A stretch of DNA of 52,059 nt from a virus. This document shows positions 1-52,059 of this stretch, piece after piece. The stretch covers positions 1 through 52,059 of IMG/VR virus record IMGVR_UViG_3300036792_000274. The stretch is one strand, 5' to 3'. The notes under the pieces were generated by a model. The model did not search any database. It was not told the DNA's origin and saw nothing but the letters and a program-made list of their open reading frames with translations. Every line of letters begins with the position of its first letter. Positions within the stretch are counted from its first letter, which is position 1. The translations under genes and the position numbers were made by a program.

Positions 1-127
1 AACAGAACATGTTCATCCGCGCCAACGCCGCCCAGAACGTCGTCGGCGCCGCCTTCGGGCCGCTGATCCCGGTCGATCGCCTGCTCACCTACCTCTGGGA
101 CACCGAGGACGACGGCGACCAGGTGGG
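1..127. repeat. Terminal overlap, copy 1
   Basis: Bases 1-127 are identical to 51933-52059. The repeat lies inside the portal coding sequence and joining the ends restores one uninterrupted reading frame. An exact 127-base overlap is typical of a circular contig from a k=127 assembly graph, so it marks a circular or circularly permuted genome rather than a biological repeat. Confidence 0.95.
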
Positions 128-1835
128 CCGGTCGATGATGCGCGCCTGCTACCGCGACTGGCTGGTCAAGGACGCGCTGATCCGCGTCGACGCGACGAAG
201 CACCAGCGGAACGCGATGGGCGTGCCGTGGTTCGAGGTCGATAAAGACGCGACCGACAAACAGGTGGGCGAACTGCGCGACATCGCGGAACGTTGGCGCG
301 CGGGCGAGGCGAGCGGCGGCGCGGGCCCGGGCAAGCTGACGCTCAAGGGCGTCGAAGGGCAGCTGCCCGACACGATCGGCTCGGTCAGGTACCACGACCA
401 GCAGATGAGCCGTGCTTTCCTCCAGCTGTTCTTCGACCTGGGGACGACGGAAACCGGCAGCCGCGCGCTCGGCGCCGAGCTCATCGACTGGTACACGCAG
501 TCGCAGGACACCGTTGCCAGCTGGTTCGGCAACACGACGCAGCTTCAGATCGAGCGCGAGGTCGAACTCAACTGGGGGCCCGACGAGCAGCCGCCGCTCT
601 TGACGCATCAGCGCATGGAGAGCCAAGAACTGGCCTTCGCGGACCTGATCGCGGGCGTCGTCGGCGGCCTGATCGTCGTCGACGAAGAGCTCGGCCACTA
701 CATCGAGCAGCGCTGGCACCTGCCGGCGGGCACGGGCGCCACGGAACCGAAAGCCGAACCCGTCCCGCCGCAACTCGAAGAATCGGAACCGGGCGAAGTG
801 CCGGACCCGGGCGAAGAGCCGCTGCCGAAAGCGCCGAATCCCGACGCCCGCCAGCGCAAACGCGCCGAGATGGCGAACCGGATCGCCGCGGCCGCCGTCC
901 GCCCGATGCGCTGGCCCGACCTGGCGCGCGCCGCCGGCGTCGACTCCAAGCACGGCACGGCACGCCGGGCCCGCGACCAGCTGATCCGCGCGGGCCGTCT
1001 CGAGCGGCGCCACGGCGGCGAGTTGGCACCCGTGGCAGGGCTGCGTCTGCCCGACCGCGAGCTACGCCGCGACCCGACCGAGGCCGAGCTCGCCGCGCAC
1101 GTCGACTTCGCCCGCGTGGAGGAAGTCCACGTCTCCGGCGTCGACCTTCTCGTCGAAGCGATCAAAGCCGCTCAGGGAGCGCAGTTCGACGAAATCGCCG
1201 AGGAGGTCGAGGCGGCCGCGGGCGACGCCGAACGCCTGTCGTCGATCACCGTGCAGCCGATCCCCGAGGATACGATCGAAGAGCACCTGCTCGAAGTTGC
1301 CAAAGAGGGCGTGGCGTCGGCACGCGCCGAGCGCGACGCGCAGTTGGCACCCGAGGAACCCGCGGCCGACGCCGCAGGTGCCAACGACGAAGAAGACGAC
1401 CCCGAACCCGACCAGGAAGCGATCGACAAAACGGTCCACGAACGCGCGGTCGCGCTCGCCGGGACGCTGGCCGGCGGGCTGGCCGCGGCGGCGAGCAAAA
1501 AAGCGGCGTCGCTGTCGGCGCTCCCGGCCGCCGAAGCCGCCACGCAGACGCGCGAATACCTCGAAGGGCTGAAAGGCGCTGCGGTCAAAGAGCAGGCGTC
1601 AGGCGCCGTCTCGCAGGCGTACAACACCGGGCGCCGGGAGTTCATGCGCGCCGCCCAGCCGGCCAGCCTCTTCGCGAGCGAGATCCTTGACGGGAACACC
1701 TGCGAAAACTGCGAAGCCGAGGACGGCGAAACCTTCCCGACGCTCGCCGTCGCCGAACAGAGCTACCCGCTTGGCGGCTACATCGAATGCGAAGGCGGCC
1801 TGCTCTGCCGCGGAGTACTCGTCGGCGTCTACTAG
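1..1835 (+). CDS. Portal fused to minor head protein (C-terminal part; gene wraps the contig end)
   Basis: This is the continuation of the gene that starts at 51389; joined across the circle it encodes about 792 residues. The N-terminal two thirds look like a DUF935 (Mu gp29-type) portal, which forms the dodecameric DNA gate of the head. A Pro/Glu-rich linker follows. Near joined residues 472-527 is a helix-turn-helix-like stretch (WPDLARAAGVDSKHGTARRA). The last 60 residues resemble the end of Mu F-type minor head proteins, with SEILDGNTCENCEAEDG, the GGY motif and a final C-x-GG-x-x-C-R-G. Portal and minor head protein are normally separate neighbouring genes, so this is a fusion. The HTH reading is weaker than the two terminal assignments. 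The stop TAG at 1833 also begins a TAGGGT box for the next gene. Confidence 0.88.
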   Translation, partial: QNMFIRANAAQNVVGAAFGPLIPVDRLLTYLWDTEDDGDQVGRSMMRACYRDWLVKDALIRVDATKHQRNAMGVPWFEVDKDATDKQVGELRDIAERWRAGEASGGAGPGKLTLKGVEGQLPDTIGSVRYHDQQMSRAFLQLFFDLGTTETGSRALGAELIDWYTQSQDTVASWFGNTTQLQIEREVELNWGPDEQPPLLTHQRMESQELAFADLIAGVVGGLIVVDEELGHYIEQRWHLPAGTGATEPKAEPVPPQLEESEPGEVPDPGEEPLPKAPNPDARQRKRAEMANRIAAAAVRPMRWPDLARAAGVDSKHGTARRARDQLIRAGRLERRHGGELAPVAGLRLPDRELRRDPTEAELAAHVDFARVEEVHVSGVDLLVEAIKAAQGAQFDEIAEEVEAAAGDAERLSSITVQPIPEDTIEEHLLEVAKEGVASARAERDAQLAPEEPAADAAGANDEEDDPEPDQEAIDKTVHERAVALAGTLAGGLAAAASKKAASLSALPAAEAATQTREYLEGLKGAAVKEQASGAVSQAYNTGRREFMRAAQPASLFASEILDGNTCENCEAEDGETFPTLAVAEQSYPLGGYIECEGGLLCRGVLVGVY

Positions 1836-1838
1836 GGT
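1833..1838 (+). promoter_or_regulatory. TAGGGT -10-like box
   Basis: TAGGGT includes the portal stop codon and lies 8 nt before the ATG at 1847. It belongs to a set of TAGGGTC boxes upstream of genes here (3998, 11131, 24883, 32446, 41076, 49317, 51230). No good -35 is visible. Confidence 0.35.
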
Positions 1839-1846
1839 CCGCCACG

Positions 1847-2065
1847 ATGGAACGGTCGCGGATCAGCGCAGGGCAGGCGGTAGTCGTGAAACCGGAGACG
1901 GGCAGCCGCCGGAGCCGGTCGCTGAGCGGCCAGCGCGCGTTCGTGATCGACCTGGAGCCCGACCCCAAGCGCCCCGATCGCGTCAAAGTGCGGTTCGAGC
2001 GCGGCGGGACGTCGATCGTCCGCATCCACCGGCTGCAACCGGCGATCGAACGCATAAACCCTTGA
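1847..2065 (+). CDS. Small hypothetical protein
   Basis: This encodes 72 residues. ATG 1847 follows the portal stop by 11 nt with no Shine-Dalgarno sequence but a TAGGGT box close upstream. The alternation of short beta-prone stretches (GQAVVVKP, QRAFVIDL, DRVKVRF) with basic turns suggests a small SH3-like barrel, as in many phage accessory proteins; this is a guess from pattern. The gene ends directly at the -35 of the promoter at 2062. No specific function is recognised. Confidence 0.7.
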   Translation: MERSRISAGQAVVVKPETGSRRSRSLSGQRAFVIDLEPDPKRPDRVKVRFERGGTSIVRIHRLQPAIERINP

Positions 2066-2098
2066 CGCGCGGCTAGGTTTCTTGATACCCTCTGGGTG
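2062..2098 (+). promoter_or_regulatory. Promoter of the TTGACGCGCGGCWAGG family
   Basis: The -35 is TTGACG (2062-2067), followed by an 18-nt spacer carrying CGCGGCTAGGTTT, and the -10 is TACCCT (2086-2091). Six nt later comes GTG at 2098, the predicted +1, opening GTGATCGTC. Five other promoters in the window share the extended -35 sequence. Confidence 0.8.
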
Positions 2099-2127
2099 TG
2101 ATCGTCACTCCCAACCTGGAGGTCCCA
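2098..2127 (+). other. Leaderless leader M-I-V-T in frame with the next gene
   Basis: GTG ATC GTC ACT begins at the predicted transcription start and reads in frame into the gene at 2128, where GGAGG (2118-2122) offers a second, Shine-Dalgarno start. TGGGTGTG and CACTCCCA can pair with one mismatch to form a hairpin at the extreme 5' end of the mRNA. The same GTGATCGT start occurs at 25738, 38863, 41362 and 46669. Confidence 0.5.
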
Positions 2128-2553
2128 GTGAAACTCTCCCTAGACCAGTTCGATCGCCTCAAGCACGTGCTCGGCGACGTCGACCTCAGCGATGCCGACG
2201 AACCGGCCGCGTCGCGGATCAACAAGGTCACCCGCGAGGACGCCGCGGTCACCGCGCACGTCGAGTGGGGCCGGATCGTCTACGACCGCGACGAGATCGT
2301 CGCCGCGATGGTCGACACGCTGCACCCCATGATCGTCGACGACGCGGGCGCCGAGCTCGGCATCGGGTCGATGGTCAGCGACGGCAGCGGGGGCGACGGC
2401 GAAGTCGTCAAGATCCTCGAGCCCGACGAATCGCATTGGAAGGTCGGCGTCCAGTGGCCGGAGTACGACGAACCCGAGTTGCACTCGGCGCTCCCCGTCG
2501 ACATGTCGGAAGCGTGGCTGGTCTGCAACGCCGTCACCGTCTCCAAACCGTGA
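2128..2553 (+). CDS. Hypothetical acidic protein
   Basis: The gene encodes 141 residues from GTG 2128 (GGAGG 5 nt upstream) or 151 from the leaderless GTG at 2098. Its second half (VKILEPDESHWKVGVQWPEY) looks like a small beta barrel. It is first in a run of six tightly packed genes to 3981 driven by the promoter at 2062. These sit between portal and head protease, where structural genes would be expected, so they look like an early-type cassette inserted in the head module. No family recognised. Confidence 0.75.
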   Translation: MKLSLDQFDRLKHVLGDVDLSDADEPAASRINKVTREDAAVTAHVEWGRIVYDRDEIVAAMVDTLHPMIVDDAGAELGIGSMVSDGSGGDGEVVKILEPDESHWKVGVQWPEYDEPELHSALPVDMSEAWLVCNAVTVSKP

Positions 2554-2759
2554 CCTTTCTCGACGATCACAAGGTCGACCCGCCGGGGACTCATTCCCCG
2601 GCGGCGTCGATCGACTGCCCCGAGTGCGGGACGTCTCTGGAGGTCGGCTACGACGTCGAGTACTCCGGCGGCGACTGCCACCGCTGCGGCACCGCGATCG
2701 ACGAAGACGAAGTGCGCGACCAGCTGACGGCCGCGAGCGAGCCGAGGGAGTGGGGATGA
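2550..2759 (+). CDS. Small zinc-ribbon protein
   Basis: This encodes 69 residues. The GTG start overlaps the previous stop by four bases (GTGA). It has two CxxC knuckles, CPECG and CHRCG, about 20 residues apart, as in rubredoxin-like zinc ribbons, and an acidic C-terminus. It is one of many small zinc-ribbon proteins in this genome. A role in nucleic acid or protein binding is plausible but not shown. Confidence 0.7.
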   Translation: MTFLDDHKVDPPGTHSPAASIDCPECGTSLEVGYDVEYSGGDCHRCGTAIDEDEVRDQLTAASEPREWG

Positions 2760-3079
2760 ACCAGCGCGCAGACGCCTCCGTTGTCGCCGACATGCACATC
2801 TTCGCCCGGATCGGCGACCGCTACTGGGAGACGCCGCGGTGCCGCTCGGCGCTGCTCCCGTGGGTCACGTTCTCGGTGCGCGGCCACATCCTGACTTCGC
2901 AGCTGGTCCCGGAGTTCGACGCGATCGGCTGGCCCTGGCCGACCTGGCGCTGCACCAAACGCCCGTTCGACTGGGCCGAGGATCAAGCCGACCTCCCGCA
3001 CCCGCCGCGAGGGCTGCAAGACGATCGGCGACGGTGGACGTTCCCACTTCGCCCGCCGGCGCCGGTCGTGCAGCCATGA
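2756..3079 (+). CDS. Hypothetical protein
   Basis: The product is 107 residues and the ATG overlaps the zinc-ribbon stop (ATGA). It is rich in Trp and aromatics (WPWPTWRCTKRPFDWAED) with a basic, Pro-rich end. It is translationally coupled to both neighbours by 4-nt overlaps. No family recognised. Confidence 0.65.
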   Translation: MNQRADASVVADMHIFARIGDRYWETPRCRSALLPWVTFSVRGHILTSQLVPEFDAIGWPWPTWRCTKRPFDWAEDQADLPHPPRGLQDDRRRWTFPLRPPAPVVQP

Positions 3080-3378
3080 CGTCCGCGTTGCAGCTGGAGC
3101 TCGGCGAGCACGTGGTCACCGTCGACGAGGCAAACCAGCGGCTCAAGGAAGCGCTCGAGGTCCGCGTCGACGCCCACAAGCGGCGCTGCCGCGATCAGCC
3201 GATCATGACCGTCCACGAATACCTGGTCGCGCTGGAGTGGGTGCGCTGGGTCGAGGACACGCTCGAGCCGATCCGCGAGGCCAACGGGTTCACCTGCTCG
3301 CGGGCCTACGAACGGTGCAGCGCCCACACCGAGGACTTCTACCGCGGCGAGCAGGGGAGGGCGTTTTGGGCGCGCTGA
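3076..3378 (+). CDS. Hypothetical helical protein
   Basis: The product is 100 residues and starts by ATGA overlap. It is predicted mostly helical and resembles small actinophage proteins with EALEVRVDAHKRRC and DTLEPIREANGFTCSRAYERC motifs. Three cysteines are present but there is no clear CxxC pair. Function unknown. Confidence 0.65.
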   Translation: MTSALQLELGEHVVTVDEANQRLKEALEVRVDAHKRRCRDQPIMTVHEYLVALEWVRWVEDTLEPIREANGFTCSRAYERCSAHTEDFYRGEQGRAFWAR

Positions 3379-3632
3379 AGCTTGGCGACATGCACCACGC
3401 CGCGGTCGCGATCGAAGAACTCTGGGCCGAGCGCGCGGAGCCGAAGACGGCCACAGAGGTCGCCGAAAAGCTGCGCTGGTTCGAGCCCGGGCACAATGTC
3501 GACGTCGTGACCGGCGGCGGCGAGCACTCGACCTTCGAGAGCCGCGGGGCGCCGGAAACCCACCGCGCGGCCGTCGCCCTGGAGGCGGCGATGGACCACG
3601 GGCTGATCCTCCGCGAAGCCATCCGTGCGTGA
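3366..3632 (+). CDS. Hypothetical protein with TTG start
   Basis: The product is 88 residues if translation begins at TTG 3366, which has GGGGAGG well placed upstream; ATG 3390 would give 80. It contains an HNVDVVTGGGEHSTFE segment and Ala-rich helices. It overlaps the previous gene by 13 nt and the next by 8 nt, consistent with translational coupling. Function unknown. Confidence 0.6.
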   Translation: MGALKLGDMHHAAVAIEELWAERAEPKTATEVAEKLRWFEPGHNVDVVTGGGEHSTFESRGAPETHRAAVALEAAMDHGLILREAIRA

Positions 3633-3981
3633 GCCGATCTCACAGGCCAAGCTGGTCGGGCTGCGCCAGGTGCTCGAGCGCGACGGCGCCGCGCAGTTCC
3701 ACCGCGGCTCGGTCGTCGAGATCGTCGACTGCACCGGCTGCAAGGGCCGCGGCCAGGTGCCCGAAGGCGGCCGCCTGCCGCATGAGGACGTGACCTGGCT
3801 GCGCTGCGAACGGTGCAAAGGGGAGTGCTCGGTCCTGCGCGTCACCGGCCCGATGGGCGGCATCACGCACTACGCGCTCGAGGACATCCGCCACGCCTAC
3901 GACCTGGCGCTGAACGGGCCGCGACCGAAGGCCCAGCCGAAGGGCGATCCGGGCGACTACGGCGACGAAGCGCCGTTCTAG
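3625..3981 (+). CDS. Zinc-ribbon protein with DnaJ-like CxxCxGxG
   Basis: The product is 118 residues from GTG 3625. CTGCKGRG near residue 36 and CERCKGEC near residue 62 form a DnaJ-type zinc-binding pair. The C-terminus is Pro/Lys/Asp rich. The same CxxCxGxG module recurs in proteins at 26418, 31464, 36700 and 37334. It is last in the inserted small-gene run. Function unknown. Confidence 0.7.
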   Translation: MREPISQAKLVGLRQVLERDGAAQFHRGSVVEIVDCTGCKGRGQVPEGGRLPHEDVTWLRCERCKGECSVLRVTGPMGGITHYALEDIRHAYDLALNGPRPKAQPKGDPGDYGDEAPF

Positions 3982-3997
3982 CCGCCGCCTGGGCACA

Positions 3998-4003
3998 TAG
4001 GGT
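3998..4003 (+). promoter_or_regulatory. TAGGGT -10-like box
   Basis: TAGGGT precedes a 70-nt non-coding stretch containing the hairpin at 4026-4058. No -35 is evident. Confidence 0.25.
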
Positions 4004-4025
4004 CCGCGCCTCTGGGGGGCTGTAG

Positions 4026-4058
4026 GCGCCGGCGGCTCGGACTGGGGGCCGCCGGCGC
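4026..4058 (+). terminator. Terminator-like hairpin
   Basis: Perfect 11-bp arms GCGCCGGCGGC / GCCGCCGGCGC enclose an 11-nt loop and are followed by TTCTAT. It lies between the small-gene run and the head protease and probably ends the former. Its 3' arm belongs to a 17-nt sequence repeated at 50111, so it may also be part of the next promoter. Confidence 0.55.
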
Positions 4059-4061
4059 TTC

Positions 4062-4074
4062 TATCGTGGGCGCA
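4062..4074 (+). promoter_or_regulatory. Leaderless promoter for head operon
   Basis: TATCGT (4062-4067) plus 6 nt places the predicted +1 on the A of ATG 4074. The 17 nt CTGGGGGCCGCCGGCGC ending three bases before the -10 is identical to the sequence three bases before the -10 at 50131. Confidence 0.55.
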
Positions 4075-4616
4075 TGAGCGAAGCCCTGCCGCTGTTGTCG
4101 ATCCCTCACGTCGAGCTCGCCACGGTCGGCAAGGACTGGCCCGGCTCCAACGGCGACCTGACCTTCCGGTTCGACCACTTTGAAGACGCCGTGGTCGCGG
4201 CCAACGAGGACCCGCACATTCAGCTGCCGCGGATCAAGATCGGCCACACCGACCCGCGCTTCAACACCGAAGTCGAGCACGACCACGACCCGTTCTGGGC
4301 CTTCGACGACGGCGAGCCCGCGCTCGGGTCGATCGCCAACCTCGAACTCGACGGCGCGGTCCTCTTCGGCGACTTCATCAACGTCCCGTTCTGGCTCGCG
4401 ACGATCATGCCCGCGGCGTACCCGAACCGCTCGCTGGAGGGCGCCTACGTCGACGGCCGCTGGCGCGTCGTCACGCCCGGCGGCAAGGAGTACTCGTTTG
4501 TCCTCACCGCCGTCGCGCTGCTCGGCATCTTCCGCCCCGCGGTCGAAGATCTCGAGGACCTGGAGGGCTTCCTCACGATGGGCGACGGCGTGGAATACAT
4601 CACGCCGGAGCAGTAG
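4074..4616 (+). CDS. Putative head maturation protease (Mu gpI-like)
   Basis: The product is 180 residues. It lies just upstream of a scaffold and the capsid gene, where Mu-like phages carry the prohead protease. The segment YPNRSLEGAYVDGRWRV, the strand KEYSFVLTAVALLG and the following PAV-x-x-L resemble Mu I-type proteases, which cleave scaffold and capsid during maturation. Catalytic residues cannot be assigned with confidence from inspection. In Mu the protease and scaffold are one polypeptide; here the scaffold is a separate gene 20 nt downstream. The start is ATG with a leaderless -10 box. Confidence 0.6.
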   Translation: MSEALPLLSIPHVELATVGKDWPGSNGDLTFRFDHFEDAVVAANEDPHIQLPRIKIGHTDPRFNTEVEHDHDPFWAFDDGEPALGSIANLELDGAVLFGDFINVPFWLATIMPAAYPNRSLEGAYVDGRWRVVTPGGKEYSFVLTAVALLGIFRPAVEDLEDLEGFLTMGDGVEYITPEQ

Positions 4617-4636
4617 GGGTCGACGGCGGTGGCACG

Positions 4637-5791
4637 ATGAGGACCGTGAAGCGCGACCCGAAACCGACCGCCGCCCGCCCGCGCCAGGCGCGCCGCGCCG
4701 CGCCGGCCGCAGCGCCCGCGATCGAGGCCGCGGCGGACATCGACCGCGTGGTCGAGCTCTACTGCCAGGAACTGATCTCGAAAGGCTACGACGACCCCGA
4801 ATACTGGTGGTGGCCGCGCGCGGTCTGGGCCGACCCGAACCAGCTGATCGTCGACGGCGAGAACGGCTCCCTCTACCGGGTCGCCTTCTCGACCAACGAT
4901 CAGCAGGAGGTCACCTTCGCCGATCCGGTCGAGGTTCTGGAGACGTTCACCGACCTTGAGCCCGCGGCCAAGGCCCGCGTCCTCGTCTCTGCGGCGCGCG
5001 ACACGGGCTCCCGCGCCCCGTCCCGCGTCTATGCGAGCCGCGAGGACACGCCTGCGGCCCCGAAAACGGAGCCGGAGGGGGGGGTCGATGAGGGCGGTAA
5101 CAATGTTGGCATGAACCGCGAGCAACTTTGCGCCGCACTCGGGCTTCCCGCCGACGCGACCGACGAGCAGATCGACGCGAAAACCGCGGAGCTTGCCGCG
5201 GCCGACCCCGCAGAGGGCGGCGACGGCGGCCAGGGCGGCGGCGAGCCGGACCCGGCGCCCGCAGGTGAGGGCGGCGAGGGTGGAGAGGGCGGCGAGCCCG
5301 ATCCCGCTCCGGCCGCGAGCGCTCAGCTGCCCGAGGGCATGGTCGCGGTCCCGGCCGACATCTGGGAGTCGGTCCAGACGGGCGCCATCGCCGGCGGCCA
5401 GCTGGCCGAGCAGGCGGAGGTCACCAACCGCGACAGCACGATCGTCGCCGCGACCGCCGCGGGCAAAATCTCGCCCAGCGCGAAAGAGTCGATGGTCAAC
5501 CTGCACGCCCGGGACAAAGAGGCGTTCTACAAACTTCTGACCGCATCGGTCAGCGAGGGCGGCCTCGCCCCGAACCTGATTCCGGTGGCCCAGCGCGGCG
5601 GTGCTGCGACGGCGACCGGCGCGACGCCGGGGCCCGGTGGCGGACCCGGCGCGATGGTTCCGGGCGGTCAGGTTCCGGCCGAGGCCGGCGGCGAGTACGT
5701 CCCGCCGGAGCGCATGGTCGCTCTCTTCGGCAAGCAGTACGCCCCGCCCGCGCCTGACGCATCGGGCATGACCGTGATCGGAGCTCAGTGA
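4637..5791 (+). CDS. Scaffold / capsid assembly protein
   Basis: The product is 384 residues. Residues about 55-100 (PEYWWWPRAVWADPNQLIVD...LYRVAFS) match a conserved N-terminal region found in actinophage prohead protease or scaffold proteins. A low-complexity Gly/Glu/Pro linker follows. The C-terminal part, with ISPSAKESMVNLHARDKEAF, is typical of the helical scaffold tail of Mu gpI/gpZ. An in-frame internal start at 5111 would yield scaffold alone. A run of eight G (5077-5084) lies before that start. It overlaps the decoration gene by 1-4 nt. Confidence 0.65.
   Translation: MRTVKRDPKPTAARPRQARRAAPAAAPAIEAAADIDRVVELYCQELISKGYDDPEYWWWPRAVWADPNQLIVDGENGSLYRVAFSTNDQQEVTFADPVEVLETFTDLEPAAKARVLVSAARDTGSRAPSRVYASREDTPAAPKTEPEGGVDEGGNNVGMNREQLCAALGLPADATDEQIDAKTAELAAADPAEGGDGGQGGGEPDPAPAGEGGEGGEGGEPDPAPAASAQLPEGMVAVPADIWESVQTGAIAGGQLAEQAEVTNRDSTIVAATAAGKISPSAKESMVNLHARDKEAFYKLLTASVSEGGLAPNLIPVAQRGGAATATGATPGPGGGPGAMVPGGQVPAEAGGEYVPPERMVALFGKQYAPPAPDASGMTVIGAQ
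5111..5791 (+). CDS. Nested in-frame scaffold product
   Basis: ATG 5111 opens the same frame at MNREQLCAALGLPADATDEQ, which looks like a natural scaffold N-terminus. The 226-residue product would parallel Mu Z inside I or lambda Nu3 inside C. The ribosome site is weak (GAGGGCGGT about 14 nt upstream), so the internal start is inference. Confidence 0.4.
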   Translation: MNREQLCAALGLPADATDEQIDAKTAELAAADPAEGGDGGQGGGEPDPAPAGEGGEGGEGGEPDPAPAASAQLPEGMVAVPADIWESVQTGAIAGGQLAEQAEVTNRDSTIVAATAAGKISPSAKESMVNLHARDKEAFYKLLTASVSEGGLAPNLIPVAQRGGAATATGATPGPGGGPGAMVPGGQVPAEAGGEYVPPERMVALFGKQYAPPAPDASGMTVIGAQ

Positions 5792-6213
5792 TGTTCGGAG
5801 AGGCAATCGCACCGCTGCCGGTTCTCGAGCGCTCGGTCAAGGCCGAGGAAGAACAGCTAATCGCCGGGCGCCTGGTCAGCTTCAAAGCGTTCAGCGCCGA
5901 GAAGGACTTCACCGTCGTCCACGCGGCGGCCAACGCCCTCGCCGTCGACATCTTCGGCTGCGTGCAGAAGACGTCGAAGGACCCGAAAGCCGAACCGATC
6001 CCCGACCGCCACGACGGCGGCCTGCGGGTGATGACGGTCGGCCACGGCTCCATCGCCTGGGTGGAAGCCGAAGGCGAAGTCAAAACCGGCGAAAAGCTTC
6101 AGACGGTCGCGGGCGGCAAAGTCGCCAAACTCGCGGAAGCCGGCAAAAACGCCGTCTGCAAGGTGGTCGGTCCCAACGCCAAAAACGCCCTCGTCGAAGT
6201 GGAGCTCTTCTGA
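5791..6213 (+). CDS. Putative capsid decoration protein (DUF2190-like)
   Basis: The product is 140 residues from ATG 5791 (GGAG 7 nt upstream); GTG 5788 is an alternative. The pattern GRLVSFKAF ... GSIAWVEAEGEVKTGEKLQTVAGGKV ... ALVEVELF, short strands with an internal gated-sandwich-like repeat, resembles DUF2190 head decoration proteins that stabilise expanded capsids. Position directly before the major capsid gene supports this. It overlaps that gene by one base (TGATG). Confidence 0.6.
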   Translation: MFGEAIAPLPVLERSVKAEEEQLIAGRLVSFKAFSAEKDFTVVHAAANALAVDIFGCVQKTSKDPKAEPIPDRHDGGLRVMTVGHGSIAWVEAEGEVKTGEKLQTVAGGKVAKLAEAGKNAVCKVVGPNAKNALVEVELF

Positions 6214-7259
6214 TGCACCCCGATAACTTCACCCCGAACCGCAAGGCGCTCAAGGAGCTCCTGGTCCGCGCCAGCTACGGCGATCTCGAGCTCTCGGCGA
6301 ACGGCCTGCCGATCCTGGCCGGCGCCGCGGCGATGCCGCAGAACCCGGTCGCGATGCCGCTCGGGCCCGCGACGGTCGACGGGACCACGATCACGGTCGA
6401 CACCTACGTCAACCCGCCCGTCCAGATCCCGGGGATCATCCGCAACCTGGTCGCGGCGAATCAGGGCTACTTCGCCGAGCAGATCTTCTCGACGCCGGGC
6501 TTCACCGTTACCGGCGGCGCGATCATCTACGAGGAGACGTTCCCGGAAGACTACTTCCTGCCCGCGGGCAAAGAAGGCGGCCCGCGTGCCCCCGGCGCGC
6601 CCGCCAAACGTCTCGGCTCGACCCGCCGGCCGATCAAAGCGGCCTACCCCGAATCGTGGGCCGGGTCGATCGAAGTCACCGACGAGGCGCGCACCCGCAA
6701 CAAAGTGATCGCCGTCCGCCGCCAGTTCACGCAGGCGGCCAACACGATCGCGAACAACATCCAGACGCGGGCCCTCGAATACCTTCAGGACAAGGTTGAA
6801 GAATGGGAGCGCCAGAACGCCGGGAAAAACTGGCACGAAGCGCGCCCCGAAGGGCTGGTCAACGTCGACCCGTTCACGATGCCGCACCGCGACATCGCCC
6901 TGGAGATCAAACTCTTCCAAGAGGACAAAGTTGGCGTCCTGCCCGACACGATCATCCTCAACACGGAAGACAACTTCTTCCTGACGGTGCTCTACTCGAG
7001 CTTCCCCAACGGCGGGCTCGACGGGATGCTGCGGTCCTACGGGATCAACAAGCGCCTCGTCTCGGTCCTGGCGCCGGAAGGCAACCCCTACTTCCTCCAG
7101 GCCGGCGGCATCGGCGTGATGGCCTTCGAGAAACCGCTGACGCAGGAGTACTCGCGCGTCGGGGAACGGTTCACGGACGTCTTCTCGCTCGACGTCGCGC
7201 CCGTCCTGGTCGCCTACGACGCGAGCACCATCCGGCAGCTGACCGGAGTGAACGCCTAG
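6213..7259 (+). CDS. Major capsid protein
   Basis: The product is 348 residues. An HK97-type fold is expected from position and features: a long N-terminal arm, a probable E-loop, and a central helix with RRQFTQAANTIANNIQTRAL. The C-terminal domain holds VLPDTIILNTEDNFFL and SVLAPEGNPYFLQAGGIGVM, close to capsid proteins of Mu-like actinophages. It follows the decoration gene by TGATG overlap and is followed by a strong terminator, so the head operon ends here. Confidence 0.85.
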   Translation: MHPDNFTPNRKALKELLVRASYGDLELSANGLPILAGAAAMPQNPVAMPLGPATVDGTTITVDTYVNPPVQIPGIIRNLVAANQGYFAEQIFSTPGFTVTGGAIIYEETFPEDYFLPAGKEGGPRAPGAPAKRLGSTRRPIKAAYPESWAGSIEVTDEARTRNKVIAVRRQFTQAANTIANNIQTRALEYLQDKVEEWERQNAGKNWHEARPEGLVNVDPFTMPHRDIALEIKLFQEDKVGVLPDTIILNTEDNFFLTVLYSSFPNGGLDGMLRSYGINKRLVSVLAPEGNPYFLQAGGIGVMAFEKPLTQEYSRVGERFTDVFSLDVAPVLVAYDASTIRQLTGVNA

Positions 7260-7330
7260 CTTCGATACGCGCCCCGCGGCGAGCGGCGCAGGCGGTGTGT
7301 AGGCCCGTCAGCAGGATTCCCATAGAGACG

Positions 7331-7369
7331 AAAGAGGGTCGGCCACCGCGGGGCCGGCCCTCTTGCTTT
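7331..7369 (+). terminator. Intrinsic terminator after capsid gene
   Basis: AGAGGGTCGGCC (7333-7344) pairs with GGCCGGCCCTCT (7352-7363), 12 bp including one U-G wobble, with a 7-nt loop. TTGCTTTG follows. It separates head from connector/tail genes. Confidence 0.8.
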
Positions 7370-7400
7370 GTGGGGTCGACGATCGCGGGAGACTGGGGGC

Positions 7401-7883
7401 ATGGCCGAAGGCGATCCGACCCCCAGCTGGCGCCCGACGACCAAAGCGGTCGCGAGCTACATCCGCACCCGCACGAAGGTCGCCGGCGGCGGCATCGTCG
7501 GCGACTTCACCACCGAGACGAAACCGACCGGCGAACAGGCCGAAGAAGTGATCTCGGAGGCGTGCGACTACATCGCCACGTCGCTCGGCGTCGACGAACC
7601 GTGCAACGACAACCTGAAGCGGCGCACGGGCGTCGTGGCGGCCATGTACGCCGCCCTTCTGATCGAGCAGAGCTTCTACCCCGAGACGACCGAAAGCCGC
7701 GGCTCCAGCTTCAAATCGCTCGAAGCGCTGTTCAACCCGGCACTCAAACGTCTCGAAGTCGCCGTCGAGGAACAGTGCGGCGAGGGCGAGGGCGGTGGCG
7801 CGGACGGCCTGCACCCGAAAGCCGAAGGCAACTTCCCGACGACCGAAATGGCCGGGGGCTCCGGCGAAGCCTCCATTTGGTGA
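7401..7883 (+). CDS. Putative head-tail connector protein
   Basis: The product is 160 residues. Helical content (EEVISEACDYIATSLG, RTGVVAAMYAALLIEQSFYP) and the location after the capsid gene fit head completion/connector proteins of the HK97 gp6 type, which join portal and tail. The C-terminus is Gly/Glu rich. ATG 7401 lies 6 nt after GAGACT, a poor -10 that nevertheless fits the leaderless spacing seen elsewhere. It overlaps the next gene by one base. Confidence 0.55.
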   Translation: MAEGDPTPSWRPTTKAVASYIRTRTKVAGGGIVGDFTTETKPTGEQAEEVISEACDYIATSLGVDEPCNDNLKRRTGVVAAMYAALLIEQSFYPETTESRGSSFKSLEALFNPALKRLEVAVEEQCGEGEGGGADGLHPKAEGNFPTTEMAGGSGEASIW

Positions 7884-8440
7884 TGCCAGAGCCCGCCGGC
7901 AGCTTCGCGATCTACTACGAGATCGAGGGCGTCCCCGAGATCAAACACGTCCTCATGGGCGTCCGCGACCGGGCGCTCGACGGCGCGCCGGTCCTGTCGC
8001 TGATCTTGGACGACATGCGGCGCCTGGAGATCGCGCTCTTCGGCTCGGAAGGCTACGGCGAGTGGGCGCCGCTGGCCGAGTCGACCCTCGAACGCAAGGC
8101 GGAAGAAGGCTACCCGCCGAACATCCTCCAGGCCACGGAGCAGCTGATGGACTCGCTGACCGGCAACCTCGCCGCCGCCGGCCACGTGGAGCACATAACG
8201 CCCGAGGAAATCCTCTACGGGACCACCGTGCCGTGGGCGATCTACCACCAGTACGGGACCCGCTACATGCCCGCGCGGCCGCCGGTCGACGTGCGCGACT
8301 CGGACATCGCCCGCTGGACGAAGATGATCCAAGCCTACGTCTTCGGGATCGACGCGGCCGAGATGGGCGACGTCGGCGGCGGGCTCTCCGTGGCGCCCTT
8401 CGGCCTGGTCAGCAACGAGCCCTTCGGAGCGGCGCTGTGA
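7883..8440 (+). CDS. Tail completion protein (Mu gpG / P2 gpS-like)
   Basis: The product is 185 residues. It carries the hallmark order of phage virion morphogenesis proteins: GEWAPLAESTLERKAEEGY, then ILQATEQLMDSLTG, then AIYHQYGTRYMPARPPVDV. These proteins complete the tail-proximal neck in Mu- and P2-like phages. The start overlaps the connector stop (TGATG) and the end overlaps the next gene (GTGA). Confidence 0.8.
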   Translation: MPEPAGSFAIYYEIEGVPEIKHVLMGVRDRALDGAPVLSLILDDMRRLEIALFGSEGYGEWAPLAESTLERKAEEGYPPNILQATEQLMDSLTGNLAAAGHVEHITPEEILYGTTVPWAIYHQYGTRYMPARPPVDVRDSDIARWTKMIQAYVFGIDAAEMGDVGGGLSVAPFGLVSNEPFGAAL

Positions 8441-9150
8441 TCGGCGACCAGTTCGGCCCCACCGTCGACGGCGAAGCGGTCGAGCTCGCCCTGCTCGCGT
8501 TCCTCGAGCGGTGGATGCTCGACTACACCTGGGACGCCGTTCGCATCCGCGACCCCGACAAAACCATCTGGCCGGGAGGCGTCGGCGACCCGGCCAAACT
8601 CGGCGAGCCCGCGGTGCTGCCCGTGAAGGAATTCACGATCAAACACGCCGCGGAGGAGAAGTGGCCCGAAGACCAGCTGCCGATGCTGCTCGCCCACTCG
8701 CCCGGCTTCGCCAAACCGCCGGAACTGCGCGGGGACGGGACGATCGCCACGCACCACACGATCAACCTCGCCGCCATCGCCAGCGGGGTCGACATGGAGG
8801 ACTCCAAGCGCCTCGCCCGGGTCTACGGCTCGGCCGCGGCGAAGGCGATCATGCAGAAGCCCGACCTTGGCGGCTTCGCGATGGCGACCGACTGGCTCGA
8901 CCTCAAGAACTTCCCCGTCACCCGCGGCGTCGAAGCCGAGCGCTCGCTGATGGCGGTCACCAACGTCTTCGCGATCACCGTCGCGCAGGCGATGGTCGCC
9001 AGCGACGGACCCGAGGCGCCGAGCAAAGAACCCGACGAATCGCCGGGCCCCTGGCCGCAGGTGAAAGAAGACGGCGGCTCCGCGCGGGTGGAACCCGGCA
9101 AGAGCAAGGTCGACCTCCTCCGCGAAGGCGGCTTCTTCCCCGACGAATAG
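8437..9150 (+). CDS. Putative neck / tail terminator protein
   Basis: The product is 237 residues from GTG 8437. It lies between the tail completion protein and the sheath, where neck or tail terminator genes are found. The sequence has few recognisable motifs: an aromatic N-terminal half (WMLDYTWDAVRIRDPDKTIW) and a helical C-terminal half ending in a Pro/Glu-rich tail. Assignment rests on position only. Confidence 0.45.
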   Translation: MIGDQFGPTVDGEAVELALLAFLERWMLDYTWDAVRIRDPDKTIWPGGVGDPAKLGEPAVLPVKEFTIKHAAEEKWPEDQLPMLLAHSPGFAKPPELRGDGTIATHHTINLAAIASGVDMEDSKRLARVYGSAAAKAIMQKPDLGGFAMATDWLDLKNFPVTRGVEAERSLMAVTNVFAITVAQAMVASDGPEAPSKEPDESPGPWPQVKEDGGSARVEPGKSKVDLLREGGFFPDE

Positions 9151-9179
9151 CGGCCGCCGGGAGGGGTCGCGCCCCGTCC

Positions 9180-9193
9180 TAACATCGGTTCCG
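9180..9193 (+). promoter_or_regulatory. Leaderless -10 box for the sheath operon
   Basis: TAACAT (9180-9185) plus 7 nt leads to GTG 9193, which opens a ten-codon reading frame. No -35 is recognised. Confidence 0.45.
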
Positions 9194-9225
9194 TGAAGCG
9201 ACGCGGCGACCGGACGGCAGGCTGA
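9193..9225 (+). other. Leader minicistron before tail sheath
   Basis: GTG 9193 to TGA 9223-9225 encodes ten residues (VKRRGDRTAG). The stop overlaps the sheath ATG as TGATG. A leaderless first frame that ends on the next start would couple sheath translation to the leader. Similar arrangements occur at 22394 and 38863. Confidence 0.4.
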
Positions 9226-10685
9226 TGAGGGCTCCAGGCGAGGAAGTAGTTCTCGGCGAACGCCCCGCGGCGCGTACCGGCGCCCCGGCCGCCAGCGCAG
9301 GGTTCCTCCCGATCTTTACGGAAAAGGGCCCGACCGACGCGCCGACCTACTGCGTCTCGGTCGCCCACGCCGAAGTCGTCTACGGCGCGCGGCTCCAGAC
9401 CAACCCCGAGGGCTTCGACGCTCTCGACGCGGCCTTCCACGAGGGCCCCGGCATGGGGGTCTACGTGCAGCGGGTCGTCGGCGACGGCGCCGCGGCGGCG
9501 AGCAAAGTGCTGGTCGACGAAGAAGGCAAAACGGTGATGACGATCGACGCGATCAGCGTCGGCGAGTGGGGCAACAACCTCAAGGCGAAAGTCGTCAAAG
9601 AAGGCGCCGAATTCCGCATCATCGTCGAAACGGTCGCGGGCAAGGTGCTCGAGTCCTCGCCGCTGAAGGCCGACACGCCCGGGCTGCTCGCCTGGGCTGA
9701 GGCCGACGCGATCAACATCACGGCGGTCGCGGGCGAATCGGTCAAAGCGCCGAAAGTGCAGACGGTCCAGCTGGCCGGCGGGAAAGCCGAACTCGGCGCC
9801 GCCGACGCGCTCGCCCTCTCCGCGGCGCTCGACCTCTACGTCAAGGACTTCGGGCCCGGCCAGGTCGCGGCCCCCAACTTCGCCGGCGACGAAGCCGCGC
9901 AGCTGGCCGTCATGGTCCACTGCGGCCTCCGCAACCGCCGCGCGCTGCTCGACGACGAGATCACCGCCGACGCCGACGAACTGATCGCCGACGCGACCGC
10001 GCTCTCGGCCGCCGAAGGCCACGGGCCGCGCTTCGCCTGCCTCTTCGGCAGCTGGGCGATCATCCCGGGCCAGATCGGCTCGACCACCCGCACGGTGCCC
10101 TACTCGGGCGTCGCGATGGGCCTGATCGCCCGGGCGGAAGCCGAAGGCAACAACCCGAACAAGCCGGCGGCGGGCCGCAAGCGCGGCAAAACCCGCTGGG
10201 CGCTCGGCCTGGTCACCACCTTCACCGAGGAAGAGCGCGCCGAACTCGACGAGGCGGGCGTCACCTGCGCGATCCTCGCCAACGGCGTCCCCACCACGTT
10301 CGGCGACCGCACGCTGGTCAACGAAGAGACGGACCCCGACTGGCGCAGCTTCGCGGCAAGCCGGACGGTCATGTGGGTGTCCGAGCTCACCCGCCAGGTG
10401 CTCCAGGGCTTCGAGTTCGAAGACATCGACGGCCACGGCTACATCTTCAAGGAACTCGAAGGCGAAATCGGCGCCCGCGCGTGCAAGCCGCTCTACGACC
10501 AGGGCGCGCTCTACGGCGAAACGCCGCAGGAAGCCTTCGCCGTCAACACCGGCCCCGAGGTCAACACCCCGGCGTCGATCGAAGCCGACGAAATCAAGGC
10601 TCAGGTCGCGATCCGCACGTCGCCCAACGGCGGCTTCCTCTCGGCCGAAGTGGTCAAGGTCCCGATCTCGGAAAGCGTGGTCTGA
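9225..10685 (+). CDS. Tail sheath protein
   Basis: The product is 486 residues. It forms the contractile outer tube of a myovirus tail. Supporting features are the N-terminal GFLPIFTEKGPTDAP strand-exchange segment and the central domain with LLDDEITADADELIADA. The C-terminal domain holds RTVMWVSELTRQVLQGFEFE and the insertion-closing EVVKVPISESVV strand. The adjacent tube gene confirms contractile-tail identity. Translation probably couples to the ten-codon leader. Confidence 0.85.
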   Translation: MRAPGEEVVLGERPAARTGAPAASAGFLPIFTEKGPTDAPTYCVSVAHAEVVYGARLQTNPEGFDALDAAFHEGPGMGVYVQRVVGDGAAAASKVLVDEEGKTVMTIDAISVGEWGNNLKAKVVKEGAEFRIIVETVAGKVLESSPLKADTPGLLAWAEADAINITAVAGESVKAPKVQTVQLAGGKAELGAADALALSAALDLYVKDFGPGQVAAPNFAGDEAAQLAVMVHCGLRNRRALLDDEITADADELIADATALSAAEGHGPRFACLFGSWAIIPGQIGSTTRTVPYSGVAMGLIARAEAEGNNPNKPAAGRKRGKTRWALGLVTTFTEEERAELDEAGVTCAILANGVPTTFGDRTLVNEETDPDWRSFAASRTVMWVSELTRQVLQGFEFEDIDGHGYIFKELEGEIGARACKPLYDQGALYGETPQEAFAVNTGPEVNTPASIEADEIKAQVAIRTSPNGGFLSAEVVKVPISESVV

Positions 10686-11113
10686 TGTCCGGTTCGCGCG
10701 TCGATCAAGAGCGAGTGACGATCACCATCGTCGGGCTGGGCCTCGTCCTCAACCTGGGCGTGTTCGACACCTTCACGGGGGGCGCCAAGAAAGGCGAAAC
10801 CACCAAGCACCGTCCCGGCGGGATGGGTAAGCAGGTCAGCCTTGGGGGCCCGTCCACCCGGGACGACTTCACCACGTCGCGCCTCTACGACCTCGAACGC
10901 GATCACCCGTTCATGAAGCAGCTGGACGGGCTGGTCAACATCGGCGAGGTCACGGCCATCCGCCAGAAACTCAACACGGACAAGTCGCCCGCCGGCGAAC
11001 CGATCACCTACACCGGCACGATGAGCGGTTACGTGATGCCGGACCACGACTCCGACGCGAGCGACAAAGCAATGTTCGTGATCGAAGTCAGCGCCGACGA
11101 GGACATCTCCTAG
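10685..11113 (+). CDS. Tail tube protein
   Basis: The product is 142 residues. ATG overlaps the sheath stop (TGATG). The N-terminus (RVTITIVGLGLVLNLGVFDTFTG) and the strands around EVTAIRQKLNTDKSPAGE fit tube proteins of contractile tails, which polymerise inside the sheath. Sheath then tube is the conserved order. The run ends here. Confidence 0.75.
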   Translation: MSGSRVDQERVTITIVGLGLVLNLGVFDTFTGGAKKGETTKHRPGGMGKQVSLGGPSTRDDFTTSRLYDLERDHPFMKQLDGLVNIGEVTAIRQKLNTDKSPAGEPITYTGTMSGYVMPDHDSDASDKAMFVIEVSADEDIS

Positions 11114-11130
11114 CCGCCGAGCTCCCCCGT

Positions 11131-11136
11131 AGGGTC
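11131..11136 (+). promoter_or_regulatory. TAGGGT -10-like box
   Basis: TAGGGT lies 40 nt before GTG 11176 in the sheath-tube / chaperone gap. The downstream gene has a Shine-Dalgarno sequence (AAGGGAG), so any transcript here would have a short leader. Confidence 0.35.
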
Positions 11137-11175
11137 CGGGTCGCAGTCACCCAGACCTGATCGAAGGGAGTAGAC

Positions 11176-11844
11176 GTGGAAGACCCTCAGAGCCCGCAGG
11201 ACGCCGCAGAAGGCGCCAGCGCGGCTTCACCCCCGCAGGAAGAGCCCGGAGCCGCCCCAGAGGGCGCGCAGGGCGCCGGAGACGGTGCGACGGCCGAGCC
11301 CGAGACGGCGGACGGCGGTTACCTGGCCGAGCCGGAGTCCGTCTTCGACGAGCTCGGCGAGCTCCAGGCCGAGGCGCGCCGGGACGATACGAAGGTGCTC
11401 GAGCTCCTGCCCGGGCGCTTCAAGGGGCGCCTCGCCGTGCGCGTGAAGCGGATCGACCCGAAGAAACGGCGCAAGAAGGCGAAAAAGATCGCCAAACGCG
11501 GGATCACGGACGAGGCCGAATTGCAGTACGCGGCCGAAATCGTCGCCGAGGCGACCGACGCGATCCTCTACCGCCCCAAGGACGACGACGCGCTGGTCGA
11601 GGCCCAGACGCTCTCGGAGTCGCTGGGGACCGAGCCGGTGCGCTTCGACCAGCGGCTCGGGAAGATGCTGAAAATGGAGGGCGTGCTCTCGGGCACCGAG
11701 TCGGCGGCCACGATCGTCCGGCTGGTGTTCAAGAACCCGGAAGCGCTCGACGCCTTCTACGCGGAACTGGACCTGTGGCTCCGCGAAGCCGCGCCCGACG
11801 ACGACGATGAGGACGAGGGAGCGCCGCAGGAGCGCCCTTCCTAG
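11176..11844 (+). CDS. Tail assembly chaperone, upstream frame
   Basis: The product is 222 residues from GTG 11176, with AAGGGAG upstream. The first 50 residues are Pro/Ala/Glu low complexity. The folded part (PGRFKGRLAVRVKRIDPKKR ... ESLGTEPVRFDQRLGKMLKM ... NPEALDAFYAELDLWL) is typical of the first of the two overlapping chaperone frames that precede tape measure genes. It ends in an acidic tail. A second frame, offset by -1, is open from 11811 to 12056. Confidence 0.7.
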   Translation: MEDPQSPQDAAEGASAASPPQEEPGAAPEGAQGAGDGATAEPETADGGYLAEPESVFDELGELQAEARRDDTKVLELLPGRFKGRLAVRVKRIDPKKRRKKAKKIAKRGITDEAELQYAAEIVAEATDAILYRPKDDDALVEAQTLSESLGTEPVRFDQRLGKMLKMEGVLSGTESAATIVRLVFKNPEALDAFYAELDLWLREAAPDDDDEDEGAPQERPS

Positions 11845-12056
11845 ACGCGCTGCGTGGCGAGCCGCTGGTCGAAATGGCCGCGCTCGCCACGCTGGCCGGG
11901 GTCGCTCCCCAGTTCCTCGCCGCCCGCTGGCCCGATGAACGCGAGCGTTGGGAAGCGATCATCCTCGAGGCGCGCGAGGAGCGGCACAAGGAATTCGACG
12001 CCTTGGCCGTCAAGACGGCGAACAAGGTGATGGAGGGGCTCGACAAGTCCTTCTAG
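11811..12056 (+). CDS. Tail assembly chaperone, downstream -1 frame
   Basis: The -1 frame is free of stops from 11811 to TAG 12054-12056. It already reads like protein before its only ATG (11874): FLDALRGEPLVEMAALATLA. ATG 11874 has no Shine-Dalgarno sequence. Together this indicates -1 frameshifting between 11811 and 11841 to make a G-GT-type fusion of roughly 293 residues. No canonical heptamer is visible; CGC CCT TCC TAG (11833-11844) is the nearest candidate. Independent initiation at 11874 would give 60 residues. Confidence 0.6.
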   Translation, partial: GRGSAAGAPFLDALRGEPLVEMAALATLAGVAPQFLAARWPDERERWEAIILEAREERHKEFDALAVKTANKVMEGLDKSF

Positions 12057-12095
12057 CACAGCGGCAGGGGGCGCCCGCGACCGGAGAATTGGTCC

Positions 12096-14705
12096 GTGGA
12101 CGCTGGACTTATCGCGATGCGGATGCGCCTCTCCGGCGGCTCGGAGGTCGCCGCCGAAGCCGAGAAGGCGACCGCCGCGGTCGAGGAGACGTCGGCGGCC
12201 ACCGACAAGGCCAATAAGAAGGTCGCCCGCTCCGGCTCGGCGATCTCCTCCAGCCTGTCGAAACAGATCAGCGGCCTCAAATCCATCGGCCGCAACCTCA
12301 CCAAGTACGTGACGGTGCCGCTCGCCGCGATGGCGATCGGCTCGGCGGTCAGCGCGGCGCACTTCGACCGCTCCATGAACCTGATCGCCACCGACGCCGG
12401 CGGCACGGTGAAGGAAGTCTCGCGCCTCAAGCCCGAGGTTCTGGACCTCGCCCGCAAAACGCAGTACACCGGGACCGAACTCGCCGACGCCCTCTTCCAC
12501 ATCGAGAGCGCGGGCTACCGCGGCGCGAACGCGATGAAGGTGCTGGCGACGGCGGCCGGGCTCGCCACCGCCGGCAACTCGGATCTCGAACGCACGACCT
12601 ACGGCCTGGTCAGCGCGCAGAAATCGCTCTACGGCGAAGGCAAAAACCTCCAGTCGGTCAGCCAGGTAAAACGCACCGCGGCGGAACTCAACGCGATCGT
12701 CTCCCACGGCGACATCCGCCTCGAAGAACTGGTCGCCGGCATGTCGTCGGGCCTGATCGAGAAAGCGCAGGAGGCGGGCGTGTCGCTGCGCTCGGTCGGC
12801 TCCGCGCTCGACGTGATGACCGCCCGCGGCATCCCCGCCCAGCGCGCCTCCTACGCGCTCGGCTTCATCTTCTCGAAGCTGGTCCCCTACACCGAACCGG
12901 CGGTCGAAGCGTTCGAAGAACTGGGGATTCAGCAGGAAAAACTCTCGAAAATCGCCAAGGGCCCGGGCGGCTGGCCGGCGATGATCGAATTCCTCTCGAA
13001 GAAAATGCAGGGGCTCACCAGCGGCCAGAAACAGATCGACCTCAGCCACATGTTCGGCGGCGGCCGGATGGACGTCGCGGTCCTCGCCTCGCTGCAAAAC
13101 ATGGGCGACCTGAACAAGAAATTTGAAGAGCTCAACCCCAACGTCGCCCTCTACAACAAGCACGTTAAGGAGGCCGAACAGCAGCCGTTGGTGCAGGCCA
13201 AAAACGCCTGGTCGTCGATCGACGCGAGCCTGATCGAACTCGGGCAGGTGATCCTCCCCGCCGCGATCCCGCTCATGCACAACGTCGCCGGGTTCGTCAC
13301 CGGGATCGCCCACGACTTCGCCCACCTGCCGCCGTCGACGCAACAGTGGGTCCTCAAGATCGCGCTGATCGCCGCGGTGCTCGGCCCGATCCTCCTCCTC
13401 GTCGCCAAGCTGCTCAAGGCGTGGAAGACGATCGCCGAGATGAATCTCTTCTCCGGCCTGGCGGGCGGCGTCGGCGAGCTCAAGGCGGCGTCGGAGCTCG
13501 CGGCGGGCGGCGAGCTCGGCGGCTTCTCCATGATGGGGAAAGCCGGGCGGCTCACCGCGGGCGCCGGGGTCGGCGTCGCGGCGCAGGTGGCCGGGCACGC
13601 GATCGGCGGCAAGGGAGGCTCGGTCGTCTCGGACATCGGCACGGGCGCCGGCGCGGGCTTCGCCTTCGGCGGCCCGATGGGCGCGGCGATCGGGGCGACC
13701 GGCGGCGCGATCATGGCCGCCCTGCCGGAGTGGGAGCAGCTGCTCGGCCTCACCAAGCAGCTGAGCCCGATGCAGCAGCGGGTCAAGTCCTCGAGCGAAG
13801 AACTGTCGGCCGCCCTCAGCCGCCAGAAGACGGCCGGGGAAGGGCTGACGTCGGCGAACCGCCGGCTCGACCACGCGCAGGCCAACCACAACGTCTCCCT
13901 CAAGAACGTCCACAAGGCCCAGCACGCCTTGAACGAAGCCGTGGCGCAGTACGGCGCCGACAGCCACCCGGCGATCCACGCCGAAGCGCGCCTGACCGAA
14001 GAGATCGGCGCCCACCGCCGCGCGCTGAAGCAGCTGGCGAACGCGGAAAAGCTGCACGGCGTCGCCCTCAGCGCCTACAAAACCGAAACCGACATGACGA
14101 TCCTCGCCGAGCGGCACCGGATCAACGTCTTGGAACAGCTGCGCGAACGGCAGGCAAATCTCTACCAGGAAGCGAAGGCCGCCAACCCGATCAGCCAGCG
14201 GACCCAGACGCTCGCCCACAACCTGCTCGGCACCGAAGGCAAGCTCGCCGAAGCGACCAAAAAACACGCCGAAACCCTGAGCGAAGCGGCCACCAAAGCG
14301 GGCCCGAAATATGCCAAGTTCCTCAACCACGCGACGCAGGAAGCCGTCCGGTTCGGCGGCGCGATGAAAGCGACCATGACCCGCGTGGAAGGGCTGACGC
14401 GCCACCTCGAAGCCCTCACCGAAACCGAATTCAACATGCCGACCGTCCAGCCGGGGAACCCGCTGAACCTGCACATCCCCGGCGTCACCGAACCGAAGGG
14501 CGGCGGCCACCGGCCCCACCACAAAAACACGGCGGCCGACTCCGGCGAAACGCACGGCTCCAAGGCGGTCGAAAAGCTGCTCGAGCGTCAGACCGGGCGG
14601 CGCGGCAAACTGCTCCCCGTGACGATCGCGCTCGACCCGCAGGGGCGGCGCCGACTGACCGAAGCCGTGGTCGAAGTGCAGGAAGACGAGGACGCCCGGA
14701 CGTGA
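12096..14705 (+). CDS. Tail tape measure protein
   Basis: The product is 869 residues from GTG 12096. It sets tail length and is ejected with the DNA. Residues about 100-360 match the PhageMin_Tail type region (DLARKTQYTGTELADALFHI, LDVMTARGIPAQRASYALGF). A hydrophobic segment near 418-440 (VLKIALIAAVLGPILLLVAK) and a Gly-rich membrane-active stretch near 480-540 follow. The C-terminal third is long alpha-helical coiled coil. It is the largest gene and sits directly after the chaperone pair. GAGAAT lies 6 nt before the start, an imperfect leaderless -10. Confidence 0.9.
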   Translation: MDAGLIAMRMRLSGGSEVAAEAEKATAAVEETSAATDKANKKVARSGSAISSSLSKQISGLKSIGRNLTKYVTVPLAAMAIGSAVSAAHFDRSMNLIATDAGGTVKEVSRLKPEVLDLARKTQYTGTELADALFHIESAGYRGANAMKVLATAAGLATAGNSDLERTTYGLVSAQKSLYGEGKNLQSVSQVKRTAAELNAIVSHGDIRLEELVAGMSSGLIEKAQEAGVSLRSVGSALDVMTARGIPAQRASYALGFIFSKLVPYTEPAVEAFEELGIQQEKLSKIAKGPGGWPAMIEFLSKKMQGLTSGQKQIDLSHMFGGGRMDVAVLASLQNMGDLNKKFEELNPNVALYNKHVKEAEQQPLVQAKNAWSSIDASLIELGQVILPAAIPLMHNVAGFVTGIAHDFAHLPPSTQQWVLKIALIAAVLGPILLLVAKLLKAWKTIAEMNLFSGLAGGVGELKAASELAAGGELGGFSMMGKAGRLTAGAGVGVAAQVAGHAIGGKGGSVVSDIGTGAGAGFAFGGPMGAAIGATGGAIMAALPEWEQLLGLTKQLSPMQQRVKSSSEELSAALSRQKTAGEGLTSANRRLDHAQANHNVSLKNVHKAQHALNEAVAQYGADSHPAIHAEARLTEEIGAHRRALKQLANAEKLHGVALSAYKTETDMTILAERHRINVLEQLRERQANLYQEAKAANPISQRTQTLAHNLLGTEGKLAEATKKHAETLSEAATKAGPKYAKFLNHATQEAVRFGGAMKATMTRVEGLTRHLEALTETEFNMPTVQPGNPLNLHIPGVTEPKGGGHRPHHKNTAADSGETHGSKAVEKLLERQTGRRGKLLPVTIALDPQGRRRLTEAVVEVQEDEDART

Positions 14706-15325
14706 GCAAGGAACGCCCCACCATCGAATTCAAAGGCAAGGGCTTCAAGCTCAAGATCCCGCTCGGCGACGGGCCGATCACGCCGACCGCCGGCGGCCCC
14801 GAAATCGAAGAGCTCAAACGGCCCGGGCGCCCGAACATCACCCGCAACGAAAACCAGGCGCTCCTACGGCTCGACGTGCCCGTCTTCTTCGACGGCCTGC
14901 CGAAGAACGAAGCCCAGAACGTCGCCGTCAAACGGGTCGTCGACCTGGCGATGGAGCTCCCGCTCCGCGACTTCACCGCGTTCGGCCCCTTCCTGTGGTC
15001 GGGCGGCCGGTTCGTCATGGACTGGCCCGAATGGGGCAAGCAGTGGTATCCGCGCCGCTACGAATTGATGCAGGCGGAATTGACCCTCAAACTGGTCGAG
15101 TTCAACGCGAGCGGCGACCTGAAGCCCCAGCGCGGCTCAGGCGGCCCGAAAAAGCACGGGCTGGAGACGGTGATCCTCTACAAGCCGATGAACCTGATCG
15201 AAATCGCCGCGCTCTACGAAGGCGACGCCGGCCGGGCCAAAGCGCTCGGCAAGGCCAACGGCATCCACGACATCAAAAAGAAGCTCCCGCAGGGCACCCA
15301 CATCAAGCTCCCGTCGACGGAATAA
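14702..15325 (+). CDS. LysM-containing tail/baseplate protein (gp53 / gpX-like)
   Basis: The product is 207 residues from GTG 14702 overlapping the tape measure stop. The C-terminal 50 residues (ILYKPMNLIEIAALYEGDAG ... LPQGTHIKLP) fit a LysM fold. In T4 gp53 and P2 gpX similar small LysM proteins connect the tube, hub and wedges. The N-terminal part is beta-rich. It overlaps the hub gene by one base. Confidence 0.7.
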   Translation: MSKERPTIEFKGKGFKLKIPLGDGPITPTAGGPEIEELKRPGRPNITRNENQALLRLDVPVFFDGLPKNEAQNVAVKRVVDLAMELPLRDFTAFGPFLWSGGRFVMDWPEWGKQWYPRRYELMQAELTLKLVEFNASGDLKPQRGSGGPKKHGLETVILYKPMNLIEIAALYEGDAGRAKALGKANGIHDIKKKLPQGTHIKLPSTE

Positions 15326-17145
15326 TGGCGGCGACCGCCTCCAAGTCGAAGCCCACCCACGTCCCGCTGTTGCCGCGGGTCCAGGGCATCGACCACACGC
15401 TCGACGATCTCGTCTTCCGCTCCGGCAAGTTCAAGGACAAGATCGACCGCGACCTCCTCGAAGGGAAAGTCACGCGGTCGATGGGCGGCGCGACGCACCT
15501 GACCCTGGCGATCGACGACCACGACGCGAAGGTGCTCAACTCGGGGCTGCTCGAAGAATCCTTCCGCCTCCAGCTGGACGGGCTCGGGTTCGTCTACGTC
15601 GCCTACGAACACGAAACCGGCGCGCCCCTACAGCTGACCCTCGAAGCCGAAGTCGCCTGGCGCCTGAAGCAGCTCTTCGGCCCCTTCAAGGCGTTCCGCG
15701 ACGAAATGACGCGCGCGGAGGTCGCCAAGAGCCGCGTCATGCAGCTGAAGCCGCCGCGGCCGCGGTTCGTCTCCCCGGAACTGCACAAGCAGCAGCCGGT
15801 GAAATCCGACCGCGAAGCCCGGAAGAAGAAACAGGAATCGGCCGAAGAACGCGGCCACGGCCTCTCGAATCAGGCCAAGCTCACCTGCAAGGGGGAACAG
15901 GCCAACCAGGAGCAGCTTGAACTCGGCGACCTGGCGCTGCGCCTCGCCGAGAGCTACGAAGCGCCGCCGGTCGTGATGATCGCCCTGATCGCGGCCCTGA
16001 TCGCCGAAACCGACATGGGCGTCACGGGCGGCAACGTGCTCGGCGCCACCGACGTCCCCGTGGGCTCGGCGACCGAGGAGATCATCGGCTTCCTGACCGG
16101 GAAGAACTGGACGATCCCCGGCGGCGCGATCGGCGTGGCGAACCACAACCCGGGCATGGGCGCCGCCGAAATCGCGCAGGAAGTCCAGAAAGCGGGCATC
16201 CCGACGTTCGCCAGCTGGGTCGCCGAATCGCGCCAGTGGGTGTCGGAATTCGGCGGCGGGTCGATCTCGAGCAGCCGCCCGGAACGGTTCCCCTTCGCCC
16301 AGAAGAAGAAGGAATCGAATTGGAAGTTCTGCACCGAACTCGCGAAGCCGGTCAACTGGCGCTTCTTCGAGTCGGCGGGCTGGGTCTACTTCATCGCCGA
16401 ACCGGACCTGTTGGCGAGCGTCGTGCGGATGCACGTCACCGACTCGACGCCGGGCGTCCTCAACGTCAAGGTCAAAGGCGACGACGGCAAGAAAAAAGAC
16501 GAAGTCGAAGTCGAAGCGCTCGGCTCGACCTGGAGCGCGCCACCCGGCTCGGCGGTCGCCCTCGAGCGCCACGGGCCCGCGGACGGCATCTACCTCGTCG
16601 ACCGGATCGAAGCGCCGCTGGTCACCCAGCAGTCGATCATCACGATCCACCTGAAACGCCCGGGCAAACCGAAAAAGGAGCCGGCGCCGTCGACGAAGAC
16701 GGTCACCACCAAATTCGCGGGCGGCGGCAGCGACGAAAACGCGAACACCAACGCGCCCGAGGCCGTGCAGCGCATGGTCGAAGAGGTCGACGTCACCAAC
16801 GGCACCTTCCACTACCAATGGGGCGGCGGCCACGAATCCGTCGAAGCCCTCAAGAAGCGGCTCAAGGGCTACGACTGCTCGGGCTACGTCTCGCACATCC
16901 TCTGGGCGGGCGGCCTGCTCGACGAACCGATGTCCAGCGTGCCGTTGGAGTCGTTCGGCCTGCCGGGCGAGGGTGAATACTGCACGATCTACGCGAACGC
17001 CGAACACGCCTTCGGCAAACTGCTCACGCAGAGCGGCTGGCGCTACTTCGAGTCGGGCGGCCAGGCCAACGCGACCGGGTGGGTCGCGAGCGGCCAGGAG
17101 GACCCGCTCGGCGGCTACGTCGCGCGCCACCCGCAGGGGATGTGA
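15325..17145 (+). CDS. Baseplate hub (gpD-like) with NlpC/P60 peptidase
   Basis: The product is 606 residues. The N-terminal 160 residues look like the first barrel of a gpD/gp27-type hub. A region near 200-290 (VVMIALIAALIAETDMGVTG ... GAIGVANHNPG) resembles transglycosylase-like inserts. A second barrel precedes a C-terminal NlpC/P60 domain. There the nucleophile Cys518 lies in YDCSGYVSHIL and His561 in NAEHAF. It would open peptidoglycan during injection. The general role is well supported; the transglycosylase part is uncertain. A linker rich in Lys and Pro separates hub and peptidase. Confidence 0.75.
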   Translation: MAATASKSKPTHVPLLPRVQGIDHTLDDLVFRSGKFKDKIDRDLLEGKVTRSMGGATHLTLAIDDHDAKVLNSGLLEESFRLQLDGLGFVYVAYEHETGAPLQLTLEAEVAWRLKQLFGPFKAFRDEMTRAEVAKSRVMQLKPPRPRFVSPELHKQQPVKSDREARKKKQESAEERGHGLSNQAKLTCKGEQANQEQLELGDLALRLAESYEAPPVVMIALIAALIAETDMGVTGGNVLGATDVPVGSATEEIIGFLTGKNWTIPGGAIGVANHNPGMGAAEIAQEVQKAGIPTFASWVAESRQWVSEFGGGSISSSRPERFPFAQKKKESNWKFCTELAKPVNWRFFESAGWVYFIAEPDLLASVVRMHVTDSTPGVLNVKVKGDDGKKKDEVEVEALGSTWSAPPGSAVALERHGPADGIYLVDRIEAPLVTQQSIITIHLKRPGKPKKEPAPSTKTVTTKFAGGGSDENANTNAPEAVQRMVEEVDVTNGTFHYQWGGGHESVEALKKRLKGYDCSGYVSHILWAGGLLDEPMSSVPLESFGLPGEGEYCTIYANAEHAFGKLLTQSGWRYFESGGQANATGWVASGQEDPLGGYVARHPQGM

Positions 17146-17146
17146 G

Positions 17147-18814
17147 ATGCCCGATCTGACGACCAACCGCACCGACCAGGAACTCGACCCGCCCGCCCAG
17201 CACGGGTTCGTCACCATCCCGCCGGACGCGCTCGGCGAGCCGATGCGGGTGAACGTCCCCGACTTCTCCGGCGATCACTTCTTCGAGATCACCCGCTGGA
17301 GCTCGCGCGGCGCCACGCTGCCCGCCGTCGACGACGAAGTGCTGGTCGTCAAGGATGAGCGGGGCGAGGCGTGGGTGCCGTCATGGTGGCCCGCCGGCGG
17401 CGACACGCCCTCTGAAGCGCCCGTCTCCTCCGTCTTCGGCCGCATCGGCGCCGTGGTCGCCAAAGCGGGCGACTACGTGGTCGCCCAGGTCACCGGGGCC
17501 GCGAGCGCCGCCTCCGTCGAAGCCGAGGAAAAAGCCCGCGCCGCCGCGGTGACGGCCGAGGCGAAACTCCGCGAAGAAGCGGTCACCGCCGAGACGAAAG
17601 CAAGGGAAGCGGCGGTCACGGCCGAGAAAGGGCTGCGCGAAGCCGCCGACCTCCTCCTGGCGACCAAAGTGGAAGTCGCCGGGCTGCTCGCCGCGGCCGA
17701 CGCGATGATCTTCAAAGGCGTCATCGACTGCTCGGCGAACCCGAACTATCCGGCCGCCGACGCCGGCCACACCTACCGCGTCTCGGTGGCGGGCAAGATC
17801 GGCGGCGCCGCCGGCACGAACGTCGAGATCGGCGACCTTCTCATCTGCATCAAAGACGGGAGCGCCGCGGGCACGCAGGCGGCGGTCGGCGCGAACTGGT
17901 CGATCGCCCAGACCAACATCGACGGCGCCGTCACCGGGCCCGCGGCGGCGACCACGGGCGACTTCGCCACCTTCAACGGCGCGACCGGGAAGGTGATTCA
18001 GGACTCGGGCGTCTCGCTCGACACCGACAACACCCTCGCCGCCGGTTCCAACGCCCGGGTCGCGAGCCAGAAAGCCACCAAGGAATTCGTCGAAACGAAG
18101 ACCGGGTTGCTGATCCCGAAGGCGCTGGTCACCACCAAGGGCGACCTGATCGTCGCCACCGCGGCGTCGACGCCCGCGCGCCTGGCGGTCGGGGAAAACG
18201 GCCTCGTCCTCACCGCCGACTCGACGCAGGCCGCCGGGGTCCACTGGGCGGCCGCGCCGAGCTCGCCGCTGCCGACCGGCGTGAAGGACTGGGGCCTCGT
18301 CGAAACGCTGCCGGCGTCGCCGACCAAAGGTGACCGCTGCTTCTTCTTCGCCAACAAAACCGCGGGCATCGTGTGGAACCTGATCTATGACGGCGAAGGC
18401 ACCTACCCGTGGAAGAAGGTCGGCGGGCCGCCCCTGCGCAGCCAGTACCTCACGACCGAATCGCTTTCGACCGAATCCGAAACGCCGCAGACCACCAACG
18501 CGCCGTCGATCACGCTGCCGGCGATCAAAATGGAAGCCAACGTCGAATACGGCGCGAACGTCGCGTGGGCGCTGACCGCCGGCGCCGTCGCGCGCATGAC
18601 GCTCTGGGTCGCGGGCGTCGCCGTGACCACCAACGACAAATTTGCCGAGGTCGGAATCGCGACGGGCGGCACGATCGGGCCGATCAGCGGCGGCGGCCCG
18701 CACACCTTCACCGCCTCCCAGACGGTCCAGGCGCGCTATGCGCGAATCCTCGCATCCGGCAAAGTCGAATTCTTCGGACCCTTCGTGTCGGTCGACCCGA
18801 TCCGTGTAGGCTGA
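17147..18814 (+). CDS. Baseplate spike / tail fibre-like protein
   Basis: The product is 555 residues. Residues 1-85 are a small N-terminal attachment domain. It is followed by SSVFGRIGAVVAKAGDYVVA, a motif common at the start of phage fibre shafts. A long charged Ala-rich helix (about 125-180) suggests a trimeric coiled coil. The rest is beta-rich with repeated Thr/Gly/Ala segments, ending in a domain with VEYGANVAWALTAGAVARMT. It probably contacts the host surface. It sits between the hub and the wedge genes. Confidence 0.65.
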   Translation: MPDLTTNRTDQELDPPAQHGFVTIPPDALGEPMRVNVPDFSGDHFFEITRWSSRGATLPAVDDEVLVVKDERGEAWVPSWWPAGGDTPSEAPVSSVFGRIGAVVAKAGDYVVAQVTGAASAASVEAEEKARAAAVTAEAKLREEAVTAETKAREAAVTAEKGLREAADLLLATKVEVAGLLAAADAMIFKGVIDCSANPNYPAADAGHTYRVSVAGKIGGAAGTNVEIGDLLICIKDGSAAGTQAAVGANWSIAQTNIDGAVTGPAAATTGDFATFNGATGKVIQDSGVSLDTDNTLAAGSNARVASQKATKEFVETKTGLLIPKALVTTKGDLIVATAASTPARLAVGENGLVLTADSTQAAGVHWAAAPSSPLPTGVKDWGLVETLPASPTKGDRCFFFANKTAGIVWNLIYDGEGTYPWKKVGGPPLRSQYLTTESLSTESETPQTTNAPSITLPAIKMEANVEYGANVAWALTAGAVARMTLWVAGVAVTTNDKFAEVGIATGGTIGPISGGGPHTFTASQTVQARYARILASGKVEFFGPFVSVDPIRVG

Positions 18815-18819
18815 GGACG
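18807..18819 (+). promoter_or_regulatory. Leaderless -10 box
   Basis: TAGGCT (18807-18812), 6 nt, then GTG 18819. The box overlaps the end of the fibre gene. Confidence 0.45.
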
Positions 18820-19142
18820 TGGCCGATCTCTCCGAAAGCGCCTACACCGAAGAACCCGTCGCCGAAGCCTGCGAACTCACCGAGCTCCAGCTTGCGGCGC
18901 TGATCCTGCCCCGCGACCAGGAGCTCGACGAGGGCGACCAGGCGCTCTACGACGCCGCGGTGGAAAAGGTCGACGGGATGCTGAACCTTGCCGTCGCCAC
19001 CCGCGAAGGGAAGAAATGCGGCGCGCAGGGCTGCACCGAAGAAGCGGTGCTGCTCATCAAGACGGCCGATGGCACCACCCAGTCGTGCCGCATACATCTC
19101 GGCCAGCTGGTCGAGGGCGCCTGCGAAGTCACACCGCTCTGA
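18819..19142 (+). CDS. Hypothetical protein with CCCH cysteines
   Basis: The product is 107 residues, leaderless-type GTG start. The N-terminal half is acidic and helical. The C-terminal half has Cys-x4-Cys (CGAQGC) and Cys-x2-His (CRIH) about 17 residues apart, a possible zinc site. It lies between fibre and wedge genes, so a virion or assembly role is possible. No family recognised. Confidence 0.65.
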   Translation: MADLSESAYTEEPVAEACELTELQLAALILPRDQELDEGDQALYDAAVEKVDGMLNLAVATREGKKCGAQGCTEEAVLLIKTADGTTQSCRIHLGQLVEGACEVTPL

Positions 19143-19159
19143 GGGTCCAAGGGGACGGC

Positions 19160-19172
19160 TAGGCTGGGCGGG
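19160..19172 (+). promoter_or_regulatory. Leaderless -10 box
   Basis: TAGGCT (19160-19165), 6 nt, then GTG 19172. The hexamer and spacing are identical to the site at 18807. Confidence 0.5.
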
Positions 19173-19489
19173 TGGAAGCGCCCGTCATCCCCAAGCTGAA
19201 GGTGCCCTTGCAGATGGGCGTCAACGGCCTCGCCACGGTCGAGCAGGATTCCGTCGACGACGTGGCCCAGTGCGTCTACATGCTGCTCGCCACGCCGCGC
19301 GGCGAGCGCCTGGAGGAGACGGACTACGGGGTCGAAGAAATCGCCTGGGACGGCTTCCCGGTCGATCTCGACGAATGGCTCACGCAGATCACGATCTGGG
19401 AGCCGCGGGCGACGATCGAAACGCAGGACCAGCTTGAAGGGCTGCTCGAGCGGCTGACGATCGACGTGGGGCTGAAACAGCAGTCATGA
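19172..19489 (+). CDS. Baseplate wedge protein (T4 gp25 / P2 gpW-like)
   Basis: The product is 105 residues. It shows the gp25 pattern: an N-terminal strand pair, DVAQCVYMLLATPRGERLEE, then DYG, then a C-terminal ITIWEPRATIE helix-strand. The core EPR motif is present. gp25 connects baseplate wedge to sheath. The next gene, baseplate J, overlaps by four bases, the usual W-J order. Confidence 0.8.
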   Translation: MEAPVIPKLKVPLQMGVNGLATVEQDSVDDVAQCVYMLLATPRGERLEETDYGVEEIAWDGFPVDLDEWLTQITIWEPRATIETQDQLEGLLERLTIDVGLKQQS

Positions 19490-20676
19490 CCAGCTTCATC
19501 GAGCTCCCCCTCATCCTCCAGAACGCCCAGCTGAAGGCCGAATGCTACGCGAAGATGGAAGAACAGTTCCCGGGCTGGCGACCCGATCCGGGCAACCCGG
19601 AGAAATGGTTCATCGACGCGATGATCGACCGGCTGACGGTGCCGCTCTCCCAGCTGGCCGCCGATGTCGCCGCCGAACTCTTCAACCAGTACGGCCAGCA
19701 GATCGTCAAGGTGATGCCGATCGAAGCGACCCCGGCGAAGGTCGCGTCGACCTGGCGGGTCAAGGACAAAGCGGGCTACGAAATCCCGGCCGGGACGCAG
19801 GTGTTGGTCCCGACCAGCGGCAACACCGCCGAAGGGTTCCGCGTCGTCAACACGGTCGTCGTGCCGAAAGAATCGGAAGCGACCGAAGCCGGCCAGGTGC
19901 TCCTAGAAGCCCTCGAACCGGGCTCGGCCGCAAACCATCTCTCCGGCGAAGCGCGCCTGGAATCGACGCTCGAACTCCTCGCCCCCGAAGAAGGAATCAC
20001 GCTGGTCGGGGAAACCGAGGGCGGCGAAGACGCCGAGGAACCGGAAGCGTTCCTCTCCCGCCTGGCCGAAACGATGGAAACGCTGGCGCCGCGGCCGATC
20101 ATCCCCCGCGACGCGGCGATCCTCGCCCGCAACATCCCCGGCGTCCACCGCTCCGTGGCGCTGGACATGTTCAACCCCGAAATCGACAATCCCAACGAAC
20201 CGGCGACGTGGCTGAGCGAACGCACCCTGTCGGTCGTCGTCTGCGACGTGGCGGGGGAACCCTGCACGGAAGCGGTCAAACTCGCGGTCGAAGAAGACCT
20301 CCAGAGCAAGCGCGAGGTCAACTTCATCTTCTTCGTGCTCGACCCGACGTACACCGTGATCAAGGTGAAGTGGTCGGTGGTCCCGCTCCCCGGCTACGAC
20401 AAAGCCGCGGTCAACGAAACGCTCAGTGCCGCGTTCCTCGCCGCCCTCTCCCCGGCGAACTTCGGTTCCGACCCGACCACCGACGAACGTTCCTGGCTGC
20501 GCCGCGAAAAACTCTTCTACCAAGACCTGATCACGGTCGGGAACAACCAGCAGGGCGTCGACCACTTCACCGAACTGAAAATCGGCAAAGAAGGCGGCGC
20601 CTACGGGGAAGCGGACATCGCCCTGACGGGTCCCGCCGCCCTGACGCGCGCCGGCAAACTCGAACCGGCGGCCTAG
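19486..20676 (+). CDS. Baseplate wedge protein J (T4 gp6-like)
   Basis: The product is 396 residues from ATG 19486 (ATGA overlap). It follows the baseplate_J domain layout. An N-terminal helical part precedes the beta domain AGYEIPAGTQVLVPTSGNTA with the Gly/Ala GSAANHLSGEARL segment. Then come the RDAAILARNIPGVHRSVALD and TVIKVKWSVVPLPGYD modules of the family. It forms wedge dimers around the hub. Confidence 0.85.
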   Translation: MTSFIELPLILQNAQLKAECYAKMEEQFPGWRPDPGNPEKWFIDAMIDRLTVPLSQLAADVAAELFNQYGQQIVKVMPIEATPAKVASTWRVKDKAGYEIPAGTQVLVPTSGNTAEGFRVVNTVVVPKESEATEAGQVLLEALEPGSAANHLSGEARLESTLELLAPEEGITLVGETEGGEDAEEPEAFLSRLAETMETLAPRPIIPRDAAILARNIPGVHRSVALDMFNPEIDNPNEPATWLSERTLSVVVCDVAGEPCTEAVKLAVEEDLQSKREVNFIFFVLDPTYTVIKVKWSVVPLPGYDKAAVNETLSAAFLAALSPANFGSDPTTDERSWLRREKLFYQDLITVGNNQQGVDHFTELKIGKEGGAYGEADIALTGPAALTRAGKLEPAA

Positions 20677-20678
20677 CC

Positions 20679-21302
20679 GTGCCCGCGCCCGAAGCCTCGC
20701 CGGCGGCGCTCGAGCTCTACGAAGCGCTCGACCCGGCGCTGACGAGGCCCGACCCCGACTTCGACTACGCCTGCCTCAAAACCTGCATCGCCCTCACCAC
20801 GGGCAACATCGACCTGATCCACGAAATCGTCTCGGACACGCCGCAGGCGCCGGGCTGGCAGATCCTTCTCGACCCCCAGCGCTGCCCGGCCGTCTGCCTC
20901 CCGTTCCTGGGGCAGTTCGTCGGCGCGCACCTGAAGCCCGACATGACCGAGGAACAGATGAGGACCGCGATCAGCGACCCCGAGGTCTTCGGTCGCGGCT
21001 CGCCGGAGGCGATCGTCTCGGTCGCCAAGCGCAGGCTCGAAGGCACCAAGACGGTCACGTTGATCGAGCGCTACACGGGCCTCGCCTACCGGATGAAAAT
21101 CGTCACCCTGGAATCGGAGACGCCGGACCCCGCCGCCACGCTCGCCGACATCCTCGAAGAGCAGAAGCCGATGGGTATCCGCCTCTTCTTCAACGCCGCG
21201 CCCGACTGGACCTGGGAAGAGCTCATGGAAGAGAAAGCGACGTGGGATGACGTCGTGGCCGACTTCCCCACCTGGGATTCCGTCGTCACTCGCGAACTCT
21301 AA
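20679..21302 (+). CDS. Phage tail protein I-like
   Basis: The product is 207 residues from GTG 20679, two bases after J. The order J then I is conserved in P2/Mu-like baseplates. Segments LLDPQRCPAVCLPFLGQFVG, RTAISDPEVFGRGSPEAIV and the VTLIERYTG strand match the tail_P2_I pattern. It is the last gene of the rightward tail operon. Confidence 0.75.
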   Translation: MPAPEASPAALELYEALDPALTRPDPDFDYACLKTCIALTTGNIDLIHEIVSDTPQAPGWQILLDPQRCPAVCLPFLGQFVGAHLKPDMTEEQMRTAISDPEVFGRGSPEAIVSVAKRRLEGTKTVTLIERYTGLAYRMKIVTLESETPDPAATLADILEEQKPMGIRLFFNAAPDWTWEELMEEKATWDDVVADFPTWDSVVTREL

Positions 21303-21353
21303 GCCCGTCTGAGCACCGCGAGGGCGCCCGGGGGCAGAACCACCCGGAGCACG

Positions 21354-21393
21354 AAAAAGCCCCCGACGCGCGATCCTGCGGCGCGTCGGGGGC
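21354..21393. terminator. Bidirectional terminator
   Basis: Perfect 13-bp arms GCCCCCGACGCGC (21359-21371) and GCGCGTCGGGGGC (21381-21393) enclose a 9-nt loop. AAAAA at 21354-21358 gives a T-run on the minus strand. It lies between the converging tail operon and the leftward genes and best fits leftward termination, while also able to stop rightward transcripts. Confidence 0.85.
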
Positions 21394-21408
21394 CTGTACG
21401 GCGCGGTG

Positions 21409-21876
21409 CTAGGACTTGTCGCCCTGGCCCTCGCCGGAACCGCCCTCGCCGGAGTCGCCGGTCGACGTACCGGCACCGGCACCCGTGCCGTCGCCCGCGC
21501 CCGCGCCCTCCGTGAGATCGCCCGCGGCGGGCTCGCCGTCGCCGCTCGCGGCCGCCTCGCCGGCGCCGGGGGCGTCGTCGGTCCCGGTCACGCCGCTACC
21601 GGCGGCCGGCTCACCCGCGGGCGTGCTGCCCTCCGGGGTCCCGGTCCCGGCCGGGGTACCGCCCGCCGGGGGCGCCGGGTCGGCCGGTTCCGCGGCCGTC
21701 TCGACGGCGGCTTCGATCGCGATCTCCGGGGTCGGCTGCGCGAGCCCCAGGTCGATCGTCCCGATCTGACCGGCCTCGAGCGCCGCCGACCGGATCGTCT
21801 CGCCCGACTGCTCGTTGACGACCGCGATGTCCGTCGCCGACGTCTCCTCGTTGTACTGCACGGTGATCTTCACCAA
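21409..21876 (-). CDS. Hypothetical protein with low-complexity tail
   Basis: The product is 155 residues from GTG (21876, AAGGGAG upstream). The N-terminal 50 residues form a compact domain (VKITVQYNEETSATDIAVVN). The remaining two thirds are Gly/Ala/Pro/Thr/Glu low complexity. It is one of two leftward genes inside a rightward genome, ending at the bidirectional terminator. No family recognised. Confidence 0.7.
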   Translation of the reverse strand: MVKITVQYNEETSATDIAVVNEQSGETIRSAALEAGQIGTIDLGLAQPTPEIAIEAAVETAAEPADPAPPAGGTPAGTGTPEGSTPAGEPAAGSGVTGTDDAPGAGEAAASGDGEPAAGDLTEGAGAGDGTGAGAGTSTGDSGEGGSGEGQGDKS

Positions 21877-21926
21877 CTGCTCCCTTCACTGGGGGGTTGA
21901 ACTTTCGCGCCGAGCCTAGCGGCGCG

Positions 21927-22379
21927 TCAGGCGGCGAGGGGGCGAGTCGGAATCGCCACCATCGCGCGGGCGGCCCGGTCGCCAGCTTCGAGCCGGTCGG
22001 TCGCCCGGGCGAGCCGCTGGGCCCGCTCCATCGGCGTCGGGTCGCGGCCCTCGAACAGCGCGCGGAAGATCGGCTTGTCCTCTTCGAGCAGCTGCCGATC
22101 TTCGCGGAGGCTGGCGGCTTGGAACGGGTCGATCTCGCCGCCCGCCTGGCTGGGCTGCAACCGGCTCATCGCGGCGTTCCATGCGTCGTCGAACGTCCAG
22201 CCGCGGTCGCGGGCCCCCTGGAGGGTCAGCCGGGTCAGGTGGGCGGCGTTGTCGACGGGGAGTGCCAGGGGCCCGGCGCCGGCGGAAGTCAGGTCCGCCA
22301 TCAGGCTTTCCCACGGCACCTCGTCGTCGAACAGGTCCACGAATCGGAAAGATAGCCGCAAAGGGGGCGGATTTGCCAC
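21927..22379 (-). CDS. Hypothetical protein
   Basis: The product is 150 residues from GTG at 22379. It is mostly helical, with ARDRGWTFDDAWNAAMSRLQ and PMERAQRLARATDRLEAGDR. It is transcribed leftward, divergent from the lysis genes, whose promoter region it abuts. Function unknown; placement between tail and lysis genes suggests an accessory gene. Confidence 0.7.
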   Translation of the reverse strand: MANPPPLRLSFRFVDLFDDEVPWESLMADLTSAGAGPLALPVDNAAHLTRLTLQGARDRGWTFDDAWNAAMSRLQPSQAGGEIDPFQAASLREDRQLLEEDKPIFRALFEGRDPTPMERAQRLARATDRLEAGDRAARAMVAIPTRPLAA

Positions 22380-22380
22380 T

Positions 22381-22394
22381 TATGCTCGACATCA
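22381..22394 (+). promoter_or_regulatory. Leaderless -10 box for lysis genes
   Basis: TATGCT (22381-22386) plus 7 nt leads to ATG 22394, which opens a seven-codon leader. Confidence 0.45.
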
Positions 22395-22417
22395 TGCAGG
22401 GCACTCGGGAGCCGTGA
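22394..22417 (+). other. Leader minicistron M-Q-G-T-R-E-P
   Basis: ATG 22394 to TGA 22415-22417 overlaps the GTG start of the next gene as GTGA. It has the same architecture as the leader before the sheath and the one at 38863. Confidence 0.4.
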
Positions 22418-22641
22418 GAATGGTCCTTGTGAACGACAAGGGCAGGGCAGAGGAAGCGTGGACGTGGCTTTGCCGCGCCCTGGCGGTGGTCGGCTTCGGT
22501 TTCCTGCTCGCGACGACCGGATTCCAAGCGCCGATGGGGGCTTACCTACTATTGCTAGGTTTGTTCTTCGGACCCGAGGTTATCCGGGGGCAGCTGAATA
22601 TCAACAGCCGGTCGAGGAATGACGAGGATGAGCCCAAATAG
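22414..22641 (+). CDS. Small two-TM membrane protein, possible holin component
   Basis: The product is 75 residues from GTG 22414; ATG 22420 is an alternative. Two hydrophobic segments, about residues 20-38 and 44-60 (AYLLLLGLFFGPEVI), are followed by a polar, acidic tail. Two short TM segments in a lysis cluster suggest a holin or holin-like protein; this is inference. GGGAG lies close to the start. Confidence 0.6.
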   Translation: MRMVLVNDKGRAEEAWTWLCRALAVVGFGFLLATTGFQAPMGAYLLLLGLFFGPEVIRGQLNINSRSRNDEDEPK

Positions 22642-22741
22642 GCGCCACGCCCACCCGCTCGCCGGGAATCGGCTAGTCACTCTCTACGTCACGTTCGTCG
22701 TGCTCTTGGCGATACTGGCGACGCTTCTACAGCACGGATGA
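22628..22741 (+). CDS. Very small membrane protein
   Basis: ATG 22628 to TGA 22741 encodes 37 residues: a basic N-terminus and one TM segment (LVTLYVTFVVLLAILATLL). It overlaps the previous gene by 14 nt and the next by four (ATGA). GAGG lies just upstream. It could be a small lysis accessory protein; function is not established. Confidence 0.5.
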   Translation: MSPNRRHAHPLAGNRLVTLYVTFVVLLAILATLLQHG

Positions 22742-23124
22742 TGGCGCGCAAGCGCAAGGTCGAGCGGTTCTGGGCGCGCTACGCGGGCTCGGTCGCCTTC
22801 ATCGCGATCATCATCGTCGGCTGCATCGGGTTCGCCCGCATCGAAAACGCGCGCTATGAAAGCTGCGTCGGCGGCAACCTCCTCCGCGAAGGGCTGCGCC
22901 AGGCCGAAGAGCAGAACATCGCCACCACCGAAGCGCTGACGCCCGACCTTCTGCCGGGGCTCACGGTCGAAGAGTTCAACCTCCTCAAGCGCGAAAGCGT
23001 CGAACGCGCCGAAGAACACATCGCCAAAAACTTCGCCGACCGGCCCTGCGGGACCAAGATCAGCCTGCCGCTCACCGGGGGCGCCGTCGTCATCGGCGGC
23101 AATTCGCTCGCGTTCGGCCCGTAG
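22738..23124 (+). CDS. Membrane-anchored hypothetical protein of the lysis region
   Basis: The product is 128 residues from ATG 22738 or 22741. The N-terminus is basic (ARKRKVERF), followed by one TM segment (SVAFIAIIIVGCIGFARI). About 95 residues follow, with helices and two cysteines. The topology is that of a type II anchored extracytoplasmic protein. Its place beside the lysins suggests a lysis or envelope role; no family recognised. Confidence 0.65.
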   Translation: MMARKRKVERFWARYAGSVAFIAIIIVGCIGFARIENARYESCVGGNLLREGLRQAEEQNIATTEALTPDLLPGLTVEEFNLLKRESVERAEEHIAKNFADRPCGTKISLPLTGGAVVIGGNSLAFGP

Positions 23125-23141
23125 GGGTCGCCTGCCGCCGC

Positions 23142-23154
23142 TACCCTGCGGTCG
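23142..23154 (+). promoter_or_regulatory. Leaderless -10 box
   Basis: TACCCT (23142-23147), 6 nt, then GTG 23154. Confidence 0.5.
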
Positions 23155-23855
23155 TGGCCAAAAACGGCAGCGTCTCCGCCCCTCATCACCACCGCCGCCA
23201 GCTGAGCGAGGCGGCCGCCAAACGGCGACTGCGCGAGGCCCAGCACCGCGAGGAGTCGGCGCCGACGCGCCGCATCCGCAACGAGTGGAAGGGCATCGTT
23301 CGCAAGCGCGAGCATCAGCTGACCGAAGTGGTCCGGCGCCACCGCCGCGAAGAGCACCCCCACGTCGTCACCCACAAGCACCGTCCCGGCGGGCTGCACT
23401 TCACGGTCGAGGGCGGGACGCCGACCGAGCGCCTGCTCTACGCCTGCCGCTACGCGCACAAGACGGCGCGCCTGCACTACCTGGAGGGCGGCGACTACAC
23501 CCACGGCTTCGCCCTCACCAACGTCCCGAGCGACATCGACCGCTCGGACTGTTCTTGGTGGTACTGCGAACTCTTCGCCGCCTGCGGCCTCCGCGATCCG
23601 CTCGAGGGCGACACGACCCGCTTCACCGGGTCGATCCTCGAAAAGGGGCGCCCGGTCAGCCGCCGCTACGCCGAAACCCACGTCGGGGTCGCCGTCGTCT
23701 TCGGCAGCGGGGTCGGCTTCCACGTCGGGATGAGCACCGGCACCGGCCCGAACATCTGGCAGCACGGCACGCCGACCTTCCGCAAGGGCACCTTCGACGA
23801 GTTCGGCCCGGGCGTCGAAGTCCGCTACCGCGCCTTCGACATGGTGGCGAAGTGA
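23154..23855 (+). CDS. NlpC/P60- or CHAP-like cell wall peptidase
   Basis: The product is 233 residues. Residues 10-75 are very basic and His-rich helices. The second half resembles a papain-fold amidase/peptidase: Asp132-Cys133-Ser in SDCSWWYCELFAACGL and His190 in VGFHVGMSTG after a beta strand. NlpC/P60 and CHAP enzymes use this Cys-His arrangement to cut peptide stems. Adjacent to the lysozyme gene by GTGA overlap, it is probably a second endolysin. The basic N-terminus may bind the wall. Confidence 0.6.
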   Translation: MAKNGSVSAPHHHRRQLSEAAAKRRLREAQHREESAPTRRIRNEWKGIVRKREHQLTEVVRRHRREEHPHVVTHKHRPGGLHFTVEGGTPTERLLYACRYAHKTARLHYLEGGDYTHGFALTNVPSDIDRSDCSWWYCELFAACGLRDPLEGDTTRFTGSILEKGRPVSRRYAETHVGVAVVFGSGVGFHVGMSTGTGPNIWQHGTPTFRKGTFDEFGPGVEVRYRAFDMVAK

Positions 23856-24421
23856 GCACACAGCGCCCGCTCGCCGGCGACCAGCGCGGCCAGGTCCACC
23901 CCGTCGAGTTCGACGCGAAGAAGGCCGGGCATAGCTGGTCGCGCCTCTGGGCCGCCCGGTTCGTCGCCAAGTGGGAGGGGTTCTCCCCCGACGCCGTGCT
24001 CGACGAAATCGCCTTCCCTCACGTCTGGACGATCGGGTTCGGCCACACGGGCGGCGTGCAGCCGGGCGAGGTCTGGACCCGCGAGCACGCCGAAAAAGTG
24101 CTCGAGCACGACATCGGCTGGGCCGCCGCCGCGCTCGCCCAGAAGGTCACGCACCGGCTGACCGTCCGCCAGCGGATGGCCCTGATCTCGTTCGTCTTCA
24201 ACCTTGGCCCCGGAGTACTCGACGGCGAGTTCCTGCGGGCGATCAACACCGGCAAGCTGAAGCGCGCGGCCGACATGATGCTCGACTACGACCACGCGGG
24301 CGGCGTCGTCGTCGAGGGACTTCTCAACCGGCGCCGCGCCGAGCGGTGGATGATGATCCACCCGCTGCACCCACGTAACCCCCACCATCCCCCCAAACAC
24401 AAGAAACGGAGCACGAAGTGA
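23852..24421 (+). CDS. Endolysin, GH24 lysozyme family
   Basis: The product is 189 residues from GTG 23852. The domain begins with FVAKWEGF, where Glu42 is the expected catalytic acid. It continues with WTIGFGHTGGVQPGEVWT and the LISFVFNLGPGVLDGEFLRA and VEGLLNRRRAERWM segments, all hallmarks of T4-type lysozymes that cut the MurNAc-GlcNAc bond. The C-terminal tail is His/Pro/Lys rich. No signal peptide is seen, so release needs a holin. The next gene overlaps by four bases. Confidence 0.85.
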   Translation: MSTQRPLAGDQRGQVHPVEFDAKKAGHSWSRLWAARFVAKWEGFSPDAVLDEIAFPHVWTIGFGHTGGVQPGEVWTREHAEKVLEHDIGWAAAALAQKVTHRLTVRQRMALISFVFNLGPGVLDGEFLRAINTGKLKRAADMMLDYDHAGGVVVEGLLNRRRAERWMMIHPLHPRNPHHPPKHKKRSTK

Positions 24422-24855
24422 CCAACCCTGAGTCCAACATCTCGCGCTGGGTGACGTTCCTGCTCGGCCCGCTGATCCTGCTCGCGTCGGCGTTCGTCGC
24501 CGCGAAGGCGAAACAGTGGTTCAACTACGACCTCAACCCGGCGGAAGCCGCGGCCTACTTCTTCGGCATCGTCGGCTCGGTCGGCGCGCTGATCTACAAG
24601 TGGCTGCACAACCGCGGCATCTACGAGGTCAGCAAAACCACCGGGCTCGACGAAACGCTGGTCAACCACATCGTCTCGACGGTCGAAGAAAGACTCCCCC
24701 AGGCGCCGTCCGCCCCGACCGCTCCCGCCGAGGGTGCCCCCGCGGCCGCCCACGCGCCCCCCGTCGCCGCGGCGGCCGCGCCGCCCGTCCCGCCGACCCC
24801 GGCAGCCACTCCCGTCGACGCACCGATCCCCGTACGGGACACCCCGCAGGCGTAG
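24418..24855 (+). CDS. Holin-like membrane protein
   Basis: The product is 145 residues from GTG 24418. Two TM segments, about 11-29 (WVTFLLGPLILLASAFVAAK) and 43-60 (AYFFGIVGSVGALIYKWL), precede a short helix and a long Ala/Pro-rich tail. Size, topology and overlap with the lysozyme gene fit an actinophage holin. Confidence 0.7.
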   Translation: MTNPESNISRWVTFLLGPLILLASAFVAAKAKQWFNYDLNPAEAAAYFFGIVGSVGALIYKWLHNRGIYEVSKTTGLDETLVNHIVSTVEERLPQAPSAPTAPAEGAPAAAHAPPVAAAAAPPVPPTPAATPVDAPIPVRDTPQA

Positions 24856-24863
24856 TCCTCTCC

Positions 24864-24902
24864 GGTCGACGGCGCGGTCCTCTAGGGTCGCGCCGTCAGA
24901 CC
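24864..24902. promoter_or_regulatory. Palindrome enclosing a TAGGGT -10 box
   Basis: GGTCGACGGCGCG and CGCGCCGTC-a-GACC pair over 13 bp with one bulged base. Their 12-nt centre holds TAGGGT (24883-24888). Position across a predicted -10 suggests an operator; no U-tract follows, so a terminator is less likely. Confidence 0.45.
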
Positions 24903-24924
24903 AACCCCTCCAGAGAGGAACCCA

Positions 24925-25683
24925 GTGCTACACAGCGTCTCCCTTATCAACGAATCGTCGGTCGTCGAGGACGTCGAGGTCGCCGAGATCGCGAAGGCCC
25001 TCCAGGCCCAGGTCAACACCGACTTCGGCCCGATCTGGGGCACCAACGCCCAGATCAAGGCGGTGCCCTCGAAAACGAAACCGCCCGCCGGCACCTGGTG
25101 GCTGGTCCTGCTCGACGACATGGATCAGGCCGGCGCGCTCGGCTACCACGACCTCACGCCGGAACTGCTCCCGATCGGCAAGGTCGGCGCGAAAACCGAC
25201 CTTGAATACGGCGCCAAGGTGTCCGTCACCTGCTCGCACGAGCTCTTGGAGATGCTGGGCGATCCGCTCATCAACCTCCTGGTCGAAGACCCGCGCCATC
25301 AGCGCGTCTACGCCTTCGAGAACTGCGACGCGGTGGAGGCCGACGAACTCGGCTACGTCAAGCTGGGGCAGACCGTCAGCGACTTCGTGCTGCCGGCCTA
25401 CTTCAACGTCGACGAGGCCGGGAAGGGTCACGCCCTGTCGTTCCGCGGCAACGTGACCGAGCCGTTCGAGCTCGCCAAAGGCGGCTACCTGAGCTACCGC
25501 CCGGTCGGCGGCGCGGAATGGAAGCAGATCACCGACGCCGGCGAGATCGACCCCGACACCGCGGCGCCCGAACGGCAGCGCGCCGAGCGCTTCCCCGGCT
25601 TCCCCGAGGGCAGCCGTCGCGAGCGTCGTCTCCGCAAGTCGGCCGGCGAGCCGATGCAGGTGAGCACCGCGCACACTGCGTAG
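24925..25683 (+). CDS. Putative zinc metallopeptidase-like protein (HELLE motif)
   Basis: The product is 252 residues from GTG 24925 with GAGAGGAA upstream. The core VTCSHELLEMLGDPLIN carries His105-Glu106-x-x-Glu109 and Asp113. Further on are FENCDAVEADELGYVKLG, DFVLPAYFNVDEAGKG and PFELAKGGYLSYR. I recall actinobacterial proteins with a similar SHE-x-LE-x-x-x-DP core but cannot name a characterised family. The motif suggests metal binding and possible proteolysis, which is inference. It stands alone after the lysis genes under its own promoter. The C-terminal 40 residues are basic and disordered. Confidence 0.5.
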   Translation: MLHSVSLINESSVVEDVEVAEIAKALQAQVNTDFGPIWGTNAQIKAVPSKTKPPAGTWWLVLLDDMDQAGALGYHDLTPELLPIGKVGAKTDLEYGAKVSVTCSHELLEMLGDPLINLLVEDPRHQRVYAFENCDAVEADELGYVKLGQTVSDFVLPAYFNVDEAGKGHALSFRGNVTEPFELAKGGYLSYRPVGGAEWKQITDAGEIDPDTAAPERQRAERFPGFPEGSRRERRLRKSAGEPMQVSTAHTA

Positions 25684-25701
25684 TCCCGTCCGCCGGGACA
25701 C

Positions 25702-25738
25702 TTGACGGCCGGACAGGTTTTCAGCTATCTTCGGGGAG
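25702..25738 (+). promoter_or_regulatory. Promoter of the TTGACGCGCGGCWAGG family
   Basis: TTGACG (25702-25707), 18-nt spacer with GGCCGGACAGGTTTT, -10 TATCTT (25726-25731), 6 nt, GTG 25738 as predicted +1. It drives the long run of small genes to about 32418. Confidence 0.8.
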
Positions 25739-25767
25739 TGATCGTTTCCAACACTCCCCGGAGGTAG
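25738..25767 (+). other. Leader peptide M-I-V-S-N-T-P-R-R with 5' hairpin
   Basis: GTG ATC GTT TCC AAC ACT CCC CGG AGG TAG is a nine-codon frame starting at the predicted +1. It ends 4 nt before ATG 25772, and its last sense codons are the Shine-Dalgarno sequence (CGGAGG). CGGGGAGTG (25732-25740) pairs perfectly with CACTCCCCG (25752-25760), a 9-bp hairpin right before that site. Confidence 0.5.
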
Positions 25768-25771
25768 CCCT

Positions 25772-26206
25772 ATGCGCGTCTCGCTCGCGGAGATCAACGC
25801 TCTCCGCAACATGGACCGGACCCAACTCGAAGATCGGGCCATCGAGGTCGGCGGTCTGATCGGCCGCGACTTCCCCACCAACGACTCCCTGCGCCTGGCG
25901 ATCATCGACTGCATGATCGACCGCGTGACGCAGCTGGAGGTCGACCACATCGACACGGCCAGCAAAGTCGGCGCCGAGCACTTCGCCGAAGCCGTCCAGC
26001 TGCACGCCCTCTCGTCGGAGCTCGAGCGGAAGGCCGACGAGGAGGAGGAAGTCGACAACCACGACGGCGCCGTCAAGCTGCGCCGGAACGCCGACCGCGG
26101 CTTCACGGCCGCCCGCTCGGCCGCGGCGATCGGTCAGGCCGGGCTCACCGCCGCGGCGCTCGGCGCGATGGCCGACGTCCTCCAAGGCTTGGGGAAAACG
26201 CTCTGA
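25772..26206 (+). CDS. Hypothetical helical protein
   Basis: The product is 144 residues with CGGAGG upstream. It is all-helical, with coiled-coil-like stretches (VDHIDTASKVGAEHFAEAVQ, SELERKADEEEE) and an Ala-rich C-terminus. It is first in an operon of about twenty genes linked by overlaps. Function unknown. Confidence 0.75.
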   Translation: MRVSLAEINALRNMDRTQLEDRAIEVGGLIGRDFPTNDSLRLAIIDCMIDRVTQLEVDHIDTASKVGAEHFAEAVQLHALSSELERKADEEEEVDNHDGAVKLRRNADRGFTAARSAAAIGQAGLTAAALGAMADVLQGLGKTL

Positions 26207-26421
26207 TGGCCGGGGACCTCTACACGGTCACGATCAAGTACGAGCTTCGCCACACCCGCGGCGAGTTGGTCCCGTCCATCGAGGAGGTTCAAGCGGCGCT
26301 CGAAGGCGTGGCGCCGGTCGAACACGACGAGATCAGCGTCTCGGCGACGCAGGGGCAGCGCTTTGAAGGCTGCCGCGTCGCGGTCGACGAGGTTGAGGTT
26401 CAGGAGGCGAAGACGCGATGA
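26206..26421 (+). CDS. Small hypothetical protein
   Basis: The product is 71 residues; ATG overlaps the previous stop (TGATGG). It has a beta-alpha-beta look (YTVTIKYELRHT, EEVQAALEG, AVDEVEVQEA). No family recognised. Confidence 0.65.
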   Translation: MAGDLYTVTIKYELRHTRGELVPSIEEVQAALEGVAPVEHDEISVSATQGQRFEGCRVAVDEVEVQEAKTR

Positions 26422-27044
26422 GCGGCCAGAAGATCACCACCAAATTCGCGCTGGGGCAGCAGGTATGGAAGCTCAGCGAGGACCGCGGCGGGAACGCCTT
26501 CGAGTTGCCCTGCCGCTTCTGTCGGGGCCGCGGCAGCTTCACCGTGACGGGCGCCGGCGAGTCGACCGGGATCGTCGATTGCCCTGAATGTCGCGGCCAC
26601 CGTCACGACGGCGTGGGCGGTGGGCTCGGTCGCCCGGCGACGATCCGCTTCGGCCGGGTGCCGCGCTGGCGCGCGACGGGGCCGCTGACGATCGGTTCGA
26701 TCGAGGTCAAGGTCACTGACCGGGAGCGGGCTAACGCCGAGCACGGCAACCAGTGGGTGGACCGCGACGGCGAGCGCTATATGTGCTGGGAGACGGGCGT
26801 TGGCAGCGGCAGCGTCTACGGCGATTCGGTGGCGATCTTCGCCACCCAGCAGGAGGCCGAGGACGAGGCCGAGCGGAAGACCGAGGCGGCTCTAGCGGGT
26901 GACGGGTGGACGCCCAGCCACGAAGAATTGCGCGTGGCGACCAGCTTCCTAGACCACCGCGACGTGTACGAGCATGAGCCCGAGCACGTCGAAACGGCCG
27001 AGCGGATCATCGAAGCCTTCAACGCCGCACACGAGCGCCGCTAG
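26418..27044 (+). CDS. Zinc-ribbon protein
   Basis: The product is 208 residues, ATGA overlap. An N-terminal SH3-like segment (KFALGQQVWKLSED) precedes a DnaJ-type zinc ribbon, CRFCRGRG then CPECRGHR. A basic stretch and an acidic helical C-terminal half follow. N-terminal barrel plus zinc ribbon occurs in many phage proteins of unknown role. Possibly nucleic acid binding. Confidence 0.7.
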   Translation: MSGQKITTKFALGQQVWKLSEDRGGNAFELPCRFCRGRGSFTVTGAGESTGIVDCPECRGHRHDGVGGGLGRPATIRFGRVPRWRATGPLTIGSIEVKVTDRERANAEHGNQWVDRDGERYMCWETGVGSGSVYGDSVAIFATQQEAEDEAERKTEAALAGDGWTPSHEELRVATSFLDHRDVYEHEPEHVETAERIIEAFNAAHERR

Positions 27045-27449
27045 ATGCCCGGCGAAGGCAAACGCGCCCTGCTCTACCGCGAGAAGCGTGAAGACGCCGA
27101 GCGGTGGACCAGCTGGAAAGTCGCCGAGCTCGGCATCCCGTCGCTGCTCGCCAAGGCGCAGGATCGCCCCGATGAATACGAGGTCGAAGAGGTCGTCGCG
27201 ATCGACTCTCTGCCGCAGGCCGCGATCGACGCGATCAGCGGCAAGGAGCCGGACGGCCTCAACGGCGTCGAGCATGTCGAAGTCGTCGCGATCCTGAACG
27301 CCGTGCTCGACGCGGCAGGCCCCGCGCTCCCCCGCGAGATCGCGGCGGGGGCCCGAGGCTGGCTGGAGACTCACCACCCGGCGCCGACCGCCTACATGGC
27401 CGCGATGCGGTCGATGGCCGAGGGCGCCTCAACCGAGGAAGGCAGCTGA
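27045..27449 (+). CDS. Hypothetical protein
   Basis: The product is 134 residues from ATG 27045, which directly abuts the previous stop. It is acidic, with EVEEVVAIDSLPQAAIDAIS and a C-terminal helix with His-rich ETHHPAP. Function unknown. Confidence 0.65.
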   Translation: MPGEGKRALLYREKREDAERWTSWKVAELGIPSLLAKAQDRPDEYEVEEVVAIDSLPQAAIDAISGKEPDGLNGVEHVEVVAILNAVLDAAGPALPREIAAGARGWLETHHPAPTAYMAAMRSMAEGASTEEGS

Positions 27450-27856
27450 TGGCGACCTACGAACTCGTCGGCTTCAACACCGACGCCCGCTACCGCGACG
27501 ACGTGCGCTGGCGGGAGTACACGACCAGCGCGAAACGGGCCGACGAATTCGGCCAGATCCGCAAGATTCAGTTCTCCGACTCCGGCCACGGGATCGTCTT
27601 TGAAGCCCGCGAGCTCCCGCCCGGGGCGCGGCGCAAGCCGGTCGTCCACGGCGTGACGTCGCACGTCCCCGGCGAACTGGTCCGAATCAAGCGCGAGATG
27701 AAGCTCCCGCAGGAGGTCCGCGACCTCCTCTACTGGGCGCGCGCCGTGGTCGGCCGCGCCGGCGCGCCGAGCGACGACGTGCTGGAGAACCACCCGCACG
27801 AGGTTCCCGGCGACCTCTACGACCGCTTCTACGCCGCGGTGCGGAAGCTTGGCTGA
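27449..27856 (+). CDS. Hypothetical protein
   Basis: The product is 135 residues, with TGATGG overlap at both ends. The N-terminal half is beta-rich (YELVGFNTDARYRDDVRW); the C-terminal half is helical (LPQEVRDLLYWARAVVG). No family recognised. Confidence 0.65.
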   Translation: MATYELVGFNTDARYRDDVRWREYTTSAKRADEFGQIRKIQFSDSGHGIVFEARELPPGARRKPVVHGVTSHVPGELVRIKREMKLPQEVRDLLYWARAVVGRAGAPSDDVLENHPHEVPGDLYDRFYAAVRKLG

Positions 27857-28362
27857 TGAAGATCAACCCGATCCCGAAGATCACTCCGTTCCCGGTCGGC
27901 CCTGAAGTCGACGGCGACCGCGTGGAGGTCGTCACGCTCGCCGAGCACGAGCACGTCGTCGACCACCTGCGCGAACAGCGGGACTCGCTCGACGGCGAGC
28001 TCGAGGCGGTGCGCCGACTTCTCGACGCGGCGCCGCAGGAAAGCGCGGTCGCCGCGGCGATGAAGGTCAAGCGTCAGCGCGAGTGGGAATCGGAGCGCAT
28101 TCGGAACGCGCCGGTCGTGGAGGCGCCCGTCGACGGCGACGCCCAGCAGGAACGCAAGCGCGCCGAGAAGGCCGAAGGCATCCTGATCAGGCGGGCGATG
28201 GCCGTAGGCCCGGGTCCCTGGAATCTCGACAACCTCTCGGAGTGGACGGGGCTCGACCGCGACCGGACCGAGCAGGCGCTCGACCGGCTCGAAGACGAGG
28301 GCGTCGTCATGCCCGAAGTCGCCGGCCGCGATCGTCCTCACTGGCAGTTGGTGACCGACTGA
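27856..28362 (+). CDS. Coiled-coil protein with C-terminal winged-helix
   Basis: The product is 168 residues. The central heptad region (HVVDHLREQRDSLDGELEAV) is followed by basic helices. Residues about 120-160 (NLDNLSEWTGLDRDRTEQAL, then DRLEDEGVV) fit a winged-helix DNA-binding module. It could be a regulator or replication accessory protein. It overlaps the next ATG by one base. Confidence 0.6.
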   Translation: MKINPIPKITPFPVGPEVDGDRVEVVTLAEHEHVVDHLREQRDSLDGELEAVRRLLDAAPQESAVAAAMKVKRQREWESERIRNAPVVEAPVDGDAQQERKRAEKAEGILIRRAMAVGPGPWNLDNLSEWTGLDRDRTEQALDRLEDEGVVMPEVAGRDRPHWQLVTD

Positions 28363-28754
28363 TGGGCGTGCTCGAGGAGATCGCCGCCGCCCACCCCGAT
28401 CGCGCCAGCGAGAAGGCCCGGGACAAAGAGCGGGCCGAATTCGCGAAGCGGATGAAGGACGCCGCGCACCTGGCGGACGGTCGCCGCGGGGCGATGCGGG
28501 CGGCCAAGGAAATCACCGGCAAGGTGATCTTCCCCGGCCGCTGGGATGCCGAAGAGACGCGCGACCGGACCTACGGCTACGGCGTGCGGTGCTGGACGCG
28601 CTGGGAACGCCTGCGGCTGGTCTGCATGTACTTCGGGCCCAACGATCGCGGCTGGCCGACCTACCTGTTCACGGTCGAACACGCGGGGGAGTCGGCCAAG
28701 GTGACGTCGCAGGCCGACCTCGCCGCCGCACTTCGCCGCTGGGGGCTGGTCTGA
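28362..28754 (+). CDS. Hypothetical protein
   Basis: The product is 130 residues. The first 55 are basic helices; then comes a compact domain with Trp-rich strands (YGVRCWTRWERLRLVCMYFG). The domain end resembles a small alpha/beta fold. Function unknown. Confidence 0.65.
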   Translation: MGVLEEIAAAHPDRASEKARDKERAEFAKRMKDAAHLADGRRGAMRAAKEITGKVIFPGRWDAEETRDRTYGYGVRCWTRWERLRLVCMYFGPNDRGWPTYLFTVEHAGESAKVTSQADLAAALRRWGLV

Positions 28755-29113
28755 TGGTCAGCGTGACGCTCACCCAGATCGGCGAGTTCATGGCCGAGCT
28801 CGACCGCGACCTCACGCAGCTGGGGCGCCCGATCGTCCGCGTCTCGAAGGTCACCCGGCCGACGATGGGCTCGACCCTCACGGCCGTCTCGGTCGAAGCC
28901 GGCTACGTCGTGGCGGGCGAGGTCGTCAGGCTGCGGCTCTACGCCGGATCGCTCTGGGGCGTGGAGAACACCGACGCCGAGACGCAGGACCGCGCGACGG
29001 CGCTGCTCCGCGAGATCGAGGACGGCATCGCCGACCGCGGGTTGCAGGTGCGCGCCGGGCTCTATGACGAGATCGTCGAGGGCAGATCGTCGGGGGGGGG
29101 GGCTCGTAGATGA
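28754..29113 (+). CDS. Hypothetical protein ending at a G11 tract
   Basis: The product is 119 residues. It is alpha/beta with an N-terminal helix (QIGEFMAELDRDLTQLG) and strands (YVVAGEVVRLRLYAG). Eleven consecutive G (29092-29102) encode Gly near its C-terminus and probably act as the Shine-Dalgarno for the next gene. It overlaps that gene as ATGA. Confidence 0.6.
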   Translation: MVSVTLTQIGEFMAELDRDLTQLGRPIVRVSKVTRPTMGSTLTAVSVEAGYVVAGEVVRLRLYAGSLWGVENTDAETQDRATALLREIEDGIADRGLQVRAGLYDEIVEGRSSGGGARR

Positions 29114-29358
29114 GCCTGATACCCGCAGGAGCACGCCTCGCCGTGGTCGACCCGCCAGCGGACCCGCCGACCGGCCTGATCCTGCCGCCGGGGGTTGAGG
29201 ACTTGGAACGCGGGGTCGTCGTGGAGGTCGGCAGCGAGCCGGGCGTCTTCGCCAAGGGCGACGTGATCTTCTTCCCGACCGGGCGGTTCACGAAGGTCGG
29301 CGACGTGAAGATCGTCGCCGTCGACCATGTGCTCGCCTACGAGGACGACGGACGGTGA
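29110..29358 (+). CDS. GroES-like co-chaperonin
   Basis: The product is 82 residues. It matches the GroES/Cpn10 layout: N-terminal strand GARLAVV, the TGLILPPGVEDLERGVVVEVG segment split by the mobile-loop position, then FAKGDVIFF and the terminal strands VKIVAVDHVLAYEDD. GroES caps GroEL; phage versions (T4 gp31) adapt the host chaperonin to fold the capsid protein. No GroEL gene is in the window, so it would work with host GroEL. It is short for the family (about 95 residues), mainly at the N-terminus and in the mobile-loop region. It sits in an early operon rather than with head genes. Confidence 0.7.
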   Translation: MSLIPAGARLAVVDPPADPPTGLILPPGVEDLERGVVVEVGSEPGVFAKGDVIFFPTGRFTKVGDVKIVAVDHVLAYEDDGR

Positions 29359-29651
29359 GCGCGCGGCCCAAACCGCGGCTCGCCGACGCCGACCTGGCCG
29401 TGATCCGCGCGGCGATCGTCTCGGCGACGTCGACGGCGGACGCGGACAAGATCGTCGACCGGCTCTGGGCGAAACTCGAAGGCGACATGCAGGACCGCAT
29501 CAACGTCCTGATCGACGCCGCGCTCGGGACGGTCGAGTCGAAGGGCAAACGATGGGAGACGCTACGGCGGCCGCTCGAGCACCTGCGCGGGCGCGAGGTC
29601 GCGGCGACGTCGACCAAACAGCTAAAGGAGGGTCCCTGGCATGGGCGGTAA
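29355..29651 (+). CDS. Small helical hypothetical protein
   Basis: The product is 98 residues from GTG 29355 (GTGA overlap). It is entirely helical (ADADKIVDRLWAKLEGDMQD). The C-terminus overlaps the next gene by 11 nt. Function unknown. Confidence 0.65.
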   Translation: MSARPKPRLADADLAVIRAAIVSATSTADADKIVDRLWAKLEGDMQDRINVLIDAALGTVESKGKRWETLRRPLEHLRGREVAATSTKQLKEGPWHGR

Positions 29652-29835
29652 ACGCGGTGAACGATCGACGGGCGGCAAGGCACCCACGGAGCGCGCGGCG
29701 GCCGAGCGCGAAGAGGAGGACTTCGCCGATCTCCTCGCCGCCCAGAAGGCGCCGGCGCAGCCGTCGAGCACTCTCTTGAAGCGGCCGCCCCAGCTGCCGC
29801 CGATGGTCAACATCAAGGACGGCGACGGTGGCTGA
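29641..29835 (+). CDS. Small charged protein
   Basis: The product is 64 residues from ATG 29641 with a strong AAGGAGG (29624-29631 region) 8-10 nt upstream. It is basic at the N-terminus, acidic in the middle (EREEEDFADLLAAQKA) and Pro-rich at the end; probably disordered. Confidence 0.6.
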   Translation: MGGKRGERSTGGKAPTERAAAEREEEDFADLLAAQKAPAQPSSTLLKRPPQLPPMVNIKDGDGG

Positions 29836-30424
29836 GCGCACCTGGCGGGACAACTACGCCGGGCCCGTCACGCAGCTGCGCCGCTGCGCCGAGCCTTGGT
29901 GGCGGCACACCTGCGAGGACGGCCACAGCTGGCAGGAGTGGGCGGACGGCACCGTCTCGCCCTCCTACGGGCTCGGCGGCACGCGGGAGACGTGGCCGGG
30001 CTACGACCCGCACACCTGCCCGGAGCCGGAGCGCTTCACCCGGCTCGACCTCAACGAGTTCGGCGCGACGGTCGCATGCTCCAGCTGCGGGGAGATCGCG
30101 GCGCCCGGCGACCTCATGCCGGGGCTGTCGTCGTCGCCCTACGACGCATGGGCCGAGGCGAAGGCGACCGGCCACGACCACACCGCGCCCGTCCCGGTCT
30201 GCCTCAAGCCGCCCGTGCGGACGCTGGAGTGGGTCGAAGTCCACACCCTGATCTACCGCGAGGGCAAGGGCAAGTTCGGCAAGTCGCCGGGCTGGACGCA
30301 CGGCCTGGTCCCCATCGAGGAGATCGACGCCCTGCTCGGCGAGCCGGCGCCGGTCGGCCAGCAGTCGATCTTCTCGGACGCCGAGCGCGAGAAGGCGCTC
30401 GCGATGCTGAAGGCGCAGCGATGA
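29828..30424 (+). CDS. Cysteine-rich hypothetical protein
   Basis: The product is 198 residues from GTG 29828. It has a Trp/His/Cys-rich N-terminal half (CAEPWWRHTCEDGHSWQEWA), then CSSCGE. Together these could form a zinc site. The C-terminal part is helical. No family recognised. Confidence 0.65.
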   Translation: MAERTWRDNYAGPVTQLRRCAEPWWRHTCEDGHSWQEWADGTVSPSYGLGGTRETWPGYDPHTCPEPERFTRLDLNEFGATVACSSCGEIAAPGDLMPGLSSSPYDAWAEAKATGHDHTAPVPVCLKPPVRTLEWVEVHTLIYREGKGKFGKSPGWTHGLVPIEEIDALLGEPAPVGQQSIFSDAEREKALAMLKAQR

Positions 30425-30663
30425 GGCGGCGACGTCGCCAGCCGCTCGGCACCGGCTACGCGATCCTGCGCGACGACGGCACCTGGTACGCCGCCGGCGA
30501 CTCCGTGAAGACGTTCTGGCGCGACCGCGTGCGGGAGTCCGCGATCTTCGACGCCGAAGCCACGGCGGCCGAGATCATCGACCGCAAACTCACGACGATG
30601 CTGCCGCTCGCCACCTTCGAGATCGTCCCCGTCGACCGAGACGCGGTGTTCGGCCGTGGCTAG
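30421..30663 (+). CDS. Small hypothetical protein
   Basis: The product is 80 residues, ATGA overlap. The N-terminus is strongly basic (MRRRRRQ) and is followed by TGYAILRDDGTWYAAGDSV, a beta hairpin seen in small phage proteins. Function unknown. Confidence 0.6.
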   Translation: MRRRRRQPLGTGYAILRDDGTWYAAGDSVKTFWRDRVRESAIFDAEATAAEIIDRKLTTMLPLATFEIVPVDRDAVFGRG

Positions 30664-30850
30664 GGCGACGATCATCACCGTGACGGTCAAGGGCGGCAGC
30701 GACCGCCGGCAGATCGAACTCGCGACCTACCTGGCGCGGATCGCCCGGGCGGCCGCTGACGGGCTCTGGGAGGACGTCACGGTGGAGATCCCGGCGCTGA
30801 GCGACATGCGCCCGCGGATGGTCCAGCCGCGGAAGGCCGACCGTGGCTAG
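30656..30850 (+). CDS. Small hypothetical protein
   Basis: The product is 64 residues from GTG 30656. It has a beta-alpha-beta pattern (ATIITVTVKGG, IELATYLARIARAAADG, DVTVEIPAL), like a tiny ferredoxin-like fold. It overlaps both neighbours by 8 nt. Confidence 0.6.
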   Translation: MARATIITVTVKGGSDRRQIELATYLARIARAAADGLWEDVTVEIPALSDMRPRMVQPRKADRG

Positions 30851-31151
30851 GGTCGGCAAACTCCGGCACCGCGACGGGCGCCTGGTCGTCGAAGGGATGA
30901 CGGGCGAGATCATCGCCGAGGTCGAGCCCGACGACAACATGACGATCGACACCACGGGGCTGATCGCCGCCGAGCTCGCCAAGCGCTACAAGCTCGACGG
31001 TGCCGTCCCGCCGGGCTTCACCCTGGAGGGCGCGATCTCGGTCACCTGGTACCAAACGATCGACGACCCGGGCGGCTTTATCGACGCGAACGCGATCGAC
31101 GTCGAGGCCCGCGAGGTCGAGGCACCGCGGCGGCCGGAGCTCGAGCAGTGA
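30843..31151 (+). CDS. Hypothetical protein
   Basis: The product is 102 residues from GTG 30843. It is acidic and beta-rich with an IDTTGLIAAELAKRYKLDGA segment. Four-base overlap with the next gene. Function unknown. Confidence 0.6.
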   Translation: MARVGKLRHRDGRLVVEGMTGEIIAEVEPDDNMTIDTTGLIAAELAKRYKLDGAVPPGFTLEGAISVTWYQTIDDPGGFIDANAIDVEAREVEAPRRPELEQ

Positions 31152-31471
31152 CGCTCTTCTACCTCAGCTTCGTCGACGACACGGGCTGGCTCGGCGCCTG
31201 CTACATCGAGGCGCCGATCATCGAGCTCGCGCCGATCGCCGCCCACGCGCAGGGCTGCAACCCCGGCGGGGAGATCGCCATGTGGGACGTCGACTTCCTC
31301 GCCGCCGGGGTAGGCGACGAGTGGCGCAACCGGCTCTTGGACAAAGCCGACCTCCGGCGTATGGATCGCGTCTTCGGCGGCAAAGGGGAGACGGTCGGCG
31401 GCACGCCCGAGGATCTGACCGACTGGCTGAACGACGGCGAGGCGCCCCCGGAGGCGGTCGACGGTGGCTAA
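31148..31471 (+). CDS. Hypothetical protein
   Basis: The product is 107 residues from GTG 31148. The sequence is typical of small actinophage accessory proteins (TLFYLSFVDDTGWLGACYIE, GCNPGGEIAMWDVD). No catalytic motif seen. Confidence 0.6.
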   Translation: MTLFYLSFVDDTGWLGACYIEAPIIELAPIAAHAQGCNPGGEIAMWDVDFLAAGVGDEWRNRLLDKADLRRMDRVFGGKGETVGGTPEDLTDWLNDGEAPPEAVDGG

Positions 31472-32000
31472 GCCGAAGGCGCCGCGGTGGCTGACGGAGG
31501 CATTCGCGGACGGCGTGGTCGACCTCGTGCGCCAGGACCACTTCGACCTCCTGCCCGACCGCCGCCCGCCCTGCTTCCTCAGCTACTTCGACCCCGACCG
31601 CCGCGGCTGCGAGGGCGAGTTTGAACGCTTCCACTTCATCGGGCGCCAGCGGGTCGAACACGCGCTGGGCGTGCTGATGCCGGCGGCCGGGGAACGGTGC
31701 CCTTGGTGCAGCGGCCGCGGGTGCGATCCGGGGAACGTCCTCGCCGACTGCCCGACCTGCGGCGGCAGCTGCGTCACAGCGCCGGTCGACTTCGACTCGA
31801 CGCCCCTGATCCTCGTTGCCGCCTGGGACCCTCGCAACGGCGGGATCGGCTGCGAACAGCACCACCGCCGGTTCGACGACCACCAAGTCTCGCTGCCCCG
31901 GAACCGGATAGTTATCCCACTCTCGGCGCTGCCCGGCAGGGTGGTCGCCTTCGCGGGCGACTACGGCCTGGAGTCCGAGCTCGAGCGGAAATTCCGATGA
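31464..32000 (+). CDS. Zinc-binding protein, possible HNH-like
   Basis: The product is 178 residues from GTG 31464. It contains CPWCSGRG and CPTCGG knuckles near residues 79-98, then a GCEQHHRRFDDH segment and a C-terminal ALPGRVVAFAGDYGLESELE. A Cys-x-x-His-His stretch followed by a conserved C-terminal tail is reminiscent of some phage HNH-type proteins, but I cannot confirm a nuclease fold. Zinc binding is the secure part. Confidence 0.55.
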   Translation: MAKPKAPRWLTEAFADGVVDLVRQDHFDLLPDRRPPCFLSYFDPDRRGCEGEFERFHFIGRQRVEHALGVLMPAAGERCPWCSGRGCDPGNVLADCPTCGGSCVTAPVDFDSTPLILVAAWDPRNGGIGCEQHHRRFDDHQVSLPRNRIVIPLSALPGRVVAFAGDYGLESELERKFR

Positions 32001-32236
32001 TCCGTCCGACCGGCGCCCCACCCTCCGCGCAGGTGATCCCCCTGCAAAGTGCGGTCAAGCCCAGAGCCGAAACGCCTGTCGTCGTCGCCCGCCACGGCGG
32101 CCGCTGCTCGGGCTGCCGCGGCGCGATCCGGCTCGACGAGGAGATTCAGCGCGTAGAACGCGGCTGGCACCACGTCGAGTGCATCCCGTGGGAAACCATC
32201 CCCTTCGCCCCCCGGCGCCGCGAGGACGTCGCGTGA
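31997..32236 (+). CDS. Small zinc-finger protein
   Basis: The product is 79 residues, ATGA overlap. The C-terminal half GGRCSGCRGAIRLDEEIQRV then WHHVEC has the CxxC ... HxxC layout of PARP/LIM-like knuckles common in actinophage small proteins. Confidence 0.65.
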   Translation: MIRPTGAPPSAQVIPLQSAVKPRAETPVVVARHGGRCSGCRGAIRLDEEIQRVERGWHHVECIPWETIPFAPRRREDVA

Positions 32237-32418
32237 CGCCGCTCTGCCCCGTCTGCGGCAAGCCACTCGGGACCGGCGAGCCGATCGTCATGCTCGAGGA
32301 CGACGACTACGGTTTCGTCCACGTCCACGAGCACTGCGCCGATCCCCACGACGCCGAGACGGCGATCTCCAACGGCAGCTACGACCCCGGAGAAGACTAC
32401 CCGCACGGTGCGTACTAA
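32233..32418 (+). CDS. Small zinc-finger protein
   Basis: The product is 61 residues from GTG 32233 (GTGA overlap). CPVCGKPL and VHEHC, about 25 residues apart, form a likely zinc site. The tail is acidic. It is a probable relative of the preceding gene product and the last gene before the recombination operon promoter. Confidence 0.65.
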   Translation: MTPLCPVCGKPLGTGEPIVMLEDDDYGFVHVHEHCADPHDAETAISNGSYDPGEDYPHGAY

Positions 32419-32422
32419 AGGG

Positions 32423-32458
32423 TTGACGCTCGGCTAGGTTTTCAGTAGGGTCGAGCGA
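32423..32458 (+). promoter_or_regulatory. Promoter of the TTGACGCGCGGCWAGG family (recombination operon)
   Basis: TTGACG (32423-32428), 17-nt spacer with GCTCGGCTAGGTTTT, -10 TAGGGT (32446-32451); predicted +1 near A32458. GAGCGATC and GATCCTC near the 5' end can form a small hairpin with one bulge. Unlike its relatives there is no GTGATCGT at +1. Confidence 0.8.
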
Positions 32459-32498
32459 TCCGTTTGTCGATCCTCTCCCCGACCGAATAGGAGTCCCG

Positions 32499-33584
32499 AT
32501 GCCCGATCAACCCGCCTCGCCGGCGGTCGCCGAGGTCGTGCCCGCAGGCGCAGGCCCACAGGTCGACCCGCTGCTCCCGGCCGCCGAGGTCACCCTCCCG
32601 CCCGGCGTCCAGCCGTCCCGCAACTACCTCGCCGCGGTCGAGCTCGGGCACGTCCTGGCGGCCTCGAACTACTACCGCGACGCGACCGACCCCGCGCAGG
32701 CGGCCGTCAAGGTGATGATCGGGATGGACCTGGGAGTCTCGCCCACCGCGGCGATTCAGGGCATCCACACGATGGAGGAAAACGGCAAGGTCATCTTCCT
32801 GACCGAAACCAAGCTGCTCGCCGCCGTGGTCAAAGGGCGCCCCGACGTCGAATACAAGATCGTCAAACGCGAACCCGAGTTCTTTGAAGCGGAATTCCTG
32901 CGGCGCAACGCCGAGGGCGAGTGGGAGGCCGAGGGGCCGAACATCAGCTGGACCCTCGAGCACGCACGCAAAGTCGTCAAAGGGTTCGACAAAAAGCCGA
33001 CGTGGAAGTTCAACGGAATCGTGATGCTCGGCTGGCGCGTGCTCTCGGAGGGGTTCCGGCTCTACTTCCCCGACGTCCTCGCCGGTCAGCCGATCTACAC
33101 GCTGGAGGAGTTCGACGCCGACGCCGACGACATGCGGCTGAAGGAGGCGATGGCGCCGGCCAAACCCGTCCCGCTGAACGACGCGAAGGCCGAGAATCTG
33201 CGCGAGGAAGCGCGGAAGGTCTACGACGAACTGAAGGCGATCAACCCCGACCGCCTGGTCGCCGGTCGCTTCGCCCAGATGGTCGCCAGCGCCGAGCACT
33301 CGCACGCCCGGCTCGAAACGGTCGTCGGCTCGCTGGTCGACCTCCGCGACACGGAGAAGACGATCGCCGAGCGCAGCGCCGAGCTCGAGGAGTTGGTCGG
33401 CGAGAAAGAGGCCAAGCCGACGATCGAACGCGCCGAGCGCCGCGGCAGCAACCGCGACCGGATCGCCGTGCTCGACAAGGCCATCGCCGAGGTCAAGGCC
33501 AAGGAAGAGAAACCGGCGGACGGCGAGGCGCCCGAGGCCCCGGCCGAGGCGCCCGTCGACGGCGACGCTCCCGCCGATGCCTAG
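32499..33584 (+). CDS. RecT-like single-strand annealing protein
   Basis: The product is 361 residues, with AGGAGT 6-8 nt upstream of ATG. The N-terminal half follows the RecT pattern: AAVELGHVLAASNYYRDATD, QAAVKVMIGMDLGVSPTAAI, the MEENGKVIFLTETKLLAAVV strand pair. Further on come KKPTWKFNGIVMLGWRVLSE and RLYFPDVLAGQPIYTLEEF. RecT proteins anneal complementary single strands during phage recombination and concatemer formation. The C-terminus is a long charged helix and an Ala/Glu/Pro tail. A matching nuclease lies at 34393. Confidence 0.75.
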   Translation: MPDQPASPAVAEVVPAGAGPQVDPLLPAAEVTLPPGVQPSRNYLAAVELGHVLAASNYYRDATDPAQAAVKVMIGMDLGVSPTAAIQGIHTMEENGKVIFLTETKLLAAVVKGRPDVEYKIVKREPEFFEAEFLRRNAEGEWEAEGPNISWTLEHARKVVKGFDKKPTWKFNGIVMLGWRVLSEGFRLYFPDVLAGQPIYTLEEFDADADDMRLKEAMAPAKPVPLNDAKAENLREEARKVYDELKAINPDRLVAGRFAQMVASAEHSHARLETVVGSLVDLRDTEKTIAERSAELEELVGEKEAKPTIERAERRGSNRDRIAVLDKAIAEVKAKEEKPADGEAPEAPAEAPVDGDAPADA

Positions 33585-33720
33585 CCCGGCCGAAGAACAC
33601 CGCCGCCGGGTGACGATGCAGCGGGCGTCGGAAATCAAGCCGCGCCACTACAAGCCGCCGGCGAAGCAGCCGAAGGGCAACCGCACCTTCGCGCGGAAGG
33701 GGCCGGTGCGGCGTGTCTGA
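33577..33720 (+). CDS. Very small basic protein
   Basis: ATG 33577 to TGA 33720 encodes 47 residues, rich in Lys, Arg and Pro. It overlaps the annealing protein gene by 8 nt and the next gene by 8 nt. The base composition by codon position fits its neighbours. Function unknown; charge suggests nucleic acid binding. Confidence 0.5.
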   Translation: MPSPAEEHRRRVTMQRASEIKPRHYKPPAKQPKGNRTFARKGPVRRV

Positions 33721-33931
33721 TTCCGATCTCGGCAACGTCGGCGTGCAGCGGGAGGTCCACAGCTACGAGCGCGTCCAGGCGTTCGACGCGCCCGATCCGA
33801 CGTGGGTGGCGATCCTCAGCTGCGGCCACGAGGCCAAGCTGACCGCCGAACCGACCCACATCGGCCGGGCCCGCGGCGGCCGCTACATGGACTGCCCCGC
33901 CTGCACGGCGCTCTCGAAGGCGCAGTCATGA
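33713..33931 (+). CDS. Small protein with CxxC zinc motif
   Basis: The product is 72 residues from GTG 33713. ILSCGHEAKL and MDCPACTAL give C-x-H plus CxxC ligands for one zinc. The SCGH ... CPAC layout is common in small actinophage proteins. Confidence 0.65.
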   Translation: MSDSDLGNVGVQREVHSYERVQAFDAPDPTWVAILSCGHEAKLTAEPTHIGRARGGRYMDCPACTALSKAQS

Positions 33932-34182
33932 GCGTGCGCCTGGAGACGGTCACGGCGACGATGAGCTACCACACGACGGCGATCGTCGACGGCGACCGGG
34001 ACCGCAAGCGCGTGGAGGTCCAGATCCCGACGACCTATTCCTGGCGGGCCACGGACGGCGACCGGATTCTCTTCGTCGGCCAGCAGGCGTTCTACACCCG
34101 CGAGGAGGCCGAGGACGACTGCCGCGAGGTCATGCTCGACGTGCTCGACCTCGAAGTCGTCAACGTGGAGACGGGACCATGA
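33928..34182 (+). CDS. Small hypothetical protein
   Basis: The product is 84 residues, ATGA overlap. It is beta-rich with an acidic C-terminus (EEAEDDCREVMLDVLDLEVV). Unknown function; lies between the two recombination genes. Confidence 0.6.
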   Translation: MSVRLETVTATMSYHTTAIVDGDRDRKRVEVQIPTTYSWRATDGDRILFVGQQAFYTREEAEDDCREVMLDVLDLEVVNVETGP

Positions 34183-34400
34183 GCGACCCGACGCCGCAGG
34201 AGCGGGCCCGCGACGCGATCTACGAGGGCATCGCGGCTCAGGCGGCCCAGCGCGACCCCGACGTCCTCAAGGAACTCGCCGAGGCGTACGCGAAGGTCAC
34301 CTGGGGCGCTCAGGGCGCCTATTCGTACGAGGCCGACTACCACCACACCGAGCACGGCGGCGAGCCGCGCCCGAGGCCGGAGGCTGGTTTCCGTGGCTGA
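34179..34400 (+). CDS. Small hypothetical protein
   Basis: The product is 73 residues, ATGA overlap. It has an N-terminal helix (PQERARDAIYEGIAAQAAQR) and a His/Arg-rich tail. It overlaps the nuclease gene by 8 nt. Confidence 0.6.
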   Translation: MSDPTPQERARDAIYEGIAAQAAQRDPDVLKELAEAYAKVTWGAQGAYSYEADYHHTEHGGEPRPRPEAGFRG

Positions 34401-35700
34401 TCTCACCGTGCGTCCCGAATGGCGCAACCTGCCGCCCGTCACCGAGGCCGAACAGCCGGTCGTCGGCGAGGGCTGGCAGCCGTCGCAGACGTTCCTCAAG
34501 CACCACGACCGTTGCGACCGCGCCGCCATGCTCTATCTGATCCACGGGGGCGGCGCCGGGTCCCACCCGCTGAACCGCGGGGCGATCTGGCACGACGTCG
34601 CCGCGCGCCTCACCCAGCACGCGATCAGCCAGCCGGACGGCGGCGAGCCGAAGGTGCAGAGCGTCGAGATCGGCAAGGAATTCCTGCTCGACTACCTGCG
34701 GGAAAACCCCCACCTGCAAGTCTCGGCGGTCGAGCGCGACGCCCTCCGCTACATGATCGCCAACTTCTGCATGGGCGAGGTCTGGGACCCGGGCAAGATC
34801 GTCGCCCTGGAGACGACGGTGACGCTCCAGATCGGGCGCTGGACGATCATCTGCCGGATCGACCGCGCCGAAACCATCGGGCCGGGCTTCCTCGAAGTCG
34901 TCGACTACAAGACGTCGTTCTCGCTCGAAGACGGCGAGGAATTCAAGGGCGAGTCCTACGACGAAAACGGCGAGCCGCGCTTCGCCGGGAACTTTCAGAC
35001 GATGCTCTACGCCCTGGCGCTCGCCGAGGGACTGCTCGACGACGGCCTGCCGCTCGGCGAAGACTTCGACCGCTTCAAGCTGCGGCTCGCCTACCCGCGC
35101 TACCTGCGCGACCGCGACACGCTCCCGCGCCTCGCCGCCCGCGAAGTGGTCGTCACCCGCAAGCAGCTGCTCGACTTCAGGATCGACATCGAACTCCAGT
35201 TGGAACGCCTGGAGGCGGTCAACTTCGGCGAACGCCGCTGGCAGCCGACGCCGGGCTCCCACTGCGCGGAGTGCCCGGCCGAGTACGCCTGCCCGCTGCC
35301 GCGCATCCTGCGGCCCGAGAGCCAGCACGCGAACCTCACGTCGATCGACGATCTCGAAAAGGCCGCGGCCGCCTGGTACTTCATGTCGCGCCGCAACGAA
35401 AACCTCAAGCGCCGGCTGAAGAAGGGCGCCGAACGGATCGGCGATCTCGACCCGGGCGCGCTGGAGATCGGCGACGAGGACGGCAACAAAGGCGTGCGGA
35501 TCGGGAACGACCTGGCGCTGCTCTTCTTGGCGAAGGAATCGAAAACGATCCCCGACAAGGAAGAACTCGAACGCGCCGTCACCCAGGCGGTGGAGTACGG
35601 CGAGAAGTTCGACATGGCCGAGCACATCCGCGTCTCGGAATCGACCGAATTTGCCAAACGAAAGGTGCCCCCCAGGCGCCAGAACGGAGGATCGAAGTGA
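34393..35700 (+). CDS. Cas4/AddB-like PD-(D/E)XK exonuclease with Fe-S cysteines
   Basis: The product is 435 residues from GTG 34393. The nuclease core is visible: Asp157 (RIDRAE), Glu168-x-x-Asp-Tyr-Lys173 (FLEVVDYKT) and Gln202-x3-Tyr206 (FQTMLYA). Cys41 plus Cys291-x2-Cys294-x5-Cys300 reproduce the Fe-S cluster arrangement of AddB and Cas4 nucleases. Such enzymes resect double-strand ends to feed RecT-type annealing proteins; one is encoded upstream at 32499. The last 130 residues are helical and acidic. The next gene overlaps by four bases. Confidence 0.8.
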   Translation: MADLTVRPEWRNLPPVTEAEQPVVGEGWQPSQTFLKHHDRCDRAAMLYLIHGGGAGSHPLNRGAIWHDVAARLTQHAISQPDGGEPKVQSVEIGKEFLLDYLRENPHLQVSAVERDALRYMIANFCMGEVWDPGKIVALETTVTLQIGRWTIICRIDRAETIGPGFLEVVDYKTSFSLEDGEEFKGESYDENGEPRFAGNFQTMLYALALAEGLLDDGLPLGEDFDRFKLRLAYPRYLRDRDTLPRLAAREVVVTRKQLLDFRIDIELQLERLEAVNFGERRWQPTPGSHCAECPAEYACPLPRILRPESQHANLTSIDDLEKAAAAWYFMSRRNENLKRRLKKGAERIGDLDPGALEIGDEDGNKGVRIGNDLALLFLAKESKTIPDKEELERAVTQAVEYGEKFDMAEHIRVSESTEFAKRKVPPRRQNGGSK

Positions 35701-36236
35701 GCGACGACGCAGGGACCATGAAGGCCGAGGTCGATCTCGGTCGCATCTTCGCCGACAGCGACTTCGGCGAGACGATCGCCGACCGGATCATCGACGCGGC
35801 GGCTGACCTCCTGGTCCGCGAAGCGGGCGTCAAGGTCACGGAGGGGCTGGCGGGGGAGATCACCAAGGCCCGCGAGCGGGTGATCGACGAGAAGCTGGAG
35901 GCGATCATCACCGAGGCGCTGACGAAGCCGATCAAACGCACCGACCAGTTCGGCCAGGACCGCGGCGGCGAGCCGGTCACGCTCAACGAGCTCGTGGTCA
36001 AACGCTTCGAGCAGTACCTCCAGCGGGCGGTCAAACCCGACGTGGGCGGCCGACCCAGCTACGGCGGCAACCCGACCGTGCTGGAGAAGATGATCGACGA
36101 CGCGATCGGGCGGCAGTTCACGGGCGAGATCAAGAAGGCGGTCGACGAGGCCACCGAGCAGGCGCGCGCCGCGGTCCAGACGTCGGCGGCCGAGATCCTG
36201 GCCGAGACGATCCGGCGGTCGGGGGCGCGCCTCTGA
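35697..36236 (+). CDS. Hypothetical helical protein
   Basis: The product is 179 residues from GTG 35697 with GGAGG upstream. It is helical, with long amphipathic stretches (IADRIIDAAADLLVREAGVK). The segment KPDVGGRPSYGGNPTVLEKM interrupts the helices. It is coupled to the nuclease gene; a role in recombination or replication is possible but unsupported. Confidence 0.65.
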   Translation: MSDDAGTMKAEVDLGRIFADSDFGETIADRIIDAAADLLVREAGVKVTEGLAGEITKARERVIDEKLEAIITEALTKPIKRTDQFGQDRGGEPVTLNELVVKRFEQYLQRAVKPDVGGRPSYGGNPTVLEKMIDDAIGRQFTGEIKKAVDEATEQARAAVQTSAAEILAETIRRSGARL

Positions 36237-36703
36237 TGGCCGAGCAGACCAGCGGCTACAACTACCGGGTACTCGCGCTCGCCGCGCCGGGGACGATCGG
36301 CGAGTCGGACTTCCCCGGCATCTACGACCTTGGCTGGCACCGCGGCCGCACGCCCACCGCGGCGGTCGAGGCGGCCTGCGAGGCGAACGGGCTTCCCGAG
36401 ACGGCGACCGGCACGGTGGTCGCCGTCGCCGAGCGCCAGTGGAACGAACGGCAGGCCAAGAAACAGATGGTCCCGATCTGGGAGATCGTCGAGGTCACCG
36501 AGGAGAACGGCGCCGCGGCGGACCCGCGCGTCCCCCCGGCCGCCGGCGACGACCTGGCGGACGGGCTCGACCCCGAGCGCGGCTGCGAGTGGACGGAAGA
36601 CGGGCTGACGTGCGAGCACCTGCCTGGCGACCACGGCGAGCACGGGCTCGGCATGTGCCGGGTCGAGAACTGCCCCTGCGGCGGCTACGAACCGAAGCCG
36701 TGA
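36236..36703 (+). CDS. Hypothetical protein with C-terminal cysteines
   Basis: The product is 155 residues (TGATGG overlap). The N-terminal domain is beta-rich (YRVLALAAPGTIGESDFPG). The C-terminal part has Cys/His pairs (CEWTEDGLTCEHLPGDHGEH, then CRVENCPCGG), a possible zinc site. It overlaps the JAMM protease gene by four bases. Confidence 0.65.
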   Translation: MAEQTSGYNYRVLALAAPGTIGESDFPGIYDLGWHRGRTPTAAVEAACEANGLPETATGTVVAVAERQWNERQAKKQMVPIWEIVEVTEENGAAADPRVPPAAGDDLADGLDPERGCEWTEDGLTCEHLPGDHGEHGLGMCRVENCPCGGYEPKP

Positions 36704-37161
36704 TCGACGTCAACGACTGGCTCCGCGAGGAGTTGATCCGGCGCGCCGAGGCGGAGGACCCCGAGGAGTGCTGCGGGTTGATCTCGCGCACCCGCAAGGG
36801 GCTCGCGCTCTGGGGCGCCACCAACGTCGCCAAGGACCCGACCGCCGGGTTCGAGATCGCGCCCGGGTCGCTACTCGCGATCATCACCGAGATCGGCAAC
36901 CAGGGCCAGGAGTTGGTCGGCGTCTACCACTCGCACCCGCACGGGCCGGTCACGCCGTCGACGGAGGACATCCTCCTCGCCGGGAACTGGCCCGGCCTGA
37001 CGTGGGTGATCGCCGGCCGCTCGGTCTGCGGCGGCTGCAAAGGCGAGGGCGAGGTCGCCGGGCCCCGGGCGGAGGGCGCGCCCGCGGCCGCCACGGTGAA
37101 GTGCGACGGCTGCGACGGCGCCGGGACCGTCCCCGACGTCTGGGCCGGAGTACTCGCGTGA
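36700..37161 (+). CDS. JAMM (Mov34/JAB) metalloprotease with zinc ribbon
   Basis: The product is 153 residues from GTG 36700. The JAMM zinc motif is complete: Glu22/23 (PEECCG), then His77-x-His79-x7-Ser87-x2-Asp90 in VYHSHPHGPVTPSTED. JAMM enzymes cleave isopeptide bonds to ubiquitin-like tags or remove small modifiers. After the core, a DnaJ-type zinc ribbon is attached (Cys110-x2-Cys113, Cys135-x2-Cys138). Tail-associated JAB domains occur in lambda K, but this gene lies in the early region beside ASCH and zinc proteins, far from the tail. Counteracting a host ubiquitin-like defence is a possible role, by inference only. Confidence 0.8.
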   Translation: MIDVNDWLREELIRRAEAEDPEECCGLISRTRKGLALWGATNVAKDPTAGFEIAPGSLLAIITEIGNQGQELVGVYHSHPHGPVTPSTEDILLAGNWPGLTWVIAGRSVCGGCKGEGEVAGPRAEGAPAAATVKCDGCDGAGTVPDVWAGVLA

Positions 37162-37337
37162 GCACGCCGCACGAACGCCTGGTCGTCCTGATCGCCTGCG
37201 AAAAGCTGGAGATCGGCGAAGCCTACGGCTGGACGATTGAGCGCGTCGCCAGCCACTACCTCTACAGGGTGGCGATCCCGAACCAGCCGATCGTCGACGT
37301 CACCGACGCCGAGATTCACGAACGGAGGCCCCAGTGA
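37158..37337 (+). CDS. Small hypothetical protein
   Basis: The product is 59 residues from GTG 37158 (GTGA overlap). Its pattern is LVVLIACEKLEIGEAYGWTI followed by a strand pair. It sits between the JAMM and ASCH genes with overlaps on both sides. Function unknown. Confidence 0.6.
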   Translation: MSTPHERLVVLIACEKLEIGEAYGWTIERVASHYLYRVAIPNQPIVDVTDAEIHERRPQ

Positions 37338-37813
37338 TCTTCAAGCCCGAGCTCGCCGCCGCCATCGTGCTCGGCGAGAAGACCGCGACCCGGCGGATCG
37401 CCGTCGAGAATCCGCGCGCCATGTGGCGGCTCGAGCGCCCGTGGCGCTACGAACCCGGCAAACGCTTCGCGGTGCAGCCGGGCCGGGGCAAGGACGGAAT
37501 CGCGATGGCGATCGTCACCAACCGGCGTATGGACCCGCTGAGCGCCGTCACGAGCCGCGACGCGCGCTGCGAGGGCTTCCCGACCCGAGACGCCTTCGTC
37601 GCCGCGTGGCGCGCCATCAACGGCTCCTACGACCCCGATCAGCGGGTACACGTCGTCGAATTCGAGCTCGACGGTCCCTACTGCGCCGGATGCGACGGCT
37701 GCGGTTGGTGCGAGGGGTCGCCCGCGTTCAGCTGCACCGACTGTCGCGGCACCGGCCGCGAACTCTCTGCGGGCGCCCTGGCGGTGCTCGCCGAGGTCCG
37801 ACCGGACGACTAG
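37334..37813 (+). CDS. ASCH-domain protein with zinc ribbon
   Basis: The product is 159 residues from GTG 37334. The ASCH/PUA-like domain covers residues 1-115: FKPELAAAIVLGEKTATRRI, YEPGKRFAVQPGRGK, MDPLSAVTSRDARCEGFPTR, YDPDQRVHVVEFEL. ASCH domains bind RNA or hydrolyse modified nucleosides such as N4-acetylcytidine. A DnaJ-type zinc ribbon (CAGCDGCGWC ... CTDCRGTG) is fused C-terminally, like that in the JAMM protein two genes upstream. The substrate is unknown. Confidence 0.75.
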   Translation: MIFKPELAAAIVLGEKTATRRIAVENPRAMWRLERPWRYEPGKRFAVQPGRGKDGIAMAIVTNRRMDPLSAVTSRDARCEGFPTRDAFVAAWRAINGSYDPDQRVHVVEFELDGPYCAGCDGCGWCEGSPAFSCTDCRGTGRELSAGALAVLAEVRPDD

Positions 37814-37823
37814 CTTTCGGCCA
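37811..37823 (+). promoter_or_regulatory. Leaderless -10 box
   Basis: TAGCTT (37811-37816) starts in the ASCH stop codon; 6 nt later is ATG 37823. Confidence 0.45.
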
Positions 37824-37993
37824 TGCCGCGGCGCAACCGCAATGCCCTTGAGATCAGGCGCCGGCACACGCGCACGGGCAGCGGTTGGATGAGCGTCAAC
37901 AAAGGCAAGGGGTCGAAGAAGAAGCGCGAAAAGCGCACCGACGCCGCCCCGCTGACGCCCGGCGTGATGCACTCCAAGACGCGCCTCCGCTAG
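37823..37993 (+). CDS. Very small, highly basic protein
   Basis: ATG 37823 to TAG 37993 encodes 56 residues, about a third Arg or Lys (NALEIRRRHTRTGSGW, KGKGSKKKREKR). No Shine-Dalgarno is present, but the leaderless -10 spacing is exact. Nucleic acid binding is likely from charge. It precedes a structured non-coding stretch. Confidence 0.55.
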   Translation: MPRRNRNALEIRRRHTRTGSGWMSVNKGKGSKKKREKRTDAAPLTPGVMHSKTRLR

Positions 37994-38170
37994 TCTCGGC
38001 GCCGCCGTATGCGTAGGCGCGGATCGCGGCCCCTGATCCGAACCTCGCTCGACCGGGGGTGAGTTCGGTAAGCCCCCAAATGGGCGGGAGGGACGTGCAG
38101 CGCTGATTCCCGCGGCTAGGGACCGTCGCCCGCGATGCCCGTCGTGACCTCTCCGGGCGGCGGTTCCCGA
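37994..38170 (+). ncRNA. Structured intergenic region, possible non-coding RNA
   Basis: These 177 nt contain no convincing gene. TAGTCT (37991-37996) could start a rightward transcript near 38003. Hairpins include CGGATC/GATCCG, CCGAAC-c-TC/GAGTTCGG and a long one, GGGACCGTCGCCCG with CGGGCGGCGGTTCCC (about 38117-38175), which pairs fully only as plus-strand RNA because of a U-G wobble. I recognise no RNA family and no tRNA. It may also serve as the 3' region for the leftward RusA gene. Confidence 0.3.
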
Positions 38171-38767
38171 TCAGGCCGCGACCAGCTGCTCTTGGCCGAC
38201 CGGCGGCGGCGAGGAGATCCCCGCCTCCTCCACGGTCGCGTAGAGCATCCGGCCGACGCGGATCAGCGCCCGCGGCTCCCGCCACGATTCGCCCTCGAGC
38301 ACCTGCGCCTCCGGGTCGCAGTAGTGCTTCCGGTCATGGCCGTCGACCACCCGTTTGTCGTCGGCCCAGACGCCGGCGGCGGTCAGCGCGTCCTCAATCG
38401 CGCGCCGGAGCTTGCCGGAGTCGTGGGTGTCGGTGACGTCAGGGTGCGCCGGCGCCGCGGGACGGAGCAGGTGCGCGAACTGACCCGTGCGGTAGTGACC
38501 GCCAGGCCGTGCCTCGAAGGCGTCGATGCAGACCCAGAGCGGCCCGTCGAGCGCGGGCTTGCCGCGCCAGGCGATCCCCGCCTCGCGCTCGACCATCGCC
38601 ATCCACTCGGCGGTGCCCTTCGTCGCGTGCCGGTACTTCAGGATCAGGCGACCGTCCGCGTCGCGCGCCTCGCTGAAGCGTTTGCCGAGCGGTTCGGCCG
38701 TCTTCGACCCTGCGCCCTTCGGCTGGCCGTAGACCGTCATTCGGAGGAGTTCCGGGCCTCGTTTCAT
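38171..38767 (-). CDS. rusA: RusA-like Holliday junction resolvase
   Basis: The product is 198 residues from ATG at 38767; ATG at 38836 would give 221. The N-terminal strand MTVYGQPKGAGSK is followed by the acidic core. The core HDSGKLRRAIEDALTAAGVW then ADDKRV matches RusA, where conserved aspartates bind metal and cut four-way junctions. The first Asp triplet is diverged (usually PDxDN). It is encoded leftward, against the surrounding genes. A resolvase fits the RecT-like/nuclease recombination route here. Confidence 0.75.
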   Translation of the reverse strand: MKRGPELLRMTVYGQPKGAGSKTAEPLGKRFSEARDADGRLILKYRHATKGTAEWMAMVEREAGIAWRGKPALDGPLWVCIDAFEARPGGHYRTGQFAHLLRPAAPAHPDVTDTHDSGKLRRAIEDALTAAGVWADDKRVVDGHDRKHYCDPEAQVLEGESWREPRALIRVGRMLYATVEEAGISSPPPVGQEQLVAA

Positions 38768-38849
38768 ACCCGGAATCGTGGGTGCCAACTCGGACGGAAC
38801 GGCTGCAAAACGACGGAAGGCGCCCATCGGCGCCATCCGGTCGGCGGCC

Positions 38850-38863
38850 TAGATTGGCCGCTG
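38850..38863 (+). promoter_or_regulatory. Leaderless -10 box with GTGATCGT start
   Basis: TAGATT (38850-38855), 7 nt, then GTGATCGTC at 38863. The TTGACG -35 of the related promoters is missing. Confidence 0.5.
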
Positions 38864-38913
38864 TGATCGTCTCCGCGGTCGATTCTACCCCAAGCAAAAG
38901 GAGATTCCAGTGA
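38863..38913 (+). other. Leader peptide M-I-V-S (16 codons)
   Basis: GTG 38863 runs 16 codons to TGA 38911-38913, which overlaps GTG 38910 as GTGA. AAAAGGAGA inside the leader is the Shine-Dalgarno sequence of the next gene, so leader translation would cross that site. Confidence 0.45.
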
Positions 38914-39404
38914 CCCCAGGATCAGCAGTGGCAGAGCCGCCGACCTCGAGCGCCGCGAGCGAGGACGATCTCGCCCAGAAGCGCGCCGAAGCCGCGGGCG
39001 CCGAGCCCCAGGGCGAGCCGGCGGGCGAGGGCGTCGTCGAGCACGACGGCAACGGGAACGGCGGCGCGCCCACGGGCGACGGCGGCGGTTCCGGCGACGG
39101 GGACTTCCCCGGCGAGGATGAGGGCGAACAGGGTCCGCCCCCGATCGCCATCGAGGGCGACGGTCAGCTGAACCTCCAGGTCGGAGGCGCCAAGCCGGAC
39201 AAGGCGAGCGTGAAGCTGCGCGGGGGGTCGATCGACATTCCCGCCGGCCAGCTGAAAAAGGGCGACGTCGTGAACCTGTTGGTCAAGGTCCGCGTCGCCG
39301 AGGTCCACCTGGTCGACAAGATCGACAACTCGACCGGCGAGATCACCCAGACGGAGCGGCGTCACGTCGCGAAGATCATGGGGGTCGAGAAGGTCGCGGT
39401 CTAG
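38910..39404 (+). CDS. Hypothetical protein with disordered N-terminus
   Basis: The product is 164 residues from GTG 38910 with AAAAGGAGA upstream. Residues 1-75 are Gly/Ala/Glu/Asp low complexity. The C-terminal domain is beta-rich (KASVKLRGGSIDIPAGQLKK, LLVKVRVAEVHLVDKID). Related small proteins with this arrangement occur in actinophage early regions. Function unknown. Confidence 0.7.
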   Translation: MTPGSAVAEPPTSSAASEDDLAQKRAEAAGAEPQGEPAGEGVVEHDGNGNGGAPTGDGGGSGDGDFPGEDEGEQGPPPIAIEGDGQLNLQVGGAKPDKASVKLRGGSIDIPAGQLKKGDVVNLLVKVRVAEVHLVDKIDNSTGEITQTERRHVAKIMGVEKVAV

Positions 39405-39408
39405 CCCC

Positions 39409-39443
39409 AAAACGAGAACGACCCCGGAGTGCGTCCGAGGCCG
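39409..39443 (-). terminator. Leftward intrinsic terminator
   Basis: On the minus strand CGGCCTCGGA pairs with TCCGGGGTCG through two G-U wobbles around a 5-nt loop, followed by TTCTCGTTTT. Read on the plus strand the same arms have mismatches, so the element is oriented leftward, ending the gene at 39447. Confidence 0.65.
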
Positions 39444-39446
39444 TCC

Positions 39447-39641
39447 CTACCTTGCCGTCTTGCGAATGATCGACTCAACGAGCATGACGTGACGATCGGC
39501 GGAACTTCCGACCTTTTCGTCGCACTGGAGAGCCAGCGCTAGGCCGCGACGCTCGGTAGCCCGAGCCCGGTCCCCGCCGCTGGCCGTCAACGCATACGCG
39601 GCATCGCGAGAGCAGCCACCTGAACGGCCCCCGATCGGCAC
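39447..39641 (-). CDS. Small leftward hypothetical protein
   Basis: The product is 64 residues from GTG at 39641; a longer frame is open back to 39803. It is helical, with RARATERRGLALALQCDEKV and GSSADRHVMLVESIIRKTAR. The minus-oriented terminator immediately downstream supports it as a real leftward transcript. The codons are slightly less GC-rich at position three than neighbours, hinting at separate acquisition. The start is uncertain. Confidence 0.4.
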   Translation of the reverse strand: MPIGGRSGGCSRDAAYALTASGGDRARATERRGLALALQCDEKVGSSADRHVMLVESIIRKTAR

Positions 39642-39808
39642 CGGGGCGAGTCGGACATAGGCAGCGACGGTGAATGGAGGCGCAGTTGGGCCGGGCAGAC
39701 AACCCCCGGAACCGGGCGCCAAGGGGGCCGTCGTGGTGGAGCGCGTTTGGAACTGCGTTAAGGGGTGGTCGGGCGGGAACTGCCCCGACCACGGAAAGAG
39801 CACAGGCG
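39642..39808. other. Divergent intergenic region with hairpin
   Basis: This lies between the leftward small gene and the rightward primase-like gene, so it should hold divergent promoters. I could not identify boxes with confidence. GTGGTCGGG (39765-39773) pairs perfectly with CCCGACCAC (39784-39792) 16 nt before the TTG start at 39809. Confidence 0.35.
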
Positions 39809-40483
39809 TTGGCTACGGAGACGGAACAGCAGCAACGATGGAAAGGATTTACGCATCAGCAACTTCAGGCGTTCGGCGCCAGGCACACCGCGCGGGGCGT
39901 CGAGGTTCCGTACTTCACGGCCAGGCGCAAGCTCTGGCGCACGAAGCTCTTCACGCGGAGCGGCGAGCCGCGTTCGCTGTGGCTCGGACCCAGCAAGGAA
40001 CAGATCCCCTACGGGCTCTGGCGCTTCCCACGGGAGGGCGACGCCGTGGTGATCTGCGAGGGCGAGAGCGACACGATCGCGTTCGCGCTGGCCTTCCCGA
40101 AGGTGCCGGTGCTCGGCGTGCCGGGGTCCCAGTCGTGGAAGTCGGATTGGGTCCGGCTCTTCACCGGGTTCCGGCGCGTCTACCTCAGCTTCGACGGCGA
40201 CCCCGCGGGCGACGGACGGCCGATGCCCGACAAGCGTTCGATCCCCTACTCCCAGTCGCTCACCGGCCGGGTCAAGGCCGACCTTCCGCACGCCCGGGCG
40301 CTGATGCTCCCCGACCACGCCGACACGCGGGACATCCTCCAGCTGCTCGGCATCGACGCCTACAAGGTGCTGATCGAAACCGCCGACCGCTGGTTCGAGT
40401 CGGAGCGGGCGACCGAGGCGGTCAACGAAGCCTTCCGCCGGCGCCGCGAGGTCGAGATCGCCTTCGAGGAGGCGAGTAGGTGA
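39809..40483 (+). CDS. TOPRIM primase-like protein
   Basis: The product is 224 residues if TTG 39809 is the start; ATG 39674 would add 45 less protein-like residues. The TOPRIM core is clear: Glu in VVICEGESDTIAFALAF, then the DxD pair in VYLSFDGDPAGD. This fold binds metal in DnaG-type primases and topoisomerases. An upstream region (PSKEQIPYGLWRFP) matches the link between N-terminal and TOPRIM domains in phage primases. A CHC2 zinc finger and a helicase domain are absent. It probably functions in replication initiation with host enzymes. Confidence 0.7.
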   Translation: MATETEQQQRWKGFTHQQLQAFGARHTARGVEVPYFTARRKLWRTKLFTRSGEPRSLWLGPSKEQIPYGLWRFPREGDAVVICEGESDTIAFALAFPKVPVLGVPGSQSWKSDWVRLFTGFRRVYLSFDGDPAGDGRPMPDKRSIPYSQSLTGRVKADLPHARALMLPDHADTRDILQLLGIDAYKVLIETADRWFESERATEAVNEAFRRRREVEIAFEEASR

Positions 40484-41049
40484 AAGGGCAGCAGAAGCTC
40501 CAGGAGCCCGACCGTCACCTGGCGGCGGTCCCCGACACGCCGGAGCCGCTGATGGTCGTGAACACCGAGACGGGCGAGCAGATCGCGCCGCTCGAGCACT
40601 ACCGCCAGGAGGCCGAGGCCGAGTACAACGCGCTCCAGGGGAAATTCCGCGCCGCGCTCGCCGAGATCACGAAGCTGAAGCGTGACGCCGAGGCCGACGC
40701 CCGCGCGCACGAGCTCTACGCCGAGGCCGAGACGCTGCACTCATGGTGGCGGCTCGCCTGCGGTCACCCGGGCGTGACGTTCAAGGCCGACGACTTCTAC
40801 GTCGTGCTGCCGCGGCTGAAGGAACGCGACGTCGGGCCGATCGGCGTGCTGAAGGCCATCTGCGGCGCCGCCTTCGACCCTGGCACCAAGGCGATGAAGA
40901 ACGGTCGGCTCCAGGTCTTCAACGACTGGGAGTTGATCAACCGCTCGCAGTCGAAGTGGCGATCGTTCGCCGAGCGCGTCCCCGGCGATCCTGACGGACC
41001 CGAGTGGCGGCGCTGGCTGGTCCGGCACATCGAATCCCAGTTCGTCTAA
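40480..41049 (+). CDS. Hypothetical replication-region protein
   Basis: The product is 189 residues from GTG 40480 (GTGA overlap with the primase-like gene). The central region is coiled coil (YRQEAEAEYNALQGKFRAAL). The C-terminal domain is conserved-looking (HSWWRLACGHPGVTFKADDF ... DWELINRSQSKWRSFAERV). Tight coupling to the primase-like gene suggests a replication accessory such as a loader; unproven. Confidence 0.6.
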   Translation: MKGQQKLQEPDRHLAAVPDTPEPLMVVNTETGEQIAPLEHYRQEAEAEYNALQGKFRAALAEITKLKRDAEADARAHELYAEAETLHSWWRLACGHPGVTFKADDFYVVLPRLKERDVGPIGVLKAICGAAFDPGTKAMKNGRLQVFNDWELINRSQSKWRSFAERVPGDPDGPEWRRWLVRHIESQFV

Positions 41050-41052
41050 ACC

Positions 41053-41086
41053 TTGCCCCGCGTCGACCCTTCCGCTAGGGTCGACG
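41053..41086 (+). promoter_or_regulatory. Promoter with 26-bp palindromic operator
   Basis: TTGCCC (41053-41058), 17 nt, TAGGGT (41076-41081). CGTCGACCCT (41061-41070) and AGGGTCGACG (41077-41086) form a perfect inverted repeat with a 6-bp centre, covering the spacer and -10. The gene 4 nt downstream encodes an HTH protein, so this is a strong candidate for an autoregulatory operator. Confidence 0.65.
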
Positions 41087-41090
41087 GCGG

Positions 41091-41330
41091 ATGAAGAACC
41101 CGACCAAACCCGGCACGCTGGTATCCCGACCCGAACTGCGGGCGGTGCTCGGCGTCTCGAAAGAGCGCGTCCGCCAGCTGGTCGACTCGCCCGACTTCCC
41201 GGCGCCGGTCGACGTGCTCGACGACGGCCGCACGCCGCTCTGGGACCGGGCCGAGATGCAGACCTACGCGGACGGCCGCAACACCGCCCACGGTCGACCA
41301 TCCGTTGAGCAGGCGCTCGCTAAGACTTGA
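41091..41330 (+). CDS. Small HTH DNA-binding protein (excisionase/AlpA-like)
   Basis: The product is 79 residues. The HTH lies at about residues 10-35 (LVSRPELRAVLGVSKERVRQ). It is followed by DFPAPVDVLDDGRTPLWDRA, the winged pattern of MerR-like excisionase and AlpA proteins that bind DNA. No integrase is present, so excision is unlikely; a transcriptional role is more plausible. A perfect 26-bp palindrome overlaps its own -10. It is the clearest small regulator candidate in the genome. Confidence 0.7.
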   Translation: MKNPTKPGTLVSRPELRAVLGVSKERVRQLVDSPDFPAPVDVLDDGRTPLWDRAEMQTYADGRNTAHGRPSVEQALAKT

Positions 41331-41362
41331 CGCGCGGCAAGGTTTTAGCTACGCTTCTGGAG
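41327..41362 (+). promoter_or_regulatory. Promoter of the TTGACGCGCGGCWAGG family
   Basis: TTGACG (41327-41332), 17-nt spacer with CGCGGCAAGGTTTTAGC, -10 TACGCT (41350-41355), 6 nt, GTG 41362. The -35 overlaps the end of the HTH gene. Confidence 0.85.
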
Positions 41363-41394
41363 TGATCGTTTCTCCCAACTCCACGGAGGCCAGC
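41362..41394 (+). other. Leaderless leader M-I-V-S in frame
   Basis: GTG ATC GTT TCT opens at the predicted +1 and is in frame with ATG 41395 eleven codons later. CGGAGG before that ATG provides a second start. TGGAGT and ACTCCA flanking the leader can pair to form a 5' hairpin. Confidence 0.5.
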
Positions 41395-41865
41395 ATGGAC
41401 CGCGAGTACCCCTTCATCCCGACCGACGACAGCACCTTCAACGTGCGCGTCGCGCCGGACTACTTCTCTGCCACCCTCTACATGCCGTGGGGCACCGGCC
41501 GCGACGATGCGAAATTGCTGGCGGCTGAGTTCCCGAAGGCCCACCGGGTCAAGGCGTCGACCCTCTCGGCGTCGCGGGCCGTCTGCGGCACGGTCGGAAT
41601 CGAGGTCGACCTCCGCCCGAGCAAGGGCAAGGGCTCCCGCAACGAGACGGGCGAGGCCCGCATCCGCAACTTCGTGAAGAAGGCCCGCGCGCTCGGCTAC
41701 CGCTTCGAGCTCCAGGTGATGGGCGGCACGCGGTGGATCAACGGCACGCCGGTCGCCAACACCGAAGAGCGGCAGATCGAGCTCGCCGAGAAGTGGCTCG
41801 GCACCCACGCGACCGGCGGCGGTTTCATCGCCTACAACTCCGAGCGGGAGCGCGCGGCCGCATGA
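41395..41865 (+). CDS. Hypothetical protein
   Basis: The product is 156 residues from ATG 41395 (CGGAGG upstream), or 167 from GTG 41362. It has an alpha/beta sequence with a basic loop (RPSKGKGSRNETGEARIRNF) and a WINGTPVANTEERQIELAEK end. It is first in the operon reaching the DUF5131 gene. No family recognised. Confidence 0.7.
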   Translation: MDREYPFIPTDDSTFNVRVAPDYFSATLYMPWGTGRDDAKLLAAEFPKAHRVKASTLSASRAVCGTVGIEVDLRPSKGKGSRNETGEARIRNFVKKARALGYRFELQVMGGTRWINGTPVANTEERQIELAEKWLGTHATGGGFIAYNSERERAAA

Positions 41866-42158
41866 ACTGGACCACGCTGATCCGCCTCCCGCAGCCGGAG
41901 GAATTCGAGCCGGGCGCGAAGCGGCGCGCGGCTCTCGTCCACGCCGCGGTCGAAGGCGACACGCTCTCCCTCTGCAACGGCGTCGACCTCACCGATGGCG
42001 AGTGGATCGACCAGGGCGAGCACCCGGAGAACGTCGCCGGGCTCGACAGCTGCTCGATTTGCTGGTCGGTCCTCGAGCGGCGCCAGCGCGAAGAGCGCGG
42101 GCTGCCGGCGATCCCGTCCCAGCGACTCAACTGGCGCCGCGGCGCGGTGACGGCATGA
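41862..42158 (+). CDS. Small hypothetical protein
   Basis: The product is 98 residues, ATGA overlap. Cys residues in LSLCNGVDLTDGEWIDQGEH and LDSCSICWSVLERRQREERG could bind zinc with nearby acidic or His groups. Related to small actinophage proteins of unknown role. Confidence 0.6.
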   Translation: MNWTTLIRLPQPEEFEPGAKRRAALVHAAVEGDTLSLCNGVDLTDGEWIDQGEHPENVAGLDSCSICWSVLERRQREERGLPAIPSQRLNWRRGAVTA

Positions 42159-42469
42159 CGACCGAAGAGCGGCTGGTCTGCCGCACGATGGGCGCCAACC
42201 TTCACCTGACGCGCCCCGAATACGAAGCGCTGCTGGCGCACCTGCGCGAAGGCAGCGACGTCCTCCAGCGTCGGGTCGAAGTCCTGCTCGCGCCCACGGC
42301 CGAGACGCCGGCGCCGGACGGCGAGTACTTCATCCACCACGCCCGCGGCGGCCGGGGCGAAAAGGCGTTCGGTTGGTGGATCACCATCGGCGGCCGGCTC
42401 TTCGGTCCCTACGATCTGCCCGAACCCGAGGCGATCGAGGCGGCGCACGCCGCGGCGGCGGCAGGCTGA
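42155..42469 (+). CDS. Hypothetical protein
   Basis: The product is 104 residues, ATGA overlap. The N-terminal helical half is followed by a beta-rich segment (GEYFIHHARGGRGEKAFGWW). Function unknown. Confidence 0.6.
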   Translation: MTTEERLVCRTMGANLHLTRPEYEALLAHLREGSDVLQRRVEVLLAPTAETPAPDGEYFIHHARGGRGEKAFGWWITIGGRLFGPYDLPEPEAIEAAHAAAAAG

Positions 42470-42678
42470 TGTTCTACTTCAAGATCACGACGACGAAGCG
42501 CTGGCGCCGCGGCGAGAAGGAAACGATCACCCGGCATGTTGAGGTCCGCGAGTTCGTGCGGCGCCCCGACCTGGGCGAGTACGTCGTCTCCCAGACCCAC
42601 GACAACCCGGAGAAGATCGTTGTGGAGAAGATGACCCAGAAGGACTACAAGGCCGCGGTTGCGGCGAGGAAACGATGA
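42469..42678 (+). CDS. Small basic protein
   Basis: The product is 69 residues, TGATG overlap. It has beta strands with many Lys/Arg (KITTTKRWRRGEKETITRHV). Function unknown. Confidence 0.6.
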   Translation: MFYFKITTTKRWRRGEKETITRHVEVREFVRRPDLGEYVVSQTHDNPEKIVVEKMTQKDYKAAVAARKR

Positions 42679-42884
42679 GCCGCGACGGTGCCCCCGACTT
42701 CAGCGACGATCCGCGCCGCTTCGCCGGCCTCGAGCAGCGGCGCCGCGAGCGCGGCCTGCCGACCGGGCGCATCACGCGCTCGCAGGCGATCGGTGACTCC
42801 CTCGTCGACCAGGGCTGGACTGCCGAGCCCGGCGACGAGCCCGGCGAGACGATCTTCCGGCCGCCGCCCGGGGAGCGATTCTGA
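42675..42884 (+). CDS. Small hypothetical protein
   Basis: The product is 69 residues, ATGA overlap. It is rich in Arg, Asp and Pro and probably partly disordered. ITRSQAIGDSLVDQGWTAEP may form a short folded segment. Confidence 0.6.
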   Translation: MSRDGAPDFSDDPRRFAGLEQRRRERGLPTGRITRSQAIGDSLVDQGWTAEPGDEPGETIFRPPPGERF

Positions 42885-43087
42885 TGGCGGTCACGACGAA
42901 GCAGCTGCGCGCGGACCTCGCCGGCGCCCGGGGCGACCTGGGCGCGATGGAATCCGACAACGCCGGGCGCGAACGCCGCGGCCGCCAGGCGGCGCACGAT
43001 GCGGCGCGGCTGGGTATGAAGCTCGAGCAAATCCGTGATCTCGAAGAGCGCCTGCGGGCGAGAGGAGTAGACCCCCAAGATGGCTGA
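42884..43087 (+). CDS. Small coiled-coil protein
   Basis: The product is 67 residues. It is almost wholly helical with heptad spacing (LRADLAGARGDLGAMESDNA, LEQIRDLEERLRARG). It overlaps the DUF5131 gene by 8 nt and could be a partner of that protein; untested. Confidence 0.6.
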   Translation: MAVTTKQLRADLAGARGDLGAMESDNAGRERRGRQAAHDAARLGMKLEQIRDLEERLRARGVDPQDG

Positions 43088-44021
43088 CGCCTCGAAAATC
43101 AGCTGGACCGACCACACCTTCAACCCGTGGATGGGCTGCCAGCGCGTCTCGCAGGGCTGCGTCCATTGCTACGCCGAGACGCTGATCACCCAGCGCCAGG
43201 GCAAGGACTTGTGGGGCTCGAAGGACAAACGGGCCCGGACCAGCGACGCGCTCTGGAAACGCCCGTTCAAATGGAACCGCGAAAGCAAAGCCGACGTCGA
43301 CGGCGGCGGCCGCGTCCACCGCGTCTTCTGCGCCTCGCTCGCCGACGTCTTCGAGGACGCGCCCGTTCCCAACGCCTGCCGCCCCGACGTCTTCGACGTG
43401 ATCCGGCGGACGCCCTGGCTCGACTACCAGCTGCTCACCAAGCGGCCGGAGAACATCGCCGCGATGCTGCCCGACGACTGGGGCCGCGGCTGGCCGAACG
43501 TGTGGCTGGGGACGTCCATCGAGGACCGCCGCGTCGTCGACCGCGCCGTCGTGCTCGGCGAGGTCCCGGCCTTCCGGCGCTTCATCAGCTACGAGCCCGC
43601 GATCGGCCCGATCATGTGCGAGTGCCACAGCGTCGCGTTCGAGCCCGACTCCTCCATCCCCGAGGTCACCTACTCCTGGCTCGACGACTACACCGGCCCC
43701 GATCTCACCTGGTATAACGGCGACGGCGATCTCGCCTTCGACTGGCTGATCGCTGGCGGCGAGTCGGGCTCGGAACGCCGCGAGATGGAGCTCGGCTGGG
43801 CCGACGACGTGCGCCACCAGTGCGAAAAGGAGGGCGTCGCCTTCTTCTTCAAGCAGATCAGCGCCTTCCGCCCCGGCCAGGGCGAGGACGCGCTCGGCGA
43901 GGTCCACCACAACTTTCCCGCCAGCTGGGACCGGAGCGGCCTAGACGCCCACCCGGTCTACGCCGACAACGACGGCCTGCTGGCGACCCCCGTAAAACCA
44001 AACCAAGGAGGATCACAGTGA
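43080..44021 (+). CDS. DUF5131 (Gp37/Gp68 family) protein
   Basis: The product is 313 residues. The family hallmark [20 protein letters not shown] followed by VHCYAE places Cys20, Cys27 and Cys30 near the N-terminus, a possible metal or Fe-S site. Further conserved parts are [59 protein letters not shown] and AFFFKQ. These are hallmarks of this TIM-barrel-like family, common in actinophages and bacteria. The biochemical role is not firmly established to my knowledge. It ends by overlapping the collagen-like gene start. Confidence 0.85.
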
Positions 44022-45058
44022 AGTTCAACCGCATACTCTCGGCGCTGATCGCGCTCGCCGCGATCGGCATGATCGTCGGCGGCGTCGCTCAGGCGCAGGC
44101 CAAGCCGATCCACTGCCCGAAGGGCAAGCACCGCAACGGCCGCAAATGCGTCAAGAACCACGTCGTGCGAGGCCCGCAGGGCGAAGCCGGGGCGCAAGGG
44201 CCGTCCGGCTCGAACGGCACCAACGGCTCGAACGGCACCGGCACGAAGGGCGAAACCGGCACGCCGGGGTCGACCGGCGCGACCGGACCCGCCGGCGAAA
44301 GCGTCACCGGCCCGGCAGGCCCGGGCGGCGCGACTGGTCCTACCGGACCCACGGGCCCAACGGGACCGACCGGCCCGCAGGGACCGCCGGCGCCGACCAA
44401 CCCGGTCGCGTTCAGCAACATCACCCCGGAATCGCGGATCGACAACACGCCGTCGCTCGGCTACGCGGCGACGGGCACCACGGAGTTCGGCTCGCAGATC
44501 GCCTTCGACCGTGAAGGCGGCGTCACCGACCCGGAAGTCGAAGTGCTCATGTCGGTTTGGACCTGCGAAACCGGGGAATGGAACGTGGGATGCGTCACCG
44601 TCGACCCGACCGCAACGTTCGCCGCGCCCCTGACGCTCAACGTGTACGCGGTTGGCTCCGAAAACTCGGTGGGCGCCCTGCTCGCCACCCAGACGGAGAC
44701 GTTCAACCTGCACTACCGGCCGAGCGCCGACCCGACGTGCGGCTCCCCGACGCAGTTCAAGGCCGCTGACGGGCACTGCCAGAACGGCTCGCCGCAGTCG
44801 GTCACGTTCGACGGCATCACGGGCGCGCTACCGCACCGCGTGATCGTCTCGGTCGCGTTCACCCCGAGCGGCCCGACCGACTCGCTGAACGTGGGCGTTG
44901 AGGGTCCGGCGTCGATCGGCTCCAACCCGCTCGAAGGGCGCGAAGGCGTCTACTGGGACAGCGCCTGGTTCGGCACTCCCGGCCCGTTCGGGCTCGAACA
45001 GGAAACGGGCGAATGGGCGCCCGGCGAATCGCAGATCGCGGCTCGGCTGATCGAATAG
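44018..45058 (+). CDS. Secreted collagen-like protein
   Basis: The product is 346 residues from GTG 44018 with strong AAGGAGG. Residues 1-30 are a Sec signal peptide ([20 protein letters not shown] then an AQA-type cleavage region). A short Cys pair region ([15 protein letters not shown]) follows. Residues about 53-128 are collagen-like Gly-X-Y triplets rich in Thr/Pro. The C-terminal 200-residue beta domain ([47 protein letters not shown]) recalls secreted proteins of soil Actinobacteria. It is an unusual accessory gene for a phage and probably modifies the infected cell surface or exterior. Confidence 0.75.
44331..44393 (+). repeat. Collagen-type tandem repeat
   Basis: Nine-base units of the form GGN-CCN-ACN repeat about five to six times, coding Gly-Pro-Thr triplets. 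They lie within the larger Gly-X-Y region of the gene at 44018. Confidence 0.7.
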
Positions 45059-45066
45059 GCTCCCGG

Positions 45067-45102
45067 CGCCGCCGGCCGATTCCCCAGAGACGGCCGGCGG
45101 CG
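45067..45102 (+). terminator. Terminator-like hairpin
   Basis: Perfect 12-bp arms CGCCGCCGGCCG and CGGCCGGCGGCG enclose a 12-nt loop and are followed by TCAGCCTTCAT. It ends the collagen-like gene. A weak -10 (CAGCCT, 45104-45109) lies 6 nt before the next ATG. Confidence 0.7.
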
Positions 45103-45115
45103 TCAGCCTTCATCC

Positions 45116-45730
45116 ATGAGCCAGCAACAGCACGTCGAGTTCCACCGCAAGGTGCAGATGCGGCGCCACCTTCTTCGGCGCTGGGAGCTACCGAACCCGG
45201 CCGCCTACGTCCCCTTCATCGGCGACGGCGACCTGGCGCTCGAGCTCTACCCGAGCCTCCTCGTCTACGGCGCCGACCTCAGCGACGATCGCGTCGCCAC
45301 GGCGCGCGAGCGGATGCCGGCGGCGAAGCTGGTCACCGCCGACTGCAACGTCTTCCCCTTCGCCCACTGGCACACGCTCCCGCAGTTCGCGCTCGGCGAC
45401 TTCGACGCCTACTCGGAGCCCTACACCGCGTTCCGCTCGTTCTGGGCCAGAGCGCCGCTCGCCGACCGCCTGATGCTCTTCTTCACGGACGGCCAGCGGC
45501 AGACGATGATGCGCGGCAAGTTCGGCACCGCGGGCTACTGGGTCGAGCCCAGCGGCGCGATCCGCGAAGAGGAGGATCACACGCTCCGCTCGGCGACGTT
45601 CAACTCCTACTTCTCGAAGTCCATCTGGCCGTGGTTCGAGGAGTTCGTCGCGCCCTGGCGCATCGTCGATCGCTTCCGCTACCTTCGCGGGTGGATGCTC
45701 TACTGGGGCGCAGTGATCGAACGTGGGTAG
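45116..45730 (+). CDS. SAM-methyltransferase-like protein
   Basis: The product is 204 residues. The N-terminal half fits a Rossmann-type methyltransferase: AAYVPFIGDGDLALELY (motif I region), LLVYGADLSDDRVATARERM (acidic end of strand 2) and KLVTADCNVFPF (motif III region). The next strand holds GDFDAYSEPYTAF. The motif I glycine pattern is degenerate (FIGDGDLA), so activity is uncertain. The target could be DNA, RNA or protein. It overlaps the next gene by 8 nt. Confidence 0.5.
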   Translation: MSQQQHVEFHRKVQMRRHLLRRWELPNPAAYVPFIGDGDLALELYPSLLVYGADLSDDRVATARERMPAAKLVTADCNVFPFAHWHTLPQFALGDFDAYSEPYTAFRSFWARAPLADRLMLFFTDGQRQTMMRGKFGTAGYWVEPSGAIREEEDHTLRSATFNSYFSKSIWPWFEEFVAPWRIVDRFRYLRGWMLYWGAVIERG

Positions 45731-46157
45731 CCCGGCGCTGAACTTCGCCGGCTGCGACGCCTGCCGGGGCTCGACCACGATGGTCGGCGTCGAGTGCGGG
45801 GGCTGCGCGCACCACTTCCACATCGGCCGCCAGCTGCTCGGCGAGAAGGAAGCGATCCACTGCCCGCGTTGCGAGACGACCGAAACGGCGCGGGACATCG
45901 GCGGCGAGCCCACCAAGGCCGTCGACGAGATGAGCGAAATGGAGATCATCGACGCGGTTTGCACCGACGTCGAGCCCGCGGTCGCGAAGGCCGTCCGCCA
46001 CGTCGCCAAGACGCGCCGCAGCCGCGATCCGAACTTCTGGGCCAACGTCATGCTGCGCGAGATGTGGTTTATCGACCACGGCTCCTATGACGGCTGGGAT
46101 GCCAGCTGCCGCGCCGGGGGAATCGACCCGCTCCAGTTCGCAGCCGTCCCGACGTGA
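45723..46157 (+). CDS. Zinc-finger protein
   Basis: The product is 144 residues from GTG 45723. The N-terminal 50 residues hold three Cys pairs plus His residues: CDACRG, CGGCAHHFHIG, CPRCE, like a double zinc ribbon or PHD/RING-like arrangement. The C-terminal part is helical. It overlaps the methyltransferase-like gene and may act with it. Confidence 0.65.
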   Translation: MGSPALNFAGCDACRGSTTMVGVECGGCAHHFHIGRQLLGEKEAIHCPRCETTETARDIGGEPTKAVDEMSEMEIIDAVCTDVEPAVAKAVRHVAKTRRSRDPNFWANVMLREMWFIDHGSYDGWDASCRAGGIDPLQFAAVPT

Positions 46158-46507
46158 CGTTCGAGGCCACCACGCGCACGGCGTTCCTCGAGCACCTGCG
46201 CTCGGGGATGCGACCCGGCGCCGCGGCGTTCGTCCTCAAGGTGCCGCGCTCGGTCGTCGACGGCTACCTCGCCGAGCACCCCGACTTCGCCCTGGAGGTC
46301 CGCGACGCCGAAGCCACCGCGACCGAGCACGTCGAGGAGGCGATCTACCAGGCGGCCGTCTCCGGCAACGTCCAGGCGGCGCGGCTGTGGTTCGCGATCC
46401 GCGGGCGCGGCACCCGTCGACCGACCGCGGCGCCGAGCGGTGATGACGGTGGGCCCGAGGGCGACGAAGACGAGTTGGAAGCGGCGATGCGGGGAATCGA
46501 GCCCTGA
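46154..46507 (+). CDS. Small-terminase-like HTH protein
   Basis: The product is 117 residues from GTG 46154. An N-terminal HTH-like part (AFLEHLRSGMRPGAAAFVLK, then PRSVVDGYLAEHPDF) is followed by EVRDAEATATEHVEEAIYQA and NVQAARLWFAIRGRG. This arrangement is typical of small terminase or related homeodomain-like phage proteins. A second candidate small terminase lies at 47328 directly before the large subunit, so this one may be a paralogue or regulator. The C-terminus is acidic. Confidence 0.5.
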   Translation: MTFEATTRTAFLEHLRSGMRPGAAAFVLKVPRSVVDGYLAEHPDFALEVRDAEATATEHVEEAIYQAAVSGNVQAARLWFAIRGRGTRRPTAAPSGDDGGPEGDEDELEAAMRGIEP

Positions 46508-46629
46508 CCGGCGAGGACTGGACCGAGCTCACCGAGATCGTCGTCGCCTGGCTGTGGGCGATCGTCGTGCTCGAGCTTCTGCTGATCTTCTGGGCGGCCG
46601 TCGTGCAGCTGGTCGTGGCGATCGCCTAA
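46504..46629 (+). CDS. Tiny one-TM membrane protein with CTG start
   Basis: The frame 46504-46629 encodes 41 residues (TGEDWTELTEIVVAWLWAIV then VLELLLIFWAAVVQLVVAIA) with a clear TM helix. No ATG, GTG or TTG precedes the helix in frame; CTG 46504 overlaps the previous stop as CTGA. The composition looks coding. It may be real but needs a rare start. Confidence 0.35.
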   Translation: MTGEDWTELTEIVVAWLWAIVVLELLLIFWAAVVQLVVAIA

Positions 46630-46633
46630 TACC

Positions 46634-46669
46634 TTGACGCGCGGCAACCTTTCCGGTACGCTCACGGCG
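46634..46669 (+). promoter_or_regulatory. Promoter of the TTGACGCGCGGCWAGG family
   Basis: TTGACG (46634-46639), 17-nt spacer with CGCGGCAACCTTTCC, -10 TACGCT (46657-46662), 6 nt, GTG 46669. GTGATCGTCAC at +1 is itself a short palindrome. Confidence 0.8.
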
Positions 46670-46695
46670 TGATCGTCACCAACAGAAAGGCAGAC
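46669..46695 (+). other. Leaderless leader M-I-V-T in frame
   Basis: GTG ATC GTC ACC begins at the predicted +1 and is in frame with ATG 46696, nine codons later. AAAGG precedes that ATG. Confidence 0.5.
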
Positions 46696-47064
46696 ATGTC
46701 CTCCATCACCCGCGCGCACGTCGTCGTCTACGCCGCGCTCGCCGCCACCGTCGCGATTCTGATCATCGGCTTCTACGGCCACGCCCACGGCGCCACGATC
46801 AGCGCGCCCGGCGAATCAATGGCACCGGCCGCCGGCCAGAGCGTCGTCGCCACCGAACACGCCGCCGCCGAGGTCTGCTTCTCGCGCAAGTCGTGGTCGG
46901 CCAACGACGTCGACCGGCCGTGCGACGTCCTCTTCCGCCCGCAGGAGGACGGCTCGACGGCGCTTGAACTCGGCACCGAAGGCCGCACGATCGCCCAGTG
47001 CGTCATCCCGAACCCGACCGAGGAAGGGCGCCACTTCTCGGTCCACTGCACGAAGGTCCGCTAG
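46696..47064 (+). CDS. Membrane-anchored or secreted hypothetical protein
   Basis: The product is 122 residues from ATG 46696 (AAAGG upstream), or 131 from GTG 46669. One N-terminal hydrophobic segment (VVVYAALAATVAILIIGFYG) serves as anchor or signal. The outside part has four Cys that could form two disulfides (VCFSRKSWSA, RPCDVLF, AQCVIPNPTEEGR, VHCTKVR). An envelope-level accessory role such as superinfection exclusion is conceivable; unproven. Confidence 0.65.
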   Translation: MSSITRAHVVVYAALAATVAILIIGFYGHAHGATISAPGESMAPAAGQSVVATEHAAAEVCFSRKSWSANDVDRPCDVLFRPQEDGSTALELGTEGRTIAQCVIPNPTEEGRHFSVHCTKVR

Positions 47065-47068
47065 CCGC

Positions 47069-47260
47069 GTGCCGGCGATCCTCAACTGGACCACCGAGGC
47101 GAAGCTCGCCCAGCTGCTCGAGCGCGGCTGGGCCGAGCGGAGCCGCCGCCAGGAGCCCGATCGCGTCGTGGTCGAACTGCACCACCAGGCCGATCGCGTC
47201 GTCACCTTCCGCTCGCTGCCGGTCGACGCGCCCCAATCGGCGGCGCTGACGCTGTTCTAA
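47069..47260 (+). CDS. Small hypothetical protein
   Basis: The product is 63 residues from GTG 47069. It has a helix (TTEAKLAQLLERGWAERSRR) and beta strands (DRVVVELHHQADRVVTF). It lies between the membrane protein and the terminase genes. Function unknown. Confidence 0.6.
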   Translation: MPAILNWTTEAKLAQLLERGWAERSRRQEPDRVVVELHHQADRVVTFRSLPVDAPQSAALTLF

Positions 47261-47327
47261 GCCCCGCTCGCGGCCGAGCACCCTCACCCGGGCGCCGACA
47301 CACGCGGGCGCTACTCTTCGCCGCACG

Positions 47328-47876
47328 TTGCCCGCGGGACGCCCCTCGAAAATCCTCCAGACGGTCAAGGCCGTCGACCCCGACTCGAAGGTAGAGCGCG
47401 AGGTCCCCATCACGGACGCGATCTGCTCACTGGTCGCCCTGGGCGTGTGGCCCGGCAACGCTGCGGGGTCCTACGGAATCGGGCGGACGACGCTGCACAA
47501 CTGGCGACTGCGGGGAGCCGACGCGATCTCGGCGGCGGCCGAGCACCTGGCCGACGACGAGGAGATCGACTACGCGGCCATCCCCGAGCGGGAGCGGCCC
47601 TACGCCGAATTTGTGAACGCCCTCACGCGCGCCGAGCACAAGGGGCTCACCTGGCACGAGCTCAACGTCCGCCGCGCCGCCGCCAGCGGCAAGGAACAGG
47701 GCGGTCGCCTCTCGCTGGAGTTCCTGGCCCGCAGGCAGCGCGAGCACTACAGCCGCAACATCGCCGTCGAGCACAGCGGCAAGGTCGACTTCGAGATCGA
47801 GCAGGGCACGGATGAGCGGATCGACGAGCTCTTGGCGAAGCTGGAGTCTGCCAAGCAAGCTCCGGCTGCTGGGTAG
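47328..47876 (+). CDS. Terminase small subunit
   Basis: The product is 182 residues from TTG 47328. TACTCT (47312-47317) lies 10 nt upstream. The N-terminal HTH (DAICSLVALGVWPGNAAGSY, then GIGRTTLHNWRLRGADAI) is followed by helical ERPYAEFVNALTRAEHKGLT and LSLEFLARRQREHYSRN, as in small terminases that recognise phage DNA for packaging. It overlaps the large subunit gene by 65 nt if that starts at 47812. Confidence 0.7.
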   Translation: MPAGRPSKILQTVKAVDPDSKVEREVPITDAICSLVALGVWPGNAAGSYGIGRTTLHNWRLRGADAISAAAEHLADDEEIDYAAIPERERPYAEFVNALTRAEHKGLTWHELNVRRAAASGKEQGGRLSLEFLARRQREHYSRNIAVEHSGKVDFEIEQGTDERIDELLAKLESAKQAPAAG

Positions 47877-49296
47877 GCTCCAGCACGAGCAGTGGGTCGC
47901 CGAAGTCCTGGCGATCGACAACACCGGCCAGCTGCCGCCCGCAGAGTGGGGCGACACGGCGCGCATCTGGTACGCGCAGGGCGGTCGCGGCTCGGGGAAG
48001 ACGCGCGGCGGCGCCGAGCAGCTGGCGGACATCATCCTCGCCAGCCCACCCGGCGACTACGCCTGCGTCGGGCCGACCTTCGGCGACGCCCGCGACACGA
48101 TGATCGAGCACCGCAAATCGGGGCTCAAAAAAGTGCTCGGGCCGGCCGTGAAGCAGTGGAACCGATCGCTCGGCGAGCTCTACGTCGCCAACGGCTCGGT
48201 CGTCTACTGCGACGGCGCCGATGACGGCGCGCTGCGGATTCAGGGGAAAGAACTGCGCGCCGCGTGGGCGGACGAGATCGGGCTGTGGAAAGCGACGCGG
48301 ACCAAAAAGGGCGAGGTCAAAGGCGGCGAGCAGGCGTGGAAAGAGTCGCTGATCTTCGCCGTCCGCGAGGCGCCGGCGCTGATCCTCGCCACCGGCACGC
48401 CGAAGGGAAACCGCGGCGTCGTGCGCCTGCTCCGCAAAGAACCGGCAGGGCGGGTCGTCTTCACGCGCCCGTCGCTGGCGAAGAACCGCGTCAACCTGGA
48501 GCCCGGGATTGTGGCCGAGTGGGAAGAGCAGTACAAAGGCACGCGGCTCGGCCGCCAGGAGCTTCTTGGCGAAGTGCTCGAGGACGTCGAGGGCGCGCTC
48601 TGGACGATGCAGCTGGTCGAAGATCAGCGCTGGGACATCGCGCTCGCCGACCTACTCGGCACGATGGGCCAGCGCACGGTCGTCGCCGTCGACCCGGCCA
48701 CCACGTCGAATCCCGACTCGGACGAGACGGGCATCATCGCCGCGGTGCGCATCCCGATCGACGCGGACCTCCTACGCGGGGTCGTCGCCGCGGCGCCCGG
48801 CGAGATGGGCGACATGGCGCAGCTCTACGACCACGGCTTCATCGTGGCCGACCGCTCCGGCATCTACACGCCCACCGGCTGGGCCAAAGCCGCGGTCGGG
48901 CTCTACCACGAGCTCGCGGCGGATCGGATCGTCGGCGAGGCCAACCAGGGCGGCGACATGGTGCGCACGATCGTCCTCCAGGTCGACCCCAACGTGAACT
49001 ACGAACACGTCTGGGCGTCGAAGTCGAAGGAAGCGCGCGCCGAGCCCAAGGCAGGGCTCTACGAACAGGGCCGCATCCACCACATCGAGGTCTTCGAGCA
49101 GCTGGAGGATGAGCAGACGACGTGGGTACCGGGCCAGAGCGAGTCGCCGAACCGGCTGGACGCCGCGGTGTGGGCGCTCGAGGATCTATTCCCGTCCTCG
49201 CCGACCGCCGCGACGCTGATCGCGGGCAACGGCGAAGGCGAGGGCGTGCCGATCGTCCCGGCGCCGACCGATGGGATCATGGGCGCGAAGTGGTAG
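47812..49296 (+). CDS. terL: Terminase large subunit
   Basis: The product is 494 residues from ATG 47812. The ATPase domain has Walker A GGRGSGKT (57-64) and Walker B ending Asp154-Glu155 (LRAAWADE). The coupling motif lies around ILATGTPKGN. The C-terminal RNase H-like nuclease shows Asp294 (VVAVDPATTSNPDSDETG), Glu376 (GEANQGGD) and Asp450 (RLDAAVW). It packages DNA through the portal. The packaging type cannot be read from sequence alone. TAGGGT at 49317 follows closely. Confidence 0.9.
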   Translation: MSGSTSSWRSWSLPSKLRLLGRLQHEQWVAEVLAIDNTGQLPPAEWGDTARIWYAQGGRGSGKTRGGAEQLADIILASPPGDYACVGPTFGDARDTMIEHRKSGLKKVLGPAVKQWNRSLGELYVANGSVVYCDGADDGALRIQGKELRAAWADEIGLWKATRTKKGEVKGGEQAWKESLIFAVREAPALILATGTPKGNRGVVRLLRKEPAGRVVFTRPSLAKNRVNLEPGIVAEWEEQYKGTRLGRQELLGEVLEDVEGALWTMQLVEDQRWDIALADLLGTMGQRTVVAVDPATTSNPDSDETGIIAAVRIPIDADLLRGVVAAAPGEMGDMAQLYDHGFIVADRSGIYTPTGWAKAAVGLYHELAADRIVGEANQGGDMVRTIVLQVDPNVNYEHVWASKSKEARAEPKAGLYEQGRIHHIEVFEQLEDEQTTWVPGQSESPNRLDAAVWALEDLFPSSPTAATLIAGNGEGEGVPIVPAPTDGIMGAKW

Positions 49297-49316
49297 CGCG
49301 CCGTTCTGGGCGCCGC

Positions 49317-49329
49317 TAGGGTCGCGAGA
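49317..49329 (+). promoter_or_regulatory. TAGGGT -10-like box
   Basis: TAGGGT (49317-49322) with predicted +1 at A49329, followed by a short leader and AGGAGG before ATG 49356. CCGCTAGGGTCGCG is identical to the box at 51230. Confidence 0.5.
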
Positions 49330-49355
49330 TCAGCAACCCAGAACCAGGAGGCACG

Positions 49356-49700
49356 ATGGACATCAACACCGCCCGCAAACTGGGCGAAGAGGTCGGCCGA
49401 GTCGAGGACGCGCACGCTCACCTGCTGCGCCAGCACCGCGAGGTCGGCGCCAGCGACGCGGACGTGATCGACGCGGCGGAACAGTACTGCTCGGCGATCC
49501 TCGCCCGCAACGCCGCGTTCGACGCGGTGACCGGCGACGTGACGCTCGGCGAGCGGCGCTCCGGCGTCGTCACCCACGTCGACGACGACTGGCTGCCCGG
49601 AGAGCTAGAGAAGATCCTGAACAACGGCCAGATGGACGGCCCGATCCAAGCGCGGGTCGAGAAGGTGCTCGACTCCGGCAGCGGTGGGGCGAGCGCATGA
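49356..49700 (+). CDS. Hypothetical protein
   Basis: The product is 114 residues with AGGAGG upstream. It is helical (VGRVEDAHAHLLRQHREVGA, DVIDAAEQYCSAILARNAAF), then a short beta stretch. It lies directly after terL. No family recognised. Confidence 0.7.
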   Translation: MDINTARKLGEEVGRVEDAHAHLLRQHREVGASDADVIDAAEQYCSAILARNAAFDAVTGDVTLGERRSGVVTHVDDDWLPGELEKILNNGQMDGPIQARVEKVLDSGSGGASA

Positions 49701-50026
49701 ACTGGCACGCCGAAACCACGACGCCGCTGCACGCGGGCGAACTGCCCGACGCGATCGACGATCTCGACGTCGCCGACGCGACGCCGGAGGCCGAAGAGCA
49801 GCTGGACGCCGCGAAGGACGCCGCGAAAGCGATCGTCGCCGCCGGCGCGCTCGGCGACTCCAGCGACGACGAAGCGGTCTACGGCGCCGAGCTCACCGGC
49901 CACGCCAACCCCGGCCACGACGGCGACACGCCCGACCAGGTGACCGTCCGCGTGCGCCGCATCCCGACGCCGCAGCCGGTCGAGGCCGACGCCGAGGCCG
50001 AGGAGGTCGCCGAGCCGGTAGCCTGA
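49697..50026 (+). CDS. Acidic low-complexity protein
   Basis: The product is 109 residues, ATGA overlap. It is strongly acidic and Ala-rich (DDLDVADATPEAEEQLDAAK), with a short beta segment (QVTVRVRRIPTP) before an acidic tail. Possibly a DNA-mimic-like or scaffolding protein; this is only a charge-based thought. Confidence 0.6.
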   Translation: MNWHAETTTPLHAGELPDAIDDLDVADATPEAEEQLDAAKDAAKAIVAAGALGDSSDDEAVYGAELTGHANPGHDGDTPDQVTVRVRRIPTPQPVEADAEAEEVAEPVA

Positions 50027-50110
50027 CCGGGTTGAGCCCGCGGCGTTCCTCCCGCGCCGCCCCTCTAGCGACCGACCTGAGCCTCGCCACCGTGCGGGGC
50101 TCGCGTCGTT

Positions 50111-50127
50111 CTGGGGGCCGCCGGCGC
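50111..50127 (+). repeat. 17-nt promoter-associated repeat, copy 2
   Basis: CTGGGGGCCGCCGGCGC is identical to 4042-4058. In both places it ends three bases before a TANNNT box that lies 6 nt before an ATG. Confidence 0.7.
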
Positions 50128-50130
50128 CCG

Positions 50131-50143
50131 TAAGCTGGCGGCA
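50131..50143 (+). promoter_or_regulatory. Leaderless -10 box
   Basis: TAAGCT (50131-50136), 6 nt, then ATG 50143. It is preceded by the 17-nt repeat shared with the head operon promoter. Confidence 0.55.
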
Positions 50144-50991
50144 TGGAAGCAACGCCGATCTTCGACTGGCCGTTCCCGGGAGGCAAAGAACCGCCGAACG
50201 GGCCGCTCCAGATCGGGGACGCGGTGGTCGCCATCGAGGAACGGCTCGCCATCCTCGAAAAGGTGATCGGCACCCACGCGGTGGCCGTCGCGCCGGAACC
50301 GGGCGAGCTCATCGTGGTCGACGGGACCAGCCACCCGGCCTACAAGGCGGCGACCGGCGACGTGACGATCAACAGCGCCGGCGTGACGACGATCGGCGCG
50401 GCCAAGATCACCGCCGCCAAGGTCGCTGCGCTCGCCATCGAAACCGCCGCGCTCGCCGCCAATGCGGTCGAAACCGCGAAGATTCTCAACCTCGCCGTCA
50501 CCACGGCCAAGCTCGCCGCCCTGGCGGTCACGGCCGAAAAGCTCGCCGCCGAAGCCGTCACCGAAGCGAAGATCGCCGATGGGGCGGTCACGTCGCGCAA
50601 ATACAAACCGACGATCGGGCGCAAAGTCGCCACGGGCGAAGCGAACTTCCCCGAAACGGTTGAAGGCGTCGAAATCCCGGGGCTCAAACTCGAAATCACG
50701 CCGGCCGTCGCCAGCTACCTGAAGGTCGACATTCGCGTCTCCATCTTCATCCCGGAACCGAACGCCTCCGCAGGCATCATGGCCTTCCTGAACGGCGCCC
50801 AGGTCTACGAGGCCGAGACGGGGCTCAGCTTCACGCAGGCCGAGCTCGACGTGACCGGCTTCCTCCTGCTCGAACTCGCGGCCGGGGTGAAATCGACGCT
50901 CACGATCCGCGGCAAGCGGACGGTGGGCGCGTCGACGCCGAAAAACGAGACTACGCAGTCGCACTTCCGCTACGAGCTCATCGCCCGTTAA
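50143..50991 (+). CDS. Trimeric fibre-like protein
   Basis: The product is 282 residues. The N-terminal 50 residues form an attachment domain (FDWPFPGGKEPPNGPLQIGD). Residues about 65-160 are an Ala-rich repeat, a phage fibre shaft pattern (AAKITAAKVAALAIETAALA, LAVTTAKLAALAVTAEKLAA). The C-terminal 120 residues are a beta-sandwich-like head (LKVDIRVSIFIPEPNASAGI). It is in the terminase-portal region rather than with baseplate genes, so it could be a head fibre or a separately deployed receptor protein. Confidence 0.65.
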   Translation: MEATPIFDWPFPGGKEPPNGPLQIGDAVVAIEERLAILEKVIGTHAVAVAPEPGELIVVDGTSHPAYKAATGDVTINSAGVTTIGAAKITAAKVAALAIETAALAANAVETAKILNLAVTTAKLAALAVTAEKLAAEAVTEAKIADGAVTSRKYKPTIGRKVATGEANFPETVEGVEIPGLKLEITPAVASYLKVDIRVSIFIPEPNASAGIMAFLNGAQVYEAETGLSFTQAELDVTGFLLLELAAGVKSTLTIRGKRTVGASTPKNETTQSHFRYELIAR

Positions 50992-50994
50992 ACC

Positions 50995-51031
50995 TTGACA
51001 CGCGGCAAGGATTGGTGGTACGGTCGCCCCA
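50995..51031 (+). promoter_or_regulatory. Promoter of the TTGACGCGCGGCWAGG family
   Basis: TTGACA (50995-51000), 18-nt spacer with CGCGGCAAGGATTGG, -10 TACGGT (51019-51024), 6 nt, then ATG 51031 with no room for a Shine-Dalgarno. This is a fully leaderless member of the family. Confidence 0.85.
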
Positions 51032-51216
51032 TGAAGAACCTGATCGTCATCCTCGTCGCCGTAGCCCTCGTCGCCGCGGTCGCCGGGTGCGGAGGAAGCC
51101 TCCAGACGCCGCACGAACGCCGCGTGGTCGCGGAAACGTGCCTCTACGGCTCTGGCGGCGTCGCTCAGCGCTCGAACGCCGCCGGCCGCGCCTTCTACCG
51201 CGAATACTGCGAATAG
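51031..51216 (+). CDS. Small lipoprotein
   Basis: The product is 61 residues, leaderless ATG. A lipoprotein signal peptide is present: basic start (MKN), hydrophobic core (LIVILVAVALVAAVAG) and lipobox VAGC with Cys near residue 19. The mature part is about 42 residues with two more Cys. Phage lipoproteins of this kind often block superinfection by acting on receptors or injection; that role is inference. Confidence 0.7.
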   Translation: MKNLIVILVAVALVAAVAGCGGSLQTPHERRVVAETCLYGSGGVAQRSNAAGRAFYREYCE

Positions 51217-51290
51217 GCCGCAGACCCGCTAGGGTCGCGTCGTCGGTCGCCTCCCCGCCGAGCGCGACCGCTCGCCACCAGCCGGCCAGT

Positions 51291-51322
51291 CCCCGCGCTG
51301 CAACCCCCCAGTCAGCGCGGGG
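51291..51322 (+). terminator. Terminator-like hairpin
   Basis: CCCCGCGCTG and CAGCGCGGGG pair perfectly over 10 bp with a 12-nt loop. No U-tract follows. Confidence 0.45.
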
Positions 51323-51335
51323 GCCGCGCCGGTCC

Positions 51336-51369
51336 AGTTGGCACCTTCGCTCGAGCAGGGGTGCCAACT
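51336..51369 (+). other. Inverted repeat AGTTGGCACC / GGTGCCAACT
   Basis: A perfect 10-bp inverted repeat with a 14-bp centre lies just upstream of TAGCCT and the portal start. Its half-site GTTGGCACC also occurs at about 1023 and 1343 and, reversed, near 38783. It could be an operator, a terminator or a packaging signal. Confidence 0.4.
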
Positions 51370-51388
51370 CCATCTAGCCTCGCTCTAG

Positions 51389-52059
51389 ATGGCGAAAGAA
51401 GTCACCACCGCGGCGGATCGCAAAGCGGGCGCGCGAGCCGAGATCGGGCGCCCGGGCCTCGTCAACGTCGGCGGCGGCCTGCTCCCGTGGTCGGTGTGGA
51501 TCGACGACCGCGAGTACGCGCCCGAGCTCCAGTATCCGCGCTCGGTCGAAACGTACCGGCGGATGCAGACCGACGCCCAGCTGAAGGGGCTCTTGCTCGC
51601 CACGACGCTCCCGATCCGGCGGTTCAAGTGGGAGATCGCCCCCAACGGCGCGCGCCAGGCGGTCGTCGACCACATCGCCCAGTCGCTCAACCTGCCCGAG
51701 CAGGGCCAGGAACCGCCGCGGCGCCGGCGCAACCGCTTCGACTTCGACCGGCACATGTCGCACGCCTTCCAAGCGCTCGCCTACGGCCATTTCCACTTCG
51801 AGGAAGTCTACGAATACAGCGATCCACGGCAGGGCGGTGACGGGCTTCTCCACCTGCACAAACTCGGCTCGCGGCCGCCGCGGACGATCATGTCGATCGA
51901 CACCGACGAATACGGCGATCTCGCGGGCATCCAACAGAACATGTTCATCCGCGCCAACGCCGCCCAGAACGTCGTCGGCGCCGCCTTCGGGCCGCTGATC
52001 CCGGTCGATCGCCTGCTCACCTACCTCTGGGACACCGAGGACGACGGCGACCAGGTGGG
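51389..52059 (+). CDS. Portal fused to minor head protein (N-terminal part; continues at 1)
   Basis: ATG 51389 opens the portal gene, which runs off the contig end and continues in frame at position 1. Residues 1-184 precede the duplicated joint. They include an N-terminal basic helix, GGLLPWSVWIDDREYAPELQ, the portal segment TDAQLKGLLLATTLPIRRFK and FDRHMSHAFQALAYGHFHFE, all typical of DUF935 portals. The full product is about 792 residues. TAGCCT lies 8 nt before the start with no Shine-Dalgarno. Confidence 0.88.
   Translation, partial: MAKEVTTAADRKAGARAEIGRPGLVNVGGGLLPWSVWIDDREYAPELQYPRSVETYRRMQTDAQLKGLLLATTLPIRRFKWEIAPNGARQAVVDHIAQSLNLPEQGQEPPRRRRNRFDFDRHMSHAFQALAYGHFHFEEVYEYSDPRQGGDGLLHLHKLGSRPPRTIMSIDTDEYGDLAGIQQNMFIRANAAQNVVGAAFGPLIPVDRLLTYLWDTEDDGDQV
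51933..52059. repeat. Terminal overlap, copy 2
   Basis: Identical to 1-127; see that entry. Confidence 0.95.

Follow-up and report, generated by a model that had tools for sequence, protein, structure and literature searches.

A stand-alone JAMM/M67-family protein with an optional zinc ribbon in the early operon of a contractile-tailed phage lineage

The virus contig IMGVR_UViG_3300036792_000274 (52,059 bases, 69% GC; this whole stretch is referred to here as the window) encodes a stand-alone JAB protein that is a member of the JAMM/M67 (Prok-JAB) peptidases by motif, profile and fold. For this protein, we directly observed an intact motif, a JAMM fold, a place in an early operon, conservation in orthologs, and absence from relatives that keep their virion genes. 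Activity, a host substrate and a benefit to the phage are what we infer, and we give roughly even chances to the reading that JAB is an active JAMM peptidase whose target in the host is a ubiquitin-like or sulfur-carrier protein or its conjugates. Stand-alone phage JABs are not new; the early operon is a third setting for them, after tail and head modules, and we found no description of an early-operon lineage in the open-access literature.

The JAB open reading frame (36700 to 37161, plus strand) has 153 codons of coding-like composition and a GTG start that overlaps the upstream stop codon (GTGA). Its product matched the Pfam Prok-JAB model PF14464 at 60.5 bits (E = 1.8e-16; cut-off, 25). 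The JAMM motif has been defined as EXnH(S/T)HX7SXXD (PMC300881), and residues E23, H77, H79, S87 and D90 have the exact EXnHSHX7SXXD spacing. This catalytic span covers 36766 to 36969 on the plus strand (E23, 36766 to 36768; H77, 36928 to 36930; H79, 36934 to 36936; S87, 36958 to 36960; D90, 36967 to 36969). A preliminary description of this DNA had named the same residues, with the glutamate given as E22 or E23; ortholog alignments show that E23, not E22, is the invariant one, and none of the catalytic residues varies among the three orthologs or across a 45-row family alignment. Intact active-site residues alone do not prove peptidase activity, and the zinc-dependent activity of JAB is putative.

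The structure model of JAB (mean pLDDT, 84) contains the full JAMM core. Its best PDB match is Pyrococcus furiosus JAMM1 (5ld9; Z 16.7, 2.4 Å over 114 residues), with the JAMM1-SAMP2 complex at Z 16.1 and archaeal Rpn11 and AMSH next, and the predicted fold is thus that of a JAMM peptidase and not of a non-protease JAB-like protein. Citrobacter BubCD (9ea4) is also among the structural matches, at a Z of 11.4 that reflects the common fold only. The best NCBIfam model is the desampylase NF041370, at 64.7 bits, under its equivalog cut-off of 130. P. furiosus JAMM1 and haloarchaeal HvJAMM1, which represent this type, resemble the window JAB in being a minimal stand-alone JAMM domain with the same motif. 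However, they are cellular, archaeal and without an inserted ribbon, the window JAB scores at half the curated cut-off, and the JAMM1 substrate SAMP has no known counterpart for the window phage.

A zinc ribbon is inserted in JAB at 37021 to 37131 on the plus strand, with C110, C113, C135 and C138 in two CXXCXGXG motifs. It had first been taken for a DnaJ-type ribbon that follows the domain. The two motifs are there, but in the structure model the ribbon (pLDDT of about 50) sits inside the domain, between the final two core strands (E101-107 and E145-151). PF00684 (DnaJ central) reached 18.4 bits against a cut-off of 32.7, with two CXXCXGXG repeats and not four, and the DnaJ-type label is, as judged from these matches, a motif resemblance. 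One ortholog (G009) keeps all four cysteines in a diverged loop, and the other (G408) has a short hairpin in place of the ribbon; because of the latter, we regard the ribbon as optional. No ribbon was found in any of the cellular JABs examined or in the JAB of phage Patos (gp12).

The same motif recurs elsewhere in the window. Seven CXXCXGXG motifs occur in five otherwise unrelated phage proteins (3625 to 3981, 26418 to 27044, 31464 to 32000, JAB itself and 37334 to 37813), against an average of 0.04 in residue-shuffled proteins, and the ribbon looks like a reused module in this phage. Additionally, the JAB-less relative G004 encodes a 130-amino-acid protein (L152:2096-2488) whose ribbon is similar to that of JAB (39.5%, E = 7e-5).

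JAB is coupled to a 155-amino-acid gene just upstream ("up"; 36236 to 36703, plus strand), the stop codon of which overlaps the JAB start. The Up protein has a small alpha/beta domain of unknown function and a Cys/His-rich tail (CEW-EDG-C-H-H-C-CPC; 36584 to 36703, plus strand). The window and G009 alone have this tail; they are also the two phages whose JAB bears a ribbon, so the tail tracks the ribbon rather than JAB. With a sample of three phages, common ancestry may account for this. The idea of JAB and the Up tail as a single unit fitted two JAB phages and was broken by G408, which has a JAB but neither the tail nor the ribbon. The idea that Up is a ubiquitin-like partner supplied by the phage itself was rejected too: the structure model of Up was poor (pLDDT, 59), its best structural match was PaaB-like (Z 7), and it shows no conserved C-terminal glycine motif.

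The virion genes of the window comprise a Mu-type portal (9 to 1835) and head protease, a tail sheath, a tube, and gp25-like and J-like baseplate proteins; the sheath, tube and baseplate genes indicate a contractile tail. JAB, at 36700, is remote from these tail and head genes. Instead, it was placed in a run of overlapping genes on the plus strand, with a PD-(D/E)XK exonuclease (34393 to 35700; PF12705, 55.3 bits; phrog_69), a 172-amino-acid gene of unknown function (35718 to 36236; phrog_26090) and up before it, and a 59-amino-acid open reading frame (37158 to 37337) and an ASCH-domain protein with its own C-terminal CXXCXGXG ribbon (37334 to 37813; PF04266, 26.6 bits) after it. Nearby are a RecT-like annealing protein (32499 to 33584, plus strand; phrog_561, E = 1.3e-5), a RusA-like resolvase (38171 to 38836, minus strand; phrog_140) and a primase starting at 39674, in agreement with the early operon of recombination, zinc and ASCH genes first described. 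JAB was likewise correctly called stand-alone, and no tail partners accompany it. Among the window proteins (for PHROG, among the matches listed), we recognised no NlpC/P60, ubiquitin-like, ThiF/E1, E2 or MoaD/ThiS-like protein, and no CD-NTase or E1-E2 Cap2 family. Farther downstream, a DUF5131 protein (43080 to 44021; E = 2.1e-67 in the window set) has a close relative in G008 (59%).

A search with the sheath protein gave ten related contigs, which are uncultured and of unstated completeness. G009 (IMGVR_UViG_3300022910_000006) carries a JAB ortholog of 48 to 50% identity in the same gene order. The G408 ortholog (IMGVR_UViG_3300037470_000539; 55% identity) is 123 amino acids long and has all catalytic residues, and its stop codon overlaps the ASCH start. 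Wider searches returned only G009 with protein patterns and G408 with a DNA pattern. The three JAB phages have in common the order exonuclease, up, JAB, (small open reading frame), ASCH, with overlapping start and stop codons; the small frame is an 80-amino-acid zinc open reading frame in G009 and is missing from G408, and ASCH lies directly or closely downstream of JAB in all three. The orthologs therefore occupy the same early operon and are not found only with tail genes. Because JAB has diverged about as much as its neighbours (46 to 53% for the exonuclease, 49 to 51% for ASCH), we take it to have been inherited and kept under selection for long.

No JAB was detected, even by a sensitive profile, in the near-full-length relatives G004, G005, G007 and G008, and none in the searched stretches of two further contigs, L151 and L154 (the latter a partial contig). 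G004, G005, G007, G008 and L154 have the sheath or the exonuclease in common with the window, and every near-full-length relative examined has the exonuclease. Between up and ASCH, G005 and L151 have no more than about 120 to 230 bp, so that JAB is cleanly absent there. Since relatives without JAB keep virion genes, JAB is dispensable for particle building in this lineage. A sheath tree groups the three JAB phages in a single supported clade (100/99) next to a JAB-less clade, which implies one gain or one loss. Within the JAB phages, the JAB tree pairs G009 with G408 (98/92), whereas by sheath the closest pair is the window and G009 (100/100; L075, L159 and window genes), a conflict hinting at recombination. 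In the window and G009, the RusA-like gene (L149:9704-10315 outside the window) is inverted; in G005, L154 and G408, it is codirectional.

To place JAB in its family, we scored the three orthologs with group profiles. Cellular M67-type JABs gave 84 to 98 bits, a range biased upward because this comparison set was picked by similarity to the window JAB; actinobacterial JABs gave 67 to 72 bits, tail K proteins 63 to 70, actinophage head JABs 56 to 62, and Cap3-type JABs, represented by an actinobacterial profile, 14 to 21. These scores put the window JAB on the side of the family that holds JAMM1, Mec and phage K, far from CBASS Cap3-type proteins. In the JAB tree, Cap3-type (100/99), tail K, head and early-operon rows each formed a supported clade, and the early-operon JABs were not nested in the Cap3-type, tail-K, head or actinobacterial clades. 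We nevertheless abandoned fixing their nearest kin by tree, as AU tests did not reject joining them to tail K, head, actinobacterial Mec-like or Cap3-type rows (p 0.12 to 0.62).

Bacterial M67 JABs (ThiS/MoaD/CysO-linked, Mec-like) are of the same sequence type and size as the window JAB, although those examined lack a ribbon and the window JAB has no detected sulfur-carrier or ThiF neighbour. JABs of this type occurred in 88 of 149 Actinobacteria genomes, and plasmid matches were to cellular desampylase/M67 proteins. Our host search found sheath-like proteins of up to 33 to 35% in actinobacterial genomes and no match for the phage exonuclease in 396 genomes; Actinobacteria are one plausible host group.

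Earlier work described JABs in the tail clusters of lambdoid phages and of T1 (PMC1779556). The preliminary description had them usually in tail-tip proteins with NlpC/P60, which is incomplete: stand-alone JABs occur in many phages of Gordonia and Mycobacterium, next to the genes for portal, MuF and capsid proteins. The tail K proteins of lambda and T1 are broadly on the same side of the family as the window JAB, but they are fused to NlpC/P60 and are encoded next to I and J among the tail genes, whereas the window JAB is a 153-amino-acid stand-alone protein of an early operon. Similar in size to the window JAB are the stand-alone "metalloproteases" Patos gp12, Patience gp19 and Candle gp11; the Gordonia and Mycobacterium JABs, however, form a separate supported clade and lie between portal and capsid genes, unlike the window JAB with its exonuclease and ASCH neighbours. 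Actinophage head-module JABs (L003, L104, L105, L106 and L115 to L117) are annotated inconsistently as metalloprotease, tail protein, capsid maturation protease or even major capsid protein, and a part in head maturation is possible for them. Among isolated phages, the nearest matches to the window JAB were these tail K and head-module JABs, plus a weak JAB-like match near the lysis genes, outside the head/tail module, in Curtobacterium phage Shrew (gene 36; L107:6938-7267).

If active, JAB would be a competent JAMM zinc peptidase acting in the infected-cell cytoplasm and not in virion assembly. Most likely, it would either cut a host beta-grasp protein of the ubiquitin-like or sulfur-carrier type after its C-terminal glycine region or sever the (iso)peptide bond that links such a protein to a target. 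The substrate is taken to be a host protein because we recognised no beta-grasp partner among the window proteins. The ribbon would be an optional docking insert that could tune substrate choice or stability. A more specific version, an early-expressed JAMM isopeptidase of one contractile-tail lineage that strips ubiquitin-like or sulfur-carrier conjugates of the host in the course of infection and owes its choice of substrates to an interchangeable ribbon, seems to us rather unlikely as a whole. Within the main reading, two narrower forms are about equally likely, each well short of an even chance and overlapping in confidence with the reading that contains it.

In the first form, which we hold tentatively, JAB would be a counter-defence deconjugase. 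Bil, Bub and type II CBASS are systems that attach ubiquitin-like tags, and JAB would strip these tags. This agrees with the early operon, with the accessory presence of JAB in one clade beside a JAB-less one, with the JAMM1-like fold and the BubCD match, and with the lack of a detected partner in the window. The earlier suggestion of a phage deconjugase fits to the extent that the closest fold is that of a true deconjugase, JAMM1; its specific link to Cap2/Cap3 or Bil was not supported, given the distance from Cap3-type sequences (14 to 21 bits, versus 56 to 98 for other groups), PADLOC JAB models that matched at E = 0.0055 or weaker over motif-length stretches, and a search that found no defence-directed gene context. 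Cap3 shares the JAMM core motif with the window JAB but is distant in sequence and in a separate clade, and BilD and BubC/D sit in operons with ubiquitin-like, E1 and E2 genes, none of which was recognised in the window. Moreover, Cap3 treatment of cGAS conjugates caused a negligible change in cGAMP output (PMC10097602), so CBASS is possibly not disarmed by deconjugation alone. The pattern of JAB needs one gain or loss, whereas arms-race genes typically show repeated gain and loss.

The second form, a doubtful one to much the same degree, is a rewiring of host sulfur carriers. CysO/Mec, MoaD/ThiS and TtuB are types of housekeeping sulfur-carrier pathway, and JAB would release amino acids or extensions from CysO-, MoaD- or ThiS-type proteins in the manner of Mec or QbsD; effects on tRNA thiolation, alongside the ASCH protein, would also be covered. 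The affinity of JAB to cellular M67-type proteins (from the biased set) and to actinobacterial JABs is consistent with this form, and M67-type JABs are common in Actinomycetota. Prokaryotic JABs are also tied to ThiS/MoaD and cysteine synthase operons (PMC1779556). However, we recognised no sulfur or cysteine gene near JAB, and the early JAB lineage is not nested in the actinobacterial clade.

Outside the main reading, the operon neighbours point to DNA/RNA processing, and JAB may have a different role. As a RadC-like, nucleic-acid-linked accessory of the recombination operon, it would work with the exonuclease and the ASCH protein, whose order with up and JAB is kept in three phages with overlapping codons; nucleic-acid roles have been proposed for RadC JABs (PMC5512222). 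We consider this improbable: RadC models matched JAB only marginally (14 bits), motif and fold are of the classic JAMM1 type, and the exonuclease operon persists in JAB-less relatives. A displaced morphogenesis protease, like lambda K or the actinophage head-module metalloproteases, is very improbable, for although these are the nearest matches in annotated phages and common ancestry was unrejected by the AU test, JAB lies beside neither tail nor head genes nor NlpC/P60, the phage has its own Mu-type head protease, and relatives of the same sheath family do without JAB.

Bacterial ubiquitin-like tagging takes part in phage defence. The phage inhibitors in the literature we searched (Vs.4 and Acb-type sponges) sequester nucleotide signals and do not remove tags, and this mostly open-access literature yielded no example of a phage JAB deconjugase that counters defence. 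A counter-defence role for JAB is possible, as a guess to which no specific finding points. Even so, JAB, encoded outside the tail and head modules, can be put to the test as a specific candidate for the removal of tags by a phage, and the set of three orthologs, one of them ribbon-less, provides material for probing the role of the inserted ribbon.
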